DNA from: Asticcacaulis machinosus
GTDB taxonomy: Bacteria > Pseudomonadota > Alphaproteobacteria > Caulobacterales > Caulobacteraceae
Reading direction: 5' to 3'
DNA length: 64,000 bases
Assembly: GCF_028550435.1 (NCBI RefSeq)
Contig: NZ_JAQQKV010000002.1
Coordinates: forward strand, 620,001 to 684,000
A model generated the notes under the pieces. The model was given only the letters and a program-made list of their open reading frames with translations. It was not told where the DNA came from and ran no database searches. Within the stretch, counting starts at the first letter, position 1. Every line of letters begins with the position of its first letter. This document shows, one piece after another, positions 1 to 64,000 of the stretch. The position numbers and the translations under genes were made by a program.

Positions 1-2
1 GC

Positions 3-599
3 GATCTGGATGACGGGCAACTGGACGGCGATCCCGGCATTATCGGCGGCAATCGCGGCGGGGTCTATCTGGCGCAAAACCCTAAGGGTGGACAGCGACC
101 GCTTTATGAAGCGCTTTTGGCCGCGGTCATGACCGCCCGTCATTCGATCCGGCTGGCGACCCCCTATTTCTTTCCGCCCAAGCGTCTGCGCCGCGCTTTG
201 AAAGAAGCGCAAGGCCGCGGGGTCAAGATCAGCCTGCTCCTGTCGCAACATACTGATGTCGCCATAGCCGATCTGATCACCCATGCCCTGCTGGGGCAGT
301 GGCGGCGGCTGGACTATGAGGTGCGTCTTTATCAGCCGACCGTTCTGCATGCCAAATATGCGGTGATCGACGACGATTGGGCGACGCTGGGCAGTTGTAA
401 TTTCGATCACTTAAGCCTGATGCTGAACCGCGAATGTAATCTGGTGATGCGTGATGCAGATGATGTGGCTTTACTGGCCGCGCAGTTCGACGAAGATTGC
501 CGCCATGCCCTGCCCGCCAGTGCCGCCAAGGCCATGAAATTACGTTGGCACAACCGGTTGATCGGGCACCTTGGCGCCATGATTTCTCAGGCCCTGTAG
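3..599 (+). CDS. Phospholipase D-family protein (cardiolipin synthase-like), 3' part
   Basis: The open frame enters from the left edge, so the N-terminal half is missing; an internal TTG at 117 is probably not a start. The visible part carries one complete HKD motif, HAKYAVIDDDWATLGSCNFD, with the His, Lys and Asp of the PLD catalytic signature, followed by the usual N-x-E (LNRECNLV) region. It therefore looks like the second active-site half of a two-HKD enzyme such as a bacterial cardiolipin synthase, which transfers phosphatidyl groups at the inner membrane. Its TAG stop is directly followed by the ATG of the next gene, which suggests translational coupling. Which PLD subfamily it belongs to cannot be settled without the N-terminus. 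Confidence 0.85.
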   Translation, partial: DLDDGQLDGDPGIIGGNRGGVYLAQNPKGGQRPLYEALLAAVMTARHSIRLATPYFFPPKRLRRALKEAQGRGVKISLLLSQHTDVAIADLITHALLGQWRRLDYEVRLYQPTVLHAKYAVIDDDWATLGSCNFDHLSLMLNRECNLVMRDADDVALLAAQFDEDCRHALPASAAKAMKLRWHNRLIGHLGAMISQAL

Positions 600-1361
600 A
601 TGAAGATACTGTTCAGCAATCTCGGCTATGCCACCGGCATCAGCGGCAGTCTGTATCACCATGTCACGCGCGCCTATCGCCACCTGTATCAACCGCCCGC
701 CCAGCAACGCCGGGTTCTGGCGCAGTTCCGCCAGATCATGGACATTCACACGCCCGATCTGTGTTGTCTGGTCGAGGTCGATCGCGGCTCACTGCATTCG
801 GGCTTTTTCAACCAGATTAAAGCCCTGCAATGTGGGCGTTACGAAACCTTCGATATCGCTGACAAATATGGCGAGACGAGCGCCGTTTCACGCCTGCCCT
901 TTCATGATGGCAAGAGCAACGGCTTTCTGGCGAACGCACCGCTTGCGTTTTCACGGCTTTATTTCCGCAATGGCACCAAACGCCTGATCTACCGTATTGA
1001 GGCCATTAATGGTGTTACGGTTCTGTTCGCCCATTTTTCACTAAAAGCCGCCGTCCGGCAGAACCAGTTCGATGAGATTACCGAACTGGTGGATGACATC
1101 GGTGGCGAGGTTATCGTGCTGGGCGATTTCAACACACTTAACGGACTGGGCGAACTCGACAGCCTGTTGGCACGCGACAGATTACGGCTGCTGAACCGGC
1201 GTGATGAAGCCACCTTCACCTTCCATCAGTGGCGGCATACGCTCGATCTGTGCCTGTATACGCCGGGGCTGGAAAACCGTCTGGCGCTTGAAATTATCCC
1301 ACAGCCCTTTTCCGATCACGCCGGTCTTCTGGTCAGTCTTGATCAGGCGGCCGCCTTGTGA
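600..1361 (+). CDS. Endonuclease/exonuclease/phosphatase-fold protein
   Basis: A 253-residue protein of the EEP (DNase I-like) superfamily. Seen in order: a metal-binding Glu in CLVEVDRGS (about residue 57), the LGDFNT motif (Asp/Asn, about residue 175) and a C-terminal SDHAGLLV (catalytic Asp-His pair). No signal peptide is evident. EEP enzymes hydrolyse phosphodiester or phosphomonoester bonds; the substrate here is unknown. Because the gene starts on the base after the stop of a PLD-family gene, a role in lipid head-group or phosphodiester chemistry is a reasonable guess, as EEP and PLD genes often sit together. Its last 19 bases overlap the 3' end of nagA, which is convergent. Confidence 0.85.
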   Translation: MKILFSNLGYATGISGSLYHHVTRAYRHLYQPPAQQRRVLAQFRQIMDIHTPDLCCLVEVDRGSLHSGFFNQIKALQCGRYETFDIADKYGETSAVSRLPFHDGKSNGFLANAPLAFSRLYFRNGTKRLIYRIEAINGVTVLFAHFSLKAAVRQNQFDEITELVDDIGGEVIVLGDFNTLNGLGELDSLLARDRLRLLNRRDEATFTFHQWRHTLDLCLYTPGLENRLALEIIPQPFSDHAGLLVSLDQAAAL

Positions 1362-2503
1362 CCTTCGATACCGATTCCGCCCTGCCAGGAGGCTTTGAGG
1401 TTGAGTTCATGGTCCAGCCAGACGAGGTTGGCGTTGTGGCCGGGGGCGATAGTGCCGTAGTGGGCGTCAAGGCCGAGGAAGCGGGCGGGGGCGGTTGAGG
1501 CCATTACAGCGGCTTCTTCAAGCGTCAAGCCAACCATCTCCACGGCGTTTTTGACGGCGGTGGCCATGTCAAGGTCAGAGCCCGCCAGCGTACCGTCGGG
1601 GCCGACACAGACGCCGTTCTCGACGCGGATCAGCTTATCCTGCAGCATAAAGGTCTTGGTCTTTGAACCGACGGTGGGCATGGCGTCTGTGACGATCATG
1701 AACCGGTCGTGAGGGCGGCAGCGCACGGCGATTTTGAGTGCTACCGGATCGACATGGCGGCCATCAATGATCAGGCCGCAATAGACGCTCTGGTTCTCAA
1801 GGGCGGCCCCGACCACGCCGGGGGCACGGTGCGTGAACGGCGACATGGCGTTAAACAGGTGGGTGATGCCGGTGACGCCTTCGTCAAAGGCCCGCGCCAT
1901 GCGGCCATAGCTGGCATCGGTGTGACCGCCCGCCAGTATAACACCGGCAGATACCAGCGCGCGGATATCGTCCGACGTCGCGGTTTCCGGCGCCAGCGTC
2001 ACCAGCGTCTTGCCGTGTTTCAGGCTGGAGAGCAGCTTCAGGCTCTGGTCGGTCAGGGTGCGGAACTTGGCCGGATCGTGGGTGCCTTTGCGGGCCTCAT
2101 TGATAAACGGGCCTTCGATATGAATGCCGAGAACCCCCGGCACACCGTCCTCGATCGCCCGCTCAGTGGCGCGCATGGCCGCATCAATGACCTCAAGCTC
2201 ATCGGAGATCAGGGTCGGCAAAAAGCCTGTCGTGCCATAGTGTCTGTGGGCGGCACCAATGGCGGCAATGGCCTCAGACGAGGTGTCGTCATTGAACAAA
2301 ACCCCGCCCCCGCCATTGACCTGAGTGTCGATAAAGCCCGGCAGCAGGTAGCCGCCGTCAAGGTCGATCACCTCACCGGCAGACGCGGTTTCAGAGGCGT
2401 CAAGGCTGACGATGCGCTCGCCCTCGATCGTCAGGCTGTGGCCGGTGACAAACCCCTTAGGCGTAAGGATCGATCCGTTGCGGAAGGTGGTCTTGAGGCT
2501 CAT
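1343..2503 (-). CDS. nagA: N-acetylglucosamine-6-phosphate deacetylase
   Basis: 386 residues, the usual length for NagA. It removes acetate from GlcNAc-6-phosphate to give glucosamine-6-phosphate in the cytoplasm. Motifs seen: the metal-site HIEGPFINEARKGTH (about residues 125-140), GGHTDASYGRM (about 190), THLFNAMSPFTHRAPG (about 213) and the catalytic-Asp segment VTDAMPTVGS (about 270). The ATG overlaps the stop of the upstream SIS-domain gene by four bases (ATGA type), so the two are probably translationally coupled. It is the last gene of the nag operon and converges on the EEP gene. Confidence 0.96.
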   Translation of the reverse strand: MSLKTTFRNGSILTPKGFVTGHSLTIEGERIVSLDASETASAGEVIDLDGGYLLPGFIDTQVNGGGGVLFNDDTSSEAIAAIGAAHRHYGTTGFLPTLISDELEVIDAAMRATERAIEDGVPGVLGIHIEGPFINEARKGTHDPAKFRTLTDQSLKLLSSLKHGKTLVTLAPETATSDDIRALVSAGVILAGGHTDASYGRMARAFDEGVTGITHLFNAMSPFTHRAPGVVGAALENQSVYCGLIIDGRHVDPVALKIAVRCRPHDRFMIVTDAMPTVGSKTKTFMLQDKLIRVENGVCVGPDGTLAGSDLDMATAVKNAVEMVGLTLEEAAVMASTAPARFLGLDAHYGTIAPGHNANLVWLDHELNLKASWQGGIGIEGHKAAA

Positions 2504-3558
2504 ACGGTCTTGGTCACTTTGTTAAGGTGCGGCGGCGCGTCGGGATTGAGACCCCGCCGCAGCGACAGGGCGTTGGCAAAGCGGTAAAAGCTCTGGATCA
2601 TCAGGATCGGCTCTAACGCAGGCTCAAAGCGTGCAGTGGGCAGGGTCGATGTATCGCCGCCGCCAGCATCGACCAGTTCGACCTTCGCTCCCCGTGACAG
2701 GAACTCGGCAGCGACCTCACGCACACCATCACCGGCAGTATCGGAGGTGGCAAAGGCCAGAATGGGAAAACCTTCGCGCACAATGGCCATCGGGCCGTGC
2801 TTGACCTCAGCCGAGGAAAACGCCTCGGCATGGAGAGCGCAGGTTTCCTTGAGTTTGAGCGCGGCTTCCTGGGCGATGCCGAAGCCATAGCCGCGCCCGA
2901 TGACAAACAGGTTAGTGGCGGCCTCAAGCGTCGGCAGGGCGTGGGACCAGTCGCGGGCAAAGGCTGAGCGCAACTGATCGGGCAAGGCGTGGACGCTGGC
3001 TTTCAGGGCCTCATCCCCGGCCCATTCGGCGACAAGTGCTGCCAGACCCGCCAGCGAGACGATATAGGACTTGGTCGCCGCCACCGACAATTCCGGCCCC
3101 GCGCACAGCGGTAAGGCTTCATCGGCTAGTTCTGCCAGCGGTGACGTGAAGTCATTGACCAGAGCGACCACAAATGCGCCGGAATCTTTGTGAGCTTTGA
3201 CCGAGGTCAGGAGGTCAGGGCTGCGGCCGGACTGGGAGATAGCGATACACAGGGTATCAGCGGCTAATACGGGGGCGTCATAGATCGAGGCCACCGACAA
3301 AGCCGCCGTCGAGGTCGGCACCCCGATCAGGGTCTCGATCAAGTACTTGCCATAGGTTGCCGCATGGTCGGATGATCCGCGCGCGCAGGTCGTCACGGCC
3401 TTCGGCGGATCAGCCCGTAGGCGCTCGGCAATGCGTGTCAGGGTAGCGGCGTTCGTGTCCAGAAACCGCGCCACAGCATCTCCGCCCTCAGCCGCCTCAC
3501 GGTGCATCAGGGTGGTTTCAGGGTTGATAATTGCAGGCGCCATCTGATCTATGGCCAT
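2500..3558 (-). CDS. nagB-II: SIS-domain glucosamine-6-phosphate deaminase (NagB-II type)
   Basis: 352 residues with two SIS sugar-phosphate isomerase domains and no glutamine amidotransferase domain. The first carries TCARGSSDHAATYGKY and AISQSGRSPDLL (phosphosugar loops). The second carries LKLKETCALHAEAFSSAEV followed by KHGP, matching the isomerase active-site region of GlmS. In the NagB-II family this half-GlmS enzyme converts glucosamine-6-phosphate to fructose-6-phosphate plus ammonia. The position directly upstream of nagA, with overlapping stop and start, fits that role. AgaS-like activity on other amino sugars cannot be excluded from sequence alone. The next gene upstream, cutC, ends 26 bases before its start. 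Confidence 0.88.
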   Translation of the reverse strand: MAIDQMAPAIINPETTLMHREAAEGGDAVARFLDTNAATLTRIAERLRADPPKAVTTCARGSSDHAATYGKYLIETLIGVPTSTAALSVASIYDAPVLAADTLCIAISQSGRSPDLLTSVKAHKDSGAFVVALVNDFTSPLAELADEALPLCAGPELSVAATKSYIVSLAGLAALVAEWAGDEALKASVHALPDQLRSAFARDWSHALPTLEAATNLFVIGRGYGFGIAQEAALKLKETCALHAEAFSSAEVKHGPMAIVREGFPILAFATSDTAGDGVREVAAEFLSRGAKVELVDAGGGDTSTLPTARFEPALEPILMIQSFYRFANALSLRRGLNPDAPPHLNKVTKTV

Positions 3559-3584
3559 AATGAAATTCCTTTGTTGGGTACGGC

Positions 3585-4325
3585 TCAGGCCGCCACACGC
3601 GCGCGGTCGGTCACGATCTGGCGCAGGCGCATGACGGTCTGGATATCCGTAGTTTTGATATGGGACGGCACGAACCCAAGGGCAACCGCCTTCATGTCCT
3701 GAGCCGGGATGTTCACTGTGGCGGACGCATGAATGGCCCGCACACCGGTGGTGGTAATGATTTCGGCGGCATTATCCGGCGTTATGCCGCTGCCCGCCAT
3801 GACCTCAATGCGCCCTGCGGCACGCTCAACCATAGCCGAGATTACTGACTGACCATCAACGGCGGATACGCCACCGCCGGAGGTCAGGATCGAGTTAAAG
3901 CCCAACTCCACAGCTATATCAACCGCCGCCACCGGATCAGGTGTCAGGTCTATGGCACGGTGAAGGGCGATCTCCAGCCCGCTGGCATGATGACGCAGTT
4001 GCATCAGGGTGGCTTCATCCAGATGGCCATCAGGCCGGTTGGCCCCAATCACAATGCCAGCCAGACCCGCCTGATGTACCGCATCAATGTCGCGCCGCAT
4101 GGCATCAAGATCATGGCGCCCGTAAACGAAATCACCGGCGCGGGGACGGATCATAGCCCGTGTCGGCACGGGGCTCAGACGGGCCAGTTCGATAAGCCCC
4201 GGCGACGGGGTCAACCCGCCCACACCCAGAGCCAGACACAGCTCTATCCGGTCAGCACCACCTTCGACCGCCGCTATAAATCCGGCGGGGCTATCGACAC
4301 AGATTTCGAGCCGGATCGTCGTCAT
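3585..4325 (-). CDS. cutC: CutC family TIM-barrel protein
   Basis: 246 residues, typical for CutC. The N-terminal LEICVDSPAGFIAAVEGGAD and the following RIELC are the family hallmark. Further family segments are TRAMIRPRAGDFVY (about residue 55) and LTSGGGVSAVDG (about 145). CutC was named for copper homeostasis in Escherichia coli, but its biochemical activity is poorly defined. Here it lies in the middle of the GlcNAc operon: its ATG overlaps the stop of the upstream BadF-type kinase by four bases. This argues for a role tied to amino-sugar metabolism rather than to copper. That link is inference from position. Confidence 0.92.
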   Translation of the reverse strand: MTTIRLEICVDSPAGFIAAVEGGADRIELCLALGVGGLTPSPGLIELARLSPVPTRAMIRPRAGDFVYGRHDLDAMRRDIDAVHQAGLAGIVIGANRPDGHLDEATLMQLRHHASGLEIALHRAIDLTPDPVAAVDIAVELGFNSILTSGGGVSAVDGQSVISAMVERAAGRIEVMAGSGITPDNAAEIITTTGVRAIHASATVNIPAQDMKAVALGFVPSHIKTTDIQTVMRLRQIVTDRARVAA

Positions 4326-5242
4326 GACATCACCGCCTCAACAGCCATGCCGTTGGATGCGCCGTGGGCCAGCAGGATCGCCCCTTCGATGGCATCATGT
4401 TCCGGCACCGCTAAAACTGACCGCGTCCAGGGTGCCAGCCACGGTGTCAGGACATCAGCCATACCCCCGACCAGACAGATTTGCGGCGCCCCCAACTCAT
4501 TCAGACGTGCCAGATATTTGCCCAGATCCTGCGCGGCGCGCTCAACTATGCCGACCGCAATCAGATCGCCATCCGCCGCATGGGACATGATCATAGGGGC
4601 CAGCGTTCCGTAATCGCCGGGGCGGGCACTGGTCACCCATTTGACGACATCCGACGGATGGCCCCCAAAATGCGCCATGACCGCGCGGGTAAAGGCGGTG
4701 TGCGGGGCCAGCCCGTCAAAGCCATGCAGGGCCGCGCGGATCGCTTCGCGCCCCAGCACTGCTGCCGAGGCATCGTCATTGACCTCAAAGCCCCAGCCGC
4801 CGACCGCATACCCCCTGCCCCCAACCCAGGCATAGCCCGCCGAACCGGTACCAGTGATCATGATCGCGCCATCACGGCCCGAAAACGCGCCAAGGCAGGC
4901 GGCATGGGCATCGGTCGCCGCATTCGCAAAGGCAAACCGCGGGCCCGCCGCGATGGTGCGCTCACAGTCCGCCGCTGTCGTAATCCCCGCCAGGCCCAGA
5001 CCAATACTGGTGTCACTGAAAATGGCGCGTGTCAGGTGAGCCTGCGCCAAGGCCCCGTCGATGGCATCCAGAATATGCGTCCAGATCAGATCCAGCCCCA
5101 GCCGGATATTGGCCGATCCACCAACCCCTTCGCCCAAGAGCGGCCCGTCACCGGTCACGCCTGATGCAGAGGCTGCGCGCAAACGGGCCCGGCACTTGGT
5201 GCCGCCACCATCAATGCCAATATAGAATGTAGTCGGCTTCAT
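4322..5242 (-). CDS. BadF/BadG/BcrA/BcrD-type N-acetylglucosamine kinase
   Basis: 306 residues of the ASKHA fold. The phosphate-binding loop GIDGGGTKCRARL is at the N-terminus, MITGTGSAGYAW forms the second phosphate motif (about residue 128), and a GGWGFEVNDDASAAVLGREA segment matches the BadF family GlcNAc/glucosamine kinases. It probably phosphorylates cytoplasmic GlcNAc to GlcNAc-6-phosphate, supplying NagA. Its start overlaps the stop of the nagP-like transporter gene by four bases, and its own stop overlaps the cutC start, so the operon is translated as a coupled chain. Whether the true substrate is GlcNAc or glucosamine is not visible in the sequence. Confidence 0.88.
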   Translation of the reverse strand: MKPTTFYIGIDGGGTKCRARLRAASASGVTGDGPLLGEGVGGSANIRLGLDLIWTHILDAIDGALAQAHLTRAIFSDTSIGLGLAGITTAADCERTIAAGPRFAFANAATDAHAACLGAFSGRDGAIMITGTGSAGYAWVGGRGYAVGGWGFEVNDDASAAVLGREAIRAALHGFDGLAPHTAFTRAVMAHFGGHPSDVVKWVTSARPGDYGTLAPMIMSHAADGDLIAVGIVERAAQDLGKYLARLNELGAPQICLVGGMADVLTPWLAPWTRSVLAVPEHDAIEGAILLAHGASNGMAVEAVMS

Positions 5243-6543
5243 TGTCCGGCGACCTTTCGGGTGCCTGCTTTTGAACCTATGATAGCAAAGAACAGTATAT
5301 AGAGATAGGCTGGAACCATTAACGCCAGAAAGACCAACTGAAAGTCATAGGTTTCTTTGAGCACTACAAAGGCCTGCGGTATTATAGCGCCGCCACAGAT
5401 ACCCATAATCATGATCGCCGAGCCGGTTTCGGTGTGACGACCCAGCCCGCGGATCGCCAACGGGAAAATCGCCGGCCACATCATGGCATTAGCAAAACCA
5501 AGCGCTGCCACAAAACCCACCGACACATAATCGCGTGTGAAATAGGCTCCGATGACAAAGGCCACACCCAGCATAGCGGAAAAACCCAGATAGCGCTCCT
5601 GAGAGGCAAATTTCGGAATAACAATCAAGCCGACAATATAGCCCACCAACATGCCAACCAGCGTGAACGATGTGAAATAGGCCGTCTGCTCGATCGGCAA
5701 ACCAAAGGCGTGGCCATAGGTGCCAATAGCGTCTCCCGCCATGACCTCCACACCGACATAAAGGAACAGACACACCACGCCAAGCCACAGATGCGGATAG
5801 GAAAACAGGCTTTTGCCGCCATTGGCACCGGAGTCTGCCACCTTCGATTCGCCCTTGATTTCCGGCAAAGGCGACTTGAGCACAAACAGAGCCAGCAAGG
5901 CCAGAAACCCGGCCATGGCCAGATAGGGGTATTGAATCTTCGCGGCAAACGCATTCAGAAGGGCGTCTTTGGCCTCTGGCGTCGTGGCGGCGGCCACCTG
6001 CGCGTCCAGCTCTCCCACACCTTGCAGCACCAAGGCTCCGATAACGATAGGCGCCAGAATCCCGGCGAACTTGTTGAAAAAACCCATGACCGCGATGCGT
6101 TGCGCGGCACTTTCAATCGGGCCGACAATCGAAATATAGGGATTGGCCGCCGTTTGTAGCACGGCAAGCCCGGCCCCAATAATGAACAGGCCCGTCAGCG
6201 CGCCCTCAAAGATACGCATGGTCGCGAGCTGACCGAAAATCGCGGCCCCAATCGCCATGACCAGAAGCCCCAACGCCATGCCTTTTTTCATGCCGGTGCG
6301 CTTTAAGATAAACGCCGACGGCAGGGCCAGAAAGAAATAGGACATGTAGAAAACCATAGGCACCAGAAAGGCTTCGACGTCTGACAGGGTAAATGCCAGC
6401 TTGACGAAGGTAATTAACGGCCCGTTCAACCAGGTTACAAACCCGAAGATGAAGAACATGACGCCGATAATCCCGATCGTCACAAACTGGGAGGCGCCCT
6501 TAAGCGGCTGGGCCGGGACTGATGTGGTTTCCATGCGCTGCAC
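5239..6543 (-). CDS. nagP: Sugar:H+ symporter of the FucP/NagP MFS family
   Basis: 434 residues with about twelve hydrophobic segments. Family features are FGFVTWLNGPLITFVKLAF near the N-terminus, the QTAANPYISIVGP segment (about residue 130) and the MMWPAIFPLAIRGLG region in the second half. Proteins of this group take up GlcNAc (NagP) or hexoses/fucose. As the first gene of the nag operon it is most likely the inner-membrane GlcNAc permease. The longest frame begins with GTG at 6543, very close to an AAAGG; an ATG at 6534 (METTSVPAQ) is an equally good or better start. A CAATACC/GGTATTG inverted pair flanks its leader (6543-6594). Confidence 0.88.
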   Translation of the reverse strand: MQRMETTSVPAQPLKGASQFVTIGIIGVMFFIFGFVTWLNGPLITFVKLAFTLSDVEAFLVPMVFYMSYFFLALPSAFILKRTGMKKGMALGLLVMAIGAAIFGQLATMRIFEGALTGLFIIGAGLAVLQTAANPYISIVGPIESAAQRIAVMGFFNKFAGILAPIVIGALVLQGVGELDAQVAAATTPEAKDALLNAFAAKIQYPYLAMAGFLALLALFVLKSPLPEIKGESKVADSGANGGKSLFSYPHLWLGVVCLFLYVGVEVMAGDAIGTYGHAFGLPIEQTAYFTSFTLVGMLVGYIVGLIVIPKFASQERYLGFSAMLGVAFVIGAYFTRDYVSVGFVAALGFANAMMWPAIFPLAIRGLGRHTETGSAIMIMGICGGAIIPQAFVVLKETYDFQLVFLALMVPAYLYILFFAIIGSKAGTRKVAGQ

Positions 6544-6801
6544 AATACCTTTTATAAGGGCCTTTATATGACCTATTTGCCATTTTGGTATTGTTTAGTA
6601 AAATTATAAAATGATCGCCTTGTCCAGAAAAATATCAGCAACTTAAGGTGAAAGACATAATTAAGGGCGCAAAACCCTTTACAGGAGAAAATTTGTAGTG
6701 ATTTAAGCGCCTTTCATGAACCTTACACCAACTCATGGAGCCAAAACGATCAGAACGATTGGTTCTGTATTGGACATGCCATTTGAGGCCATCCACGGAA
6801 C
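6544..6801 (-). promoter_or_regulatory. Leader/promoter region of the nag operon
   Basis: 258 bases without a gene between the GntR stop and the nagP start, AT-rich compared with its surroundings. It contains an inverted pair CAATACC (6543-6549) and GGTATTG (6588-6594), and AGAAC-N5-GTTCT (6752-6766). Either could be bound by the neighbouring GntR/UTRA regulator. No convincing -35/-10 pair could be assigned by eye, so the exact promoter remains open. Confidence 0.35.
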
Positions 6802-7539
6802 CTAAATATCATTCAACTCCGCGACGACATCGTAAGCGTCACCACGATAATAGGACTGCGTAAATTCCGCCGCCCGGCCATCGCTGAGAAACCCGCGACG
6901 TTCGATAAATAAACCCGGATCTCCGGCGCGAATATTGAGTGTGTCGGCCTGATCCGCATTGAACGATATAGCGCGCAACCGTTGCAAAGCCCGAACCGGA
7001 CGATTTCCGGCCCGTTCCAGCGCTTCGTACAATGAATTATGAACCGCATCGACGGACGGCAGGCAGTAGCCGGGAATAGTTGAATATTCGAGCGCCATGG
7101 TCGCATCATCGGCATAGCGTATCCGGTGGAAACGATAAACCAGCGATCCTGGCGATAAGCCCAGTGACAGAGCTTCTTCGGGCGTCACAGCACCTGCGGA
7201 TTTAGACACCCACACACTGTGGGGTTTACGACCGCGTGAAATCATATCTTCCGAAAAGGACGACAATTTTGAAAAGCTTTTTTCGACCCGGGTCGCCACA
7301 AAAGTCCCTGCCCCCCGCCGGCGGGTCAGCAGCCCCTCAGAGACAAGACCGTCTATGGCTTTGCGCACGGTGATGCGTGAAACTTCAAAATCTTCAGCCA
7401 GATCGCGCTCCGGCGGAATGGCATCTTCGGCCAGAATAATCCGGTTTTTGATAGCCTCGCGCAGCACTTTTTGCAGTTGCAGGTAAAGTGGTGCCGGATC
7501 TTCTTTTTGCAGACGTCCGACCGCCTCAATAAACGACAT
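6802..7539 (-). CDS. GntR family (HutC/UTRA) transcriptional regulator of the nag genes
   Basis: 245 residues. An N-terminal winged helix (about 10-80) contains the RDLAEDFEVSRITVRKAIDG recognition region followed by LVSEGLLTRRRGAGTFV. A C-terminal UTRA ligand domain (about 95-240) ends in FTQSYYRGDAYDVV, the usual HutC/NagR/DasR finish. Such regulators bind amino-sugar phosphates and repress uptake and catabolism genes. It is transcribed in the same direction as, and 258 bases upstream of, nagP, so it is the probable nag repressor. A GGT-N4-ACC palindrome lies about 64 bases upstream of its start and may serve autoregulation. Confidence 0.9.
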   Translation of the reverse strand: MSFIEAVGRLQKEDPAPLYLQLQKVLREAIKNRIILAEDAIPPERDLAEDFEVSRITVRKAIDGLVSEGLLTRRRGAGTFVATRVEKSFSKLSSFSEDMISRGRKPHSVWVSKSAGAVTPEEALSLGLSPGSLVYRFHRIRYADDATMALEYSTIPGYCLPSVDAVHNSLYEALERAGNRPVRALQRLRAISFNADQADTLNIRAGDPGLFIERRGFLSDGRAAEFTQSYYRGDAYDVVAELNDI

Positions 7540-7906
7540 TAATGTGCTCCGCGGCTATGGCAGTCTTTTTGATGCTGCTGTTTTTACCACATCTATTATA
7601 TTGGTATGCACCCGTCAAACCGAAACCCCTGACGTTCGTCGTCCTTCGCTTTATAGCTTTTTATGTCTGCAGAGTTCAAAAAAAGCCTTATAATCCGGTT
7701 ACATTTACAATTATCGCCCTGTATCCCGCAAAACTCAAATCAAAACAATGTCCTGAGACATTTTATATAACGACCCTGGTTGGAACGATATTGGTACTGT
7801 TATGCCTCAAACATCTGAACCATGACATAACGCTGGGTAAAAAATTCTTTTCCAATCGCGAAATCCACGTCTAAAAGTTCATATTCATAATGATCAGGGA
7901 AGTGTT
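7540..7906. other. Divergent intergenic region, AT-rich, no gene seen
   Basis: This 367-base stretch separates the minus-strand GntR gene from the plus-strand lactonase gene. An open frame of 110 codons runs through it (7542-7874), but it has no Shine-Dalgarno sequence, atypical composition and no recognisable domain, so I treat it as non-coding. The stretch holds a candidate operator at 7603-7612 and must contain both divergent promoters. A weak AGGGAAG Shine-Dalgarno precedes the lactonase ATG at 7907. Confidence 0.5.
7603..7612. promoter_or_regulatory. Candidate GntR/UTRA operator (GGT-N4-ACC)
   Basis: The sequence TTGGTATGCACCC contains the dyad GGT-ATGC-ACC. The spacing equals that of the known DasR/YvoA operator core (GGT-CTAG-ACC) used by UTRA-domain amino-sugar regulators. 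It lies about 64 bases upstream of the GntR start, a position suited to autorepression. A single half site, TTGGTAT, recurs near nagP (6586-6592). The assignment is an inference from spacing and location. Confidence 0.35.
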
Positions 7907-9001
7907 ATGACCTTCAAATTCATCGCCACCATAGTCGCCAGCACCGCCCTCTACCTGCTGCCGGTCAGCGCACAGGGCGAGACGCAGCTTCTGACCGGCG
8001 CCTATAGCGATGGTGCGCTCAAAGGCATGAAGCTGTTGAGGTTTGATGCTGCCCGCGACGAATTCACCATCGTCAAATCATTCGAGGCCATCGAAAACGC
8101 GTCCTTTGCCCTTTACGATAGCGACAATGGCCGCGTCTATGTGACAGGTGAGGCGGATACCGGTCAGGTCGGGGCTTTTAGACTGTCCGAAGATCATCTG
8201 ACGCTAACACCGCTCGGTTATGTGTCATCTCTGGCTGGCTCACCGTGCTATCTGGCGCTCAGCCCGGACAAAAGCCGACTGGCGGTTGCTAATTATCACG
8301 GTGATATCGTGGCGGTATTTAAGATTGATGCGGCCAGTGGCGCCCTTCAGAGCAACCCAGACATTCTTAAAGGCACCGACACCACAAAGACGGGACACGC
8401 TCACTGGGTGCAATGGTCACCCGAAGGCGACAAAATCTATATGGTTGATCTGGGCCATGACGAAGTACGAGCCTATCCCTACGATGCCAAGACCGGGGCG
8501 ATCGGGGCGGCGACCAGCGCCTTTAAAACACCGGTGGGCTCTGGCCCGCGGCATATGGCCTTTTCACCGGACGGCAGATTTGCGTATGTGGTGACCGAAT
8601 ATGCCAATACTGTCATCGCTTTGAAGCGTGAAGCGGGCGGCAGCCTGAGCGAATTACAGACAATTTCCACCCTTCCTGCCGATTATAAGGACAAATCGTT
8701 CGCCGCTCATATTCAGATAAATAAGGCAGGCGACACGCTTTATATGACCAATCGCGGCCATAACAGCCTGGGCGTATTTCGCATCCAGGCCGACGGGCAG
8801 CTTAAGCCGCTTCAGACCATCTCCACAGGCGGCGACTGGCCACGCTTTTTCCTATTGCTTGAGGATGAAAAACGACTTCTGGTCGCCCACCAGAGGAGCA
8901 ACGACATCCGAACGTTCCACATCAATAATGACGGATCATTGGCCGAGACGCCTGTTAAGTTTGCCTTGCCCAAACCGGTGATGATCCTGCCGTTGAAATA
9001 G
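7907..9001 (+). CDS. Exported lactonase-family beta-propeller protein (YbhE/Pgl-like)
   Basis: 364 residues. A signal peptide with cleavage after ...LLPVSAQG is seen at the N-terminus. The rest shows the seven-bladed propeller pattern of the lactonase/6-phosphogluconolactonase family: LALSPDKSRLAVANYHGD, GTGHAHWVQWSPEG-like and PRHMAFSPDGRFAYVVTE repeats, and a closing IRTFHINNDGSL. Cytoplasmic members hydrolyse 6-phosphogluconolactone; an exported member is more likely to act on a sugar lactone in the periplasm, with substrate unknown. The last base of its stop (9001) directly abuts the stop of the convergent gene at 9002. Confidence 0.85.
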   Translation: MTFKFIATIVASTALYLLPVSAQGETQLLTGAYSDGALKGMKLLRFDAARDEFTIVKSFEAIENASFALYDSDNGRVYVTGEADTGQVGAFRLSEDHLTLTPLGYVSSLAGSPCYLALSPDKSRLAVANYHGDIVAVFKIDAASGALQSNPDILKGTDTTKTGHAHWVQWSPEGDKIYMVDLGHDEVRAYPYDAKTGAIGAATSAFKTPVGSGPRHMAFSPDGRFAYVVTEYANTVIALKREAGGSLSELQTISTLPADYKDKSFAAHIQINKAGDTLYMTNRGHNSLGVFRIQADGQLKPLQTISTGGDWPRFFLLLEDEKRLLVAHQRSNDIRTFHINNDGSLAETPVKFALPKPVMILPLK

Positions 9002-9412
9002 TCACAGACTCAAATCTGCATCCGCCGCGCGGATTTCGTCGATGTCTTCAGGGCTGTAACCCGCGGCCACCAGACTGCTCATCAGATATCCGCGCACCGC
9101 AGGCGTTGGCTCCACCCCGTCAACGCAAATAAGAGTGATCTTACCGCCCGCATCCACCACAAAGGCGGCAATTTCAGGCAGCGCGGGCACTGGAGCCGTT
9201 TTCTGATCAGAAATTAATCGCCTGTAGGCATGGGCGACCTCTGCCTGATGGGCACTACCCGTAACGAAGCCCTTATAGAGCGCAGTTACCCGTGCCTGTC
9301 CAATCATGACTGTTTGATAACCGGTCACGCGGGTAGGTTCTTCCGCCTGAGCCGGCAAGGCCGCACCCGCTATAAGGCCTGCAACGATAATGGATTTAAA
9401 CATTCTGGACAT
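9002..9412 (-). CDS. Hypothetical exported protein
   Basis: I start it at the ATG at 9412 (MSRMFKSIIV); a TTG ten codons upstream extends the frame to 9442 but spoils the signal-peptide pattern. The N-terminus is a signal peptide ending in ALPAQA, giving a mature protein of roughly 110 residues. The mature part has an acidic C-terminus (PEDIDEIRAADADLSL) and no motif that I recognise. The protein is presumably periplasmic. No clear Shine-Dalgarno sequence precedes either start. It converges on the lactonase gene with no gap. Confidence 0.6.
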   Translation of the reverse strand: MSRMFKSIIVAGLIAGAALPAQAEEPTRVTGYQTVMIGQARVTALYKGFVTGSAHQAEVAHAYRRLISDQKTAPVPALPEIAAFVVDAGGKITLICVDGVEPTPAVRGYLMSSLVAAGYSPEDIDEIRAADADLSL

Positions 9413-9607
9413 GGCCACAACCACACTAAAAACCAAAGCCAAATGCCTTGGTATTCTGCCATATGGTTTGGCTCTGACTTTTTACCAGAGCGCCTCTCAC
9501 AGAAATGTAACCCGCACGCGCACACACAGCCAAGATGTGGCATTTATGCCTCTGCCGCAGAGTCCCACCCATAAAAACGGCTCACAAGGAAAGCGCGATT
9601 AAACGAA

Positions 9608-9847
9608 TTAATGGCTAAGGTCGGAGTTATAATCGGGCCTGATACCGGCTTCCCGCATGGCTTGCAGACTAAGAATGCCCAAAATCTTTGGTGCACCTTC
9701 TGAAGTTTTCGAGGCGGTGGCGTCCACATCATAGCGGTGGTCACCGACATGGAATATAGCCGGATTTTGCCGATCCTTGCGCGCCTGAAGCGGTTGATCG
9801 GAACCTTCTACGCGCACCCAGGCGCTGTCATATAATCTGATACTCAT
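9608..9847 (-). CDS. Small hypothetical protein (79 aa)
   Basis: Start chosen at the ATG at 9847 (MSIRLYDSAWVRVEGSD); the frame opens 14 codons earlier but that part is a low-quality, aromatic-rich extension. The protein is hydrophilic, cytoplasmic by appearance, and contains a short beta-rich segment (NPAIFHVGDHRYDVDATA) that resembles a small single-domain fold. I do not recognise the family. It lies downstream of the glucokinase-like gene on the same strand, separated by 119 bases. Confidence 0.55.
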   Translation of the reverse strand: MSIRLYDSAWVRVEGSDQPLQARKDRQNPAIFHVGDHRYDVDATASKTSEGAPKILGILSLQAMREAGIRPDYNSDLSH

Positions 9848-9966
9848 AAAATAATACTCATAGACATAAATGGCTAAAAAAAGTCTCACCGACGGTGAAC
9901 CGGAGTTTCATAGCACACCGATCAGACCAAAGGGATAAAATTTGCGTCGGGAGTAGCATGACCTGT

Positions 9967-10911
9967 TTAAAACAGAGTTGACAGGCCCGTAATTTCCATC
10001 TGCCGGGCGGTCGTGCGAAACACCGGAATATCGCGCACATAGTCACTCAGCGCACCCTTATCCAAATAACCAGCACAAAAACGGTGCGCATCAAACATAT
10101 CACCGACCATGTCCAGCAAGGCCCCGGTGAGGTAAATGCCACCACGCGCACCCATGATCATGGCGACATCAGACGCCATGCCGGCCAGCCAGTCTGTAAC
10201 CAGACTAACCGCTTCCTGCGCTCTGGCGTCACCACGTCTCGCCATATTAACTATGGTCTGCGCGTCGGCACCTTGCGGATCGGCACCGTCGATGACGCCT
10301 ATGGCGCGCCAGACCTCACACAGTCCGCTCAGGGACACAGTCATTTCACGTGAGACATGACCATGACGAGCTTTTAGCGACTTCATTACGGCCCATTGAC
10401 GATCGGTCTTGACCGGCAGATCAGAATGACCACCTTCTCCCGGAAGTGCGGTCCAGCCGCCCGCGCCATCGGCCACAAGTGCTGCCAGACCCAAACCATA
10501 ATGGGGCCCAAGCACCGCAATCACCGTTTCTTCGGCATTGTCGCCGCCACAGATTTTTGAGCGCTCATTGCGCCTCAGAGACGGTATAGCCAGCGCGCGT
10601 GCGACGAAGTTATTGACCAGATTAACTCTCTGCACATCCAGAAGTTCTCTCAGCTCCGTACGCGATATCGTCAGGTTTCCATCCGGCAGGTGAATGATAC
10701 CGCCGTCTTCCCAGCCTCGCGAGGATATTGCCGCACCCTTCAGGCGTGGATTGTCTTTGCGTTTCAGGAAATCGAGGATGGCCCCATCCAGAGCATCCCG
10801 CCCTGTGCATTCATATTGCGCAGCATCCTCGGGCCGTTGCCCGGCTTCGGCCAGCGCCAGATTAACGTGCGACCCGATCGACAGATCGCACAGAAGAACC
10901 GGATCGCCCAT
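9967..10911 (-). CDS. Glucokinase (Glk)-family homologue, predicted catalytically dead
   Basis: 314 residues that align along their length with bacterial Glk. Conserved: NNFVARALAIP (residues 100-110), LGPHYGLGLAAL (134-145), LPGEGGHSDL (156-165), GHVSREMTVS and the C-terminal YVRDIPVF. Key positions differ from active Glk. The phosphate loop DxGGTNxR is replaced by DLSIGSHVN (residues 9-17). The catalytic Asp of the INDF motif is Asn101 (codon aac at 10611-10609). The second phosphate loop AGTGLG reads PHYGLG. The glucose-contact residues of the EGGH motif and Asn100 are retained. So it probably binds a sugar without phosphorylating it, perhaps as a sensor or regulatory partner. Partial activity cannot be excluded. 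Confidence 0.8.
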   Translation of the reverse strand: MGDPVLLCDLSIGSHVNLALAEAGQRPEDAAQYECTGRDALDGAILDFLKRKDNPRLKGAAISSRGWEDGGIIHLPDGNLTISRTELRELLDVQRVNLVNNFVARALAIPSLRRNERSKICGGDNAEETVIAVLGPHYGLGLAALVADGAGGWTALPGEGGHSDLPVKTDRQWAVMKSLKARHGHVSREMTVSLSGLCEVWRAIGVIDGADPQGADAQTIVNMARRGDARAQEAVSLVTDWLAGMASDVAMIMGARGGIYLTGALLDMVGDMFDAHRFCAGYLDKGALSDYVRDIPVFRTTARQMEITGLSTLF

Positions 10912-11024
10912 CTGTTACTCCTAGGTATTACTATCCCTGCACAGGCGTCTGATGCGCCCTATATCTGTGCCCGGAGTATCGGCACCAATTCATAAGAAAG
11001 AAATAACAATTATTCAGCGTCAGA

Positions 11025-12737
11025 TTATGCCGCTTTCGGTTCAGGTTTATCGCTGCCGAACGCGCCTAAGATGTGGTGAATCATACCCTTGGCCAGTTCT
11101 TCCTCACCAAAGAAGACCGTGCCGAGCTTTTCTTCACGAATGAAGTTCATCTCATCTTCACTGTGAGTGCGGATCACCAGTTTTATACCGGGATTGAGCC
11201 TTTGGGCGATCTCGCTCATCCGGCGGACATTCAGCGAATCCGGCGTGGCAATGACCAGCATGGCGGCGTGTTGAATATGGGCCTGGATCAGAACTTCGGG
11301 TTCGGTGGCATCGCCCGATACCGCAACCTTGCCCATCTGACGCAGGTCTTCGACCCGTTCGCGGTTTTGGTCAGCCACTACATAGGCGATGTTTTGGGAT
11401 TCCAGGGCATCGGCAATGCGCTTACCGACCCGGCCAAAGCCCACCAGAACCACCTGTCCCTTGAGGTATTTTTCCTCGGTCGTGGCGGGCAGTTCGGCGT
11501 AAGGGTCTTCGCGACGATCCAGCTTGCGCCCCAGATCCGAATGTTTGACGAACCAGTTTGAAAACGGCTTGATAGCCGCAAACACAAACGGATTAAGCGC
11601 GATGGAAATAATGGCACCCGCCAGCACCAGCGACATCCCTTCGGGCGGCAGCAGGTTCAGCGACATGCCAAGCCCGGCCAGAATGAATGAAAACTCTCCG
11701 ATCTGCGCCAGACTGGCCGATACGGTCAGCGCCGTCTTTAGCGGATAGCGGAAGAACAGCACCAGTCCCGCCGCGGCAATGGACTTGCCGACAACTATGA
11801 TGGCCACAACCCCGAGCACCTGCAGCGGCTGCTCCATGATGATCTTCGGATCAAACAGCATGCCGACCGAAACGAAGAACAACACCGAAAAGGCATCACG
11901 CAGTGGCAGGGTTTCTTCGGCGGCGCGGTGGCTGAATTGGGATTCGCGCATCACCATGCCCGCGAAAAAGGCTCCCAAGGCAAACGAGACCGAAAACAGT
12001 TCTGCCGCCCCGAACGCAATCCCGATCGCGACCGCCACCACCGACAAGGTAAACAGCTCACGCGATCCGGTGCGCGCTACCTGCCACAAAATCCACGGCA
12101 GGACGCGTTTTCCCACAATCAGCATCAGAGCAATGAACGCCCCGACCTGTAGCAAGGTCTGGCCGATCGTGACCCAGATTCCGGCCGAGACCGTCGCCTC
12201 CTTACCCGACAACAGGCCCGACAGAGGCGGCAACAGCACCAGCACCAGAACGGTCACCAGATCTTCGACCACCAGCCAGCCGACGGCGATCTTACCGTTC
12301 ATGGTGTCGATCAGATTACGGGCCTCCAGCGCCTTTAGAAGAACCACGGTCGAGGCACACGACAGACACAGGCCAAACACAATCGCTGGCCCCACGGCCC
12401 AGCCCCACATCATCGCCATACCGGCACCTAAGGCCGTGGCCAGCCCCATCTGCACAATGGCGCCCGGAAGGGCAATACGCCGCACCGACATCAGATCATT
12501 GAGCGAAAAGTGCAGACCCACCCCGAACATCAGCAGCATGACGCCAATCTCAGAAAGCTGCGAGGCTATACCCGCATCGGCGACAAAGCCGGGGGTTGCC
12601 GGGCCGATCAGAAAGCCCGCCACCAGATAGCCGACCAGAGCCGGCAACTTGATACGCTCGGCGATAAAGCCAAACACCAGCGCCAGCCCAAAGCCCCAGG
12701 CAATCGTCGTAATCAGCGAGATATTGTGATGGTCCAT
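11025..12737 (-). CDS. Kef/YbaL-type monovalent cation:proton antiporter (CPA2) with RCK domain
   Basis: 570 residues. Residues 1 to about 390 form a dozen or more membrane segments of the CPA2 exchanger domain, including LVGYLVAGFLIGPATPGFV and LMLLMFGVGLHFSLNDLM. A cytoplasmic Rossmann domain follows, with the nucleotide loop VVLVGFGRVGKRIADALE (about 430), typical of TrkA-N/RCK gating domains. The arrangement fits YbaL/KefC-like potassium efflux systems that respond to nucleotide or glutathione status. Reverse-strand AAAGGGCC precedes the ATG. It stands alone: the flanking genes are unrelated. Confidence 0.92.
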   Translation of the reverse strand: MDHHNISLITTIAWGFGLALVFGFIAERIKLPALVGYLVAGFLIGPATPGFVADAGIASQLSEIGVMLLMFGVGLHFSLNDLMSVRRIALPGAIVQMGLATALGAGMAMMWGWAVGPAIVFGLCLSCASTVVLLKALEARNLIDTMNGKIAVGWLVVEDLVTVLVLVLLPPLSGLLSGKEATVSAGIWVTIGQTLLQVGAFIALMLIVGKRVLPWILWQVARTGSRELFTLSVVAVAIGIAFGAAELFSVSFALGAFFAGMVMRESQFSHRAAEETLPLRDAFSVLFFVSVGMLFDPKIIMEQPLQVLGVVAIIVVGKSIAAAGLVLFFRYPLKTALTVSASLAQIGEFSFILAGLGMSLNLLPPEGMSLVLAGAIISIALNPFVFAAIKPFSNWFVKHSDLGRKLDRREDPYAELPATTEEKYLKGQVVLVGFGRVGKRIADALESQNIAYVVADQNRERVEDLRQMGKVAVSGDATEPEVLIQAHIQHAAMLVIATPDSLNVRRMSEIAQRLNPGIKLVIRTHSEDEMNFIREEKLGTVFFGEEELAKGMIHHILGAFGSDKPEPKAA

Positions 12738-13043
12738 GCGGCAGAGGCCCTTTCAGTTTGAATGAGTATACCACGCCAGAAGGCGCACCCGTACGACGCC
12801 GCAAGCCTAGGGCTCGCAGATCATTTAAGCTCAATATAAGTCCCGAAAGACCTGACTTTGAGCGTATTTGGGGAGCAGGCATTATGAAAATATGCCTATG
12901 AGGCTTAATTTCAGGTCTGGGGTGCCAAAGGTCAAGACTTAATACGTATATTTCAGAGTTATTTTCTCAATAAATCTGAAATTCTGTCTTTTATACAGAC
13001 CCGCCTTTAAACTAATCTCGATTATGCCGTGGCGTGATGGATG
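12738..13043. other. Intergenic region, no gene seen
   Basis: 306 bases between the Kef-type gene and the downstream end of the DUF3298-like gene. The middle part is AT-rich and has stop codons in all frames. One inverted repeat, TCTGT-N7-ACAGA, is visible at 12983-12999, and must lie either in the 3' region of the DUF3298-like transcript or upstream of the Kef promoter. Nothing else was recognised. Confidence 0.5.
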
Positions 13044-14246
13044 TTATCTGACGGTATTGTGCGCATAGCGCGGAAAATAGAACGCCGCCTCCGGTCGCCA
13101 CAGCCCTTTGAGATCGGCATAGGGTACGACATAGTAATCGCCCATGCACGCCCCGATGACATGGGGCAGATCGGTCAGGGAAAACACCAGCCCCTTATCA
13201 TTGAACGACAGGCTGTAGTCACGGTCAAAGCCCGCACCCATGCAGTCCTCCGGTGACTGCATTTTGAGATCATAGGCCGAACCCGGCTGGAGTTTTGCCA
13301 GCATATGGCCGTATTCCGGCCCATCCCGTTTCAGCAACCGGTTGATATCTAAAACCTCACCCCGGCGCAGGTCATAGAGCGCATAGCGGAAACTATTGTT
13401 GGGATAGGCCCCGCCACAATATGTCGAGCCGCCTTCGCGGATGACCATGAGGCTTTCGCTAATAAAGCTGACCTCGGAGTCATAGTCTTCCCAGCCGCCC
13501 AGCGTACCGCCACCGGCGTCTTCGGACTGCGCCCGGCAATCGAGCCCGTACTGGGTCATCCGGTAGCGCTCACGATCCAGCAGACGATTGACACGTGCCA
13601 TAATGTCCGGTGACGGATGCCGTGACAGACGCGGATAGTGAATGCCCGTCCCCTTATCCGTCGCCATGACATAGCCAACCATACCGCTGCGCCGCTCCGG
13701 CCCATAGGTGGTCGTGGCCGCCAGTTGCCGCCACAGATAGGGGTTATCGCTGACCTCATAGTCGGACAGGTCATCAAGGGCGTAATAAAGCTCCGCCGCC
13801 TCGTGGACAGGTAAAAGGGCCACCACCTTACGATCTCCGACCGATTTTAACATCACTGGCAAACCGCTCAGGCGTCCGGTGGCAATCCATTGTCCGCTCA
13901 GGCCATTCGGACGGGGCGTCAGGGTAAAGCTGGCTTTGGCCGGGCACTGATCACTCTGAAGGTAGCAGGCCGGGTCATATTCACGCAGGATCAGGCGCAC
14001 CCCGCGCCGTTCCACACCCAACTGAATATGGGTACGGTGTTGACGGTAAAAATAACGGGCGGCCGAGACGTCCTGACCCGCTTCTGTGCGGGTGCTCAAA
14101 ATCTCCAGCACAATGGGGTGTTTACCGAGCGTGCCTTCATAGACCTGCTGATGGATCGCGGGGACAGCTTGCGCCGCAGCGGGGCTGCTGAACGCGGCCA
14201 TGACAGCCCAGATGGCCAATGCTGTGATATGCGCAGTAATACGCAA
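13044..14246 (-). CDS. Exported DUF3298-like protein
   Basis: 400 residues. A clear signal peptide ends at SSPAAAQA, so the protein is periplasmic or envelope-associated. The C-terminal half has the layout of DUF3298/RsiV-like domains: SFISESLMVIREGG, then TYCGGAYPNNSFRYALYDL (the GGAxPN hallmark), followed by LSFNDKGLVFSL and a VVPYADLKGL ending. Several Cys residues occur and could form disulfides. Function is unknown; proteins with this domain are often envelope sensors or lysozyme-inhibitor-like. The gene is single and is not part of an evident operon. Confidence 0.75.
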   Translation of the reverse strand: MRITAHITALAIWAVMAAFSSPAAAQAVPAIHQQVYEGTLGKHPIVLEILSTRTEAGQDVSAARYFYRQHRTHIQLGVERRGVRLILREYDPACYLQSDQCPAKASFTLTPRPNGLSGQWIATGRLSGLPVMLKSVGDRKVVALLPVHEAAELYYALDDLSDYEVSDNPYLWRQLAATTTYGPERRSGMVGYVMATDKGTGIHYPRLSRHPSPDIMARVNRLLDRERYRMTQYGLDCRAQSEDAGGGTLGGWEDYDSEVSFISESLMVIREGGSTYCGGAYPNNSFRYALYDLRRGEVLDINRLLKRDGPEYGHMLAKLQPGSAYDLKMQSPEDCMGAGFDRDYSLSFNDKGLVFSLTDLPHVIGACMGDYYVVPYADLKGLWRPEAAFYFPRYAHNTVR

Positions 14247-14310
14247 AGCGCGCCTTCCCCTCCGTGACGATCAGAGCTTTATACCCTCCGAACCTCTGAT
14301 TGCAAAGGCC

Positions 14311-15078
14311 TTACGCGCCAAACAATAACGCCGTTGTCCCACGCACCATGTCCTGAAGCGTTTCGCGGCTGGCCCCGGCGCGGGCACGCACGCCCAGATT
14401 GGCGGTCAGGCCGATAATCATCTGCGACAGGGCTTTGGGATCCTGATCCTGACGAATGAATCCCAAATCGCGGGCCTGAGCGAAAAAGGTCTCAAAGCGG
14501 TTATCAAACTGATCAATGGTATTTTGCAGCATCTCAAGGATGCTCTCGTGCTGGGGCGCTTCGTTCAGCGCCGTACACATGAAAGCGCACCCCAACGGAT
14601 GCTCCGCCTCGCCGGTATAGGTGTCGATCATAATATCGAAATAGCGCCGAATGATCGAACGCACCGTATCATTTTGCCCGCTACAGGTCAGCACCGCATC
14701 AAGCTGACTGTCCGTACGGGCGCGGTAGCGCTGCATGGCTTTGAGATAGAGCGATTCTTTGTCGCCAAACCCGGCATAAAGGCTGGGGCGATTAACGCCG
14801 GTCGCTTCGACCAGATCATCCAGAGACGTGGCGGCAAAGCCTTTCTGCCAGAAAACCTTCAGCGCCTTATCGAGAACTTCACCCGGATCATAGGCACGCG
14901 GGCGGCCACGGGCCCGGCTGACGCGGGCATAGGCGCAGGCGGCATCATCAACGGCTTTGCCGGCACATTCCGCCGTTTCCGGCAGTTCCAGCTCCGCTTC
15001 AACCTCAATCCCATCGGACTTAATCCCATCAGATTGGGACGATGCCTTGGACCAGACGTCGGCACGATAGTGAACCAT
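14311..15078 (-). CDS. TetR family regulator, divergent from the RND pump
   Basis: I choose the ATG at 15078 (MVHYRADVWSK) because an AGGAG lies eleven bases upstream; a longer frame reaches 15126. The DNA-binding domain begins near residue 57: RGRPRAYDPGEVLDKALKVF, then TSLDDLVEATGVNRPSLYAG-F-GDKESLY, the standard TetR helix-turn-helix. The first 55 or so residues are an acidic, Ala/Glu-rich extension with a short tandem SDGIK-SDGIE; this is unusual for TetR. The C-terminal domain matches TetR_C groups that control AcrR-type efflux. The head-to-head arrangement with the RND operon predicts control of that pump and of itself. Confidence 0.9.
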   Translation of the reverse strand: MVHYRADVWSKASSQSDGIKSDGIEVEAELELPETAECAGKAVDDAACAYARVSRARGRPRAYDPGEVLDKALKVFWQKGFAATSLDDLVEATGVNRPSLYAGFGDKESLYLKAMQRYRARTDSQLDAVLTCSGQNDTVRSIIRRYFDIMIDTYTGEAEHPLGCAFMCTALNEAPQHESILEMLQNTIDQFDNRFETFFAQARDLGFIRQDQDPKALSQMIIGLTANLGVRARAGASRETLQDMVRGTTALLFGA

Positions 15079-15446
15079 GATACCCAATACTCCTAAACGC
15101 AGCCACATCCGTGCAGCGCGCGACACCCCTTAATCTTATTATTGCCCGCCCGTGTTTCAAGTCACAGCCTTAAAGTCACTGCGGGCATTGCCTCAAGTGT
15201 AACCGCATCTAGCATTAATAGCCAATGCGTAAATGCCCCACCCGTTATGAACTAATTTTATGCGAATTAGTACAAAATTATTTACAAAACGGGGTTTGGG
15301 GTCTATTAATTTGCGAACCAGTACATAAATAGATCACGTTGGCGGTTATTCAAGAGCTAAAATGACCCTTTTCCGCGCTGACAGCGGGCCTTGCGTGATC
15401 GCATACCTTTAAGAATTTTACCCCTTTCTCCCCGAAGGACACTCAC
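15079..15446. other. TetR/RND divergent control region
   Basis: This 368-base stretch carries no gene. Its centre is much more AT-rich than the flanks and contains the operator candidates listed separately (15251-15325). The long distance from those sites to the adaptor gene ATG at 15447 leaves a 5' leader of about 100 bases or more for the pump mRNA. A reasonable AAGGA lies just upstream of that ATG (15434-15439). Confidence 0.5.
15251..15325. promoter_or_regulatory. Candidate TetR operators: dyad plus direct repeat
   Basis: A perfect inverted repeat, ACTAATT-N7-AATTAGT, lies at 15251-15271. Its right arm belongs to TGCGAATTAGTACA (15261-15274), which recurs with two changes as TGCGAACCAGTACA at 15312-15325, 51 bases further on. 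Repetition of one motif in an intergenic region between a TetR gene and its presumed target operon is what a dual operator would look like. That the neighbouring TetR binds here is inference. Confidence 0.5.
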
Positions 15447-16658
15447 ATGCGCACTTTCTCTTTTTCCCAGTTCTATAAGGAACGCCGTAAGACCCTCGTG
15501 GTCGCCGGTGCGTCGCTTCTGGTGCTCGGCGCTGCCACCGGCGGCCTGATCATCGCGTCATCGTCAACCGCGGCCTCAGATAAAACCGCCACCGCCGCCG
15601 CACCGGCCATTCCGGTCGGGGTCGCCATCACCACCGAGAGCAATGTCACGGCCTGGGAAGAGTTCTCCGGCAGATTAGAAGCCGTTGAACGCGTCGAAAT
15701 TCGCCCGCGCGTCGCCGGTCAGATCAAGTCGGTGCATTTCCGCGAAGGCGCTCTGGTTCGTCAGGGCGATCTTCTGTTCACGATCGATCCGGCCCCTTAT
15801 GCGGCTGAATATGCCCGCGCCAAGGCGCAAGTGGCCGCAGCCAGCGCCCGCCTTAACCTGACCCGCTCAGAGGAGGCCCGCGCCCAGCGTCTGCTGACGG
15901 ATAACGCCATTTCGCGCAGTGAAGCCGAAAGCCGCCAGAACGACCTGCAGGAGGCTCAGGCCAATCTGGCCGCCGCCCAGGCCCAGTTACAATCGGCCAG
16001 CCTGAACCTCAGCTACACTCAGGTGCGCGCACCGGTTTCCGGCCGGGTCGGGCGCATTGACGTCACGCAAGGCAACCTTGTGGCCGCCGGGCCTTCGTCG
16101 TCCGTTCTGACCTCGCTGGTGTCGGTATCGCCGATCTATGCCAGCTTTGATGCCAACGAAGAGGTGATCACCCGCACCCTGTCTGAACTTAAGTCAGCGG
16201 GCGGCAGCGTGGCCTTTGAGCGCGTGCCGGTCACGCTGGAGGTCGGCGGCGGTGAGCCGGTAACCGGCAAGCTGCAACTGATCGACAACCAGTTCGATGC
16301 CTCAAGCGGCACGGTCAGGGCCAGAGCGGTCTTTTCCAATGCCGACGGCAAGCTGATCCCCGGTCAGTTCGTGCGCGTGCGCATGGGCGAAGCCTCAACC
16401 AAGCCCGCCGTGCTGATCCACGAACTGTCGGTCGGCACGGATCAGTCCAAGCGTTTTGTGTGGGTCGTCGGCAAGGATAACGCCGTCGAATACCGCGAAG
16501 TTACGCTCGGCGCCTCGGTCGACGGCCTGAAGATCGTCACCTCCGGCCTGAAAGCGGGAGAGCGGATCGTGGTCACCGGCCTGCAAGCCATCCGCCCCGG
16601 TGCGGTCGTGGCCCCGCAGATCGTCGCCATGACTGACGTTGGCAAGCCCAAGGCCTAA
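15447..16658 (+). CDS. RND efflux periplasmic adaptor (membrane fusion protein)
   Basis: 403 residues of the AcrA/MexE family. A membrane anchor occupies about residues 17-40. The biotinyl-lipoyl half motifs are RVAGQIKSVHFREGALVRQG (about 93) and VRAPVSGRVGRIDVTQG-NLV (about 193), separated by an alpha-helical hairpin rich in Ala and Gln. The C-terminal membrane-proximal domain ends in the family-typical VVTGLQAIRPGAVV. It links the inner-membrane pump to the outer-membrane channel. It is the first gene of a three-gene operon; the pump gene starts 62 bases downstream. Confidence 0.95.
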   Translation: MRTFSFSQFYKERRKTLVVAGASLLVLGAATGGLIIASSSTAASDKTATAAAPAIPVGVAITTESNVTAWEEFSGRLEAVERVEIRPRVAGQIKSVHFREGALVRQGDLLFTIDPAPYAAEYARAKAQVAAASARLNLTRSEEARAQRLLTDNAISRSEAESRQNDLQEAQANLAAAQAQLQSASLNLSYTQVRAPVSGRVGRIDVTQGNLVAAGPSSSVLTSLVSVSPIYASFDANEEVITRTLSELKSAGGSVAFERVPVTLEVGGGEPVTGKLQLIDNQFDASSGTVRARAVFSNADGKLIPGQFVRVRMGEASTKPAVLIHELSVGTDQSKRFVWVVGKDNAVEYREVTLGASVDGLKIVTSGLKAGERIVVTGLQAIRPGAVVAPQIVAMTDVGKPKA

Positions 16659-16720
16659 TCCAGCCCCTTATCCCATTTTCAAAATTCTCGCCCACAAAGG
16701 GGCCCAAAAGGCACAAAGCC

Positions 16721-19700
16721 ATGAATCTGTCCAAATTCTTCATCGACAGGCCCATTTTCGCCGGGGTTCTGTCGCTTCTGATCCTGGTGGCGGGGCTGTT
16801 AAGCTTACGCACGCTGCCGGTATCGGAATATCCCGAAGTCGTACCACCACAGGTTGTCGTGCGCGCCGTCTATCCGGGCGCCAGCCCGAACGTGATCGCC
16901 GAAACCGTGGCCACGCCTATTGAGGAAGCCGTCAACGGCGTTGAGAACATGCTCTATATGTCCTCGACCGCCACCTCTGACGGCGCCATGACCTTAACCG
17001 TCACGTTCAAGCTCGGCACCGATGCCGACCTTGCCCAGCAGATGGTGCAAAACCGCGTCTCTCAGGCCGAAGCCCGCCTGCCGGCCGATGTGCGCGCTCT
17101 GGGTGTGACGACGCAAAAGAGCCAGTCGTCCTTGCCGTTGGTGGTGCATCTTTATTCGCCCAATGACCGCTATGATGTGAACTACCTCAGGAACTACGCC
17201 CTGATCCACATCAAGGACCGCCTGCAATCGGTTAAGGGCGTCGCCCCTGTGCAGATGTTCGGCGGCGGCGAATACTCGATGCGCATCTGGCTTGATCCGC
17301 AAAAGGTCGCTGAACGCGGGCTGTCCGCCTCTGATGTCGCGCAGGCCATCCGCTCTGAGAACGTGCAGGCTGCCGCCGGTACCATCGGGTCTTCACCCGG
17401 CGTGCCTGATATCACCCTGCAAATGTCGGTCAATGCCCAGGGCCGCCTCAAGACCGAAGACGACTTCCGCGAAATCATCGTCAAGTCAGAAAACGGCGCG
17501 GTCACCCGTCTGGGCGACATTGCCCGCATTGAGCTGGGGGCTGCCGATTACGCCCTGCGCTCTCTGTTGAACAACAAAGCCGCGGTCGGTATCCCGATCA
17601 ATGAAATGGCCGGGGCCAACTCGCTGCAATTGTCACGCGACATCCGCGCCACTATGGACGAACTGAAAAAGTCCATGCCCGAAGGTGTCGATTATCGCAT
17701 CGCCTATGACACGTCGGAATATGTGCAAGAATCGATCGATTCCGTCATCCACACCCTGCTTGAGGCCATCATTCTGGTGGTGATCGTGGTCATCATCTTC
17801 CTGCAAACCTGGCGCGCCTCGATCATCCCGCTGCTGGCCGTGCCGGTCTCGGTCATCGGTACGTTCGCCGTGATGCACCTGTTCGGGTTCAGCATTAATG
17901 CGCTTACCCTGTTTGGTCTGGTGCTGGCCATCGGGATCGTGGTCGATGACGCCATCGTCGTTGTCGAAAACGTCGAGCGCAATATCGAAGCCGGTAAGAC
18001 CCCGCGTGAAGCCACCTATCAGGCCATGCGCGAAGTCTCCGGCCCGATCATCGCCATCGCTCTGGTGCTGGTGGCCGTGTTCGTGCCGCTGGCCTTCATC
18101 ACCGGCCTGTCGGGTCAGTTCTATCGTCAGTTCTCCCTGACCATTGCCATCTCGACCGTCATTTCGGCCATCAATTCGCTCACCCTGTCGCCCGCCTTGG
18201 CGGCTCTGCTGCTCAAAGGCCATGATGCCCCAAAGGACGGTCTTACCCGTTTCATGGACAAGTGGCTGGGTGGGTTCTTCAATGGCTTTAACAAGCTGTT
18301 CAAGACTGGCTCGAACAACTACGCTAAGGGCCTCGGCGGTATCATTCCGCGCAAAGCTTTGATGATGGGGATTTATCTCCTTCTGGTCGGCCTGACCATG
18401 GTCATGTTTAAGACTGTCCCTACCGGCTTTATTCCGGCGCAGGACAAGGCTTACCTTGTCGGCATGGTGCAACTGCCCGAAGGGGCCACGCTGGACCGCA
18501 CCGAAGCCGTCGCCCGTGAACTGAGCGCCATTGCCATGAAGCAGGACGGGGTTGCCGATACGCTGGCCTTCCCCGGTTTGTCGATCAACGGCTTTACCCT
18601 GGCGTCCAATCAGGCGGTGGTATTCATGCCGCTGAAATCCTTCCATGACCGCACCTCCAAGGAAACCAGCGCCGGCGCGATTGCCGGAGCCTTAAACCAA
18701 AAGTTCCAGTCGATTGCCGGCGGCTATGTCGTCGTCTTCCCGCCCCCGCCCATTCTGGGGCTTGGCACCACCGGCGGCTTTAAGATGCAGCTTCAGGATC
18801 GCGGCGCTTTGGGCTCCGACGTGCTGGATAAGGCCGCCAAGGATTTTGTGGCCAAGGCGTACCAGACCCCGGAACTGGCCGGTGTGTTCACCAACTATCA
18901 GGTCAATGTCCCGCAAATCTATGCCGACATCGACCGCACCAAGGCCCGTCAGTTGGGCGTTAATGTCAATGACGTGCTGGAGACCATGCAGATCTATCTG
19001 GGGTCGCTTTATGTCAACGACTTCAACCGCTTTGGCCGCACCTATTCCGTCCGTCTGCAAGCCGATGCCCCTTACCGCGCCCGCGCCGAAGACATCGGTA
19101 AGCTACAGGTACGCTCCAACACCGGTGAGATGATCCCGTTATCGGCCCTGATGAAGATCGACCCGTCGTTCGGGCCGGTGACCGCCAGCCGCTATAACGG
19201 CTATCTGACAGCAGATATCAATGGTGGCCCGGCGCCTGGCTTCTCGTCCGGTCAGGCTGAGGCTGCGGCCATGAAGATCGCCGCCGAAGTCCTGCCGCCC
19301 GGCATTGAGTATGAATGGACCGACCTGACCTATCAGCAGATTTTGGCCGGGGACTCATCGACCATCATCTTCGCTCTGGTCATCCTGCTGGTCTTTCTGG
19401 TGCTGGCGGCTCAGTACGAAAGTCTTGTCCTGCCGTTATCGATCATCCTGATCGTGCCGATGGGTCTGCTGGCGGCCATGTTCGGGGTGTGGGTATCGGG
19501 GGGAGATAACAACATCTTCACCCAGATCGGCCTGTTCGTCCTGATCGGGCTATCGGCCAAGAACGCCATTCTGATCGTGGAATTTGCCCGTGAACTGGAA
19601 CTGGCGGGACGAAAACCGCTGGCGGCGGCGATTGAGGCCTCGCGCCTCAGACTGCGGCCGATCCTGATGACGTCGATTGCCTTTATCATGGGCGTGCTGC

Positions 19701-19951
19701 CGCTGGTCACCTCCACCGGTGCCGGTTCGGAAATGCGCCATGCGATGGGGGTTGCGGTGTTCTCAGGCATGATCGGGGCCACTATCTTTGGCCTGTTCTT
19801 AACGCCGGTTTTCTACGTCACCTTACGCGCCATCAGCGGCAACCGTCCGCTGAAAGCCCATACACCCCACACCGACGATGCCGGACATCCGGTGATCGAA
19901 GGTACGCCGGTATCACTGTCGGCAAATTCAGAGGGAAATCCTCATGCTTAA
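16721..19951 (+). CDS. RND multidrug efflux pump, HAE1 family (AcrB/MexF-like)
   Basis: 1076 residues, the usual AcrB size. The N-terminus MNLSKFFIDRPIFAGVLSL is typical for HAE1 pumps. The proton-relay residues are present: the two Asp in GIVVDDAIVVVENVERN (TM4) and the Lys in LSAKNAILIVEFA (TM10). Two large periplasmic porter loops separate TM1-2 and TM7-8. Drug specificity cannot be predicted by eye; the nearest general relatives are MexF and AcrB. The C-terminal stop region overlaps the next gene by eight bases, so the outer-membrane component is probably co-translated. Confidence 0.97.
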   Translation: MNLSKFFIDRPIFAGVLSLLILVAGLLSLRTLPVSEYPEVVPPQVVVRAVYPGASPNVIAETVATPIEEAVNGVENMLYMSSTATSDGAMTLTVTFKLGTDADLAQQMVQNRVSQAEARLPADVRALGVTTQKSQSSLPLVVHLYSPNDRYDVNYLRNYALIHIKDRLQSVKGVAPVQMFGGGEYSMRIWLDPQKVAERGLSASDVAQAIRSENVQAAAGTIGSSPGVPDITLQMSVNAQGRLKTEDDFREIIVKSENGAVTRLGDIARIELGAADYALRSLLNNKAAVGIPINEMAGANSLQLSRDIRATMDELKKSMPEGVDYRIAYDTSEYVQESIDSVIHTLLEAIILVVIVVIIFLQTWRASIIPLLAVPVSVIGTFAVMHLFGFSINALTLFGLVLAIGIVVDDAIVVVENVERNIEAGKTPREATYQAMREVSGPIIAIALVLVAVFVPLAFITGLSGQFYRQFSLTIAISTVISAINSLTLSPALAALLLKGHDAPKDGLTRFMDKWLGGFFNGFNKLFKTGSNNYAKGLGGIIPRKALMMGIYLLLVGLTMVMFKTVPTGFIPAQDKAYLVGMVQLPEGATLDRTEAVARELSAIAMKQDGVADTLAFPGLSINGFTLASNQAVVFMPLKSFHDRTSKETSAGAIAGALNQKFQSIAGGYVVVFPPPPILGLGTTGGFKMQLQDRGALGSDVLDKAAKDFVAKAYQTPELAGVFTNYQVNVPQIYADIDRTKARQLGVNVNDVLETMQIYLGSLYVNDFNRFGRTYSVRLQADAPYRARAEDIGKLQVRSNTGEMIPLSALMKIDPSFGPVTASRYNGYLTADINGGPAPGFSSGQAEAAAMKIAAEVLPPGIEYEWTDLTYQQILAGDSSTIIFALVILLVFLVLAAQYESLVLPLSIILIVPMGLLAAMFGVWVSGGDNNIFTQIGLFVLIGLSAKNAILIVEFARELELAGRKPLAAAIEASRLRLRPILMTSIAFIMGVLPLVTSTGAGSEMRHAMGVAVFSGMIGATIFGLFLTPVFYVTLRAISGNRPLKAHTPHTDDAGHPVIEGTPVSLSANSEGNPHA

Positions 19952-21335
19952 GTCCATTACCACCTTTTCATTGGCCGCCCTGCTCCTCGCAGGGTGCGCC
20001 ACCGAACCCCTGAACTCTGCCGCACTTACCCCGCCGCTGGCCTTTAAGGGCGAAGCAACTCCCGCCACCGCCGCCACAGCGCCGGTTGAGATGGGTCAGT
20101 GGTGGAAGGTGTTCGCCGATCCGACCCTTGATGGCCTGATCGAGCGGTCACTGGCCCGCAACACCGATATCCGCATCGCCGCCGCCCGTCTGGAACAATC
20201 AAAAGCTCTGGTCAAATCGGCCCGTTCCAGCCTGTTCCCGCAGGCCGGTATCGGCTACGGGGCATCGCGGGCCACGGAAGTGGGCCAGGACCCGAAAGCC
20301 TCGACCCTGCACAGCGCCGGTATCGATCTTTCTTACGAGGTCGATATCACCGGCAAGCTGTTCAGTGCGGCCAAGGCGGCCCGTCTGGATGCGCAGGCGT
20401 CCGAGGCACTGCTTGACGATACGCGGCTTTTGATCACAGGCTCTGTGGCGGAAACCTACTTTGCCCTGCGCGCTCTGGATGAAGAACGGGCTATTGTGCG
20501 CGACACGCTTACCGCCTACCGCACTACCTTAGACGTTACTCAACGGCGTTTTGAAGCCGGTGATGTGGCCGAACTGGATGTGGCCCGCCTTCAGACCGAA
20601 GTGTCGTCCAACGAGTCCGAGCTTCTGGCCCTTGATCGTCAGCGCGCCCAGATCGAAAACGCGCTAGCTGTGCTGACGGGTGAGGTTGCCACGACCTTTG
20701 ATGTGGAATCCCAAAGCTGGGCGTCGCAGCCGTGGGCCGGTCATGTGCCGGTTGTACCTGCTGGTATCCCGTCCGATGTCCTGAAACGCCGTCCGGACGT
20801 TCAGGCCGCGGAGCTTTCGATGCAGGCCGCCCAACGCCGCGTCGGGATCGCCAAGGCCGCGTGGTTCCCATCGCTGACGCTAACCGCCTCTGGCGGCTAT
20901 GCGTCCTCAGACCTGAGCGATTTATTCGAAGATGCAGGACGCAACTGGTCCCTGACCGGATTGCTCACTCAGGCGATCTTTGACGGGGGCCGCCGCAATG
21001 CCGGTATAGCGCTTGCCAAGGGTGATCTTGAGATTGCCTTTGCCGGGTATCAGCAGCAGGTTCTGGTCGCCTTTGCCGATGTCGAGGATCAACTGGCCGC
21101 CCGCCAGACGTTAGAGGCGCAGGCCCGCACCCAGACCGAGGCGCTGAACGCCGCGACCCGTGCGCTTAACCTGTCGCAGTCGCGTTATCGCAACGGCTAT
21201 GTGTCGCAGCTTGATCTGCTCGATGCCCAGCGCTCAGAGTTACGCACGCGCCGGCTGGCCTTGCAGGTCAAGGCGGCCCAGTACCAGTCCAGTGTGCGCC
21301 TGATCCGCGCGCTGGGCGGAGACTGGACGGTATAA
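19944..21335 (+). CDS. RND efflux outer-membrane lipoprotein (NodT/OprM family)
   Basis: 463 residues. A lipoprotein signal with lipobox LLLAGC (Cys about residue 18) is present. Two repeated TolC-like domains follow, each with long Ala/Gln-rich helices; the motifs DLSYEVDITGKLFSAAKAAR and PSDVLKRRPDVQAAELSMQA are diagnostic for the NodT/OprM outer-membrane factors. It forms the exit duct of the pump encoded upstream. The start overlaps the pump gene by eight bases. A strong rho-independent terminator follows at 21363-21392 and closes the operon. Confidence 0.95.
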   Translation: MLKSITTFSLAALLLAGCATEPLNSAALTPPLAFKGEATPATAATAPVEMGQWWKVFADPTLDGLIERSLARNTDIRIAAARLEQSKALVKSARSSLFPQAGIGYGASRATEVGQDPKASTLHSAGIDLSYEVDITGKLFSAAKAARLDAQASEALLDDTRLLITGSVAETYFALRALDEERAIVRDTLTAYRTTLDVTQRRFEAGDVAELDVARLQTEVSSNESELLALDRQRAQIENALAVLTGEVATTFDVESQSWASQPWAGHVPVVPAGIPSDVLKRRPDVQAAELSMQAAQRRVGIAKAAWFPSLTLTASGGYASSDLSDLFEDAGRNWSLTGLLTQAIFDGGRRNAGIALAKGDLEIAFAGYQQQVLVAFADVEDQLAARQTLEAQARTQTEALNAATRALNLSQSRYRNGYVSQLDLLDAQRSELRTRRLALQVKAAQYQSSVRLIRALGGDWTV

Positions 21336-21362
21336 GCCACCTTATCTTCGATACGATGACCT

Positions 21363-21392
21363 CAACCCTCCCCTATCCGGGGGAGGGTTTTT
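21363..21392 (+). terminator. Rho-independent terminator of the RND operon
   Basis: Hairpin with arms AACCCTCCCC and GGGGAGGGTT around a short loop, followed by a run of T. It lies 28 bases after the stop codon of the outer-membrane component. Confidence 0.85.
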
Positions 21393-21394
21393 CG

Positions 21395-21409
21395 TTGCAT
21401 TTTCTGCAA
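21395..21409. promoter_or_regulatory. Small inverted repeat upstream of doxX
   Basis: TTGCA-N5-TGCAA lies just after the RND terminator and about 115 bases before the DoxX ATG. It could be an operator for the DoxX promoter. Evidence is limited to symmetry and location. Confidence 0.25.
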
Positions 21410-21522
21410 CACTGAATCAGCATTTGATTATCTTCTGAAACGCATGGATTGAGCGTACATATTCGCCAACGACCTGATGTCGCAGGCCGTCCTTGAACTC
21501 AGATTTGAAAGGAACCTGTGTC

Positions 21523-21936
21523 ATGTCTAAATTGGAAACCGCAACCCCCGCCCTTGCCCGCACACTTATCGCGGCCATCTTTATCGTCTCTGGCCTCTCT
21601 AAGCTGGCCGCCCCCGAAGGCACGATTGGATATATCGCTTCGGTCGGCCTGCCCCTGCCGGAAGTCGCCTATATCGGGGCCGTGGCTGTCGAAGTGGTCG
21701 GCGGTTTGATTTTCCTGCTCGGCTATCAAACCCGTCTGGTAGCGCTGCTGCTGGCTGGTTTTACCATCGCGACCGCTGTGTTTTTCCATAATGCCCTGGG
21801 TGATCAAAACCAGTTCATCCACTTCATGAAGAACATCTCGATCGCCGGTGGCTTCCTATATGCCGCGGTATATGGCGGCGGGGTGTTAAGCGTCGATCAT
21901 CTGATCAGCAGAGGCCGCAAACCCGTCGCCGCATAA
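21523..21936 (+). CDS. DoxX family membrane protein
   Basis: Start chosen at ATG 21523 because AAAGGA precedes it; a TTG frame extends ten codons upstream. The 137-residue protein has four hydrophobic segments and the DoxX opening ARTLIAAIFIVSGLSKLAAP, followed by YIGAVAVEVVGGLIFLLGYQ and AVFFHNALGDQNQFIHFMKN. DoxX proteins are small inner-membrane proteins linked in some bacteria to thiol/oxidative stress; no enzymatic activity is established. The gene is closed by a terminator at 21961-21995 and appears monocistronic. Confidence 0.9.
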   Translation: MSKLETATPALARTLIAAIFIVSGLSKLAAPEGTIGYIASVGLPLPEVAYIGAVAVEVVGGLIFLLGYQTRLVALLLAGFTIATAVFFHNALGDQNQFIHFMKNISIAGGFLYAAVYGGGVLSVDHLISRGRKPVAA

Positions 21937-21960
21937 CCCGCAACCTCTCCCCCAAACCTC

Positions 21961-21995
21961 ACGCCTGCCGCACCCCCGGCAGGCGTTTTGTTTTT
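21961..21995 (+). terminator. Rho-independent terminator after doxX
   Basis: Perfect ten-base arms ACGCCTGCCG and CGGCAGGCGT around a six-base loop, followed by TTTGTTTTT. It lies 25 bases beyond the doxX stop. Confidence 0.9.
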
Positions 21996-22144
21996 GCGAT
22001 AAATATCGGACAGCCGCCCCTAAGAAACCCGTAAGCGCCTGTGCTTACTCAGCCCTGATTTTCCGCTCGCGACTCACGCACTGATGCCTTGTGAGGCTGC
22101 GCCTATAGTCGGCTTAACAACCCACAGCGCAAGGAGAGCCTGCC

Positions 22145-22699
22145 GTGCTTGATGTTCAAAAAACACAAACGCTCGATACCGCATCCGACCATGAGGTTGT
22201 GGGATCTATCGTGCCACAAGCCCCGCAGCCGGCTGAAGATACTATAGTGGCCCCCAATACGGACTATGCGACCTCTCTTGATGCCGCCCAGTGTCTGGCC
22301 AAAGATATCCGTCGCCTGATGGATGGCGTGGAAAACACCGCCCTTAAAGGCGACGTGAAATCGCGCATCGAGAATCTTAACCGCTGGGCCAAGACCTATT
22401 GCGAAGGGCTCAATGCCGCCCGCAAAATTGGCAACCGCGGCCTGAGCGGACTTTATGAAGCGCAAAAGGAAATATCCCTAGCCCTCGAAGAATATTTGCG
22501 CCTCGATGACGAAGGTGGTCTGCCGTCGAACGACGATGACGCCCGTAAAACCGATGAACTGAGATACGCCCTTAAGCGGATCAACAAGCTCATCCCGGCC
22601 ATCGAAAATTCGTTCGGTCAGCCAACTGAACTAAGCCCCGCAACTGGCCCCGTAACTGGCCCCGTAACTGGCATTGCCTCAGCCCTCAAGCCGTCCTGA
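22145..22699 (+). CDS. Hypothetical soluble protein (184 aa), first of a small-gene cluster
   Basis: The GTG start at 22145 is supported by AAGGAG eight bases upstream. The protein is hydrophilic and largely helical: a central region (about residues 45-155) is rich in Lys, Glu, Leu and Ala and could form a coiled bundle. The C-terminus has a threefold short repeat, ATGPVTGPVTG. No signal peptide, no membrane segment and no recognised domain. It leads a run of small genes (22727, 22905, 23194) with short gaps or overlaps, ending at a terminator, so it is probably the first gene of that operon. Confidence 0.65.
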   Translation: MLDVQKTQTLDTASDHEVVGSIVPQAPQPAEDTIVAPNTDYATSLDAAQCLAKDIRRLMDGVENTALKGDVKSRIENLNRWAKTYCEGLNAARKIGNRGLSGLYEAQKEISLALEEYLRLDDEGGLPSNDDDARKTDELRYALKRINKLIPAIENSFGQPTELSPATGPVTGPVTGIASALKPS

Positions 22700-22726
22700 A
22701 CGCAAAAAGATAAAAAGGAGACACCC

Positions 22727-22912
22727 ATGACTGCCTATAATGCGGCCCGTTACACACCCCCTGCACATCCTGTGGTACAGCCTTACGCCGGTGGATATGA
22801 CGTGCCCGAACCCCGGCCCGAACCGCTGTTTGCAGACCTTTATGATGTCCATGACGATTTTAACGATATTGCGCTCTATGTGACGCGCGCGGAGGGTTAT
22901 CGCGATGAATAA
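22727..22912 (+). CDS. Small hypothetical protein (61 aa)
   Basis: A strong AAAAAGGAG precedes the ATG. The protein is rich in Pro, Tyr and acidic residues (PVVQPYAGGYDVPEPRPEP, then YDVHDDFNDIALYV) and is probably cytoplasmic and partly disordered. No family recognised. Its last eight bases overlap the start of the next gene, which argues that both are real and co-translated. Confidence 0.65.
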   Translation: MTAYNAARYTPPAHPVVQPYAGGYDVPEPRPEPLFADLYDVHDDFNDIALYVTRAEGYRDE

Positions 22913-23168
22913 GAACCTTGTCATTGCTTCACTTATCGGCCTGCTGGTCATCGTGGCCGCCGCCGTATTCATGAACATGCCCGACAATCGCACCGCCGGA
23001 GAGCGGGTCGGTGATGCGGTCGATACCCTGCCGCAAGGGGTGGATAAGGCGGCTGAACAGCTTGAGGACCGCACCCCGGCCGAGCGCCTCGGTGATGATA
23101 TTAAGGAAGGCGCTGAGACCACCGAACAGAAGGTCGATAAGGCTACCGACGGGAATCCCAAAACATAG
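22905..23168 (+). CDS. Small single-span membrane protein with internal repeat (87 aa)
   Basis: A GAGG lies upstream within the preceding gene. One N-terminal membrane segment (about residues 4-24, rich in Leu, Val and Ala) is followed by a highly charged tail. The tail has an internal repeat, TAGERVGDAVDTLPQG versus TPAERLGDDIKEG, and ends in EQKVDKATDGNPKT. The layout suggests an inner-membrane anchored periplasmic or cytoplasmic amphipathic helix, as seen in small stress or envelope proteins. Function unknown. It overlaps the previous gene by eight bases. Confidence 0.7.
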   Translation: MNKNLVIASLIGLLVIVAAAVFMNMPDNRTAGERVGDAVDTLPQGVDKAAEQLEDRTPAERLGDDIKEGAETTEQKVDKATDGNPKT

Positions 23169-23193
23169 GCCCAAAATCATAGGTGAGTAGATT

Positions 23194-23271
23194 ATGAAAC
23201 CGATTTTTCTTTGGCTTTTAGGCATCCCTATCCCGGTTATTATCCTGCTTTATGTTTTCGGGGTGTTTTAG
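23194..23271 (+). CDS. Very small membrane protein (25 aa)
   Basis: A short frame with ATG at 23194 and TAG at 23269-23271, preceded by AGGTGAG. The product MKPIFLWLLGIPIPVIILLY continues with five more residues and is a single hydrophobic span with a central Gly-Ile-Pro-Ile-Pro kink. The pattern, the Shine-Dalgarno sequence and its position as the last gene before a strong terminator all support it as a genuine microprotein. I recall similar LLGIPIP peptides in other proteobacteria but cannot verify this here. Possible role: an accessory subunit or modulator of a membrane complex. Confidence 0.65.
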   Translation: MKPIFLWLLGIPIPVIILLYVFGVF

Positions 23272-23331
23272 CCTACGCCATTCAGGTTTGCGATCGCGCT
23301 CAGTCCCCGTCCGCGTCAGCAACCTGATCCG

Positions 23332-23366
23332 AGAGGGAGCAAGTTCACCGCTTGCTCCCTCTTTTT
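23332..23366 (+). terminator. Rho-independent terminator of the small-protein cluster
   Basis: Arms AGAGGGAGCAAG and CTTGCTCCCTCT around a seven-base loop, followed by five T. It lies about 60 bases after the 25-codon gene and separates that cluster from the histidine kinase gene. Confidence 0.9.
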
Positions 23367-23437
23367 CCGCTTAAATCTTATCGCGTGATCACCGTCTTTG
23401 TTTGACCTTGGTGGCGTTGTGTTGGTATTGAAATCCT

Positions 23438-24241
23438 ATGAAAAGTGATCACACGCCCACGTCGAAAGCCAGTGAAAATGGCACATCGACGAGCAATGCC
23501 TCCGGTACGGCGTCAATAGACGGGCAGTCTCATGACGAAATCCGTGAGCACCTGCACCGGCAGATGCTGTCGGCGGTGTCCCATGACCTTAAGACGCCTC
23601 TGTCGACCGTCATCGGATCTCTGGAAGTGATCAACCTGATGGGCGCACGCCTGTCCGAAGATAAGCGTAAAACCCTGATCGGGTCGGCCCTGACCGAAGC
23701 CTACCGGCTGGATAACTTCATCACCAATATTCTCGATATGGCCAAGTTTGAAGCAGAAGCCGTGAGGCCCCGACCGCAGCCGGTGGGACTGCATCAGCTC
23801 ATTCAGGATGCCCTGACGCGGCTGGGCCCGCTCAAGGCGCGTGGGCGGATCGAAGTCATTCGCGGCGTCGGAGACGACGGCCTTACCACCGATCCCATGT
23901 TGTCGGCCCGCGCCATTGGCCTGGTGATCGAAAATGCCTTAAAACACGGCGGCAGCCGTGGCCCGGATGGTGCCGAAGCACCGGTCATCGAGATCAGCCT
24001 CGGCTTTGAAGAGGGGCACCCGTGCGTGCGCATCCGTGACCACGGCGCGGGCATACCTGCCGATAAGCAAACCATGATCTTTGATAAATATACCCGCCTC
24101 AGCAAGGCCGACCAGCAAAACGCCGGCACAGGTCTGGGCTTAACTCTGTGCCGCCATATCATGACGTTGCTGGGTGGGCAGGTGACGGTCACCAACCATG
24201 AGGATGGTGGTGCCGTATTCAAGCTGTGCTGGCCAAAGTAA
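23438..24241 (+). CDS. Soluble sensor histidine kinase (KdpD C-terminal-like)
   Basis: 267 residues, with no membrane segment and no recognisable sensor domain. The first 30 residues are Ser/Thr/Asn-rich and look disordered. The HisKA domain contains SAVSHDLKTPLSTVIGSLEV with phospho-acceptor His49; the SHDLKTPL form is close to that of KdpD. The ATPase domain shows the N box (VIENALKHGG), G1 (DHGAGIP) and G2 (GTGLGLTLCRH). A TTGACC-N18-TATTGA promoter-like pair ends only a few bases before the ATG and no Shine-Dalgarno sequence is seen, so the mRNA may be leaderless. The likely partner is the KdpE-like regulator at 24718-25419, encoded convergently. Confidence 0.9.
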   Translation: MKSDHTPTSKASENGTSTSNASGTASIDGQSHDEIREHLHRQMLSAVSHDLKTPLSTVIGSLEVINLMGARLSEDKRKTLIGSALTEAYRLDNFITNILDMAKFEAEAVRPRPQPVGLHQLIQDALTRLGPLKARGRIEVIRGVGDDGLTTDPMLSARAIGLVIENALKHGGSRGPDGAEAPVIEISLGFEEGHPCVRIRDHGAGIPADKQTMIFDKYTRLSKADQQNAGTGLGLTLCRHIMTLLGGQVTVTNHEDGGAVFKLCWPK

Positions 24242-24261
24242 TCTTTAAATCACGGCATAAA

Positions 24262-24287
24262 AAAACCGGCCCTCCCAGGCCGGTTTT
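24262..24287. terminator. Bidirectional rho-independent terminator
   Basis: Perfect arms AAAACCGGCC and GGCCGGTTTT around the six-base loop CTCCCA. A/T tracts on both sides allow it to serve both the histidine kinase gene and the convergent DUF1328 gene. Confidence 0.9.
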
Positions 24288-24308
24288 GTCGTTTAAAATA
24301 GCATAGTT

Positions 24309-24491
24309 TTAGAGCGGCGGATTGGCGTTTCGGCCGGTAACCATTCTGTAGATCAGGCCCACGACAAACAGCACCACAAAGATAACGGCGATGAATTTGG
24401 CGATATCGGCAAAGGTACCAGCCAGACCCCCGAAGCCAAAGAAAGCCGCGACGACCGCCAGAATGAAGAACGTGATAATCCAGTTGAGCAT
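24309..24491 (-). CDS. DUF1328 small membrane protein
   Basis: 60 residues with two hydrophobic spans. The opening MLNWIITFFILAVVAAFFGF and the following GGLAG-x-FADIAKF match the DUF1328 (YtjA-like) family of small inner-membrane proteins, which are commonly stress-induced but have no known activity. A good AGGAGG-type Shine-Dalgarno precedes the ATG on the minus strand. It sits between the histidine kinase and response regulator genes. Confidence 0.9.
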   Translation of the reverse strand: MLNWIITFFILAVVAAFFGFGGLAGTFADIAKFIAVIFVVLFVVGLIYRMVTGRNANPPL

Positions 24492-24662
24492 GGTATTCCT
24501 CCTTTAGCGCATCGTCCCCATTGTCAGGTCAGAAACGCGCAATTCAGTGTAAACGGCTTAACCGTAACGCGTGCGGCGATGCCTCAACATCCACACTAAA
24601 TTTCCGCCGATAAAGAAACAAAACCTAGTTTCAATCTGAATATAAGTAAGCGGTAAGGCATG

Positions 24663-24692
24663 AAAAAACCCCTCGGCTCAAGCCAAGGGGTT
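24663..24692 (-). terminator. Rho-independent terminator of the kdpE-like gene
   Basis: Arms AACCCCT-x-GGC and GCC-x-AGGGGTT around a four-base loop, followed on the minus strand by six T. It lies 26 bases past the response regulator stop. Confidence 0.85.
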
Positions 24693-24717
24693 GTTAGAAA
24701 TAGGGGTAAAATTTCGC

Positions 24718-25419
24718 TTACATCACCAGATCCATACGGTAGCCAATACCAGACTCCGAAACGATGGATTTGCCCAGCCCCGGCACGGTTTCCAGCTTTT
24801 CGCGCACCTGACCAATATAAACGCGCAAATATTGCGTATCATCCAGATGCGCCGGCCCCCAGACTTCTTTCAGGATTTGCTTATGGGTCAGCATCCGCCC
24901 ACGATTGACCAAGAAGTAACGCAGCAGGTCATATTCCTTGGGCGTAAAGGCGACGCGCTCATCATTGATGAAGACTTCGTGGCGCACCAGATCCATGCGG
25001 ATCGGGCCGTGGGAAATGTCAGGCTCACCAACTTCTTTCACCGCCCACTTGCGCAGGTTGGCATTGATGCGCGCCAGCAGCACTTCGGCCGAGAACGGCT
25101 TGGTGACATAATCGTCCGCGCCCATATTCAGGGCCGGCGCGGCATCGAGGTCTTCGGAACGGGCGGTCAAAACCACGATCGGCACATTCGACCATTCACG
25201 AATCTGGGTGATGACATCCTTGCCATCCATGTCCGGCAGGCCAAGATCGAGCAGGATCAGGTCAGGGCGCACCGAAGCGCTCATCCGCAGGGCCTGCTTA
25301 CCCGTCTCACATTCACAAACCTTGAAGTCCGCCACATCGAGAAAGATGTTCAGCATTTTGCGGATTTCTTCCTCATCATCCACGATAAGGATGGTGTTTT
25401 TCTTCTCTAACATGGACAT
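24718..25419 (-). CDS. OmpR/KdpE-family response regulator
   Basis: 233 residues. The receiver domain shows ILIVDDEEEIRKM (acidic pocket), LILLDLGLPDMDGKDVI with the phospho-acceptor Asp near residue 58, VVLTAR and the conserved Lys in DDYVTKPFS. The winged-helix domain contains FTPKEYDLLRYFLVNRGRML and YLRVYIGQVREKLE, the KdpE subgroup pattern. No kdpFABC genes are in the window, so potassium control is not implied. The soluble histidine kinase 477 bases away on the opposite strand is the likely partner. Confidence 0.93.
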   Translation of the reverse strand: MSMLEKKNTILIVDDEEEIRKMLNIFLDVADFKVCECETGKQALRMSASVRPDLILLDLGLPDMDGKDVITQIREWSNVPIVVLTARSEDLDAAPALNMGADDYVTKPFSAEVLLARINANLRKWAVKEVGEPDISHGPIRMDLVRHEVFINDERVAFTPKEYDLLRYFLVNRGRMLTHKQILKEVWGPAHLDDTQYLRVYIGQVREKLETVPGLGKSIVSESGIGYRMDLVM

Positions 25420-25561
25420 GACCTGTCTTAGTGGGTTGTGAGGCGTTGTGGACGAATTTACCGTTTCTGAACGAAGTTTACGACCGCGTTTATGTGTTTA
25501 GAACTACGCACCCAAAAATAAAATTTAAATGCGTCCATAAGGGTTTACAAAGCGGTTTCCG

Positions 25562-25894
25562 CTAAAGGCGAATAAAACGCGGCCCCATCAGAATGATGGC
25601 TGCCCCGATCAGGCAAACGGTCGCGCCAATCAGGTCAGTTGCCAGTGGCCGCACCCCTTCGATCCGCCATAACCATACGAGCGAGGCGGCAATATAGACC
25701 CCGCCATAAGCCGCATAGGAACGGCCGGCATTATCCGCCTCGATCAGGGTCAGAAGGTACGCAAAAACCGCAAGTGCTGCCATACCGGGGATCAGCCACA
25801 GCGGCGACTTATCAAGCCTCAGCCATGCCCAGAAACTGAAACACCCAGCGATCTCGGTCAGGGCCGCCGCCCCATAGATTAGGATATTTTTCAC
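25562..25894 (-). CDS. YnfA family (UPF0060) membrane protein
   Basis: 110 residues, four hydrophobic spans. The family sequence [20 protein letters not shown], then [21 protein letters not shown], identifies YnfA, a small multidrug resistance (SMR)-like inner-membrane protein. Its transport substrate is not established. The ATG overlaps the stop of the upstream dienelactone hydrolase gene by four bases, so the two form an operon. Confidence 0.92.
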
Positions 25895-26559
25895 GCCAGA
25901 TGGGTCTTGAAAAAGGCCAGGGTGCGCGCAAACGACTGCTCGGCGATGGCCGCCTTATAGACCTCAGGGCGGGTCTTATTAAAAAAGGCGTGATCGGCCT
26001 CATAGCTGAACAGTTCCGGCGGATTACCGGCACCAACCATAGCAATCTGAATGTCGGAGACCACCTGCGGGGTGACCCAATCGTCCTGGCTGCCGAAGTG
26101 ACCCTGAAACGGGATCTTGATATCCTTGGGATCAGCAAAGGCTTTCGGAGGCACACCGTAATAGCAGACCGCCGCTGCAAAACCATCAAGGCGGGCTGCT
26201 GCCGCAATCGTCAACGCCCCGCCCATACAAAAGCCCATAATACCGATCTTGCCGCCACGGGTGTTGAGATAGTCGCGGGTAGCCACAATATCCTGATGGA
26301 CCGCGCCCGGAAAGTCGAGGTTGTTCATCATATGGCTGGCTTCATCGGCATCACCGGTGACGCGGCCATGATAGAGGTCGGGAGCGATGGCATTAAAGCC
26401 ACCTTCAGACGCCACACGATCGACAATCCATTTGATATGATCGTTCAGCCCCCACCATTCCTGCAGCACAATGACGCTGGGTTTTGCCGGATCAAGGTCG
26501 GAGACATAGGCCGCAAACGTGCCGCCATCCGGTCGGTTGAGGTCAATAAGCTGTCCCAT
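25891..26559 (-). CDS. Dienelactone hydrolase family protein
   Basis: I start at ATG 26559 ([15 protein letters not shown]) because CAGGAGAG precedes it; the longest frame begins 34 codons earlier. The 222-residue protein has the alpha/beta-hydrolase triad of dienelactone hydrolases: Cys in [13 protein letters not shown], Asp in [10 protein letters not shown] and His in YEADHAFFN. An early [16 protein letters not shown] segment is also typical. These enzymes hydrolyse lactone or ester bonds; the Cys nucleophile is specific to this family. The true substrate is unknown. It is co-transcribed with ynfA. Confidence 0.9.
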
Positions 26560-26781
26560 AAAAACTCTCCTGCAAACATGATCGCCTAAGGGGTACGCCG
26601 GTCTTCGGTATAGGATCAAGGTGTTTTTGCAATTGATTTGCGCGCATTTTGATTCTGGCATGGCAGGCGCCGAAACAATTGAGCGGCCCCGTAATGGCGC
26701 AGTAAAATAAAGTGACGGCTAACGGTTTAAATCGCATCTTTGCAGACTTAGATGAACAGCATCGGTTCATAGGAGTCACCC

Positions 26782-27813
26782 ATGCAATATCGTCAGCTTG
26801 GCCGTTCGGGCCTTAAGGTTCCGCGTTTAAGCTTTGGCACCGGCACCTTTGGTGGCAAGGGCGACATGTTCTCCAAATGGGGGGCGACCGATGTGTCCGA
26901 AGCCTCACGCCTGATTGATGTCTGCCTCGATCACGGTCTTAACTTTTTCGACACCGCCGATGTCTATTCGTCCGGCGCATCCGAAGAAATCTTAGGCGCT
27001 GCCCTCAAAGGCCGCCGCGATCAGGCCCTGATCTCGACCAAGGCTACCTTTACCACCGGTAAGGGGCCCAATGATAAGGGCTCATCACGCTATCATATTG
27101 TGCGCGCCGCGGAAGCCAGCCTGAAACGGCTCGGCACCGATCATATCGATGTCTATTTCATGCACGGCTATGATGCCCTGACCCCGCCCGAAGAAATGCT
27201 GTCGGCGCTCGATACGCTGATCACATCCGGCAAGGTCGGCTATATCGGCGCATCCAACTATTCCGGCTGGCACCTGATGAAGTCGCTGGCCACATCTGAG
27301 CGTTATGGCCTCAGCCGCTTTGTGGCCTATCAGGGCTATTACTCACTGATCGGACGCGACTATGAGTGGGAACTGATGCCGCTGGCGCAGGATCAGGGCG
27401 TCGGTACGATGGTCTGGTCGCCGCTCGGCTGGGGGCGTTTGACCGGCAAGATCCGCCGCGGCGTTCAGGCCAGCGAAGGCCGCATTGCTCAGGGTGGCGA
27501 CGCCGGCGGCCCGGCGGTCGAGGACGAATACCTTTATAATGTCGTCGATGCCCTGACCGAAATCGCCGCTGAGGTCGACAAAACTGTGCCGCAGGTGGCG
27601 CTCAACTGGCTGCTGCAACGCCCGACCGTGGCCAATATCGTCGTCGGCGCCCGTAACGAAGCGCAATTGACCCAGAACCTTGGGGCCCTAGGTTGGGATC
27701 TGACACCTGATCAGGTGGCCCGTCTGGATGCCGTCTCTACACGGCCCAAGCCTTATCCCTACTGGCACCAGATGGAATTTGACGAACGCAACCCAAAGCC
27801 GGTAAAGTGGTGA
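26782..27813 (+). CDS. Aldo/keto reductase
   Basis: 343 residues. A good AGGAG lies just upstream of the ATG. The catalytic tetrad is visible: Asp and Tyr in FFDTADVYSSG, Lys in ISTKATF and His in VYFMHGYDAL. The barrel pattern YRQLGRSGLKVPRLSFGTGT at the start and NIVVGARNEAQLTQNLGA near the end match the YdbC/YajO-like group of NADPH-dependent reductases. Substrate unknown. The TonB-dependent receptor gene begins 26 bases downstream, so the two may be co-transcribed. Confidence 0.93.
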   Translation: MQYRQLGRSGLKVPRLSFGTGTFGGKGDMFSKWGATDVSEASRLIDVCLDHGLNFFDTADVYSSGASEEILGAALKGRRDQALISTKATFTTGKGPNDKGSSRYHIVRAAEASLKRLGTDHIDVYFMHGYDALTPPEEMLSALDTLITSGKVGYIGASNYSGWHLMKSLATSERYGLSRFVAYQGYYSLIGRDYEWELMPLAQDQGVGTMVWSPLGWGRLTGKIRRGVQASEGRIAQGGDAGGPAVEDEYLYNVVDALTEIAAEVDKTVPQVALNWLLQRPTVANIVVGARNEAQLTQNLGALGWDLTPDQVARLDAVSTRPKPYPYWHQMEFDERNPKPVKW

Positions 27814-27839
27814 TCTGAGGCTCAACAAGGGATAACATA

Positions 27840-29810
27840 ATGCGGCAACTGCCTTTGGCCTTGATCTTCATAGGCAGTTCCGCGTTAGCGCAAACCCCGA
27901 CCGTGGTCGTTGAGGGCAATCGATCGTCCGCAAACCCGATCGAGTCCTTACGTCAAAAAACCGGTGATGTGGCAGGGGCCACCGAATTTCTGAATCAGGA
28001 CGACTGGTCAAACCGACGGGCGATTACGCTCAAGGACATGGTCGATTTCACGCCGGGCATAGTCGCTCAAGCGCGCAACGGCGCGGAATCGATGCGATTG
28101 TCCGTGCGCGGATCGGGCCTTACCCGCACTTTTCAGGGCCGCGGGATTTTGTTGCTTCAGGACGGTGTGCCGGTCAATACCGCCGACGGTAGCTTTGAGT
28201 TCAACACAATCGATCCGTGGCTGGTTTCCAATCTGCAAATCCTGAAAGGCGCCAATGCGCTGGAGCAGGGGGCGACCCAGCTTGGCGGATCGATCAATCT
28301 GATCACGCCGGTCGGCCGGGATCATGATGGTTACAACGTGCGGTTAGAGGGCGGGCCGGACGGGCACCAACACCATCTTGTACGCTATGGATTTGCGGAC
28401 GGTTCGATTGATGGATTTATCGCCGCCACCTATCTGGCTCAGGACGGCTATCGTCGCAATAACGCCCAGGAGTCCATGCGTATCGCCGGCAATTTCGGGT
28501 GGCAGACCAACGATCAGTTCGAGCAGCGGCTTTATCTGACCCTGAGTCATGCCGAGGCCCAGATCCCCGGCACGCTGAACCTGGATGAAATCGCCACCGA
28601 TCCCCGTCGCGCCAATCCGGCCAATGTGGCAGGCCGCTTCCGGCGCGATGTCGATCTGGGGCGGGTAGCCTACCGCGCCACCTATACGGACGGTCTGTCC
28701 GAATGGCAGAGCATAATCTACGCCAGCTACCGCGATCTGGATACACCGGTGACGGTCGCCATCCAGAGCCAGTCACGCGAAACCGGCGTGCGTTTGCGCT
28801 ATGGTTACGGCCTGCGCCCCAATCGCTTTACGGCGGGCCTGAATGTCTATTACGGCCTTGAGAAAGAAAAGCGTTTCGTTAATGCGGGCGGAGTCGCCAC
28901 AACACCCATTGTCCGGCGCGATCTGGAGGCCCTGACGACTGAGGCCTATGCGCAATATGAACACCTGATCGCGCCCCATACCACCGCTATTGCCGGGATT
29001 CAGGCCGCCATAGTTGCGCGCAATATTGCGCAGCATTTCCCCACAATTGCGCGCCGCGACCGTGATTTCAACGGCCTCAGTCCGCGCCTTGGACTGCGCT
29101 ATGACGGCGACGGCGTGACCGTGTTTGGCAATCTCAGCCGCTCCTATGAACCGCCGACTTTGAGCGAACTGTCCGGCGGTAATGGGCCGGGTTTCAACAG
29201 TCTGGATGACCAGAGCGCTACTACCTTAGAGATCGGCGCACGCGGCCAACACCGCGACATCCGCTGGCAGGCCGCCGTCTATGATAGTGAAATCGACGGC
29301 GAATATATCATCCTGCGTCAGCCCGACGGCTCATCCGAAGCCATGAATGCCGACCGTACCCGCCATGCTGGCCTTGAGCTGGGTGCGGGCGGGCGTTTGA
29401 ACGAGAAAGTATCGTTTAACGCCGCCTATACCTATAGCCGCTTCCGGTTCCGCAATGATCCGGTTTACGGCAATAATGTTCTGCCAGGCGCGCCGGAGCA
29501 TTATCTGCGCGCAGAACTGAGCTATGATATCGGCCCTGTGACCGTCACGCCCAATGTTGAATGGACACCGCAAGGTTACCCGGTCGATATGGCCAATTCC
29601 TTAAAAACCGAAGCCTATACGGTGTGGGGCCTGAGAGCCAACTGGAAGCCTGTGGATGCCGATTGGTCAGTCTATGCCGACCTGCGCAACCTGACTGATG
29701 AGACCTATGTGACCACCACCAATGTCATCGCCAATGCGTTCGGTAATGATGGCCGCCATTTCTACCCCGGCGAAGGCCGTGCGCTCTATATCGGCCTCAG
29801 CCTGCGCTGA
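27840..29810 (+). CDS. TonB-dependent outer-membrane receptor
   Basis: 656 residues. A short signal peptide ends at SSALA-Q. PTVVVEGN directly after it is a TonB-box-like sequence. The plug domain (about 40-160) contains LKDMVDFTPGIVAQ, RLSVRGSGLTRTFQGRGILL and LKGANALEQGATQLGGSINL; the barrel follows and ends in RALYIGLSLR with the usual terminal aromatic or Arg after alternating residues. The overall look is that of siderophore-type receptors, but no uptake or regulator gene is next to it, so the ligand is unknown. A convergent K+-channel gene ends two bases after its stop. Confidence 0.9.
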   Translation: MRQLPLALIFIGSSALAQTPTVVVEGNRSSANPIESLRQKTGDVAGATEFLNQDDWSNRRAITLKDMVDFTPGIVAQARNGAESMRLSVRGSGLTRTFQGRGILLLQDGVPVNTADGSFEFNTIDPWLVSNLQILKGANALEQGATQLGGSINLITPVGRDHDGYNVRLEGGPDGHQHHLVRYGFADGSIDGFIAATYLAQDGYRRNNAQESMRIAGNFGWQTNDQFEQRLYLTLSHAEAQIPGTLNLDEIATDPRRANPANVAGRFRRDVDLGRVAYRATYTDGLSEWQSIIYASYRDLDTPVTVAIQSQSRETGVRLRYGYGLRPNRFTAGLNVYYGLEKEKRFVNAGGVATTPIVRRDLEALTTEAYAQYEHLIAPHTTAIAGIQAAIVARNIAQHFPTIARRDRDFNGLSPRLGLRYDGDGVTVFGNLSRSYEPPTLSELSGGNGPGFNSLDDQSATTLEIGARGQHRDIRWQAAVYDSEIDGEYIILRQPDGSSEAMNADRTRHAGLELGAGGRLNEKVSFNAAYTYSRFRFRNDPVYGNNVLPGAPEHYLRAELSYDIGPVTVTPNVEWTPQGYPVDMANSLKTEAYTVWGLRANWKPVDADWSVYADLRNLTDETYVTTTNVIANAFGNDGRHFYPGEGRALYIGLSLR

Positions 29811-29812
29811 AG

Positions 29813-30856
29813 TTAGACGTCAACAGGTGCGGGCGCATTCGTCCGGGCAATCTCCACGATCACGTCACCGGCCTGCAGCGCATGGGTCTCAACCTCCCAG
29901 TAGCCATAGATCTTTCCGTGCCGGCAGATACGCACACCCTTGCCCGTAGTCAGCGCCTCCAGAGATTTGCCCACTTCTTTGGCGGTGATTTCGCGCTCAC
30001 GTAGCACGACCTTACCATCGGCAGAGGCCAGATCGGTGATGTATTCGACGACATGGCGGCCTTCGGACGCGCGCGCCAGCAGATGCCCGCCCATGCTGAC
30101 CGGATTGATGACATTGCCGGCACCTGCCTGACGCATCAGGTCTTCGTTTTCCGCCGCCCGCACCGCCGCACTGATCGAAACGTGCGGGTTCATCTGGCGC
30201 GCACTCAGCACGATCAGAACCGTGGAATCGTCGCGGTGGGTGGAGATAATAACCGCGCGCGCCGTTTTGATGCAGGCCGCGTCTTGTGTGGCATTCATGG
30301 TCGCGTCGCCTTCGATGCCGGTGACACCGCGCTCCATCGCCGCTTCAATACGTGCAGGACTTTGATCGACGACCACAATCTCCTGCGGCTTCACCCCCTG
30401 CCGCAGCAGTTCGGTGACCGCCGCTTCGCCGGTCGCGCCATAACCATAGACGATGATGTGATGATTCAACCCCTGACGGATCATGCGCGTTCGCAATTGC
30501 TCCCATGTACTTTTCAGCACCAGAGTATAGGCCGTGCCGAAGAAAATAATCCATATGAAAAGCCGGATAGGGGTCACAATGAAGGTATCAAACATGCGCG
30601 CGCGATCGGTCACCGGCACAATATCGCCGTAGCCCACCGTGGTCACCGTAATGGCGGTGAAGTAGACAACATCAAGGAAGGAGACGTTACCGTCAGTATT
30701 ATCACGCAAGCCGCCGCGGTCGAACCAGTGACCGGCCATAGCGATCCCCAAAAGACCAATAACCAGCACCGCCCGCAGCCATAGCGACTGCCAGACATTC
30801 AAGCCGCCCTTACGTTTCAGCACCACCGGCGATGACGGTTTAGGCGCAAAGTGCAT
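29813..30856 (-). CDS. Potassium channel family protein with TrkA-N (RCK) domain
   Basis: 347 residues. Two membrane helices flank a pore loop with the selectivity filter TVTTVGYGDIVP (about residue 76). A cytoplasmic NAD-binding domain follows, with IIVYGYGATGEAAVTELLRQ and VVDQSPARIEAAMERG, then a C-terminal TrkA-C-like domain. The layout matches YugO/MthK-type channels gated through RCK domains. Two RCK-bearing potassium transporters (this one and the Kef-type gene) occur in the window but are not linked. AAGGTGGG precedes the ATG on the minus strand. Confidence 0.92.
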   Translation of the reverse strand: MHFAPKPSSPVVLKRKGGLNVWQSLWLRAVLVIGLLGIAMAGHWFDRGGLRDNTDGNVSFLDVVYFTAITVTTVGYGDIVPVTDRARMFDTFIVTPIRLFIWIIFFGTAYTLVLKSTWEQLRTRMIRQGLNHHIIVYGYGATGEAAVTELLRQGVKPQEIVVVDQSPARIEAAMERGVTGIEGDATMNATQDAACIKTARAVIISTHRDDSTVLIVLSARQMNPHVSISAAVRAAENEDLMRQAGAGNVINPVSMGGHLLARASEGRHVVEYITDLASADGKVVLREREITAKEVGKSLEALTTGKGVRICRHGKIYGYWEVETHALQAGDVIVEIARTNAPAPVDV

Positions 30857-31003
30857 GGGCGCCCACCTTTTGCGAATATTGCCCGATCATTCTCCACGTC
30901 CCTTTCAACAGTACCTGACTACATGGCTACTTGATAAAATATCTATAGTCGGTTTTGGGCATGATACCACAGCCGCCCAGCGCCTGCGGAATTGCAACAG
31001 TCA

Positions 31004-31030
31004 TTGACAATAGATTTTATATCTAATAAT
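31004..31030 (+). promoter_or_regulatory. Candidate ars promoter with ArsR operator
   Basis: A perfect -35 box TTGACA (31004-31009) is followed 15 bases later by AATAAT (31025-31030). The spacer contains the inverted repeat AGAT-N5-ATCT (31012-31024). Binding of ArsR here would block RNA polymerase. A related GATAAAATATCT lies about 70 bases further upstream. Confidence 0.5.
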
Positions 31031-31038
31031 CATGATAT

Positions 31039-31371
31039 ATGGATAAATTGCAATCTCTTACCGCTTTTGGCGCCCTCAGTCAGGAAACCCGGCTTGACGT
31101 CGTGCGCCTGCTGATCACGTCCGGAAGCGATGGCATGGCGGCGGGCGAAATCGGTGACGCGCTGGGGGTTAAACAAAATACGATGTCGGCGAATCTGTCT
31201 GTGCTGGCCCATGCGGGACTGGTCAGATCCGTCCGCGAAGGCCGCAGCATTCGTTACTTTGCCGACTTTGACGGCATCAAGGGACTTTTGGGTTTTCTGA
31301 TGCAGGATTGCTGCGGCGGTCAAAAGGATCTGTGCCAGCCGTTTATTGATCAGGTCATGTGCGGGTGCTGA
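31039..31371 (+). CDS. arsR: ArsR family arsenic-responsive repressor
   Basis: 110 residues. The winged helix is SQETRLDVVRLLITSGSDG, then AGEIGDALGVKQNTMSANLS and RSVREGRSIRYFADF. The C-terminal tail has five Cys (residues 91, 92, 99, 108 and 110: CC-x6-C-x8-C-x-C). In Acidithiobacillus ArsR the As(III) site is formed by a comparable CC and C in the C-terminus, so the tail is the likely sensor. The usual alpha3 Cys-Val-Cys of plasmid ArsR is absent. It starts the arsR-aqpS-arsC operon; the next ATG is four bases past its stop. Confidence 0.92.
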   Translation: MDKLQSLTAFGALSQETRLDVVRLLITSGSDGMAAGEIGDALGVKQNTMSANLSVLAHAGLVRSVREGRSIRYFADFDGIKGLLGFLMQDCCGGQKDLCQPFIDQVMCGC

Positions 31372-31375
31372 CGGT

Positions 31376-32056
31376 ATGACCTACGCCTTGGGACGCAGAC
31401 TGTTGGCCGAAGGCATCGGGACGGCACTACTGCTGGCCACTGTGGTCGGCTCAGGCATCATGGCCGAACGTTTGTCAGGTGGAAACATTGCCCTTGCCCT
31501 GCTGGGTAACACGATCGCAACGGGCGCGATGCTGGTCGTGCTGATCACCATGCTAGGCCCGATTTCGGGTGCGCATTTCAATCCGGCCGTGACCCTCATC
31601 TTTGCCCTTAGGCGTGGCATTTCTTTACGCCGCTCGATAGCCTATATCACCGCCCAAGGGGTCGGCGCCGTGGCGGGTGTGTGGCTGGCCCACGCCATGT
31701 TTGATGAGCCCTTGCTTCAGATTTCGCAGCGCATCCGCACCGGGCCATCACAATGGCTGTCGGAAGGGGTTGCGACCTTTGGCCTTGTCTTCGTCATTAT
31801 GGCCACGCTCAGAGCCAGAGCCGATTTCATTGCGGTGGCCGTTGGCCTCTATATCACCGCCGCCTACTGGTTCACCGCATCGACCTCATTCGCCAACCCT
31901 GCCGTTACCCTGGCGCGCAGCCTGTCCGACAGCTTTGCCGGCATTCGCCCCGTGGACGCCCCGGCCTTTATCGCGGCACAGATCGCAGGCGCGCTTATGG
32001 CCTATCGGGTCTGCGCGTGGCTTCTCAAACCCGAAACGGAGCGAACAGCCTCATGA
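31376..32056 (+). CDS. aqpS: Aquaglyceroporin in ars operon (AqpS-type)
   Basis: Start at ATG 31376, four bases after the arsR stop; a longer frame (31346) would overlap it. About 226 residues, six membrane spans, and two half-helix motifs: GAHFNPAVTLIFAL and SFANPAVTLARSL. In Sinorhizobium meliloti, AqpS in the same gene position lets As(III), made by ArsC, leave the cell down its gradient and so replaces ArsB. The same role is inferred here from gene order. The stop overlaps the arsC start (ATGA). Confidence 0.88.
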   Translation: MTYALGRRLLAEGIGTALLLATVVGSGIMAERLSGGNIALALLGNTIATGAMLVVLITMLGPISGAHFNPAVTLIFALRRGISLRRSIAYITAQGVGAVAGVWLAHAMFDEPLLQISQRIRTGPSQWLSEGVATFGLVFVIMATLRARADFIAVAVGLYITAAYWFTASTSFANPAVTLARSLSDSFAGIRPVDAPAFIAAQIAGALMAYRVCAWLLKPETERTAS

Positions 32057-32475
32057 CAATTACGATTTACCACAACCCCGACTGCGGCACGTCGCGCAAT
32101 GTGCTGGCGATCCTTGAGGCTGCCGGTTACACCCCCACGGTTATTGAGTATCTAAAAGTTGGCTGGCAGCGCGATCAGCTTATGGGCCTGCTCACCGAGG
32201 CGGGCCTGACGCCGCGCCTGGCACTACGCGAAAGCAAATCCCCGGCAAAAGACCTGGGGCTGCTTGATCCCTCTATCAGCGACGAAGCCCTTCTGGAGGC
32301 GATGCTGGAACATCCCATACTGGTTAACCGCCCGATTGTGGTCACAGATAAGGGCGCAAAACTGTGCCGCCCCAGTGAGGCTGTCCTTGATCTGATGGAT
32401 AGATTCCCAACCGGCCCGTTCTATAAGGAAGACGGAGGCCTTCTGATCGATGCGCAGGGCAACCGCGTCGCCTGA
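32053..32475 (+). CDS. arsC: Arsenate reductase, glutaredoxin-dependent
   Basis: The start at ATG 32053 (MTITIYHNPDCGTSRNVLAI) overlaps the aqpS stop by four bases; a longer frame upstream lies inside aqpS. 140 residues. The catalytic Cys is Cys11 in NPDCGTSRN. The Arg residues needed for arsenate binding fit ALRESKSPA, NRPIVVTDKGAKLCRPSEAV. It reduces As(V) to As(III) with glutathione and glutaredoxin. A gshB gene is present elsewhere in the window. A bidirectional terminator follows directly. Confidence 0.95.
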   Translation: MTITIYHNPDCGTSRNVLAILEAAGYTPTVIEYLKVGWQRDQLMGLLTEAGLTPRLALRESKSPAKDLGLLDPSISDEALLEAMLEHPILVNRPIVVTDKGAKLCRPSEAVLDLMDRFPTGPFYKEDGGLLIDAQGNRVA

Positions 32476-32490
32476 CGTGAGCCACAAAAA

Positions 32491-32512
32491 AACCCCGCAC
32501 TATGGCGGGGTT
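32491..32512. terminator. Bidirectional terminator between arsC and tRNA-Ala
   Basis: Perfect arms AACCCCGC and GCGGGGTT around a six-base loop, with A-rich sequence to the left and TTGTTTT to the right. It can end arsC (+) and the tRNA transcript (-). Confidence 0.88.
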
Positions 32513-32516
32513 GTTT

Positions 32517-32592
<76 letters not shown>

Positions 32593-32714
32593 ATTATCAA
32601 AATGGTCTCAGACCATATGTCGCGTCCGAGGCGGCGACTTCTAGTGCAGGCATTTTTGGAGCGCAAGCCCTTTTTCAAACTTTTCCAAATTTTTCACAGC
32701 CAAATAGCTGAGCC

Positions 32715-32749
32715 CAAAGAAAAGGCCGCACCCTTTGCAGGATGCGGCC
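32715..32749 (-). terminator. Terminator of the TIGR02300 gene
   Basis: Arms GGCCGCA and TGCGGCC with a purine-rich, partly paired loop, followed on the minus strand by TTTTCTTT. It lies just past the end of the gene at 32770. Confidence 0.75.
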
Positions 32750-32769
32750 CATACACAGGACAAGCCCGT

Positions 32770-33258
32770 TTAGATGTCGTCGTCTTTTTCCGGACCGATG
32801 CCGTCGATATCTTCATCGAAGGTGTCGTCATCCTCATCTTCGAGGAACGGCACATCATCGTCATCACCATCATCGACCAGATCGGCATCTTCGATGTCCA
32901 TATCAACCGCATCAGGGGTGATGCGTGCCGGATCGGCGGGATCCAGGTCTTCGTCTTCGTCGATCAGCACCGGATCATCGGCAACGACTTCGTCGATTTC
33001 CGGGGTGATGATTTCGGGCTCTTCCTCATCATCGTCCTCATCGCCGGTCTTGCCCTTGACCTGATCCTCGGCCTCTTCGTCCGTATCCTCATAGTCGGTC
33101 GGGGTCGCACGTGTGCGCACCCGGCGAACCTTGATCGCTTCTTCAGGATCGAATTCAAAGGCACACTTTGGGCAATGCGCCGGGCGTTTTTGCAGATCGT
33201 AGAATTTTGCCGTGCAATTCGGGCAAATCTGTTTGGTACCTAAGGCGGGATCAGCCAC
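32770..33258 (-). CDS. TIGR02300/FYDLN-acid family protein
   Basis: I start at GTG 33258 (reads ADPALGTKQICPNCTAKF after the start), because AAGGAC precedes it and family members begin with this sequence; a longer frame reaches 33294. The N-terminal part is a Cys4 zinc-ribbon-like unit: CPNC then CPKC, around FYDLQKRP, the family signature. From about residue 58 to the end the protein is an extremely acidic, probably disordered tail (long runs of Asp and Glu). The family is widespread in alphaproteobacteria but has no established function. It follows no clear operon partner. Confidence 0.9.
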   Translation of the reverse strand: MADPALGTKQICPNCTAKFYDLQKRPAHCPKCAFEFDPEEAIKVRRVRTRATPTDYEDTDEEAEDQVKGKTGDEDDDEEEPEIITPEIDEVVADDPVLIDEDEDLDPADPARITPDAVDMDIEDADLVDDGDDDDVPFLEDEDDDTFDEDIDGIGPEKDDDI

Positions 33259-33520
33259 GAGACGTCCTTCTTTAGAATATGCGCGTAAAACCATTTAGGA
33301 TGGTCATCCGGGCACACAGAAATTTTGAGTCTTGGCCCATGCCACTAGAGAGGCCATCTGTCAAAGGCTTAAATATGCCCCGCCCCTAAAATTTATCGTG
33401 TTTTTGGTAAGCGCAACGTCTCATCAGAAACGCAAGCCGTGATTTACGGGCCCCACGACGTGGCCATCAGGATGATAAATCAATATTGTGCATTGGCCAT
33501 TATTTGCTACTAAGCACGCC

Positions 33521-34801
33521 ATGACCTCCTTTCAAATGCCCAATCCTGCTATTGCCGTAAAGCTGAAATGTCCGCAGCAAACCCTGAGCGGCCAGATCGC
33601 CCTGCCGGGATCGAAGTCGATCACCAACCGGGTTCTGTTGATCGCGGCTCTGGCAAGCGGCAAAAGTCACATCAGCGGCGCGCTCAAAAGCGATGACACG
33701 ACCTATATGGCGCGCGCCTTGCGCCAGCTTGGCGTGACCGTTGAGGATGCGGGCGAGACCGATTTCGTGATCGACAGCTCAGGCACGCTTACGCCCTCAT
33801 CTGAGCCGTTGTTTCTGGGCAATGCCGGCACGGCCGTGCGCTTTCTGACAGCCGCCGCAGCCAATATCACCGGCACGACCGTCCTCACCGGCGATGAACA
33901 TATGCAGAAACGCCCGATCGCGCCGCTGGTTCAGGCGCTGAATGAGGCCGGTGTGACCGCCACGGCACCTACCGGTTGCCCGCCGGTGACCGTCACCAGC
34001 AATGGCGGCTTTGCCAATCGCACTATTGAGGTCGATGCCAGTTTGTCGAGCCAGTATGTCTCGGCCCTGATGATGGCGGGGGTCAAAGGTGATGCGCCGT
34101 TCAGCCTTAAGGTCAAGGACGGCGATATCGGCGCGCGCGGCTATATCGACATTACGCTTGAGTGCATGAAGGCGTTCGGTGCCGAGATTGAGCAGACAGG
34201 TCCGTTAAGCTGGGACATCGCCAACCGCCCCTATGCGGCCCGCAACTACTGGGTCGAACCGGACGCCAGTGCCGCGACCTATATCTGGGGCATCAATGCC
34301 CTGCTCGGCACTCAGATTGATATCGGCATCGCCCCCAAAGATATGATGCAGCCGGACGCTAAGGCCTATGACTTTATTGCGCAGTTCCCGAACCTGCCCG
34401 CGGTCATCGACGGCAGCCAGATGCAGGACGCCATTCCGACCATCGCTGTGCTGGCGGCCTTTAATAATCATCCGGTGCGTTTTGTCGGCATCGCCAACCT
34501 GCGCGTCAAGGAATGTGACCGCATCAATGCGGTCGCTACCGAACTGAACCGTATCAAGCCCGGTCTGGCTGAGGAAATCGGTGATGATCTGCTGATTACG
34601 CCCGACCGAAGTCTGATCGGCAAGACGGTTGAGGCTGACATTCACACCTATCATGACCACCGCATCGCTATGGCCTTTGCCCAGGCGGCCCTCGTGATTG
34701 ATGGCTTACGCATCCTCGACCCCGCCTGCACCGCCAAGACCTATCCCGGCTACTGGCGCGACCTGAATAGCGTCGGTGTAGAAATGGTGTTTGATAACTA
34801 A
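33521..34801 (+). CDS. aroA: EPSP synthase (3-phosphoshikimate 1-carboxyvinyltransferase)
   Basis: Start at ATG 33521; GTG 33488 is in frame but less likely. About 426 residues. It condenses shikimate-3-phosphate with PEP, the sixth shikimate step. Active-site segments: GSKSITNR (Lys, Ser, Arg), NAGTAVRFLTAA, EHMQKRPIAP, SSQYVSALMM, MQDAIPTIAVLAAF (Asp), RVKECDRINAVATEL and YHDHRIAMAFA. All catalytic residues appear intact. Where class I enzymes have Pro101 (NAGTAMRPL), this enzyme has Phe. The family order aroA-cmk-rpsA is interrupted by an AT-rich gene. Confidence 0.95.
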   Translation: MTSFQMPNPAIAVKLKCPQQTLSGQIALPGSKSITNRVLLIAALASGKSHISGALKSDDTTYMARALRQLGVTVEDAGETDFVIDSSGTLTPSSEPLFLGNAGTAVRFLTAAAANITGTTVLTGDEHMQKRPIAPLVQALNEAGVTATAPTGCPPVTVTSNGGFANRTIEVDASLSSQYVSALMMAGVKGDAPFSLKVKDGDIGARGYIDITLECMKAFGAEIEQTGPLSWDIANRPYAARNYWVEPDASAATYIWGINALLGTQIDIGIAPKDMMQPDAKAYDFIAQFPNLPAVIDGSQMQDAIPTIAVLAAFNNHPVRFVGIANLRVKECDRINAVATELNRIKPGLAEEIGDDLLITPDRSLIGKTVEADIHTYHDHRIAMAFAQAALVIDGLRILDPACTAKTYPGYWRDLNSVGVEMVFDN

Positions 34802-34834
34802 ATTTCGAGAACTGCTTATAATTGGGGCTTTAAG

Positions 34835-35650
34835 ATGAAATTATTTTCGTACGTTTTTTTACTTGTCATTCTATTAGTACCACAAACTTCTTATGCTCAA
34901 TTCAAAATAAAGCCCCCTAAATCCGGTACCGGTGTTGTCGTGATAGAGCTTATTCAGCCCGAAAAAATGACTATTGAAGAGATCAAAAAAGGTTTGGCTA
35001 ATGAGCCGTATAGTTCAAACCCTAAAAAACTTCAGGAAAAAGCACTGAAGGAATGGAAGAAAATTAATCAACCAGATTATGGATTATTAATTGCGTATCT
35101 CGACGTACCTACAAAATCGTATGAAGTCGTAGATAAAGTTTGGGGTGCTGCATATGGGCGGGGAGCAGGTTTAATCAGTAGTCTGCCTTTGTACCGGGAT
35201 GATATATCAGGTAGACAATGGTATATTGGCGAAGTTCCTGCGGGCGACGCACTCGTGTATGGTTTAAACGTGCAAATGGCATGGCAGGTCAGATTTGATA
35301 ATGGTGCCGCTCATTTTGTAGTCCCAGACGGCGGTTTTATTTACATTGGAGCAATTGATGGGGCATTAAATCGTCAGCGCGTTTTTTCAGCCTCTGAAGG
35401 AGGCGTTCTACCAGAATCTCTAAAATTATATGATCGCTCGGTCGCTATCTGCAGTCAAAAAATAGAGGGCTACAGTGACCCGTCACACGAAACCTCATCA
35501 AGGATAGCTGCTCAAAACTATATCAGACGCATGTTGGATGCAGATATTAATGTGCAGCCTGCTGTTATCGACATAGTGCCGTTTAAAGCCAAAATAAGTA
35601 ATGGGTGGACGAATGATGCCACTCACGAATGCTTAAAAAGCACGGAATAA
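34835..35650 (+). CDS. AT-rich hypothetical exported protein, likely acquired
   Basis: 271 residues with signal peptide, cleavage likely after QTSYAQ. The mature protein has a weakly DUF2846/carboxypeptidase-regulatory-like centre (WYIGEVPAGDALVYGLNVQM, then AAHFVVPDGGFIYIGAIDG) and a Lys-rich region near the start (EEIKKGLANEP, KKLQEKALKEWKK). Codon use differs strikingly from neighbours: AAA, TAT, ATT and TTA are frequent, while the flanking genes are GC-rich. It lies between aroA and cmk, genes that are usually adjacent. So recent acquisition is likely. No transposase or repeat is visible at its borders. Confidence 0.8.
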   Translation: MKLFSYVFLLVILLVPQTSYAQFKIKPPKSGTGVVVIELIQPEKMTIEEIKKGLANEPYSSNPKKLQEKALKEWKKINQPDYGLLIAYLDVPTKSYEVVDKVWGAAYGRGAGLISSLPLYRDDISGRQWYIGEVPAGDALVYGLNVQMAWQVRFDNGAAHFVVPDGGFIYIGAIDGALNRQRVFSASEGGVLPESLKLYDRSVAICSQKIEGYSDPSHETSSRIAAQNYIRRMLDADINVQPAVIDIVPFKAKISNGWTNDATHECLKSTE

Positions 35651-35741
35651 TCAGAGAATTTATTGGCAACAACCATACTCTCGTTTCAATATTTATTTGA
35701 TCCGAATTGCTTACTTTACATTTCGCGTTGGATTTCAGTAC

Positions 35742-36380
35742 ATGCCCCCCCTCCTGATCGCATTTGATGGTCCGGCCGCGTCCGGCAAAGGCACACTGGC
35801 CTCAGTTATTGCCGCCGACTATGGCCTGCCGTTTCTCGATACCGGCCTGCTGTACCGGGCGGTCGGCCATGTGGCGCGCGAACGCGATATCGACCTTGAA
35901 GACGCCCAGGCTCTGGGTGAGGCCGCCAGATTCATCCATCCGACCCTGCTGGAAGACGATGCCTTGCGTGGCCGCGAAGCCGGTGAGTGGGCCAGCCGTG
36001 TCGCCGCCATCCCCGAAGTGCGCGCTGCCCTAAAGCAGTTCCAGATCGACTTTGCCCATCAGGCGTCCGGCGCGGTACTTGATGGCCGCGATATCGGCAC
36101 GGTCATCGCCCCGGATGCGCAGGTTAAGCTGTTTGTGACCGCAGACCCTGAGACCCGCGCCAGACGCCGCTTCCTGCAACTGGTCAAGGTCAATTCGGCC
36201 CTGACATTTGAGGATGTCTTAAGTGATATCCGCATCCGCGATGAGCGCGATTCATCACGATCCAGTGCGCCGCTGGAGATGGCCCGCGATGCGGTCTTGC
36301 TTGATACGACTAATTTAGATATAGAAGCCGCCATCGAAGCTGCGCGATCCATCGTGAAGGCCCGCCGTGGGGACGTCTGA
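35742..36380 (+). CDS. cmk: Cytidylate kinase
   Basis: Start at ATG 35742 (MPPLLIAFDGPAASGKGTLA); an upstream TTG extends the frame by 15 codons but without support. 212 residues. The P-loop GPAASGKGT begins at residue 10, DTGLLYRAVG follows (NMP site), then VLDGRDIGTVIAPDAQVKLF and the lid RDERDSSRSSAPL. It phosphorylates CMP/dCMP for nucleic acid synthesis. The product gene rpsA follows after 231 bases, the common proteobacterial order. Confidence 0.96.
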   Translation: MPPLLIAFDGPAASGKGTLASVIAADYGLPFLDTGLLYRAVGHVARERDIDLEDAQALGEAARFIHPTLLEDDALRGREAGEWASRVAAIPEVRAALKQFQIDFAHQASGAVLDGRDIGTVIAPDAQVKLFVTADPETRARRRFLQLVKVNSALTFEDVLSDIRIRDERDSSRSSAPLEMARDAVLLDTTNLDIEAAIEAARSIVKARRGDV

Positions 36381-36611
36381 CGTCACCAAATTTATCCGGC
36401 GTAGCACTTATAAGGATCACTCTTGGTCGCTTACAGGGTCGTATGACCTGCGGTTTCTCATTTGGCGTCCTTAAACCCGGACTCTGAATCTCCTTAAAAT
36501 TTACACACGAAAGCCGCCCCCTTTGGGTCAGGCCCTGTGCCGGATATCCTTATGTCCCGACGCATTGCCGTAAACGCCCCTGAGACATGCGCCAACCAAA
36601 AGCAAGTTTAT

Positions 36612-38303
36612 ATGAGCGATTACAATCCCTCGCGCGACGATTTCGCCGCCCTTCTTGATGAGAGCCTTCACGGCCGTGAGATGCTCGAAGGCCAGGTCGT
36701 CCACGGTCTCGTCGTCGGCGTCGAAAAAGACTTCGTTATCGTCGATGTCGGTCTGAAGACCGAAGGCCGTATTCCGCTGAAGGAATTCGGCACCGAAGCC
36801 GCGGCTGCGTTGAAGGCCGGCGACAATGTCGAAGTTTATCTGGAACGCGTTGAAAACGCCATGGGCGAAGCGGTCATCAGCCGCGAGAAGGCCCGCCGCG
36901 AAGAAGCCTGGACCCGCCTTGAAGTTATCTTCAACAAGGGTGAGCCTGTTATGGGTACGATCGTGGGTCGTGTCAAAGGCGGCTTTACGGTTGATATGGA
37001 CGGCGCTTCGGGCTTCCTGCCAGGCAGCCAAGTCGATATCCGCCCTGTGCGCGACGTGGCTCCGCTTATGGGCAAGGAACAGCCTTTCGCTATTCTGAAA
37101 ATGGACCGTCCGCGCGGCAACATCGTTGTATCGCGTCGTGCCATCCTCGAAGAAGCCCGCGCTGAACAGCGCACTGAGCTGGTCGGTCAGTTGGCCGAAG
37201 GCGAAATCCGTGACGGCGTCGTCAAGAACATCACCGATTACGGTGCGTTCGTTGACCTCGGCGGCATTGACGGCCTGCTGCACGTCACCGACATGTCGTG
37301 GAAGCGCGTTTCGCATCCGTCGCAGGTTCTGGCCGTTGGCGATCAGGTTCGCGTTCAGATCATCAAGATCAACCCGGACACCCAGCGCATCAGCCTCGGC
37401 ATGAAGCAACTGCAATCCGATCCGTGGGAAAATGTTGACGTTAAGTACCCTGTCAACGGCAAGTTCTCCGGTCGCATCACCAACATCACCGATTACGGCG
37501 CCTTCGTTGAGCTGGAGTCGGGCGTTGAAGGTCTGGTGCACGTTTCGGAAATGTCGTGGACCAAGAAGAACGTCCATCCGGGCAAGATCGTATCGACTTC
37601 GCAGGAAGTTGACGTGGTCGTTCTCGAAGTTGACGCCTCCAAACGCCGCGTATCTCTGGGCCTGAAGCAGGCTCAGGAAAACCCGTGGGAAGCCTTTGTC
37701 TCGGCCCACCCGATCGGTTCGACCATCGAAGGTGAAGTCAAGAACGCGACCGAATTTGGTCTGTTTGTCGGCTTTGAAAACGACATCGACGGCATGGTTC
37801 ACTTGTCGGATCTCGACTGGAACGTGGCCGGCGAAGAAGCCATCGCCAAGTACAAGAAGGGCGATGTCGTCAAGACCAAGGTTCTGGACGTCGATGTCGA
37901 CAAGGAACGCATCAGCCTGGGCATCAAGCAACTGGCTGAAGATCCGATGACCGGCGACACCTACCGTAAGGGCCAGACCGTGACGGTTACCGTCACCGAA
38001 GTCACGACCGGTGGTATCGAAGTCAAGTTCGGTGATGACAATGCCCCGATGACCGCCTTCGTGCGTAAGTCGGATCTGTCGCGCGACCGTAACGAGCAAC
38101 GCGTTGAACGCTTTGCTGTCGGCGATCGTATCGATGCTCAGGTCACCAACATCGATAAGGCAGCCCGTAAGGTCTCCGTTTCGATCAAGGCGCTTGAAAT
38201 GGCTGACGAAAAGCAGGCTATCGAGCAGTACGGTTCTCAGGACTCGGGCGCTTCGCTCGGTGACATCCTGGGTGCAGCTCTGCGCGGCGCCACCAAGGAG
38301 TAA
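36612..38303 (+). CDS. rpsA: 30S ribosomal protein S1
   Basis: Start at ATG 36612 (MSDYNPSRDDFAALLDESL), the standard opening of the alphaproteobacterial protein; a GTG frame begins 25 codons earlier. 563 residues, consisting of six S1 RNA-binding repeats. Repeated signatures: ITDYGAFVDLGGIDGLLHVTD-, ITDYGAFVELESGVEGLVHVSE- and RISLGMKQL/RRVSLGLKQ. S1 helps 30S subunits bind mRNA and is essential. A very long antisense open frame (36528-38099) is a codon-bias shadow. Two hairpins follow the gene, the second a clear terminator. Confidence 0.97.
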   Translation: MSDYNPSRDDFAALLDESLHGREMLEGQVVHGLVVGVEKDFVIVDVGLKTEGRIPLKEFGTEAAAALKAGDNVEVYLERVENAMGEAVISREKARREEAWTRLEVIFNKGEPVMGTIVGRVKGGFTVDMDGASGFLPGSQVDIRPVRDVAPLMGKEQPFAILKMDRPRGNIVVSRRAILEEARAEQRTELVGQLAEGEIRDGVVKNITDYGAFVDLGGIDGLLHVTDMSWKRVSHPSQVLAVGDQVRVQIIKINPDTQRISLGMKQLQSDPWENVDVKYPVNGKFSGRITNITDYGAFVELESGVEGLVHVSEMSWTKKNVHPGKIVSTSQEVDVVVLEVDASKRRVSLGLKQAQENPWEAFVSAHPIGSTIEGEVKNATEFGLFVGFENDIDGMVHLSDLDWNVAGEEAIAKYKKGDVVKTKVLDVDVDKERISLGIKQLAEDPMTGDTYRKGQTVTVTVTEVTTGGIEVKFGDDNAPMTAFVRKSDLSRDRNEQRVERFAVGDRIDAQVTNIDKAARKVSVSIKALEMADEKQAIEQYGSQDSGASLGDILGAALRGATKE

Positions 38304-38316
38304 TCCTTAATATAGG

Positions 38317-38415
38317 GCCATCGGGGCGACTTTAGGTGCCCTGATGGCGTTATCCAATTAAGCTCCCGCATCCTATAGGGTTTTCGAACCCGATACCGGA
38401 TGCGGGAGCTTTTTT
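38317..38415 (+). terminator. Tandem hairpins ending rpsA
   Basis: The first hairpin has eleven-base arms (38317-38327 and 38338-38348, one G:U pair) and no T-run, so it may act as an RNA stability element. The second has arms GCTCCCGCATCC (38362-38373) and GGATGCGGGAGC (38398-38409), a nested small stem GGGTT/AACCC in its loop, and six T after it. The second is a strong rho-independent terminator. Confidence 0.9.
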
Positions 38416-38480
38416 ATGGTTTCTATATTTTTTACCAAGGTATAATCGCTTAAACCTTAAACCAGTTGCATTTGTTAGCG

Positions 38481-38497
38481 GTAACATAAGCGTTAAC
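38481..38497. promoter_or_regulatory. CtrA-like box upstream of ihfB
   Basis: GTAAC-N7-TTAAC differs by one base from the CtrA consensus TTAA-N7-TTAAC of Caulobacterales. It lies about 105 bases upstream of the ihfB ATG in the only long intergenic stretch of this region. Such half-conserved matches occur by chance at appreciable frequency. Confidence 0.3.
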
Positions 38498-38602
38498 ACT
38501 AAATAACCCCTTGAACTGCCTTTAATTTTAAATCATGCTCATGACTTCAAGGTTACATTGTCTGGTTTAACCCATTATCTGCTTTATCTCTTGGGGGAGT
38601 AA

Positions 38603-38899
38603 ATGCTGAAGTCCGAACTCATTGAGCGTTTGGCGTCTGAGTATCCGCATATGACTCAAAAAGATGTCGAGCGGGTCGTGAATCTGATCCTGGACTCGAT
38701 GATCTCGACCCTCGAAGGTGGTGGCCGCGTCGAACTGCGTGGCTTTGGCGCCCTGTCAGTGCGCTCACGCCCTGCGCGCGTTGGTCGTAACCCCCGCACC
38801 GGCGAATCCGTCAATGTTCCCGCCAAGCACGTGCCCTTTTTCAAGAGTGGCAAAGAACTGCGTGAGCGCCTGAACCTCAGCGGCGACGACAACGAATAA
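38603..38899 (+). CDS. ihfB: Integration host factor beta subunit
   Basis: 98 residues of the HU/IHF fold. GGGGGAG precedes the [23 protein letters not shown] at the start, [20 protein letters not shown] in the beta arm and [20 protein letters not shown] at the tip match IHF-beta. With IHF-alpha (not in the window) it bends DNA at promoters and origins. The location after rpsA is the conserved one. Confidence 0.95.
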
Positions 38900-38974
38900 T
38901 TTGTAGCTGCCAACATCTGGCGAACTGCCGAAGCTGAAACGTCCGAAGAATTATTAACCATAAGGATGCCGGTT

Positions 38975-39364
38975 GTGAGCATTATCTCCGAATTCAAAAC
39001 CTTTCTTATGCGCGGCAATGTCATCGACCTTGCAGTCGGTGTGGTCATTGGCGGCGCATTCGGCAAGATCGTGACGGCTCTGGTCGACAATATCATCATG
39101 CCACCGATCGGACTTCTGACCGGCGGTGTAGATTTTTCCCAACTTAAGTGGGTTCTGAAACCGGCCGTTGGTGATGTGGCCGAAGTCGCCATTTCCTACG
39201 GCCTGTTTATCAACACCCTGATCCAGTTTGTCATTATTGGTGCCGCCATCTTTATGGTGGTGAAGGCGATCAATCGCCTGATGCCGCCCCCACCCGCAGC
39301 GCCGGCTGGCCCGACTGAGGCGGAGTTACTGGCCGATATTCTAGCCGAACTGAAAAAGAAGTAA
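38975..39364 (+). CDS. mscL: Large-conductance mechanosensitive channel
   Basis: I favour GTG 38975 (then [20 protein letters not shown]) because ATAAGGA lies nine bases upstream; an ATG at 38966 is too close to it. About 129 residues. Two membrane helices are seen: [20 protein letters not shown] and a second near residue 75-100, with a charged C-terminal helix ([14 protein letters not shown]). It opens under membrane tension and releases solutes during hypo-osmotic shock. A terminator follows at 39388-39418. Confidence 0.96.
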
Positions 39365-39387
39365 GTACCGGCCATCTTTGCAAATTT

Positions 39388-39418
39388 AAAAGCCCGCGCC
39401 GTCATTGCGCGGGCTTTT
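39388..39418 (+). terminator. Rho-independent terminator after mscL
   Basis: Perfect twelve-base arms AAAAGCCCGCGC and GCGCGGGCTTTT around a seven-base loop, with flanking A and T tracts. It separates mscL from gshB. Confidence 0.92.
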
Positions 39419-39457
39419 GATTGGCCTATATAAAAAGCTTAAACTAAGAGGTTTGCC

Positions 39458-40414
39458 ATGAGTTTGCGCGTCGCCATCCAGATGGATCCGATTGAAAATA
39501 TCAATATCGCGTCCGACACCACCTTTCTGCTGATGATGGCCGCACAGAACCGAGGACACAGCCTGTGGGTTTATGATCCCGCCCACCTCTCGCTCGAAAA
39601 CGGTAAGGTCTATGCCCGTGCCCGCAAAGTGACCCTTCGTCCGGTTAAGGGTGATCATGTCACAGCCGGTGATTATGAAACCCTGAACCTGCACACCGAC
39701 ATTGATGTCGTGCTGATGCGCCAGGACCCGCCATTTGATATCGCCTACATCACCGCCACCTACCTGCTGGATCGCATCCATCCGCAAACCCTGGTGGTCA
39801 ATAATCCGACCGCCGTGCGCGATTGCCCGGAAAAGCTGTTTGCTACGGCCTTTGATGGCCTTCAGCCCCCGACCCTGATCAGCGCCGACCCGGTCGCCCT
39901 CAACGCCTTTCACGAAAAGCACGGCGATGTGATCCTGAAACCCCTGCATGGCGCCGCCGGCTCCGGAATCATTAAGCTTGCCGCTGGTGACCGCAATCTC
40001 GACGCCCTGATTGAGTTGCACGCCTCGATCAGTCGTGAGCCACTGGTCTTACAAAAATTCATCCCCGCCGTAAGCCTTGGCGATAAGCGCATCATCCTCG
40101 TCGATGGTGAAGTTGTGGGTGCGATCAACCGAGTCCCCCCAAAAGATGCCGTACGCTCCAACCTACGCGTCGGTGGCGTGGCCGAGCCCGTTCAATTAAC
40201 AAAACGTGATCTGGACATCTGCGCTGCGGTAGGGCCGGTACTCAAAGAAAAAGGTCTTATGTTTGTGGGTCTTGATGTCATCGGCGATTACCTAACCGAA
40301 ATCAACGTCACCTCACCCACCGGTGCGGTGCAACTTAAGGCGTTTGAGGGGGTTGATGCCGGTGATATTTTGTGGGATCGCATAGAGCATAAACGCCTCC
40401 TCAGCAGACCCTAA
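39458..40414 (+). CDS. gshB: Glutathione synthetase
   Basis: 318 residues. AAGAGG precedes the ATG. It adds glycine to gamma-glutamylcysteine. ATP-grasp features: [20 protein letters not shown] at the start, [35 protein letters not shown] (ATP-binding Lys and Gly-rich loop), [30 protein letters not shown] and [19 protein letters not shown]. Glutathione would also support arsC. Present alone between mscL and comM. Confidence 0.96.
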
Positions 40415-40584
40415 ATCGCTATCCGTAAGCCCTCACGGACACGCCTTAAACGGCGCATGGGCTTTATTGCGCGTTTGTTCATTTTTTGTTCTTGATTTGT
40501 CTTTGAGAATATGTTGTGCTGTGGATAAGTTCTGCATTTGATTCCACATTCTCCGCATAATTATTCCGTAAAAGGCATTTCTGC

Positions 40585-42165
40585 ATGCGTGTCACGACCA
40601 TTGCGTTCGAGGGCGCCGAGGCCCGTCGCGTCGAGGCTGAAATCCAACTCACGTCGGGTCAGGTCGCGTTTTCGATCGTCGGCCTGGGCGACAAGGCCGT
40701 GGCCGAAAGCCGGGAGCGGGTGCGCGGCGCTTTTGCAGGCCTAGGCCTCGGCTGGCCGGGTAAGCGTATCGTTGTCAATCTGGCCCCCGCCGACCTACCC
40801 AAGGAAGGCTCACACTTTGACCTGCCGATTGCCCTGGCCCTGATGTCCGTCATGGGCATTATCCCGCAAGACGCGCTCGATAACTATGTCTGTGTCGGCG
40901 AACTTAAACTCGATGGTTCCATCGGTGCGATCACCGGCGCCCTGCCCGCCGCTATGGCCGCCTCAAGCTTTGGCATGGGGCTGATCTGCCCCGAAGACAA
41001 TGGTCGCGAAGCCGCATGGGCAGGGGATGTACCCATTCTGGCGCCACGGTCTCTGATTGCCCTGATCAATCATTTCAAAGGCCACAGCCTGTTATCGCGT
41101 CCTGAACCGGGCGATGTGGTGCAGCCTTCAAAACCGATGGATCTCAATGAGGTCAAGGGTCAGGAACTAGCCAAGCGCGCGCTCGAAATCGCCGCGGCGG
41201 GCGGCCATAATCTGTTGTTTGTCGGCCCACCCGGCTCAGGCAAATCTATGTTGGCCCAACGCCTGCCCGGCATATTGCCGCCCCTGACCTCACGCGAATT
41301 GCTGGAAACCTCGCAAATCTGGTCAATGGCGGGCCTGTTGAACAAAGGCGAACTGACCCGCGACCGGCCGTTTCGCGCCCCCCATCACTCGGCGTCTATG
41401 GCGGCCCTTACCGGCGGGGGAATGCGCGCCAAACCCGGCGAAGTGTCCTTAGCCCATAACGGCGTGCTGTTTTTAGATGAACTGCCGGAATTTTCACCGC
41501 AGGCGCTGGATTCCCTGCGTCAACCCCTTGAGACATCTGAGATTATCGTGGCTCGCGCCAACAACCACATTCGTTATCCAGCACGGGTGCAACTGGTCGC
41601 CGCCATGAATCCGTGCCGATGCGGTTACGGTGGCGTTGGGAAGGGCGCGTGTGGCAAGGCCCCAAAATGCCTGCGCGATTATCAGGGCCGGGTGTCCGGT
41701 CCGCTTATGGATCGTATAGACCTCCAGATTGACGTACCGCCGGTCACGGCCGCCGACATGGCCCTGCCTCCACCGGCAGAAGGCTCAAAAGAGGTCGCCG
41801 CCCGCGTGGTGGTCGCGCGCGAAACTCAAATCAGACGCGCGGAGCAGCTTGGGCTGTCATCCGACAACACACTTAATGCCACGGCTTACGGCGCGGGTCT
41901 TGATGCCATTAGCCCGCTGGATAACACCGCCCGCGATCTACTCACCCAAGCCGCACAGCAATCAGGCCTGTCCGCCCGCGGCTGGACGCGGTGTGTGCGA
42001 CTGGCGCGAACCATTGCGGATCTGGAAAGCACTATATCTGGTATCACCACACCGATCCTACGGCGCCATATGGCCGAAGCCCTCATTTATCGCCGCACCG
42101 TGCAAACCGAGGGCCGGCAAGCCACAGCACTGCCAAAAACGGCGGATTTTTTGGCGGGACATTAA
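40585..42165 (+). CDS. comM: YifB/ComM family Mg-chelatase-like AAA+ ATPase
   Basis: 526 residues. AAAGG precedes the ATG. The N-terminal Lon-like domain (to about residue 180) is followed by an AAA+ core: Walker A FVGPPGSGKSMLAQRLPG (about 213), HHSASMAALTGGG, Walker B VLFLDELPEFSPQALDSL, and the C-terminal CRCGYGGVGKGACGKAPKC zinc-like Cys cluster with YQGRVSGPLMDRIDLQIDVP. ComM proteins are hexameric helicases promoting branch migration during natural transformation. Whether this organism is competent is not shown here. Confidence 0.95.
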   Translation: MRVTTIAFEGAEARRVEAEIQLTSGQVAFSIVGLGDKAVAESRERVRGAFAGLGLGWPGKRIVVNLAPADLPKEGSHFDLPIALALMSVMGIIPQDALDNYVCVGELKLDGSIGAITGALPAAMAASSFGMGLICPEDNGREAAWAGDVPILAPRSLIALINHFKGHSLLSRPEPGDVVQPSKPMDLNEVKGQELAKRALEIAAAGGHNLLFVGPPGSGKSMLAQRLPGILPPLTSRELLETSQIWSMAGLLNKGELTRDRPFRAPHHSASMAALTGGGMRAKPGEVSLAHNGVLFLDELPEFSPQALDSLRQPLETSEIIVARANNHIRYPARVQLVAAMNPCRCGYGGVGKGACGKAPKCLRDYQGRVSGPLMDRIDLQIDVPPVTAADMALPPPAEGSKEVAARVVVARETQIRRAEQLGLSSDNTLNATAYGAGLDAISPLDNTARDLLTQAAQQSGLSARGWTRCVRLARTIADLESTISGITTPILRRHMAEALIYRRTVQTEGRQATALPKTADFLAGH

Positions 42166-42218
42166 CTTTTTACGTCTAAGATCAGGGCCGGGTTAGAATT
42201 ATCTGTACGGGAGAGTCT

Positions 42219-43772
42219 ATGACCGCTCACCAAGGTGCGCAAAATTTCAGTGCGGATGAGTTTGAGGCCAAGCTGGCCGAAACCCTTGCCGCCGAAGAAC
42301 GGCTCAAAGGCCGCGAAGACTTCCTTAAGCTGTTAAGCCACGAAATCCGTACCCCGCTTAACGGGGTCATGGGCATGATGTCGCTGCTGTCGCGCACCGA
42401 CCTGAGCGCTGAACAGGAATCCTACATCCGCACCGCCCGCGATTCCGGTGAACACTTGCTGTCGATGGTCAATGACTTGCTGGACTATGCCCGCATTGAT
42501 GCCGGCCATATTGAACTTGAAACCACGCGGGTTGACCTGGAATCCCTGCTGCAAGGGGTGGCCGAACTGCTGTCGCCCCGCGCCTATAGTGGTGGCATTG
42601 AAATCGTCTGGAGCCTTGACCCACGGCTTGAAACCATACAGGCTGACGAAGGCCGCCTGCGTCAGATCCTGTTTAATCTGGCCGGCAATGCGCTGAAATT
42701 CACCACCACTGGCGGCGTACTTATTCATATCGGCCTGACCCCCGAAAGTCTTATCCGGTTCAGCGTCACCGACACCGGTCCCGGTATTCCGCTTGAGGCT
42801 CGCAGCCGCATTTTTGAAGAATATGGCCAGGTTGATCCCAAACGCGACGCGGCGCGATATGGCGGTGCCGGACTTGGGCTGATGATTGTCAAGAAACTGG
42901 TCGCGGCTATGGGGGGGGCGCTGACCCTCGACAGCGAAATGGGCATAGGCTCCACCTTTGCCGTTGAATTTCGCGCGCCCTACTGCCTACGCAAAGCGTC
43001 GGTATGTGACATGCCGGCTCAGGTCACATTGGTTTCGGCCAATAACACTCTGCTTCAGGGCGCCAAGGCACATCTGAGTGCCTATGGCACCGAGGTTCAC
43101 TTGAGTGACACGACGCAAGGGCCAAACATTATCCTTGCCGACCGCAGCCATATGGCCGAAAGGCCCATAACCGCGCCCGGCCCGCGCTGCCTGATCCTGC
43201 TCACGCCTGAACAGCGCGCTGAGATCCCACAGTGGCGAGAACGGGGCTGGGCAGGATATCTCATTAAACCGTTGCGCCGGAAATCGCTCAAAGAACAGGT
43301 CGAAGCGCTACACAGCCAAAACCCCAATCGCGCTACCACACGCCCAGCCAATGATGACGATGAACGCATCACCGGCACAGATGAAGTAAAGATTAGCGGT
43401 GAACCGCATGTGCTTCTGGTCGAGGACAACCCCGTCAACGCGTTACTGGCCAAAATCCTGCTGCAACGGGAGGGTTGTCTGGTCGAGCGGGTGTGCTCCG
43501 GTGAAGACGCCATTGCCATCCTGCCTGAGCGAAATTTCGATATTGTCTTTATGGATCTGGGCCTGCCCGGCATCGATGGACTAGGCGCCACCCGCCAGAT
43601 CCGGGCCATGAACATTACCACCCCGGTCGTGGCGCTCACCGCCAATGCCTATGATGAAGACCGGCGCGCCTGCCTTCAGGCCGGCATGAACGACTTTCTG
43701 ACCAAGCCGATCGAGATAAATGCCCTGCGTCAGATGCTGGTGACGTGGACACCCAGAACCGCCCAAACTTAA
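42219..43772 (+). CDS. Cytoplasmic hybrid histidine kinase with two receiver-type domains
   Basis: 517 residues, no membrane segment and no N-terminal sensor domain beyond a short coil. HisKA: FLKLLSHEIRTPLNGVMGMM, His about residue 45. ATPase: N box LFNLAGNALKFTTTGG, G1 DTGPGIPLEARSRIFE, G2 YGGAGLGLMIVKKLV. A degenerate receiver (about 265-370) lacks the phospho-Asp but keeps a GYLIKPLRRKSL end. A complete receiver (about 388-505) follows: HVLLVEDNPVNALLAKI, DIVFMDLGLPGIDGLGA and NDFLTKPIE. The pattern resembles cell-cycle type kinases of Caulobacterales, but the partner is not known. Confidence 0.92.
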   Translation: MTAHQGAQNFSADEFEAKLAETLAAEERLKGREDFLKLLSHEIRTPLNGVMGMMSLLSRTDLSAEQESYIRTARDSGEHLLSMVNDLLDYARIDAGHIELETTRVDLESLLQGVAELLSPRAYSGGIEIVWSLDPRLETIQADEGRLRQILFNLAGNALKFTTTGGVLIHIGLTPESLIRFSVTDTGPGIPLEARSRIFEEYGQVDPKRDAARYGGAGLGLMIVKKLVAAMGGALTLDSEMGIGSTFAVEFRAPYCLRKASVCDMPAQVTLVSANNTLLQGAKAHLSAYGTEVHLSDTTQGPNIILADRSHMAERPITAPGPRCLILLTPEQRAEIPQWRERGWAGYLIKPLRRKSLKEQVEALHSQNPNRATTRPANDDDERITGTDEVKISGEPHVLLVEDNPVNALLAKILLQREGCLVERVCSGEDAIAILPERNFDIVFMDLGLPGIDGLGATRQIRAMNITTPVVALTANAYDEDRRACLQAGMNDFLTKPIEINALRQMLVTWTPRTAQT

Positions 43773-43847
43773 GGCTTTATCCCCGTCCGGTTTCGCGTTA
43801 CCAAATTGGCTAAAGCGTGATTTAATCGACGGGATTTCATAGCCTTC

Positions 43848-45557
43848 ATGACTGATAAAACCAGTGCGGCCCCCAAAAGGAGTTTCAAGGAGGTTCTGAA
43901 AATCTTTTTTCAGCGCCGCACTCTGGTGATGATCGGGCTGGGATTTGCGTCGGGCCTGCCGCTGTCGCTGATCTTCGATACCCTCTCGATCTGGCTGCGC
44001 AGCGTGGATTTATCGCTTACCGCCATCAGTTATTTTTCACTGGTGACCTTTGTCTACAGTCTGAAATTCGTATGGGCGCCGGTCCTTGACCGCATCAGCA
44101 TCCCCGGCCTGACCTATCTGATGGGGCACCGTCGCGGCTGGATATTGCTCAGTCAGGTCGTGATCATGTTCGGACTGTGGGCCATATCGACGCTCAATCC
44201 GCAAACCCAGCTTCCCCTCATGGCGCTGGTGGCCATACTGATCGGTTTTGCCGGGGCGACACAGGATGTCGTCATTGATGCCTGGCGGATCGAAACCGCG
44301 GGCGATTCCACTGACAATCAGGCGGTGCTGGCCACCGCCACCGCGTGGGGCGCACGCATCGCCCCGTTCGTGTCCGGCATTGTGCCGCTGTTGCTGGCTG
44401 ACACACTGGGCTGGGGCTTTGCCTATGCGCTGATGGCAGCCCTTATGGGTATAGGCGTTCTGGCCGTACTATTTGCCCCCAAAGAAGCCGAACATAAGGT
44501 GCGGTCCATCGACTATGGCGATGCCGAGGCGCGTCCGGGACTGGAAGCGCTGGAATGGGGCGGCCGGTTGCTGGTCATGCTGATCGCCATCTGCCTTTTG
44601 GGGGCAGGCCTTACCGCCAATGTCGACCTGTTCAAAGGCCTGTTCCCCAGCGAGTCAGCCTTTGAGGCTGTCAAAACCGTCTGGACCGCCCGCGAAACCG
44701 GCATATTCCTGCAATTACCTGCGGTGCTGCTGGGCCTTACCCTCCTGGTCATGGCGTGCCTGCCGCTGCCCGGCACACCGACCCGTCCCGGAGCCTATCT
44801 GCGCCAGACCTTTGTGGTGCCTATAGTGGCGTTTTTTGAACGCTACGAAAACATCGCCTGGCTGATACTCGCCATGATCTGCATCTACCGCGTCTCGGAT
44901 TTCGTACTGAACGTCAACGGTGCGTTTTATGTCGATCTGGGCTTCGACCTGCCGGTTATTGCTGAGGTGCGCAAAATTTTCGGCGTCATCATGACCATGG
45001 CCGGTGTCGCGCTGGGCGGGATCGTCATGACCCGTTTCGGCATTAAATTCTCGCTGATTTTCGGCGCCATCGTGGGGTCGTTGTCCAACCTCGCCTATGC
45101 GTGGCTGGCGACCAAAGGCAATGACGTGATGGCGTTCTCAATTGCGCTCGGTATCGACAATGCCTCTGGTGGGGTCGCGGGCACGGTGCTGATCGCCTAT
45201 ATGTCGTCGCTGATTTCCAAGGGCTATGCGGCGCAGCAATATGCGCTGTTCACCTCACTCTACGCCTTGCCGGGCAAGCTTTTAGCGTCGCAATCGGGTA
45301 AAATCGTCGAAGAGTCAGCCAAGGCTTCGGACGGGCAATCGTGGGTTAGCGGGTTTTTTGCCAATACGCCCGCCATCGCCTATGCCAAACCGGCAGAGAC
45401 GCTCGGCGTATCGCCCCATGCGTTAGGGGCCGGTTACATGCTGTTTTTCACCTACACAGCCCTGATCGGGGTGGTGGCCATCATATTGGCCGTGTGGGTG
45501 ATCCGCGCTTATGATCCGGACATGAAAAAACCGGCTGAGAAACCCCAGCCGGTTTAA
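43848..45557 (+). CDS. AmpG-like MFS permease (muropeptide transporter family)
   Basis: 569 residues with about 12-14 hydrophobic segments. Family motifs: IGLGFASGLPLSLIFDTLSI near the start, FSLVTFVYSLKFVWAPVLDR, GFAGATQDVVIDAWRIE and IDNASGGVAGTVLIAYMSSL. AmpG imports anhydro-muropeptides for cell-wall recycling. It is longer than Escherichia coli AmpG; the extra length is mostly one central loop plus an extra helix pair. Substrate is inferred from family only. Its last ten codons also encode the arm of a hairpin that terminates the convergent maeB. Confidence 0.88.
   Translation: MTDKTSAAPKRSFKEVLKIFFQRRTLVMIGLGFASGLPLSLIFDTLSIWLRSVDLSLTAISYFSLVTFVYSLKFVWAPVLDRISIPGLTYLMGHRRGWILLSQVVIMFGLWAISTLNPQTQLPLMALVAILIGFAGATQDVVIDAWRIETAGDSTDNQAVLATATAWGARIAPFVSGIVPLLLADTLGWGFAYALMAALMGIGVLAVLFAPKEAEHKVRSIDYGDAEARPGLEALEWGGRLLVMLIAICLLGAGLTANVDLFKGLFPSESAFEAVKTVWTARETGIFLQLPAVLLGLTLLVMACLPLPGTPTRPGAYLRQTFVVPIVAFFERYENIAWLILAMICIYRVSDFVLNVNGAFYVDLGFDLPVIAEVRKIFGVIMTMAGVALGGIVMTRFGIKFSLIFGAIVGSLSNLAYAWLATKGNDVMAFSIALGIDNASGGVAGTVLIAYMSSLISKGYAAQQYALFTSLYALPGKLLASQSGKIVEESAKASDGQSWVSGFFANTPAIAYAKPAETLGVSPHALGAGYMLFFTYTALIGVVAIILAVWVIRAYDPDMKKPAEKPQPV
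45525..45555 (-). terminator. Terminator hairpin embedded in the 3' end of the AmpG-like gene
   Basis: Arms AAACCGGCTG (45528-45537) and CAGCCGGTTT (45546-45555) with an eight-base loop. On the minus strand six T follow, so it terminates maeB, whose stop is 25 bases away. The same bases encode the C-terminal KKPAEKPQPV of the convergent permease, so the hairpin lies in coding sequence. On the plus strand its 3' side runs into TTTAAAAG. Confidence 0.8.
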
Positions 45558-45579
45558 AAGTTCGGGTTTTAAGGCGCGT

Positions 45580-47862
45580 TTAACCACCTATGTCGGCACG
45601 AACATCATAGGCGGCAAAGGTCGCCATGGTGAGAATCTTTGACACCGAATCCGACAACTGGCAGATCTGCACCGGTTTGGACAGACCGAGCAACAATGGC
45701 CCAACCACGGTTGCCCCACCCAGAGCCTCGATCAGCTTGGTGCCGATAGAGGCCGACTGAATGGCCGGCATGATCAGCACATTGGCCGGGGCCGTCAGGC
45801 GCTGGAACGGATAGTTGGCCCAGGTGTCAGGATTAAGCGCCACGTCCGGCGGCATATCGCCTTCGAACTCAAAATCGACGCCGCGCTTTTCGAGCAATTC
45901 AACGGCGCGGGCCACGCGTTCACCGCGCTCACCCGCCGGGTTCCCAAAGGTGGTATAGCTCATGAACGCGACGCGCGGGGTATGACCCATGCGGCGCACA
46001 GCCATAGCGGCCTCAATCGCGATATCGCCAAGCTCCTCCGGCGTCGGCAGTTCAGCCACGGTCGTGTCGGCGATGAACACCGTCTTGCCCTTAGCGAGGA
46101 TGATCGACATGCCCATGACGCGACCGCCCGGTGCCGGATCGACCACGCGCAGCACATCTTCAAAGGCCTGATCGAAAGACCGCGTCAGGCCCGTCACCAT
46201 ACCGTCGGCGTGGCCGGAAATCAGCATGGCGGCGGCAAACGAATTGCGGTCAAGGTTGATCAGACGCTCGACATCGCGTTTGAGATAACCTTTGCGCTGC
46301 AGGCGGGAATACAAAAGCTGCGCATAGGCATCGCGCCGGTCGGTCAGACGGGCATTGATGATTTCAATGTTTTCTTCGGCCGGATTAAGGCCGGCCTTGC
46401 GCATGCTTTCATGCACCAGACTCTCACGACCGCACAGGATGGGCGTACCCAGTCCCTGCGCTTTAAAGGCATGGGCCGCGCGGATGACGCGAATGTCTTC
46501 GCCTTCGGCAAACACGATGCGCTTGCTTGGGCGCGACCGCACCGAAGCCGTGATGTTTTGCAGGAAACCCGCTGACGGATCAAGGCGCTGGGCCAAAACC
46601 TTCCGGTAAGCTTCCATGTCATCGATCGGTTTGCGCGCCACGCCGGTGTCCATCGCGGCCTGTGCCACAAACGGCGGCACATACCAGATCAGACGCGGAT
46701 CGAACGGCGACGGGATGATGTAATCGCGCCCGAATTTCAGGTGACGGCCCTGATAGGCGGCGGCCACTTCGTCCGGCACATCTTCGCGGGCCAGTTGCGC
46801 CAGAGCCTGCGCACAGGCGATCTTCATCTCATGGTTCACGCGGCGGGCCCGGACATCAAGCGCGCCGCGGAAGATGTAGGGGAAGCCCAGTACATTGTTG
46901 ACCTGATTGGGATAATCCGAACGACCCGTGGCGACGATGGCATCCGACCTGACCTTGGCCACATCTTCGGGCGTGATTTCCGGATCGGGATTGGCCATAG
47001 CAAAAATGATCGGCTGAGGGGCCATGGTGGCGACCATTTCCGGCGTCAGCACACCCTTGGCCGACAGGCCTAAGAACACATCGGCCCCGACCATAGCCTC
47101 AGCCAGAGTCCGCTTGGGCGTATCGGTGGCGTGGACCGACTTCCATTGATCCATATCGACCGTGCGGCCCTTAAAGACCACCCCGTGGATATCGACGACC
47201 GTGGTGTTTTCGGGCTTCACGCCCATCGCCTTGATCAGGCCGAGCGATGACAGACCGGCGGCACCGGCGCCACACAGCACGACCTTAACGTCTTCGAATT
47301 TCTTGCCGGTGACTTCCAGCGCGTTGATCAGACCGGCGGCGGCGATGATAGCCGTACCGTGTTGATCGTCATGGAACACCGGGATATCGGCCATGTCCTG
47401 AAGCGCGGCTTCGATGATGAAGCATTCCGGCGATTTGATATCTTCGAGGTTAATCCCACCGAACGCACCGGTGATGTTTTTCACGACCGTGATGAACTCA
47501 TCGGGATCCTGCGTTGAGACCTCAATGTCAAAGCTGTCGATATCAGCAAAGCGCTTGAACAGCACCGACTTGCCTTCCATGACCGGCTTTGAGGCCAGCG
47601 CCCCCAGATTGCCCAGTCCCAGAATAGCGGTGCCGTTCGATATCACCGCCACCATGTTCCCTTTGGCAGTATAGTCGTAGGCAAGGTCAGGGTTTTCGGC
47701 GATCTTGCGCACCGGCACGGCCACGCCCGGCGAATAGGCCAGCGCCAGATCGCGCTGAGTGGCCATCGGCTTGGTAGCGGACAGGGCAATCTTGCCCGGC
47801 TGGGGGAACTGGTGCAGGTTTAGCGCTTCTTCATCACTGAAGGTCTGTTTTTCAATTGGCAT
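45580..47862 (-). CDS. maeB: NADP-dependent malic enzyme with phosphotransacetylase-like domain
   Basis: 760 residues, the usual length of MaeB. Residues 1 to about 430 form the malic enzyme: LALAYSPGVAVPV, FHDDQHGTAIIAAAGLINAL (catalytic Asp region), VVLCGAGAAGLSSLGLIKA (NADP loop). From about 440 on lies a PTA-like domain (RIVFAEGEDIRVIRAAHAF, MPAIQSASIGTKLIEALGG) which in MaeB is regulatory, not catalytic. It decarboxylates malate to pyruvate and supplies NADPH. Two identical GTGCGCAC palindromes lie in the divergent region it shares with mutS. Confidence 0.96.
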   Translation of the reverse strand: MPIEKQTFSDEEALNLHQFPQPGKIALSATKPMATQRDLALAYSPGVAVPVRKIAENPDLAYDYTAKGNMVAVISNGTAILGLGNLGALASKPVMEGKSVLFKRFADIDSFDIEVSTQDPDEFITVVKNITGAFGGINLEDIKSPECFIIEAALQDMADIPVFHDDQHGTAIIAAAGLINALEVTGKKFEDVKVVLCGAGAAGLSSLGLIKAMGVKPENTTVVDIHGVVFKGRTVDMDQWKSVHATDTPKRTLAEAMVGADVFLGLSAKGVLTPEMVATMAPQPIIFAMANPDPEITPEDVAKVRSDAIVATGRSDYPNQVNNVLGFPYIFRGALDVRARRVNHEMKIACAQALAQLAREDVPDEVAAAYQGRHLKFGRDYIIPSPFDPRLIWYVPPFVAQAAMDTGVARKPIDDMEAYRKVLAQRLDPSAGFLQNITASVRSRPSKRIVFAEGEDIRVIRAAHAFKAQGLGTPILCGRESLVHESMRKAGLNPAEENIEIINARLTDRRDAYAQLLYSRLQRKGYLKRDVERLINLDRNSFAAAMLISGHADGMVTGLTRSFDQAFEDVLRVVDPAPGGRVMGMSIILAKGKTVFIADTTVAELPTPEELGDIAIEAAMAVRRMGHTPRVAFMSYTTFGNPAGERGERVARAVELLEKRGVDFEFEGDMPPDVALNPDTWANYPFQRLTAPANVLIMPAIQSASIGTKLIEALGGATVVGPLLLGLSKPVQICQLSDSVSKILTMATFAAYDVRADIGG

Positions 47863-47957
47863 GAGATACTCGGTTTCGGCCTTTTATATTATAAATTCCC
47901 GGTGATTTTTATTTTACGGGCTTTATATCAACACCTTAACAACAAAGGCGACTAAAA

Positions 47958-48011
47958 TTTGTGCGCACAAAACTTCACTTAAAATATGCGTTTGTTTCTT
48001 AGGGTGCGCAC
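47958..48011. promoter_or_regulatory. Paired GTGCGCAC palindromes between maeB and mutS
   Basis: The first copy, at 47958-47971, is the perfect 14-base palindrome TTTGTGCGCACAAA. The second, GTGCGCAC at 48004-48011, repeats the core. The centres are 43 bases apart, close to four helical turns. They lie about 100-150 bases upstream of the maeB start. A dimeric regulator binding both is plausible; its identity is unknown. Confidence 0.45.
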
Positions 48012-48100
48012 ACTTACCCCTACGTCAACTAAGGCTCCGAAAAATGACTGTGTAATGTGCCGCATAATAGCTAGGCACAAAGGTTAACAGTGTTTAAGTT

Positions 48101-50836
48101 ATGGACATGAATGCTTCGTTTTCGACCCCCGACATAACCCCTGATGAGTTGGCGGCACGCTTAGAAGGTGCCACGCCCGTTATCGCCCAGTATATTGAAA
48201 CCAAGGCGTCTCAACCCGATGCGCTGCTGTTTTTCCGCATGGGCGATTTCTATGAGGTGTTCTTTGAGGACGCCGTAAAGGCCGCGGCGGCCTTGGGTCT
48301 TGCGCTGACCAAACGCGGCAAATATCAGGGCGAAGACATCCCAATGGCCGGGGTGCCCGCCCATGCTGCCGAAGCCTATATCGCTAAGTTAATCCGCGCC
48401 GGTTTCCGCGTCGCCGTGTGCGATCAGCTCGAAGATCCGGCTGAGGCCAAAAAGCGCGGCTCAAAATCAGTCGTCAAACGCGGCATTGTGCGCATCGTTA
48501 CCCCCGGCACCCTGACCGAAGACAGTTTGCTGGAGGCCAGTGGTGCCAACCGGCTGGTGGCTATATCTGCGCGTGCCGGCGTTATGGCGCTGGCCTGCGT
48601 TGAATTATCGACCGGCGAGGTTGAATGTCTGGAGGTCACGCCGGAAAGTCTGGGGTCGCACCTGTCGGCGCTGCGGCCCTCAGAAACCCTGATAGCTGAC
48701 CGCCTGCTGGGCGATGAGGCGGTTTACGGTCTGGTCAAGGTTTTGGGCGGGGTCATTCAGCCTCAGCCGGGTGCTCTGTCCGATCCGGCGGCAGGTCTGA
48801 CGCGATTAAAACGACTATACGGGGTTGAAACCCTTGATGGTTTTGGCGCGTTCAGTCCGGCGGAAGTCTCAGCTCTGGGTCTGATCGCCGCCTATATCGA
48901 TGTTACTCAGGCCGGTAAACTGCCGGTACTCAAAGCGCCGCGCAGGCTGGGGGCCCAGACCTTTCTGGCCATCGATCCGTCAACCCGCGCCTCTTTGGAA
49001 ATTGATCGCGCCCAGCGCGGGGGCCGCGAAGGTTCCCTGATCGCCGCCATCGACCGCACCATGACATCGGGCGGCTCGCGCCTGTTGTCGGCGCGGCTGG
49101 CGCGGCCGCTGATCGATCCGGTCGAGATCAATGCCCGCCTTGATGCCGTTGAGTGGCTGATTGAACGAAGACATCTGCGTCAGGACGTCCGCAATACCCT
49201 GCGCAGCCTGCCCGATATGGCGCGGGCCCTGTCACGGCTGGGGTTGGGGCGCGGGGGCCCGCGTGATCTTAAGGTCATCAAGGACTGCCTCAGCCATGCG
49301 GGCGGGTTGATCCAACTTTTGCAGTCGGCCGACCGTCAGACTTCGCCGCTGGAAACCCACCCGGCTGAGATCATGGCCCAGATCAGGGCGCTCACTGCTT
49401 CCGAAGCCGCCTCGGCCCTGAACTACCGGCTGGAGCAGGCACTGGTCGATGAGCCGCCGCTTATGGCCCGTGACGGCGGCTTTATCCGTCCGGCCTACAA
49501 TTCCAATCTGAACGAGGCCATCAATCTGCGCAACGATAGCCGTCAGGTGATCCTGCAACTGGAGGCCCAGCTTCAGGTCGAGACCGCCCTGCCGCTCAAG
49601 ATCAAATACAATGGCGTGCTGGGTTACTTTATCGAACTCTCGGCCAAACAGGCCGAAGGCATAGCTGCCCTACCTAATGCCGCCCACTTTATCCACCGCC
49701 AGACTCTGGCCAATCAGGTGCGCTATGCGACCACGGAACTGATCGATCTCGATAGCCGGATTCAGCGGGCGGCGTCCGATGCCCTGAACCTAGAACTGGC
49801 CATTTTCGAGGATCTGCGCGAAGAGGTGCGCCATCTGACCCACGAATTGCAGCAGATGTTCGATGCCGTCTGCGCGCTCGACGTCGCCTGTGCCGCCGCC
49901 GAATGGGCCGAAGATCATGAAGCCACTCGCCCGGTTATTTTCGATGGCCCGCTGTTTGAAGCCAAGGGCGCAAAACACCCGGTTGTGGTTCAGGCCCTGC
50001 GGGCTGAGGGTAAGCCGTTTACCCCCAATGACTGCTGCCTTGATGCGTCGGGGCAGAGCGGGGCGCGACTGTCACTGGTCACGGGGCCGAATATGGCCGG
50101 TAAATCGACCTTTTTGCGCCAGAACGCTATCCTGATCATCATGGCGCAGTCAGGTCTTTATGTGCCGGCCGCCTCGCTCAAGCTGGGGGTGGTTGACCGC
50201 CTGTTTTCACGCGTTGGCGCCGGTGATGATCTGGCGCAGGGGCGCTCGACCTTCATGATGGAAATGGTCGAAACGGCGGCGATCCTCAGTCAGGCGACCG
50301 ATCGATCGTTTGTCATTCTGGATGAAATCGGGCGCGGCACGGCGACCTTTGACGGTCTGGCCATTGCGTGGGCGTCCGCCGAAAACCTGCATGAAACTAT
50401 TCAGTGCCGCGCCCTGTTTGCCACCCACTATCATGAGATGTCAAAGCTGGAGCAATTGCTGTCAGCCTGCGAAAATATCTCGCTCACCGCCAAAGAGCAC
50501 AATGGCGATCTGATCTTCCTGCACGAAGCCAGAAAGGGCGCGGCAGATCGCTCTTATGGGGTGCAGGTCGCCAAACTGGCCGGTATGCCTGCGCGTGTGG
50601 TCGCCCGCGCCCGCGATATTCTTGAACGATTAGAGTCAGAAAACGCCACGCGGCTTAAGCTGGATGACCTGCCGTTGTTTGCCAGCATCCAGCCCGAACC
50701 CGTCAAAAATGTTGCATCGCAACAACAATCCGAGGCCGAAAAAGCCCTGTTAGCGCTAAACCCTGATGATTTAAGCCCCCGTGAGGCCTTAGAGGTCATC
50801 TATCGTTTACGGAATCTGGTTAAGATAGAGGCTTAA
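48101..50836 (+). CDS. mutS: DNA mismatch repair protein MutS
   Basis: 911 residues. The N-terminal mismatch-binding domain carries FFRMGDFYEVFFEDAVKAAA (the Phe-x-Glu motif is FYE). The ATPase domain has LVTGPNMAGKSTFLRQNAIL (Walker A) and VILDEIGRGTATFDGLAIAW (Walker B), then LFATHYHEMSKLE. It recognises base mismatches as a dimer and starts repair. A TTAA-N6-TTAA element lies just upstream of the start (48085-48098). The next gene, glnD, starts 51 bases downstream. Confidence 0.97.
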   Translation: MDMNASFSTPDITPDELAARLEGATPVIAQYIETKASQPDALLFFRMGDFYEVFFEDAVKAAAALGLALTKRGKYQGEDIPMAGVPAHAAEAYIAKLIRAGFRVAVCDQLEDPAEAKKRGSKSVVKRGIVRIVTPGTLTEDSLLEASGANRLVAISARAGVMALACVELSTGEVECLEVTPESLGSHLSALRPSETLIADRLLGDEAVYGLVKVLGGVIQPQPGALSDPAAGLTRLKRLYGVETLDGFGAFSPAEVSALGLIAAYIDVTQAGKLPVLKAPRRLGAQTFLAIDPSTRASLEIDRAQRGGREGSLIAAIDRTMTSGGSRLLSARLARPLIDPVEINARLDAVEWLIERRHLRQDVRNTLRSLPDMARALSRLGLGRGGPRDLKVIKDCLSHAGGLIQLLQSADRQTSPLETHPAEIMAQIRALTASEAASALNYRLEQALVDEPPLMARDGGFIRPAYNSNLNEAINLRNDSRQVILQLEAQLQVETALPLKIKYNGVLGYFIELSAKQAEGIAALPNAAHFIHRQTLANQVRYATTELIDLDSRIQRAASDALNLELAIFEDLREEVRHLTHELQQMFDAVCALDVACAAAEWAEDHEATRPVIFDGPLFEAKGAKHPVVVQALRAEGKPFTPNDCCLDASGQSGARLSLVTGPNMAGKSTFLRQNAILIIMAQSGLYVPAASLKLGVVDRLFSRVGAGDDLAQGRSTFMMEMVETAAILSQATDRSFVILDEIGRGTATFDGLAIAWASAENLHETIQCRALFATHYHEMSKLEQLLSACENISLTAKEHNGDLIFLHEARKGAADRSYGVQVAKLAGMPARVVARARDILERLESENATRLKLDDLPLFASIQPEPVKNVASQQQSEAEKALLALNPDDLSPREALEVIYRLRNLVKIEA

Positions 50837-50887
50837 ACTTGCTAAACATCCGTTGCCAAATCTTTAGGGCATAACCACCTGTAGTTC

Positions 50888-53710
50888 ATGTTGACCCACA
50901 CCCACCCGCATCCTTACCAGTTCCGCATCAACGGACAGCTCCTGCGTCAGAAGCTGACGCAGGCCTATGAGGACTCGACGGGCGATGTCTATGATCTCAG
51001 GCGGCGGGCGATTGCGATCCTGAAAGAAGCGTGGGATCAGGGCCGCGAAAGCATCCTAAGCCACATCGACCATGAAAAAGGCGGGCTGTCGACCGCGCGC
51101 GCCGTGGCGAAATGTGCCGATGAAATCATCAGCGCGCTGTGGGACTTTACCCTGACCCACGTCTACCGCGCCCGCAACCCGACCGAGGGTGAGCGGCTGT
51201 CGCTGGTCGCCGTCGGCGGCTATGGGCGGGGTGAGCTTGCCCCCTATTCCGACATCGATCTTCTGTTTCTGCGGGCCTGGCGCGAGACGCCGCACTCAGA
51301 AAGCGTGATCGAGTTCATTCTCTACAGCCTGTGGGATCTGGGTTTCAAGGTCGGCCATGCCTCGCGCACGGTCGATGAAACCCTGAAATATGCCAGGGAT
51401 GACCATACGATCCTGACCGCCGTGCTGGAGTTCCGTCCGATCGCCGGTGATCTGGATCTGGTGCAAAACCTCAAAGACAAGCTGGCATCCGATGTCATCC
51501 GCAACGGGGCCTATGACTTCATTGCCGCCAAGCTCGATGAACGCGACAATCGCCACGCCAAGCTCGGCGATGCCCGCTATGTGGTTGAGCCCAATGTTAA
51601 AGAGGGCAAGGGCGGCTTACGTGACCTGCATACCCTGTTCTGGCTGGCCAAGTTTCTGGCGGGCACCACGCCGTCACCGGTCAATAAGGGCTGGTTCGCG
51701 CTGGAAACCATACTGACCGATAAGGAACGCACGACCTTTTTGGCGGCCTTTGAGTTTTTGTGGAAGGTGCGCATCCTGCTGCACATCATCTCCGGGCGCG
51801 GCGATGACCGGCTGGGGTTCGATGTTCAGCCCGAAATCGCCCAGCGCATGGGCTATATCGATAAAAACGGCGAACCGGCCGTGGAGCGCTTCATGCGCCG
51901 TTATTTTGTGGTCACCAAAGAAGTCGGTGCCCTGACCCGTATCTTCTGCACCAAGCTTGAGGCCCAGCAGACCAAGCCTTTGCGTAAACTTAGCTACATG
52001 ATCCAGTCGTCGATCATGTCACTGGCCAAGCCGGATCATCCGGGCTTTATTATCGATGCCGGCCGCTTAAGTGTGCAGTCGCCCGATATCTTCATCAAGT
52101 CGCCCGAAGCGATGTTTTCGCTGTTCAAGATGGCCGACCGGCTGGAGCTTGACCTGCATCCGGATGCCTTTACGGCTATCAACCGCAATTTGAAGCTGAT
52201 CAATCCGGCTTTGCGGCGCGACCCTAAATCCGCCAAGCTGTTTCTTGATATCTTAGTGCGTGGCAAAAACCCGTACCGCACCCTGTCCCTGATGACCGAG
52301 ACCGGATTGCTGGGGCGCTATATTCCTGAATTTGGCCATATCGTCGCCCAGACCCAGTTCAATATGTATCACGCCTATACGGTTGATGATCATACCCTGC
52401 GCGCCATCGGCATTATCCGCGATATCGAAACCGGCCGCTATACCGAAGACCACCCGCTATCGTCGTCGATCCTGCCGCATCTGGCGGACAAGGAAACGCT
52501 GTATCTGGCCATGCTGCTGCATGACGTCGGTAAGGGCGGCGAAGACGGTCAGGAAATCGGCGGCGAACGGGCCGCGCGCAAAGCCTGCGAGCGGCTGGGC
52601 CTTAAAGACTGGCAGATCGATCAGGTGGCCTGGCTGGTGCGCAATCATCTGGTGCTGTCGGATTTTGCGCAAAAACGCGATGTCTCTGACCCCGAAACCA
52701 TTGCCGCCTTTGCCCGCATCGTCGAAACGCCGGAGCGCTTAAGGCTGCTGCTGGTGCTGACGGTGGCCGATATCCGCGCCGTTGGGCCCGGCGTATGGAA
52801 CGGCTGGAAAGGGCAGTTGATGCGCGACTTGCTGCATGCGACCGAAGCCGTCTTCCGCGGTGGCCGCGAAGCCGATGCCGCGGGCTTTGCGCGTGAGAAT
52901 ATCCGCGAACGCTCTGAGGCCATCCGCAGCCATCTGATTGCTCAAAAGCCAGATATCCGCGACTGGCTGGCCACGATGGAAGATTCCTATGTGGTTGCGT
53001 TTAGTGAAAGTGAAATCCTGGATCATGCCGTTCTGGCGCGCTCCGCCGAGGCCGGCCAGCCGTCGGCTCTGGCCTATGTCGACCCCAAACGCAATGCCAC
53101 AGCCTTATCTGTGGCTGCCAAGGACCGGCCCGGCCTGTTTGCCGATCTGGCCCGTGCTCTGGCTAATCTTGGCGCCAACGTCGTCGGTGCGCAGGTGTTC
53201 ACCTCAAAAAACGGACTGGCGCTCGATATCTTCTATGTTCAGGATATTCAGGGCCTGCCCTACGGCCACGATACCGAACGCAATCTGAAACTGGCCCAGA
53301 GCGCGCTTGAAAAGGCGGCTGTAGGCGGAGCCAAGCCGCTGGAGATGGGCCGCAAACCGCTGGCGGCGCGCATGGCGGCGTTTGCAATCGCGCCGACCGT
53401 GGTGTTTGACGACGATAGCTGCAACCATGCCACCATTATCGAAGTCTCAGGTCGTGATCGCTCCGGGCTTTTGGCGGATATCGTCGACACTTTAAGTCAG
53501 GCGAAACTGAATATCGCCTCCGCCCATATCGATTGTTATGGGGAGCGCGCGGTCGATGCCTTTTATGTCAATCCGGCCAATGACGATCATGCCCACCTGA
53601 ACAAGAACCAGAAATCCCTGCTAAAAAAAGAGCTGCTGAAAGTGCTTGATCCGGAACTTAAGCAGACCGGCAAGGTGCTGGCTAAGGCTCGGGCCTCTTT
53701 AGCCAGATAG
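50888..53710 (+). CDS. glnD: Bifunctional PII uridylyltransferase/uridylyl-removing enzyme
   Basis: 940 residues, usual length. Nucleotidyltransferase: VAVGGYGRGELAPYSDIDLL (about residue 100) with the Asp pair. HD domain: YLAMLLHDVGKGGEDGQEIG (about 540), VRNHLVLSDFAQ. Two C-terminal ACT domains: LSVAAKDRPGLFADLARALA and IEVSGRDRSGLLADIVDTL. It senses glutamine and modifies PII, controlling nitrogen metabolism. It follows mutS as in other Caulobacterales. Its stop directly abuts the stop of the convergent small membrane gene. Confidence 0.97.
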   Translation: MLTHTHPHPYQFRINGQLLRQKLTQAYEDSTGDVYDLRRRAIAILKEAWDQGRESILSHIDHEKGGLSTARAVAKCADEIISALWDFTLTHVYRARNPTEGERLSLVAVGGYGRGELAPYSDIDLLFLRAWRETPHSESVIEFILYSLWDLGFKVGHASRTVDETLKYARDDHTILTAVLEFRPIAGDLDLVQNLKDKLASDVIRNGAYDFIAAKLDERDNRHAKLGDARYVVEPNVKEGKGGLRDLHTLFWLAKFLAGTTPSPVNKGWFALETILTDKERTTFLAAFEFLWKVRILLHIISGRGDDRLGFDVQPEIAQRMGYIDKNGEPAVERFMRRYFVVTKEVGALTRIFCTKLEAQQTKPLRKLSYMIQSSIMSLAKPDHPGFIIDAGRLSVQSPDIFIKSPEAMFSLFKMADRLELDLHPDAFTAINRNLKLINPALRRDPKSAKLFLDILVRGKNPYRTLSLMTETGLLGRYIPEFGHIVAQTQFNMYHAYTVDDHTLRAIGIIRDIETGRYTEDHPLSSSILPHLADKETLYLAMLLHDVGKGGEDGQEIGGERAARKACERLGLKDWQIDQVAWLVRNHLVLSDFAQKRDVSDPETIAAFARIVETPERLRLLLVLTVADIRAVGPGVWNGWKGQLMRDLLHATEAVFRGGREADAAGFARENIRERSEAIRSHLIAQKPDIRDWLATMEDSYVVAFSESEILDHAVLARSAEAGQPSALAYVDPKRNATALSVAAKDRPGLFADLARALANLGANVVGAQVFTSKNGLALDIFYVQDIQGLPYGHDTERNLKLAQSALEKAAVGGAKPLEMGRKPLAARMAAFAIAPTVVFDDDSCNHATIIEVSGRDRSGLLADIVDTLSQAKLNIASAHIDCYGERAVDAFYVNPANDDHAHLNKNQKSLLKKELLKVLDPELKQTGKVLAKARASLAR

Positions 53711-54316
53711 CTAAAGCTTAAAGCGGGCATACTCTTCCGGCACCTCAATGCCATAGAGGTATCCACCGTACATGGCCATCAGCAGATAGGTCACATAGCC
53801 GCCGATACCAACCACCATCAGCAGCATAATCCAGGCGGCGGGCCGGTTCTTTTTCTTGAAGATATCAAAGGCGATGCAGCCCATATGGGTAAACAACGCC
53901 ATGACCGCCAGTCCATAAAAACCATAGGCCAGATAGTGCCACGGATAGGCCTGAAACTGGGCGGCGATGAAATAGGCATTGGTGTCGAGGTTCAATACAT
54001 ACCGCGCCACCCCGATCATAGCGACATGCACAATCATAAAGACGGCCATGTAGATGCCGGATGCCGCCTGTAGCTGATGGATGATGTCCTTGCGCTCCGT
54101 CCATATCTCACGGCACAGGGCGTAGCCGGTGATGATCTGCATAGTCAGGGCCAGAAACAGGCCCATTTCCACGATCGGATGGCGATAAACCAGACGCACA
54201 GCGTCCATGAACTGAAGGCTGGCGTCCATGCCCATCAGTCCCACCAGATGATTTGTCAGATGTAAAATAAGGAAAGCAAAGACGACTGCCCCCGAAGTCT
54301 TATGCAGGCTTTCCAT
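53711..54316 (-). CDS. Five-span membrane protein with b-type-cytochrome-like His motifs
   Basis: 201 residues. Hydrophobic spans near residues 9-28, 50-68, 85-110, 130-150 and 165-185. Two copies of a His-x3-Ser-Gly-x8-His pattern are seen: LHKTSGAVVFAFLILHLTNH and IHQLQAASGIYMAVFMIVHV (the second with a one- or two-residue shift). Such patterns ligate heme in succinate dehydrogenase SdhC-like subunits. No heme-binding proof exists and no dehydrogenase genes are near, so the electron-transfer role is inference. The gene stands alone between glnD and trmB. Confidence 0.6.
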   Translation of the reverse strand: MESLHKTSGAVVFAFLILHLTNHLVGLMGMDASLQFMDAVRLVYRHPIVEMGLFLALTMQIITGYALCREIWTERKDIIHQLQAASGIYMAVFMIVHVAMIGVARYVLNLDTNAYFIAAQFQAYPWHYLAYGFYGLAVMALFTHMGCIAFDIFKKKNRPAAWIMLLMVVGIGGYVTYLLMAMYGGYLYGIEVPEEYARFKL

Positions 54317-54480
54317 CTGTACGCTGCGGGCCCCCGCCCCTCGAAACCGTGCCTTATTTAAGTCTCATTTTCAGTCGGCTGAAAAGAGGTTTTTTCAAAA
54401 AACTTATCTAAATCTGATTTTTGTTGCATTCGTGCCGATGTTTAGCGCGTCAGGCGAATTTGACCGCCTGCATTATGGGG

Positions 54481-55212
54481 TTACCGTGGCTTTCTGACAA
54501 AATCGAAGAAGACCGGCGCACAATCGCCCAGCTTTTTTTCCTCATAGCGCGTGGTGACATGATCGGCCGGCGGTATATTCCACGCGGCTTGACCTTCGGC
54601 AGGCCAGATGAAATCAGGATTGGCCAGGAACCGCTCCAGCGTCCAATCGGCATAGTCAGCCCAGTCGGTCGCAAAACGCACCCGCCCGCCGTCTTTCAGC
54701 ACCCGCGCAAAGGCTGCAATGGTTTCCGCTTGAATAAAGCGGCGCTTATGGTGGCGCGCTTTCGGCCACGGATCGGGGAACATGATGAAAATGCGCTCGA
54801 TAAATCCATTGGGCAATTGATCAATCAGCGGACGCACGTCGCCTGCCAGCAGGCGCACATTGGTCAATCCCGCCTCATCGATGTGGCGCAGGGCCGAGCC
54901 GACCCCGTTCAGGAACGGCTCTCCGCCCATGATAAGGGCATGCGGATGACGACCCGCTTGCGCGGCCATATGCTCACCACCGCCAAAACCGATCTCAAGC
55001 CACACTTCGCTCGCCTCAGCATGTTCCGCGCGCGGATCGGCCACGATCCTGGCCACCCGCGCTTCATCCAGCACGATCTGCGGCAGAAGGCTATCGAACA
55101 GGCTGGCCTGACGCGGCTTTAAGGTGCGCGCCTTGATGCGCCCGAATGAGCGCATCGGCCCCCAAGTAGGAACATCTGTCGGTGTGTCTTGAGATTTAGT
55201 GTCGTCGGTCAT
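54481..55212 (-). CDS. trmB: tRNA (guanine-46-N7) methyltransferase
   Basis: 243 residues. SAM-binding motif I is VWLEIGFGGGEHMAAQAG (about 70). IMFPDPWPKARHHKRRFIQ (about 142) is the catalytic and tRNA-binding TrmB hallmark. RFATDWADYADW and TRYEEKKL end the family core. It makes m7G46 in tRNA. The gene follows metK on the same strand, separated by a hairpin that ends metK. Confidence 0.95.
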   Translation of the reverse strand: MTDDTKSQDTPTDVPTWGPMRSFGRIKARTLKPRQASLFDSLLPQIVLDEARVARIVADPRAEHAEASEVWLEIGFGGGEHMAAQAGRHPHALIMGGEPFLNGVGSALRHIDEAGLTNVRLLAGDVRPLIDQLPNGFIERIFIMFPDPWPKARHHKRRFIQAETIAAFARVLKDGGRVRFATDWADYADWTLERFLANPDFIWPAEGQAAWNIPPADHVTTRYEEKKLGDCAPVFFDFVRKPR

Positions 55213-55243
55213 GCGGCGCTTTTAGGCACTATTTTAAAGAAAC

Positions 55244-55265
55244 TCTAGGGGGCAAGCCCCCTAGA
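55244..55265 (-). terminator. Hairpin terminator between metK and trmB
   Basis: Perfect arms TCTAGGGGGC and GCCCCCTAGA around a two-base loop, followed on the minus strand by T-rich sequence. It lies 23 bases past the metK stop, so it will reduce read-through into trmB. Confidence 0.75.
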
Positions 55266-55288
55266 ACCCAAAACTTTCCATTGCCTCA

Positions 55289-56464
55289 CTAAAACGACGA
55301 GCGCAACGCCTCAACCAGATCGGTCTTTTCCCATGAGAATCCACCGTCATTATCCGGCGTACGACCAAAGTGGCCATAGGCGGTCGTGCGCTCATAGATC
55401 GGCCTGTTCAGGCCGAGATGGGTGCGGATCGCGCGCGGCGTCAGACCCCCGATCAGTTCCGGCAGCAGCTTTTCGAGTGCTTCGGCATCGACTTCACCGG
55501 TGCCGTGGGTATCGACATAAAACGACAGCGGCTTCGACACCCCGATCGCATAGGACACTTGAAGCGTACATTTTTTAGCGAGGCCGGCTGCTACCACATT
55601 CTTGGCCAGATAACGCAGGGCATAGGCGGCCGAGCGGTCAACCTTGGTCGGATCCTTACCCGAAAATGCGCCGCCGCCATGAGGGGCCGCTCCGCCGTAG
55701 GTATCAACGATAATCTTACGGCCGGTCAGGCCAGCGTCACCATCCGGCCCGCCAATGACGAAATTACCGGTCGGATTGACCAGCCACTCCGTTTCATCGG
55801 TCACCATGCCTTCGGGCAGAACCTCAAGCGCATAGGGCTTTATGATCGCAGCCACATCGGCCGGTGACAAACCATTATGGTGTTGGTGAGACACCAGAAC
55901 TTTCAGAATGCGGCTGGGCACACCGTTTTCATAAAGCACGGTGACCTGCGACTTGGCATCCGGTTCCAGAGACTTGGCCTCACCGCTGTGGCGGGCCTGT
56001 GCCAGACGATGCAGGATATTGTGAGACCATTGCAGCGGTGCAGGGGTCAGTTCTTCCGTTTCATCAGTGGCATAACCGAACATGATGCCCTGATCACCGG
56101 CGCCCTCGTCCTTATCGTCGCCTGAATCGACACCCATAGCGATATCCGCTGACTGCGCATGCAGGTGGCAGGCATAGTCCGCCGCGGCCCAGTGAAAGCC
56201 CTTTTGCGCGTAACCGATATCCTTAACGGCATGTCGCACCTTGTGCTCAAGCCCGCCAATGATGTCTTCGATCACATCATCATCGGCGCGCACTTCACCG
56301 GCCAGAATAATGCGGTTGGTCGTGACCATCGTCTCACAAGCCACGCGCGCTTCGGGGTCCTTGCTCAGAAAGGCATCGACCACGACATCGGAAATACGGT
56401 CGGCGACCTTATCCGGATGGCCTTCTGAGACGCTTTCGGAGGTGAATATATAGGAAGGACGCAT
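55289..56464 (-). CDS. metK: S-adenosylmethionine synthetase
   Basis: The start at ATG 56464 ([20 protein letters not shown]) is preceded by GGTGGAG; a GTG four codons upstream is also open. 391 residues. Active-site sequences: [47 protein letters not shown] and [19 protein letters not shown]. It makes SAM from methionine and ATP. A 22-base perfect palindrome about 32 bases upstream (56496-56517) is a likely operator. Confidence 0.97.
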
Positions 56465-56495
56465 GACTGGCTCCACCGTGAACTAATGCCATAAC

Positions 56496-56517
56496 CATAT
56501 AAAGATATGTTTATATG
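56496..56517. promoter_or_regulatory. Perfect inverted repeat upstream of metK
   Basis: CATATAAA-GATATG-TTTATATG: eight-base arms around a six-base spacer. It lies 32-53 bases upstream of the metK ATG, in the promoter zone. I recall similar ATAAA-N-TTTAT motifs proposed for methionine/SAM-cycle regulators of the ArsR/SahR type in alphaproteobacteria; this match is from memory and unverified. Either way it is a strong operator candidate. Confidence 0.55.
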
Positions 56518-56539
56518 ACTTCAAGGCCTATCATGACGC

Positions 56540-56570
56540 AAATAAGCCCTGCCGTTGGCAGGGCTTATTT
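56540..56570 (-). terminator. Terminator after the Xre-type regulator
   Basis: Perfect fourteen-base arms (AAATAAGCCCTGCC and GGCAGGGCTTATTT) around a three-base loop. It separates the regulator gene from metK. Confidence 0.9.
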
Positions 56571-56598
56571 ATCAGAGTTCAAATATTCAAAACCGCCG

Positions 56599-57018
56599 TT
56601 AAGCGTCTTCGTCTTCCGCCAGCGTGCGCACCAGTTCCAGAATACGACGGCGCTGCTTGGTGCTCTTGATACGAGGGAAGGCTTCAGCCAATTCGATACC
56701 CTCGGTCGTCATCAGAAAGCCATGCACGAACTGCTCAGACTCGGATTCCGAAAAGCCCTCAACCGCCTCTGACTGGCCATAACCTTCAAAGAAATAAGCC
56801 ACCGGCGCTTTAAGTGCCTTGGAAATTTCGTAAAGCTTTGAGGCGCTGATACGGTTCGAGCCGCGCTCATATTTCTGAACCTGCTGGAAAGTCAGATCGA
56901 TCGTTTCGGCCAAACCTTCCTGTGACATGCCTAAAAATTTACGGCGCATCCGTACACGTGCGCCGACATGCAAATCGACCGGGTTTGGCGACCGGTCCGT
57001 TTTTGAGATATCGTCCAA
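56599..57018 (-). CDS. Xre-type helix-turn-helix regulator
   Basis: I start at TTG 57018 (reads DDISKTDRSPNPVDLHVGAR after the start), since AGAGG lies six bases upstream and homologues begin near here; a longer frame reaches 57087. 139 residues. HTH: VRMRRKFLGMSQEGLAETIDL-x-FQQVQKYERGSNRISASKL. The C-terminal helix ends RRRILELVRTLAEDEDA. Such regulators are conserved between lnt and metK in alphaproteobacteria; the role is not established. It may control metK or envelope genes. Confidence 0.85.
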   Translation of the reverse strand: MDDISKTDRSPNPVDLHVGARVRMRRKFLGMSQEGLAETIDLTFQQVQKYERGSNRISASKLYEISKALKAPVAYFFEGYGQSEAVEGFSESESEQFVHGFLMTTEGIELAEAFPRIKSTKQRRRILELVRTLAEDEDA

Positions 57019-57105
57019 TTTCTGCCTCTGTAAAAAACTATACCTGACCTTAAAGGCTGGGGTCCCAGATTTAACAGCACCGGCCACACACGCCGCCGCT
57101 ATCGT

Positions 57106-58797
57106 TTAACTGGTTTTTTTGACCGGCCTTAACAAAGTATTATACGGCAGAAGAATCAAGCAAAAAATTGAAATAAAGGTGACATAAATGACATGAAATT
57201 TTCCGTGCGCGGTAAGTTTTACCACTTTTGGTATCATTACATCAATGTAACCCGAATGCCCTGTCCCAAGTTTAGTTGACGGTATTACACGACCCAGTGG
57301 ATCAATAACAACAGATATTCCCGTAGGTGTTGACCTTACCATAGGTAAACCTTGTTCAATAGCGCGATATGCTGACAGATTTAGATGCTGAACCGGCCCG
57401 CTTGTTGGCCCAAACCAGGCGTCATTGGAAATATTAACAATCCACTCAGGCCGGTTATCTTTTTTACCAAAGCTGTAGTTACTTTGGTCAAGGGCAGGAA
57501 ACAGTCCCTCATAACAAATCAGCGGCAGGAATGCTGGCAGACCGTCAACCGACATCGCTTTTGTTCTGTCGCCCGGCGTGAAGCCATCACCAATATTAAC
57601 CAGATTTTTCAGCCCTATCCTGGCCAGCAGATTTTCAAACGGCAGAAATTCTCCGAACGGGACTAATTTAAATTTATCATATGCTGCTACGATGCGCGTT
57701 TCATGCGCTTTTTGTTGAATAACCAGCATGGTATTGCGCCAGACCATATTACCGGACTTATCAAGGTCAGAACGATAGACTCCCATCATCAGCGTCTGAT
57801 CCGCCTCCAGCAAACGGGCAAAAACCTCAGACGTCCACGAACTGGCCGAAAACAGCTCCTCAGCCGAGGCCGGTAATGCCCCTTCGGGCCAGATCACAAT
57901 ATCAGGCCGACGCCCGTAATCAGCGCCCTGCGCCGACCATTTGGCATATTTGGGCGCCGCACGGGTCATGGCCACATAGTCGCGGACGATGCGGGAAAAC
58001 TCACTTTCCGTCCATTTGGCCTCCTGCCCGATATTGGTCTGCACCAAACGCACCGAAGTCTCGGACGGTGTGATCTGTGTACTGATCAAACGATACTGGC
58101 CGAAAGCAAAACAGACCCCTAAGGCCCCGGCGGCGACCATGACGGGACGATACCCTTTAAGCCCCAGTGCCGGTTTGATGATGGCAATGCTGGCAAAGGC
58201 CATGACGGTGATCAGGCTCAGGCCGTAAACCCCAACCACAGCCGCCATCTGCGACATGGCTGAGCCGGCTTCCCAGCTCGCGCCCGCCGGATTCCACGGA
58301 AAGCCAGTAAATATCCAGCCGCGGATCATCTCAAATCCGCAGAACCAGACGGCAAAACACAGCAGGCTTTTCACGCCGGATTTGGGCGCGAAACGGGCAT
58401 AGACCGCACCAAACAGCCCCCAGAAAAAAGCGATCATGGCGGGCAGGATCATGACCGCAAACGGCGCCATCCAGCCAAAGGTTTCGGCATCGACCAGAAA
58501 GGCTTCGGCCACCCAGAAGCAACTGATCAGAAAATAGACAAACCCCGCCCAGAACCCGACCGCAAACGCGCGCTTCAGCGGTTTTGGCCCCAGATCACTG
58601 TTGAGCACATAAAGCAGCAACCCATACCCGAACAGGCCCGGCAAAAATCCAAACGGCGGATGGGCCAAGGCCGCCAACGCCCCGGCCAGGGCGGCCAGCC
58701 GCTTGGGGCCCAGATATTGCGGCCCAAGAAAGCGCATATAAGGCGAAAGTTTTGCACCAAACGCCGCAATCCGTGTCCGGATATCCTCTGAAAGCAT
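57106..58797 (-). CDS. lnt: Apolipoprotein N-acyltransferase
   Basis: 563 residues. Several N-terminal membrane helices (about 35-240) precede a nitrilase-like periplasmic domain. Catalytic residues: Glu in IVIWPEGALPAS, Lys in YDKFKLVPFGEFLPF and Cys in LPLICYEGLFPAL. It adds the third acyl chain to lipoproteins at the inner membrane. The gene is shorter in spacing (nine bases) from corC, its usual neighbour. The 3' quarter near 57106-57500 is somewhat more AT-rich. Confidence 0.96.
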   Translation of the reverse strand: MLSEDIRTRIAAFGAKLSPYMRFLGPQYLGPKRLAALAGALAALAHPPFGFLPGLFGYGLLLYVLNSDLGPKPLKRAFAVGFWAGFVYFLISCFWVAEAFLVDAETFGWMAPFAVMILPAMIAFFWGLFGAVYARFAPKSGVKSLLCFAVWFCGFEMIRGWIFTGFPWNPAGASWEAGSAMSQMAAVVGVYGLSLITVMAFASIAIIKPALGLKGYRPVMVAAGALGVCFAFGQYRLISTQITPSETSVRLVQTNIGQEAKWTESEFSRIVRDYVAMTRAAPKYAKWSAQGADYGRRPDIVIWPEGALPASAEELFSASSWTSEVFARLLEADQTLMMGVYRSDLDKSGNMVWRNTMLVIQQKAHETRIVAAYDKFKLVPFGEFLPFENLLARIGLKNLVNIGDGFTPGDRTKAMSVDGLPAFLPLICYEGLFPALDQSNYSFGKKDNRPEWIVNISNDAWFGPTSGPVQHLNLSAYRAIEQGLPMVRSTPTGISVVIDPLGRVIPSTKLGTGHSGYIDVMIPKVVKLTAHGKFHVIYVTFISIFCLILLPYNTLLRPVKKTS

Positions 58798-58806
58798 GTG
58801 GCGCCC

Positions 58807-59712
58807 TTATTCGTCTTTGTCTGTGTCTTCGGACATTTGCGCCTCAGTCAGCGGATGCAGACGCAGGCGCTTGATCCGGCGGGTATCGGCATCCATGACT
58901 TCAATATCAAAGCCGGCAGATTTATGACGCACAACCTCACCCCGGCGCGGCACCCGCCCCGCCAGAACAGCGACCAGCCCCCCCAGAGTATCGACCTCTT
59001 CTTCGGTGTCTTCGGGGTAAAGCGTAAGATTCAGCCGCTCCTCAAGGGTTTTAAGCTCAACCCGGCCATCGGCCTCAATCACGCCCGCCCCATGTTCGAT
59101 AATATCAAGGGCGGCGTCATCATCATATTCATCGTCAATGTCACCGACCACCGCTTCGATCAGGTCTTCCATCGTCACCAGACCGTCCGTGCCGCCAAAC
59201 TCATCAATGACCATCGCCATGTGCGTGCGTTCAGTCTGCATCCGCAGCAGCAGTTCATGGGCCTTCATCGACACCGGCACATAGAGCACATCCCGTCTCA
59301 GTCGGTGCAGTATCGGCTCGGCCCAGTTCGGCCCTGATCCATCGACCGTTTCCGGCGACAGCACCTTGAGCAGATCTTTGATGTGCAACACCCCGATCGG
59401 ATCATCAAGGGTTTCGCGAAAGATCGGCAGGCGCGAATGTTCGCTCTCAATGCAGATTTTTACAACGTCTGCCAGGGTACATGACACATCCGCTGCCACA
59501 ATATCCGCGCGCGGGGTCATAACGTCGGCCACGCGCAGGGTCTGAAATTCACGGGCGTGATTGATGAGATCGGCGGCGACATCCTTAGCCAGACTGAGGG
59601 GGTCCGCGTCGACGTCCTCAGCGGCGGGCTTGCCCCAGCCAAACAGGGACAGGATGGATTTTTTTGAGGCTATCTGTGACGATTGACTCGCCGGGTCGTC
59701 GGAGCTGGGCAT
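58807..59712 (-). CDS. corC: CorC/HlyC family CBS-domain protein (YbeX-like)
   Basis: 301 residues, no membrane spans. A CBS pair (about 60-190) contains VADVMTPRADIVAADVSCTL, SRLPIFRETLDDPIGVLHIK and MAMVIDEFGGTDGLVTMEDL, followed by the DDEYDDD acidic stretch and a CorC/HlyC domain (LYPEDTEEEVDTLGGLVAVL). The family is linked to ribosome and magnesium/cobalt homeostasis. The gene lies 14 bases after ybeY and 9 before lnt in the conserved operon. Confidence 0.93.
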   Translation of the reverse strand: MPSSDDPASQSSQIASKKSILSLFGWGKPAAEDVDADPLSLAKDVAADLINHAREFQTLRVADVMTPRADIVAADVSCTLADVVKICIESEHSRLPIFRETLDDPIGVLHIKDLLKVLSPETVDGSGPNWAEPILHRLRRDVLYVPVSMKAHELLLRMQTERTHMAMVIDEFGGTDGLVTMEDLIEAVVGDIDDEYDDDAALDIIEHGAGVIEADGRVELKTLEERLNLTLYPEDTEEEVDTLGGLVAVLAGRVPRRGEVVRHKSAGFDIEVMDADTRRIKRLRLHPLTEAQMSEDTDKDE

Positions 59713-59726
59713 GATGTTAAGGGATA

Positions 59727-60212
59727 TCAGGTCTCATCTGTCAAATAGGGATCGGCAATATTCAGGCTTTTGAGGACTTCGCGTTCAAGATCTTCCATCT
59801 CCTGTGCCTCGGCCTCAACCATATGATCATAGCCTAATAGATGCAGCGCGCCGTGTATACTGAGATGTGTGACATGGTTAGCCAGAGTCTTATTCTGCTC
59901 CTTAGCTTCGCGCACGCAGGTCTCAAGCCCCAGCGCCATGTCCCCCAGATGGGCGATGTCGGTAACCCCTGCGATCTTAGGCGCCGGAAATGACAGCACA
60001 TTGGTCGGTGCATTCTTCTGACGGTACTGTTTGTTAAGGTCCTTCATCTCGGCATCGTCAGTCAAAAGCACGACAATATCGGCCTGTTGGCTGGTTTCCA
60101 GATGGGCAAAAGTCGCCTCGATCGCCGTCTGGATCAGGTACGGCGCATTAGGCAGGACGTCGAGCCAGTCATCATGCTCAACCTCAATATCAACCAGAAC
60201 TTGGTTCTCCAT
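59727..60212 (-). CDS. ybeY: Endoribonuclease YbeY
   Basis: 161 residues. The zinc-binding HGALHLLGYDH (His-x3-His-x5-His) sits near residue 120; the preceding RQKNAPTNVLSFPAP is also diagnostic. It matures 16S rRNA 3' ends and takes part in ribosome quality control. The start overlaps the phoH stop by one base (TGATG). Confidence 0.96.
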   Translation of the reverse strand: MENQVLVDIEVEHDDWLDVLPNAPYLIQTAIEATFAHLETSQQADIVVLLTDDAEMKDLNKQYRQKNAPTNVLSFPAPKIAGVTDIAHLGDMALGLETCVREAKEQNKTLANHVTHLSIHGALHLLGYDHMVEAEAQEMEDLEREVLKSLNIADPYLTDET

Positions 60213-61174
60213 CAGGATTCCTTAAATTCGTTATCATAGGCGCGCACAATCCGCGCCACCAGTTCATGCCGCACCACGTCATCGGCGGTCAGGCGCGACA
60301 CGCCGACCCCCTCCAGCCGCCCCAAAAGAGCCACCGCATGGGCCAGACCGGATTCACGGGCATTGGGCAGATCAACCTGTGACGGATCACCCGTCACCAC
60401 CATCTTTGAGCCTTCGCCCAGACGGGTCAGCACCATCTTCATCTGCTGCTTAGTGGTGTTCTGCGCTTCATCGATAATGACATAGGCGTTTGAAAGTGTG
60501 CGCCCACGCATATAGGCCAGAGGGGCCACCTCAATTTCATTGCGTTCACGGCGCTTACGCAAACCATCCGCCCCCAGAATATCATCCAGCGCCTGCCAGA
60601 TCGGCATCATATAGGGATCGACTTTTTCATTGAGGTCACCGGGCAGGAACCCCAGCTTCTCACCGGCTTCAACGGCAGGACGCGCGATCACCAGACGGTC
60701 CACCGCGCCCTTCATCAGCAATTGTGTGCCGTGCGCCACCGCCAGAAAGGTCTTGCCCGACCCTGCCGGCCCAAGGCCAAACACCAGCGATTTGGTCAAA
60801 AGCTGCTGAAAATAGTTGGCCTGCCCTTCGGTCTTGGGCACGACAGCACCCTTGCGGCCCATGACAACCACATGGGAGTTTGAGTGATGATCCGCCCAGG
60901 CGGGGGTCTTACCCAACGGATTCTGGATCAGTAGCCGCACATCGGCCTCAGAGATATCCAGCCCCTTATCAAAGCGTTTTTTAAGGGCTGCAAATATGGC
61001 TTTGGCCTTCTGACGGCCTGCCACATCGCCGGTGATCATCAGCCCGCCACCTGGGGTTTCAACCAGCACATTATAGGCCCCTTCGATCAGGGCCAGATAG
61101 CGTTCATTCGGGCCGGTCAGAGCCAGAACCCCGTCTTCGCTCAGTTCGATAAAGTCGTCAGTTACAGTGCTCAA
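60212..61174 (-). CDS. ybeZ: PhoH-like ATPase (YbeZ)
   Basis: 320 residues. Walker [20 protein letters not shown] (about residue 135), Walker [21 protein letters not shown], and [16 protein letters not shown] in motif III. An N-terminal KH-like part precedes the ATPase. PhoH proteins are RNA-linked helicase-like ATPases that cooperate with YbeY. The ATG overlaps the miaB stop by four bases. Confidence 0.95.
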
Positions 61175-62562
61175 GCCATCTCTCTTATAAGTTCGCCCTG
61201 CAAACTGTTGTTGCCCAGAGCGACAATTTTGACCGGGACGATCTGTCCGATCAGGTGGGCGGCGTCTTCAGCAAAGACTGAGTGCAGCCACGGCGAGCGG
61301 CCAATGCCCTGTTCATTATGGCGGCCGCGCTTATCAAACAGCACGTCAATGGTGCGGCCCACAAGACCGGCCTTAAAGGCCTGCTGCTGCTCGATGATCA
61401 GGGCCTGCAGCGCCTTGAGGCGTTCATCAGCTTTCCTTTCGTCAACCTGACCCGGCATGGCGGCGGCAGGTGTCCCCGGCCGCTTTGAGTATTTAAACGA
61501 GAACGCCGAGGCATATTCGACCTGACGGATCAGATCCATGGTGTCCTCAAAATCCTTATCGGTCTCACCGGGGAAGCCGACGATGAAATCACCGGACATG
61601 GCGATCTGCGGATTGGCCGCCTTAATGCGGGCGATCAGCTCGATATAGCTTTCGCGCGTATGCTTGCGGTTCATAGCGCGCAGGATCTTGTTCGAACCCG
61701 ATTGCACCGGCAGATGCAGGTATGGCATCAACTGCGGAATGTTGGCATGAGCCTGGATCAGATCATCGCCCATATCGTTCGGGTGGCTGGTCGTATAGCG
61801 GATGCGATCCAGACCGCGGATACCCGCCAGCTCTTCCACCAGACGCGACAGGGTCGATTCCGCACCGCTTGCGTCCGCGCCGTTAAAGGCATTGACGTTC
61901 TGGCCCAGCAGGGTGACTTCGCGCACGCCCTTATCGGCCAAACGGCGCGCTTCGTCCATAATCTGCGCCACCGGACGCGACCATTCCGCGCCGCGCGTAT
62001 AGGGCACCACGCAGAAGGTACAGAACTTGTCGCAGCCTTCCTGCACCGTCAGGAACGCGGTCGGCCCTGAAACTTCGCGGTTGGCGGGCAACTTATCGAA
62101 TTTCTCATCGGCAGCAAAATCAGCCAGCAGGCGCTCACCACGCGCGCGGGTCGTGCGGGCAATAAGCTCCGGCAACTGATGATAGGCCTGCGGCCCGACC
62201 ACCAGATCAACCGCCGGCGCCCGGTTCATGATCTCGGCCCCTTCGGCCTGAGCCACGCATCCGGCCACAGCAATGGTCATGCGTCCGCCGCCACGCGCCT
62301 CTTTATCTTCGCGCATTTCCTTAAGACGGCCAATCTCAGAATAGACCTTTTCGGCGGCTTTTTCACGGATATGGCAGGTGTTCAGCAGCACCAGATCAGC
62401 GTCTTCGGGGGCGTCAGACATGACATAGCCCAGCGGGCGCAGGACATCGGCCATGCGCTCACTGTCATAGACGTTCATCTGACAGCCGTAGGTTTTGATA
62501 TGCAGGCGCTTTTGGCCCGTCGTTTGAACAGCGGACGGTTCGGGAGATGCGGTTTCACTCAT
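61171..62562 (-). CDS. miaB: tRNA-2-methylthio-N6-dimethylallyladenosine synthase
   Basis: I start at ATG 62562 ([13 protein letters not shown]); a GTG frame reaches 62622. About 463 residues. The UPF0004 domain has Cys in [17 protein letters not shown]; the radical-SAM cluster [15 protein letters not shown] gives Cys-x3-Cys-x2-Cys; a TRAM domain ends the protein ([20 protein letters not shown]). It adds the 2-methylthio group to i6A37 of tRNA. It leads the miaB-ybeZ-ybeY-corC-lnt operon. Confidence 0.96.
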
Positions 62563-62727
62563 GCCGCAGCTTATGAGCGTTTGGGCCTTTTTTTTCAAGA
62601 GAGAAGACAGGATTTTATCCACAAGCCCGCCACGATTCCCATGAACGCCAATTGCTCAATACTGATTGTTGTTGATCATTTTGTATGATAATTGGATGAA
62701 AACAATAATACTGAGGAAATGCCGCCC

Positions 62728-64000
62728 ATGACGAATGCCCTAGCCGCCCCTCTGTCACGCCGTTCGGTTTTGTATGCGGGATTTGCCGTCCCGTTGCTGG
62801 GGGCGTGCGCCGGATGGCCCCGCAGCCTGTCCGCCAAACAGGTCTCGGTCACCGTTCCGTTTGATATGCCGTCGATCACCGTGCCGGATTTTACGGGTGC
62901 GCAGCGTTTTGTGATCACCGATTTTGGTGCCTCGCAAGGTGACCAGACCGCCACCTCCGCCGCCATCGCCAAAGCCATAGATGCCGCCCATGCTGCCGGT
63001 TCCGGCACGGTGGTTATCCCCGAAGGCACATGGCCGACCGGGCCGATCCATTTCAAAAGCCATGTTAATCTGTATCTGGCTAAAGGCGCGGTTCTGCTGT
63101 TTTCCGAAAAACCCGAAGACTATCTGCCTGCCGTGCAGACCTCATGGGAGGGGATCGAGTGTTTCAACTATTCGCCGCTGGTCTACGCTTTTGAGTGCGA
63201 AAATGTCGCCATTACCGGCGAGGGCAAGCTGAAAGCCAAACTCGATGTCTGGCAGCTTTGGTATAAGCGCCTCAAGCCGCACATGGACGCGCTGGTGGCA
63301 CTCTACAACATGGCCTATCACAATGTGCCGGTGGCTGAGCGCAACATGGCGGTTGGCGACAATAATCTGCGGCCGCATTTTGTGCAGTTCAACCGCTGCC
63401 GCAACGTCCTGATCGAAGATATCTCCGTTGAGGACAGCCCGTTCTGGACGATCCATCCTCTGCTGTGCCGCGATGTCGTCATCCGCCGCGTCAAAATCCG
63501 CGCTCACGGCCACAACAACGACGGCGTTGATCCGGAAATGAGCCAGAATGTGCTGATCGAGGACTGCCTGTTCGACCAAGGCGATGATGCCGTCTCGGTC
63601 AAGTCGGGCCGTGATATGGACGCCTGGCGGCTGAATACGCCTGCAAAAAACATCGTCGTGCGTAACTGCCGGATCAGAAACGGCCACCAACTCATGGCCA
63701 TCGGCAGCGAATTATCAGGCGGCATCGAAAACGTCTTTGTCGATAATTGCCACTTCATCGGCGACGGCAAGGGTGAGGACGGCTGGGCGGTGCCGATCAA
63801 CAATCTGCTGTTCGTCAAAACCAATGAACGGCGCGGTGGCTTTGTGAAGAACATCCACATGTCAAACGTCAGCGCCACCACCATCAAGGGCAGTATTCTG
63901 GCCGTTGAGACCGATGTGCTCTATCAGTGGCGCACCCTTTTGCCGACCTATGTGCGCAAACTGACCCCGATCGAGGGCCTGCATGTGTCAAACATCGCCG
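62728..64000 (+). CDS. GH28-family glycoside hydrolase (pectinase-type), Tat lipoprotein, 5' part
   Basis: Start at ATG 62728 (MTNALAAPLSRRSVLYAGFA) with GAGGAAA upstream; the frame is open to the right edge, so the C-terminus is missing. The N-terminus has a twin-arginine SRRSVL and then a lipobox LGAC: a Tat-exported lipoprotein. The mature part shows a Pro/Gly-rich start FVITDFGASQGDQTATSAAI, the right-handed beta-helix repeats and the GH28 catalytic segments HNNDGVDPE, DQGDDAVSVKSG and NGHQLMAIGSE. It probably hydrolyses galacturonan or a related plant polysaccharide at the cell surface or periplasm. Confidence 0.9.
   Translation, partial: MTNALAAPLSRRSVLYAGFAVPLLGACAGWPRSLSAKQVSVTVPFDMPSITVPDFTGAQRFVITDFGASQGDQTATSAAIAKAIDAAHAAGSGTVVIPEGTWPTGPIHFKSHVNLYLAKGAVLLFSEKPEDYLPAVQTSWEGIECFNYSPLVYAFECENVAITGEGKLKAKLDVWQLWYKRLKPHMDALVALYNMAYHNVPVAERNMAVGDNNLRPHFVQFNRCRNVLIEDISVEDSPFWTIHPLLCRDVVIRRVKIRAHGHNNDGVDPEMSQNVLIEDCLFDQGDDAVSVKSGRDMDAWRLNTPAKNIVVRNCRIRNGHQLMAIGSELSGGIENVFVDNCHFIGDGKGEDGWAVPINNLLFVKTNERRGGFVKNIHMSNVSATTIKGSILAVETDVLYQWRTLLPTYVRKLTPIEGLHVSNIA

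Follow-up and report, generated by a model that had tools for sequence, protein, structure and literature searches.

The stretch of Asticcacaulis machinosus DNA analysed here (64,000 nucleotides, hereafter the window) exhibits an ORF (P0001, 9967..10911, minus strand, 314 amino acids) for a glucokinase-like protein, a putative pseudo-glucokinase. The frame starts with an ATG codon preceded by AGGAG and has no internal stop. A preliminary description of this DNA had reported a full-length, uncorrupted frame whose product aligns with Escherichia coli Glk over its whole length, and both points hold. The PF02685 profile matches residues 13-312 (E-value = 2e-57, 195 bits against a gathering cut-off of 22.1), and the match with the E. 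coli Glk sequence (1q18) spans residues 14-299 (E-value = 7e-31). With the PF02685 cut-off exceeded across the domain, P0001 belongs to the glucokinase family by descent. Its scores lie below the cut-offs of all seven glucokinase models listed in NCBIfam, the best being 186.9 bits versus 383 (NF001416), with 140.6 versus 225.45 for TIGR00749. No Pfam domain other than PF02685 was found in P0001 at E-value ≤ 0.01, nor any fused output domain, and the Pfam combination of N-terminal HTH and ROK domain that characterizes ROK repressors is absent from it.

Motifs were read codon by codon and compared in E. coli Glk numbering; all lie on the minus strand. Three features expected of an ATP-dependent glucokinase are missing from P0001. 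The phosphate-1 motif (DxGGTxxR) is rewritten as DLSIGSHVN (residues 9-17, 10861..10887), the phosphate-2 motif (GxGTG[LF]G, canonically GxGTGLG) as GPHYGLG (residues 135-141, 10489..10509), and the catalytic aspartate has become Asn101 (codon AAC), next to the conserved sugar-binding Asn100 (codons AAT AAC, 10609..10614). The corresponding changes are G11 to S, T13 to S, R16 to N, G136 to H, T137 to Y and D100 to N, along with R188 to M and R286 to A. Retained residues are Asp9, Gly12, Asn99, Glu157, His160, Glu187, His183 and Ser185. The four sugar residues among them (Asn99, Glu157, His160, Glu187) are present as Asn100, Glu159, His162 and Glu189. Glu159 and His162 lie in the sugar-site motif EGGH (residues 159-162, 10426..10437), and Glu189 lies in HVSREM (residues 185-190, 10342..10359), where Met190 stands for Arg188. 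In the segment GWE (residues 66-68, 10708..10716), a glutamate takes the place of Ile67 of E. coli Glk.

The codons thus confirm the residue mapping first proposed for Asn101, DLSIGSHVN, PHYGLG, EGGH and the adjacent asparagine. The first loop is indeed rewritten, with the qualification that its Asp9 is kept, a point absent from the preliminary description. Sequencing error, named there as a case that would overturn the reading, is unlikely, since the orthologues found at the corresponding position of four further genomes share NNF, PHYGLG and EGGH. The change of Asp100 to asparagine likewise stands; that this aspartate serves as the catalytic base we take from established knowledge of the hexokinase fold. 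The accessible part of PMC13133996 gives a contact of Asp100 with glucose O3 in E. coli Glk and does not use the term "catalytic base". According to the same part, glucose is contacted by Asn99, Asp100, His160 and Glu187, and an anion pocket is formed by His160, His183, Ser185, Arg188 and Arg286.

Upstream of P0001 lies a gene for a YbaL-type K+ efflux transporter (11025..12737, minus strand; NCBIfam NF007950, 643 bits, below the cut-off of 700). A member of the same cluster is found on the same side of the P0001 orthologue in four related loci (L035, L036, L088, L089). On the other side of P0001, profile matches delineate an N-acetylglucosamine-type locus (4322..9442) with a NagK-like kinase, a GluP/NagP-like transporter, a GntR-UTRA regulator, a lactonase and a small gene, c24. 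The gluP model is matched above its cut-off and the NagK and NagP models below theirs, so that the sugar of this locus is a guess. Its gene order is largely kept in the same four loci, and amidohydrolase and SIS genes occur further along in L036. In three of the four (L035, L036 and L089), though not in the window, a TonB-dependent receptor gene and a PF04820 tryptophan-halogenase gene stand directly before the P0001 gene (Pfam matches cover both genes in L089 and a single one in each of L035 and L036).

The genome exhibits four PF02685 matches. Besides P0001, these are a canonical Glk (L001) encoded between a KDPG-aldolase gene and an ILVD_EDD-type dehydratase gene, in an Entner-Doudoroff-like cluster; a paralogue with the same kind of changes as P0001 (L002); and a weak match (L004, 22.7 bits versus the cut-off of 22.1) that reads like a ROK kinase. 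Members of the putative pseudo-glucokinase family were found in all 25 Asticcacaulis genomes examined, at one to five places per genome, and each of these genomes also has a weaker-scoring match of canonical type. Ten such canonical-type Glk sequences, from nine genomes, were inspected and all possess the canonical motifs. The gene is one member of a multi-copy, genus-wide family rather than a single oddity.

A FastTree phylogeny of 111 sequences, some of its inner nodes being weak, places 75 of them in one clade of putative pseudo-glucokinases (support 0.996). The clade comprises 53 Asticcacaulis sequences, that is, every family place there except short broken pieces, and 22 from another genus, g22. 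The 36 sequences outside are ten from Asticcacaulis, five from other Caulobacteraceae, 19 from the class, one from Acidobacteriaceae, and E. coli Glk. The phosphate-1 pattern DxG[GA]Txx[RH] occurs in none of the 74 clade members with a full N-terminus versus all 36 outside, and the phosphate-2 pattern GTG[LFV]G in 1 of 75 versus 36 of 36. Position 100 varies within the clade (Asp 42, Asn 27, Pro 4, Cys 2). With E. coli Glk as the root, Fitch parsimony yields four Asp-to-Asn events and one Asp-to-Pro event at this position. The Asn events fall in a g22 group of five (support 0.885), the L002 group of five (support 1.0), the single sequence L105, and the clade of the window copy, whose 18 tips (support 0.993) carry 16 Asn and two later Cys. 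By parsimony, the ATP site would have been lost first and Asn would have replaced Asp later, four times, since the phosphate-1 loop is rewritten in all 74 sequences and Asp persists in 42 of 75. The Asp-to-Asn change is accordingly not what defines the clade; loss of the ATP loops is, and Asn arose repeatedly afterwards. Corrected in this way, the core of the preliminary claim holds.

Within Caulobacteraceae (249 genomes, 22 genera), scores clearly above canonical occur, among the matches listed, only in g1 (Asticcacaulis) and g22, which we infer to be Caulobacter. At least 16 g22 genomes have members with such scores, one of them a fragment. In the class-level scan, 107 of 385 genomes exhibit a match at E-value ≤ 1e-40, and the 19 strongest loci inspected outside this genome (L123-L141) all have the canonical motifs. 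Beyond the class, one scan of genome contigs returned no relative, and a second returned 23 loci, 22 from Asticcacaulis and one from Acidobacteriaceae that is canonical by motif. A wide spread of the family, considered as a possibility, was rejected on these distributions. Among the matches listed from the open-licence literature no paper on a PF02685 pseudokinase was found, which is weak evidence of absence; the accessible text of PMC12696579 contains none of the words "pseudo", "inactive" and "Caulobacter".

The preliminary description had proposed looking for conserved genomic neighbours of homologues with the same Asn. Partners differ between copies; only trpF-trpB recurs throughout, and it accompanies a copy other than P0001. 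In 24 genomes the gene map shows trpF-trpB divergent from one family copy, and a copy in a further genome (G022) adjoins trpF by tblastn, which brings the trpF locus to 25 of 25. Gene calls name trpA in 22 and accD in 24 of these loci, and the families were checked by Pfam for L038. Six of the maps (L037-L042) exhibit a tandem second family gene. Elsewhere, copies are flanked by an alpha-galactosidase gene on one side and a GntR-FCD gene on the other (L091-L093), or stand beside receiver-domain proteins (L052, L056, L104) or near a chemotaxis receptor (L085), and PilZ-like and XRE-type genes are found near some copies. A single partner common to all copies was therefore dismissed as a candidate.

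The case is strongest for the conclusion that P0001 does not work as an ATP-dependent glucokinase, which we regard as very probable. The duplicated family as a whole is probably dead as an enzyme. The explanation that we favour, with less assurance, is that P0001 is probably a pseudo-glucokinase: a Glk paralogue devoid of ATP phosphotransfer that keeps the fold (in a predicted model, made without ligand) and most of the glucose-binding residues, and that acts on a partner in a hexose-bound closed state. P0001 probably binds a sugar. This ligand would be a hexose; in the case of the window copy, the neighbouring locus hints at glucose or N-acetylglucosamine. P0001 would close around it as Glk does, and the closed form would act on a partner protein, for instance on Glk through mixed dimers, on a regulator or on a transporter, since P0001 itself lacks any domain for DNA binding or signalling. 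Asn in place of Asp may preserve the sugar contacts while removing the catalytic base. A role as sugar sensor reporting to a partner would fit a protein that has retained its pocket and lost its ATP site, that has a normal-type Glk alongside and that contains no other domain; the variable neighbourhoods count against it.

Conservation of the pocket also bears on the alternative that these proteins are structural or regulatory partners, for example of Glk, whose function is independent of sugar binding. In the clade, Asn99 is present in 75 of 75 members, the His160 equivalent in 74 and the Glu157 equivalent in 68, which is above expectation for an unused pocket; parsimony counts no change at Asn99, one at His160, two at Glu157 and four at Glu187. 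At least one of the four sugar residues is nevertheless changed in 12 of the 75 members (in five of these only from Glu to Asp). Given these 12, and the four with Pro at the base position, sugar binding cannot explain every member of the family. The 12 lend this alternative some weight, as do the tandem and multi-copy forms and the dimeric structure of an E. coli Glk variant described in the accessible part of PMC13133996. We consider it unlikely as the explanation of P0001.

Less probable again is that P0001 is still an enzyme, using another phosphate donor or substrate or catalysing another reaction, in which case the base would be Glu68 in the GWE loop or some other residue. Several residues would suit such an enzyme: Asp9 is retained in 70 of 75 clade members, Glu occupies the Ile67 column in 64 of 75 versus none of the 36 outside, Asp100 persists in more than half of the clade, and two anion-pocket residues, His183 and Ser185, remain in P0001. 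Against this, neither ATP-phosphate loop is intact and no motif is seen that would replace them, P0001 has also lost Arg188 and Arg286, and genes in which Asp gave way to Asn, Cys or Pro have been retained. Across the clade, Arg188 is missing from 22 of 27 Asn members versus 8 of 42 Asp members, related sequences whose counts are not independent.

The preliminary description had also held that the gene is maintained, and dN/dS ratios (Nei-Gojobori) agree, indicating purifying selection. They range from 0.00 to 0.067 when four close orthologues of P0001 are compared with one another (six pairs), from 0.066 to 0.077 between the window copy and those four, with dS near saturation, and from 0.035 to 0.077 within the trpF-locus group (ten pairs), compared with 0.035 in one canonical pair. 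The dS between P0001 and its counterparts in four related genomes is 2.05-2.31, versus 0.35-0.61 for nagK, nagP and ybaL beside it (0.35-0.62 with the lactonase gene) and 0.68-1.03 for GntR, SIS and cluster 39 nearby. The small gene c24 (9002-9442), downstream of P0001, is similarly diverged (1.39-3.07). The high dS of P0001 and c24 suggests a possible replacement or an old allele. A decaying duplicate heading for loss, to which the high dS of P0001 and three copies broken into two frames elsewhere might point, is very improbable in view of the low dN/dS, the open frame and leader conserved in five genomes despite the divergence of the gene, and the presence of the family in every Asticcacaulis genome examined. 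The broken copies are the one nearest trpF in each of two genomes (L097 in G016, L012 in G022) and a second copy (L104 in G001); another copy is open in the same genome.

Sugar-kinase-derived regulators are known from the ROK family and also from eukaryotic hexokinases. Mlc-type proteins carry an N-terminal DNA-binding domain, and plant and fungal hexokinase-like proteins that do not need catalysis are known. P0001 differs from all of these. It departs from bacterial Glk of PF02685 (E. coli Glk, PDB 1sz2) in the motifs, arginines and NCBIfam score given above. The ROK repressors Mlc (PDB 1z6r, 3bp8) and NagC belong to another family, and P0001 lacks their DNA-binding domain. The plant and fungal proteins, like P0001 on the present reading, are paralogues that were retained for signalling alongside a working hexokinase, but they belong to the eukaryotic hexokinase family and not PF02685; plant members without a phosphorylation function are mentioned in the accessible part of PMC11819920.

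A strongly selected PF02685 lineage with a lost ATP site, at one to five places per genome, would separate sugar binding from phosphorylation in a bacterium. Its occurrence next to a normal-looking Glk suggests that sugar binding also serves a purpose other than catalysis, and the normal-type Glk in the same cell would provide a built-in control. The repeated Asp-to-Asn change amounts to a natural replicate experiment on the purpose of the catalytic residue. Genes of this kind risk being annotated as glucokinase. As a tentative and rather doubtful extension, Caulobacteraceae might have made Glk into a multi-copy, ATP-free sugar-sensing family: the ATP loops would have been lost first, Asn would have fixed the binding-only state four times, and copies dispersed among various loci for sugars, two-component systems and amino acids would tune these loci according to the sugar bound, possibly via mixed dimers with true Glk.

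Some family copies have further neighbours of their own. In three genomes, proteins of 430-510 aa without Pfam match are encoded divergently from the family gene, at L052:8524-9924, L053:8525-9823 and L105:5268-6803; those of L052 and L053 cluster together, and that of L105 appears alike by eye. Beside one dispersed family copy stands a further trpB-like gene (L056:8266-9513), which gives the impression that a piece of the trp locus was duplicated together with that copy.

Special hairpins in family leaders generally were considered and rejected, 68 family and 497 other intergenic leaders having median scores of 14.0 and 13.5; in the same comparison the excess over shuffles gave p = 0.038 and folding energy was not lower (p = 0.62). 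At gathering thresholds, Rfam matched one tRNA in the whole window. A hairpin with the loop CRTCAGA and differing stems occurs in the window (10944-10958, minus strand), in L046 near 7569 and in L095 near 9366. Hairpins with this loop and a perfect stem of at least 4 number seven in 1.16 Mb of loci, both strands, versus about 1.6 expected; the one in L089 is attributed to the family gene by its orthologous position, the called start there being wrong. All seven, representing three independent places and a motif chosen after seeing the leaders, sit 30-43 nt before the start of a family gene.
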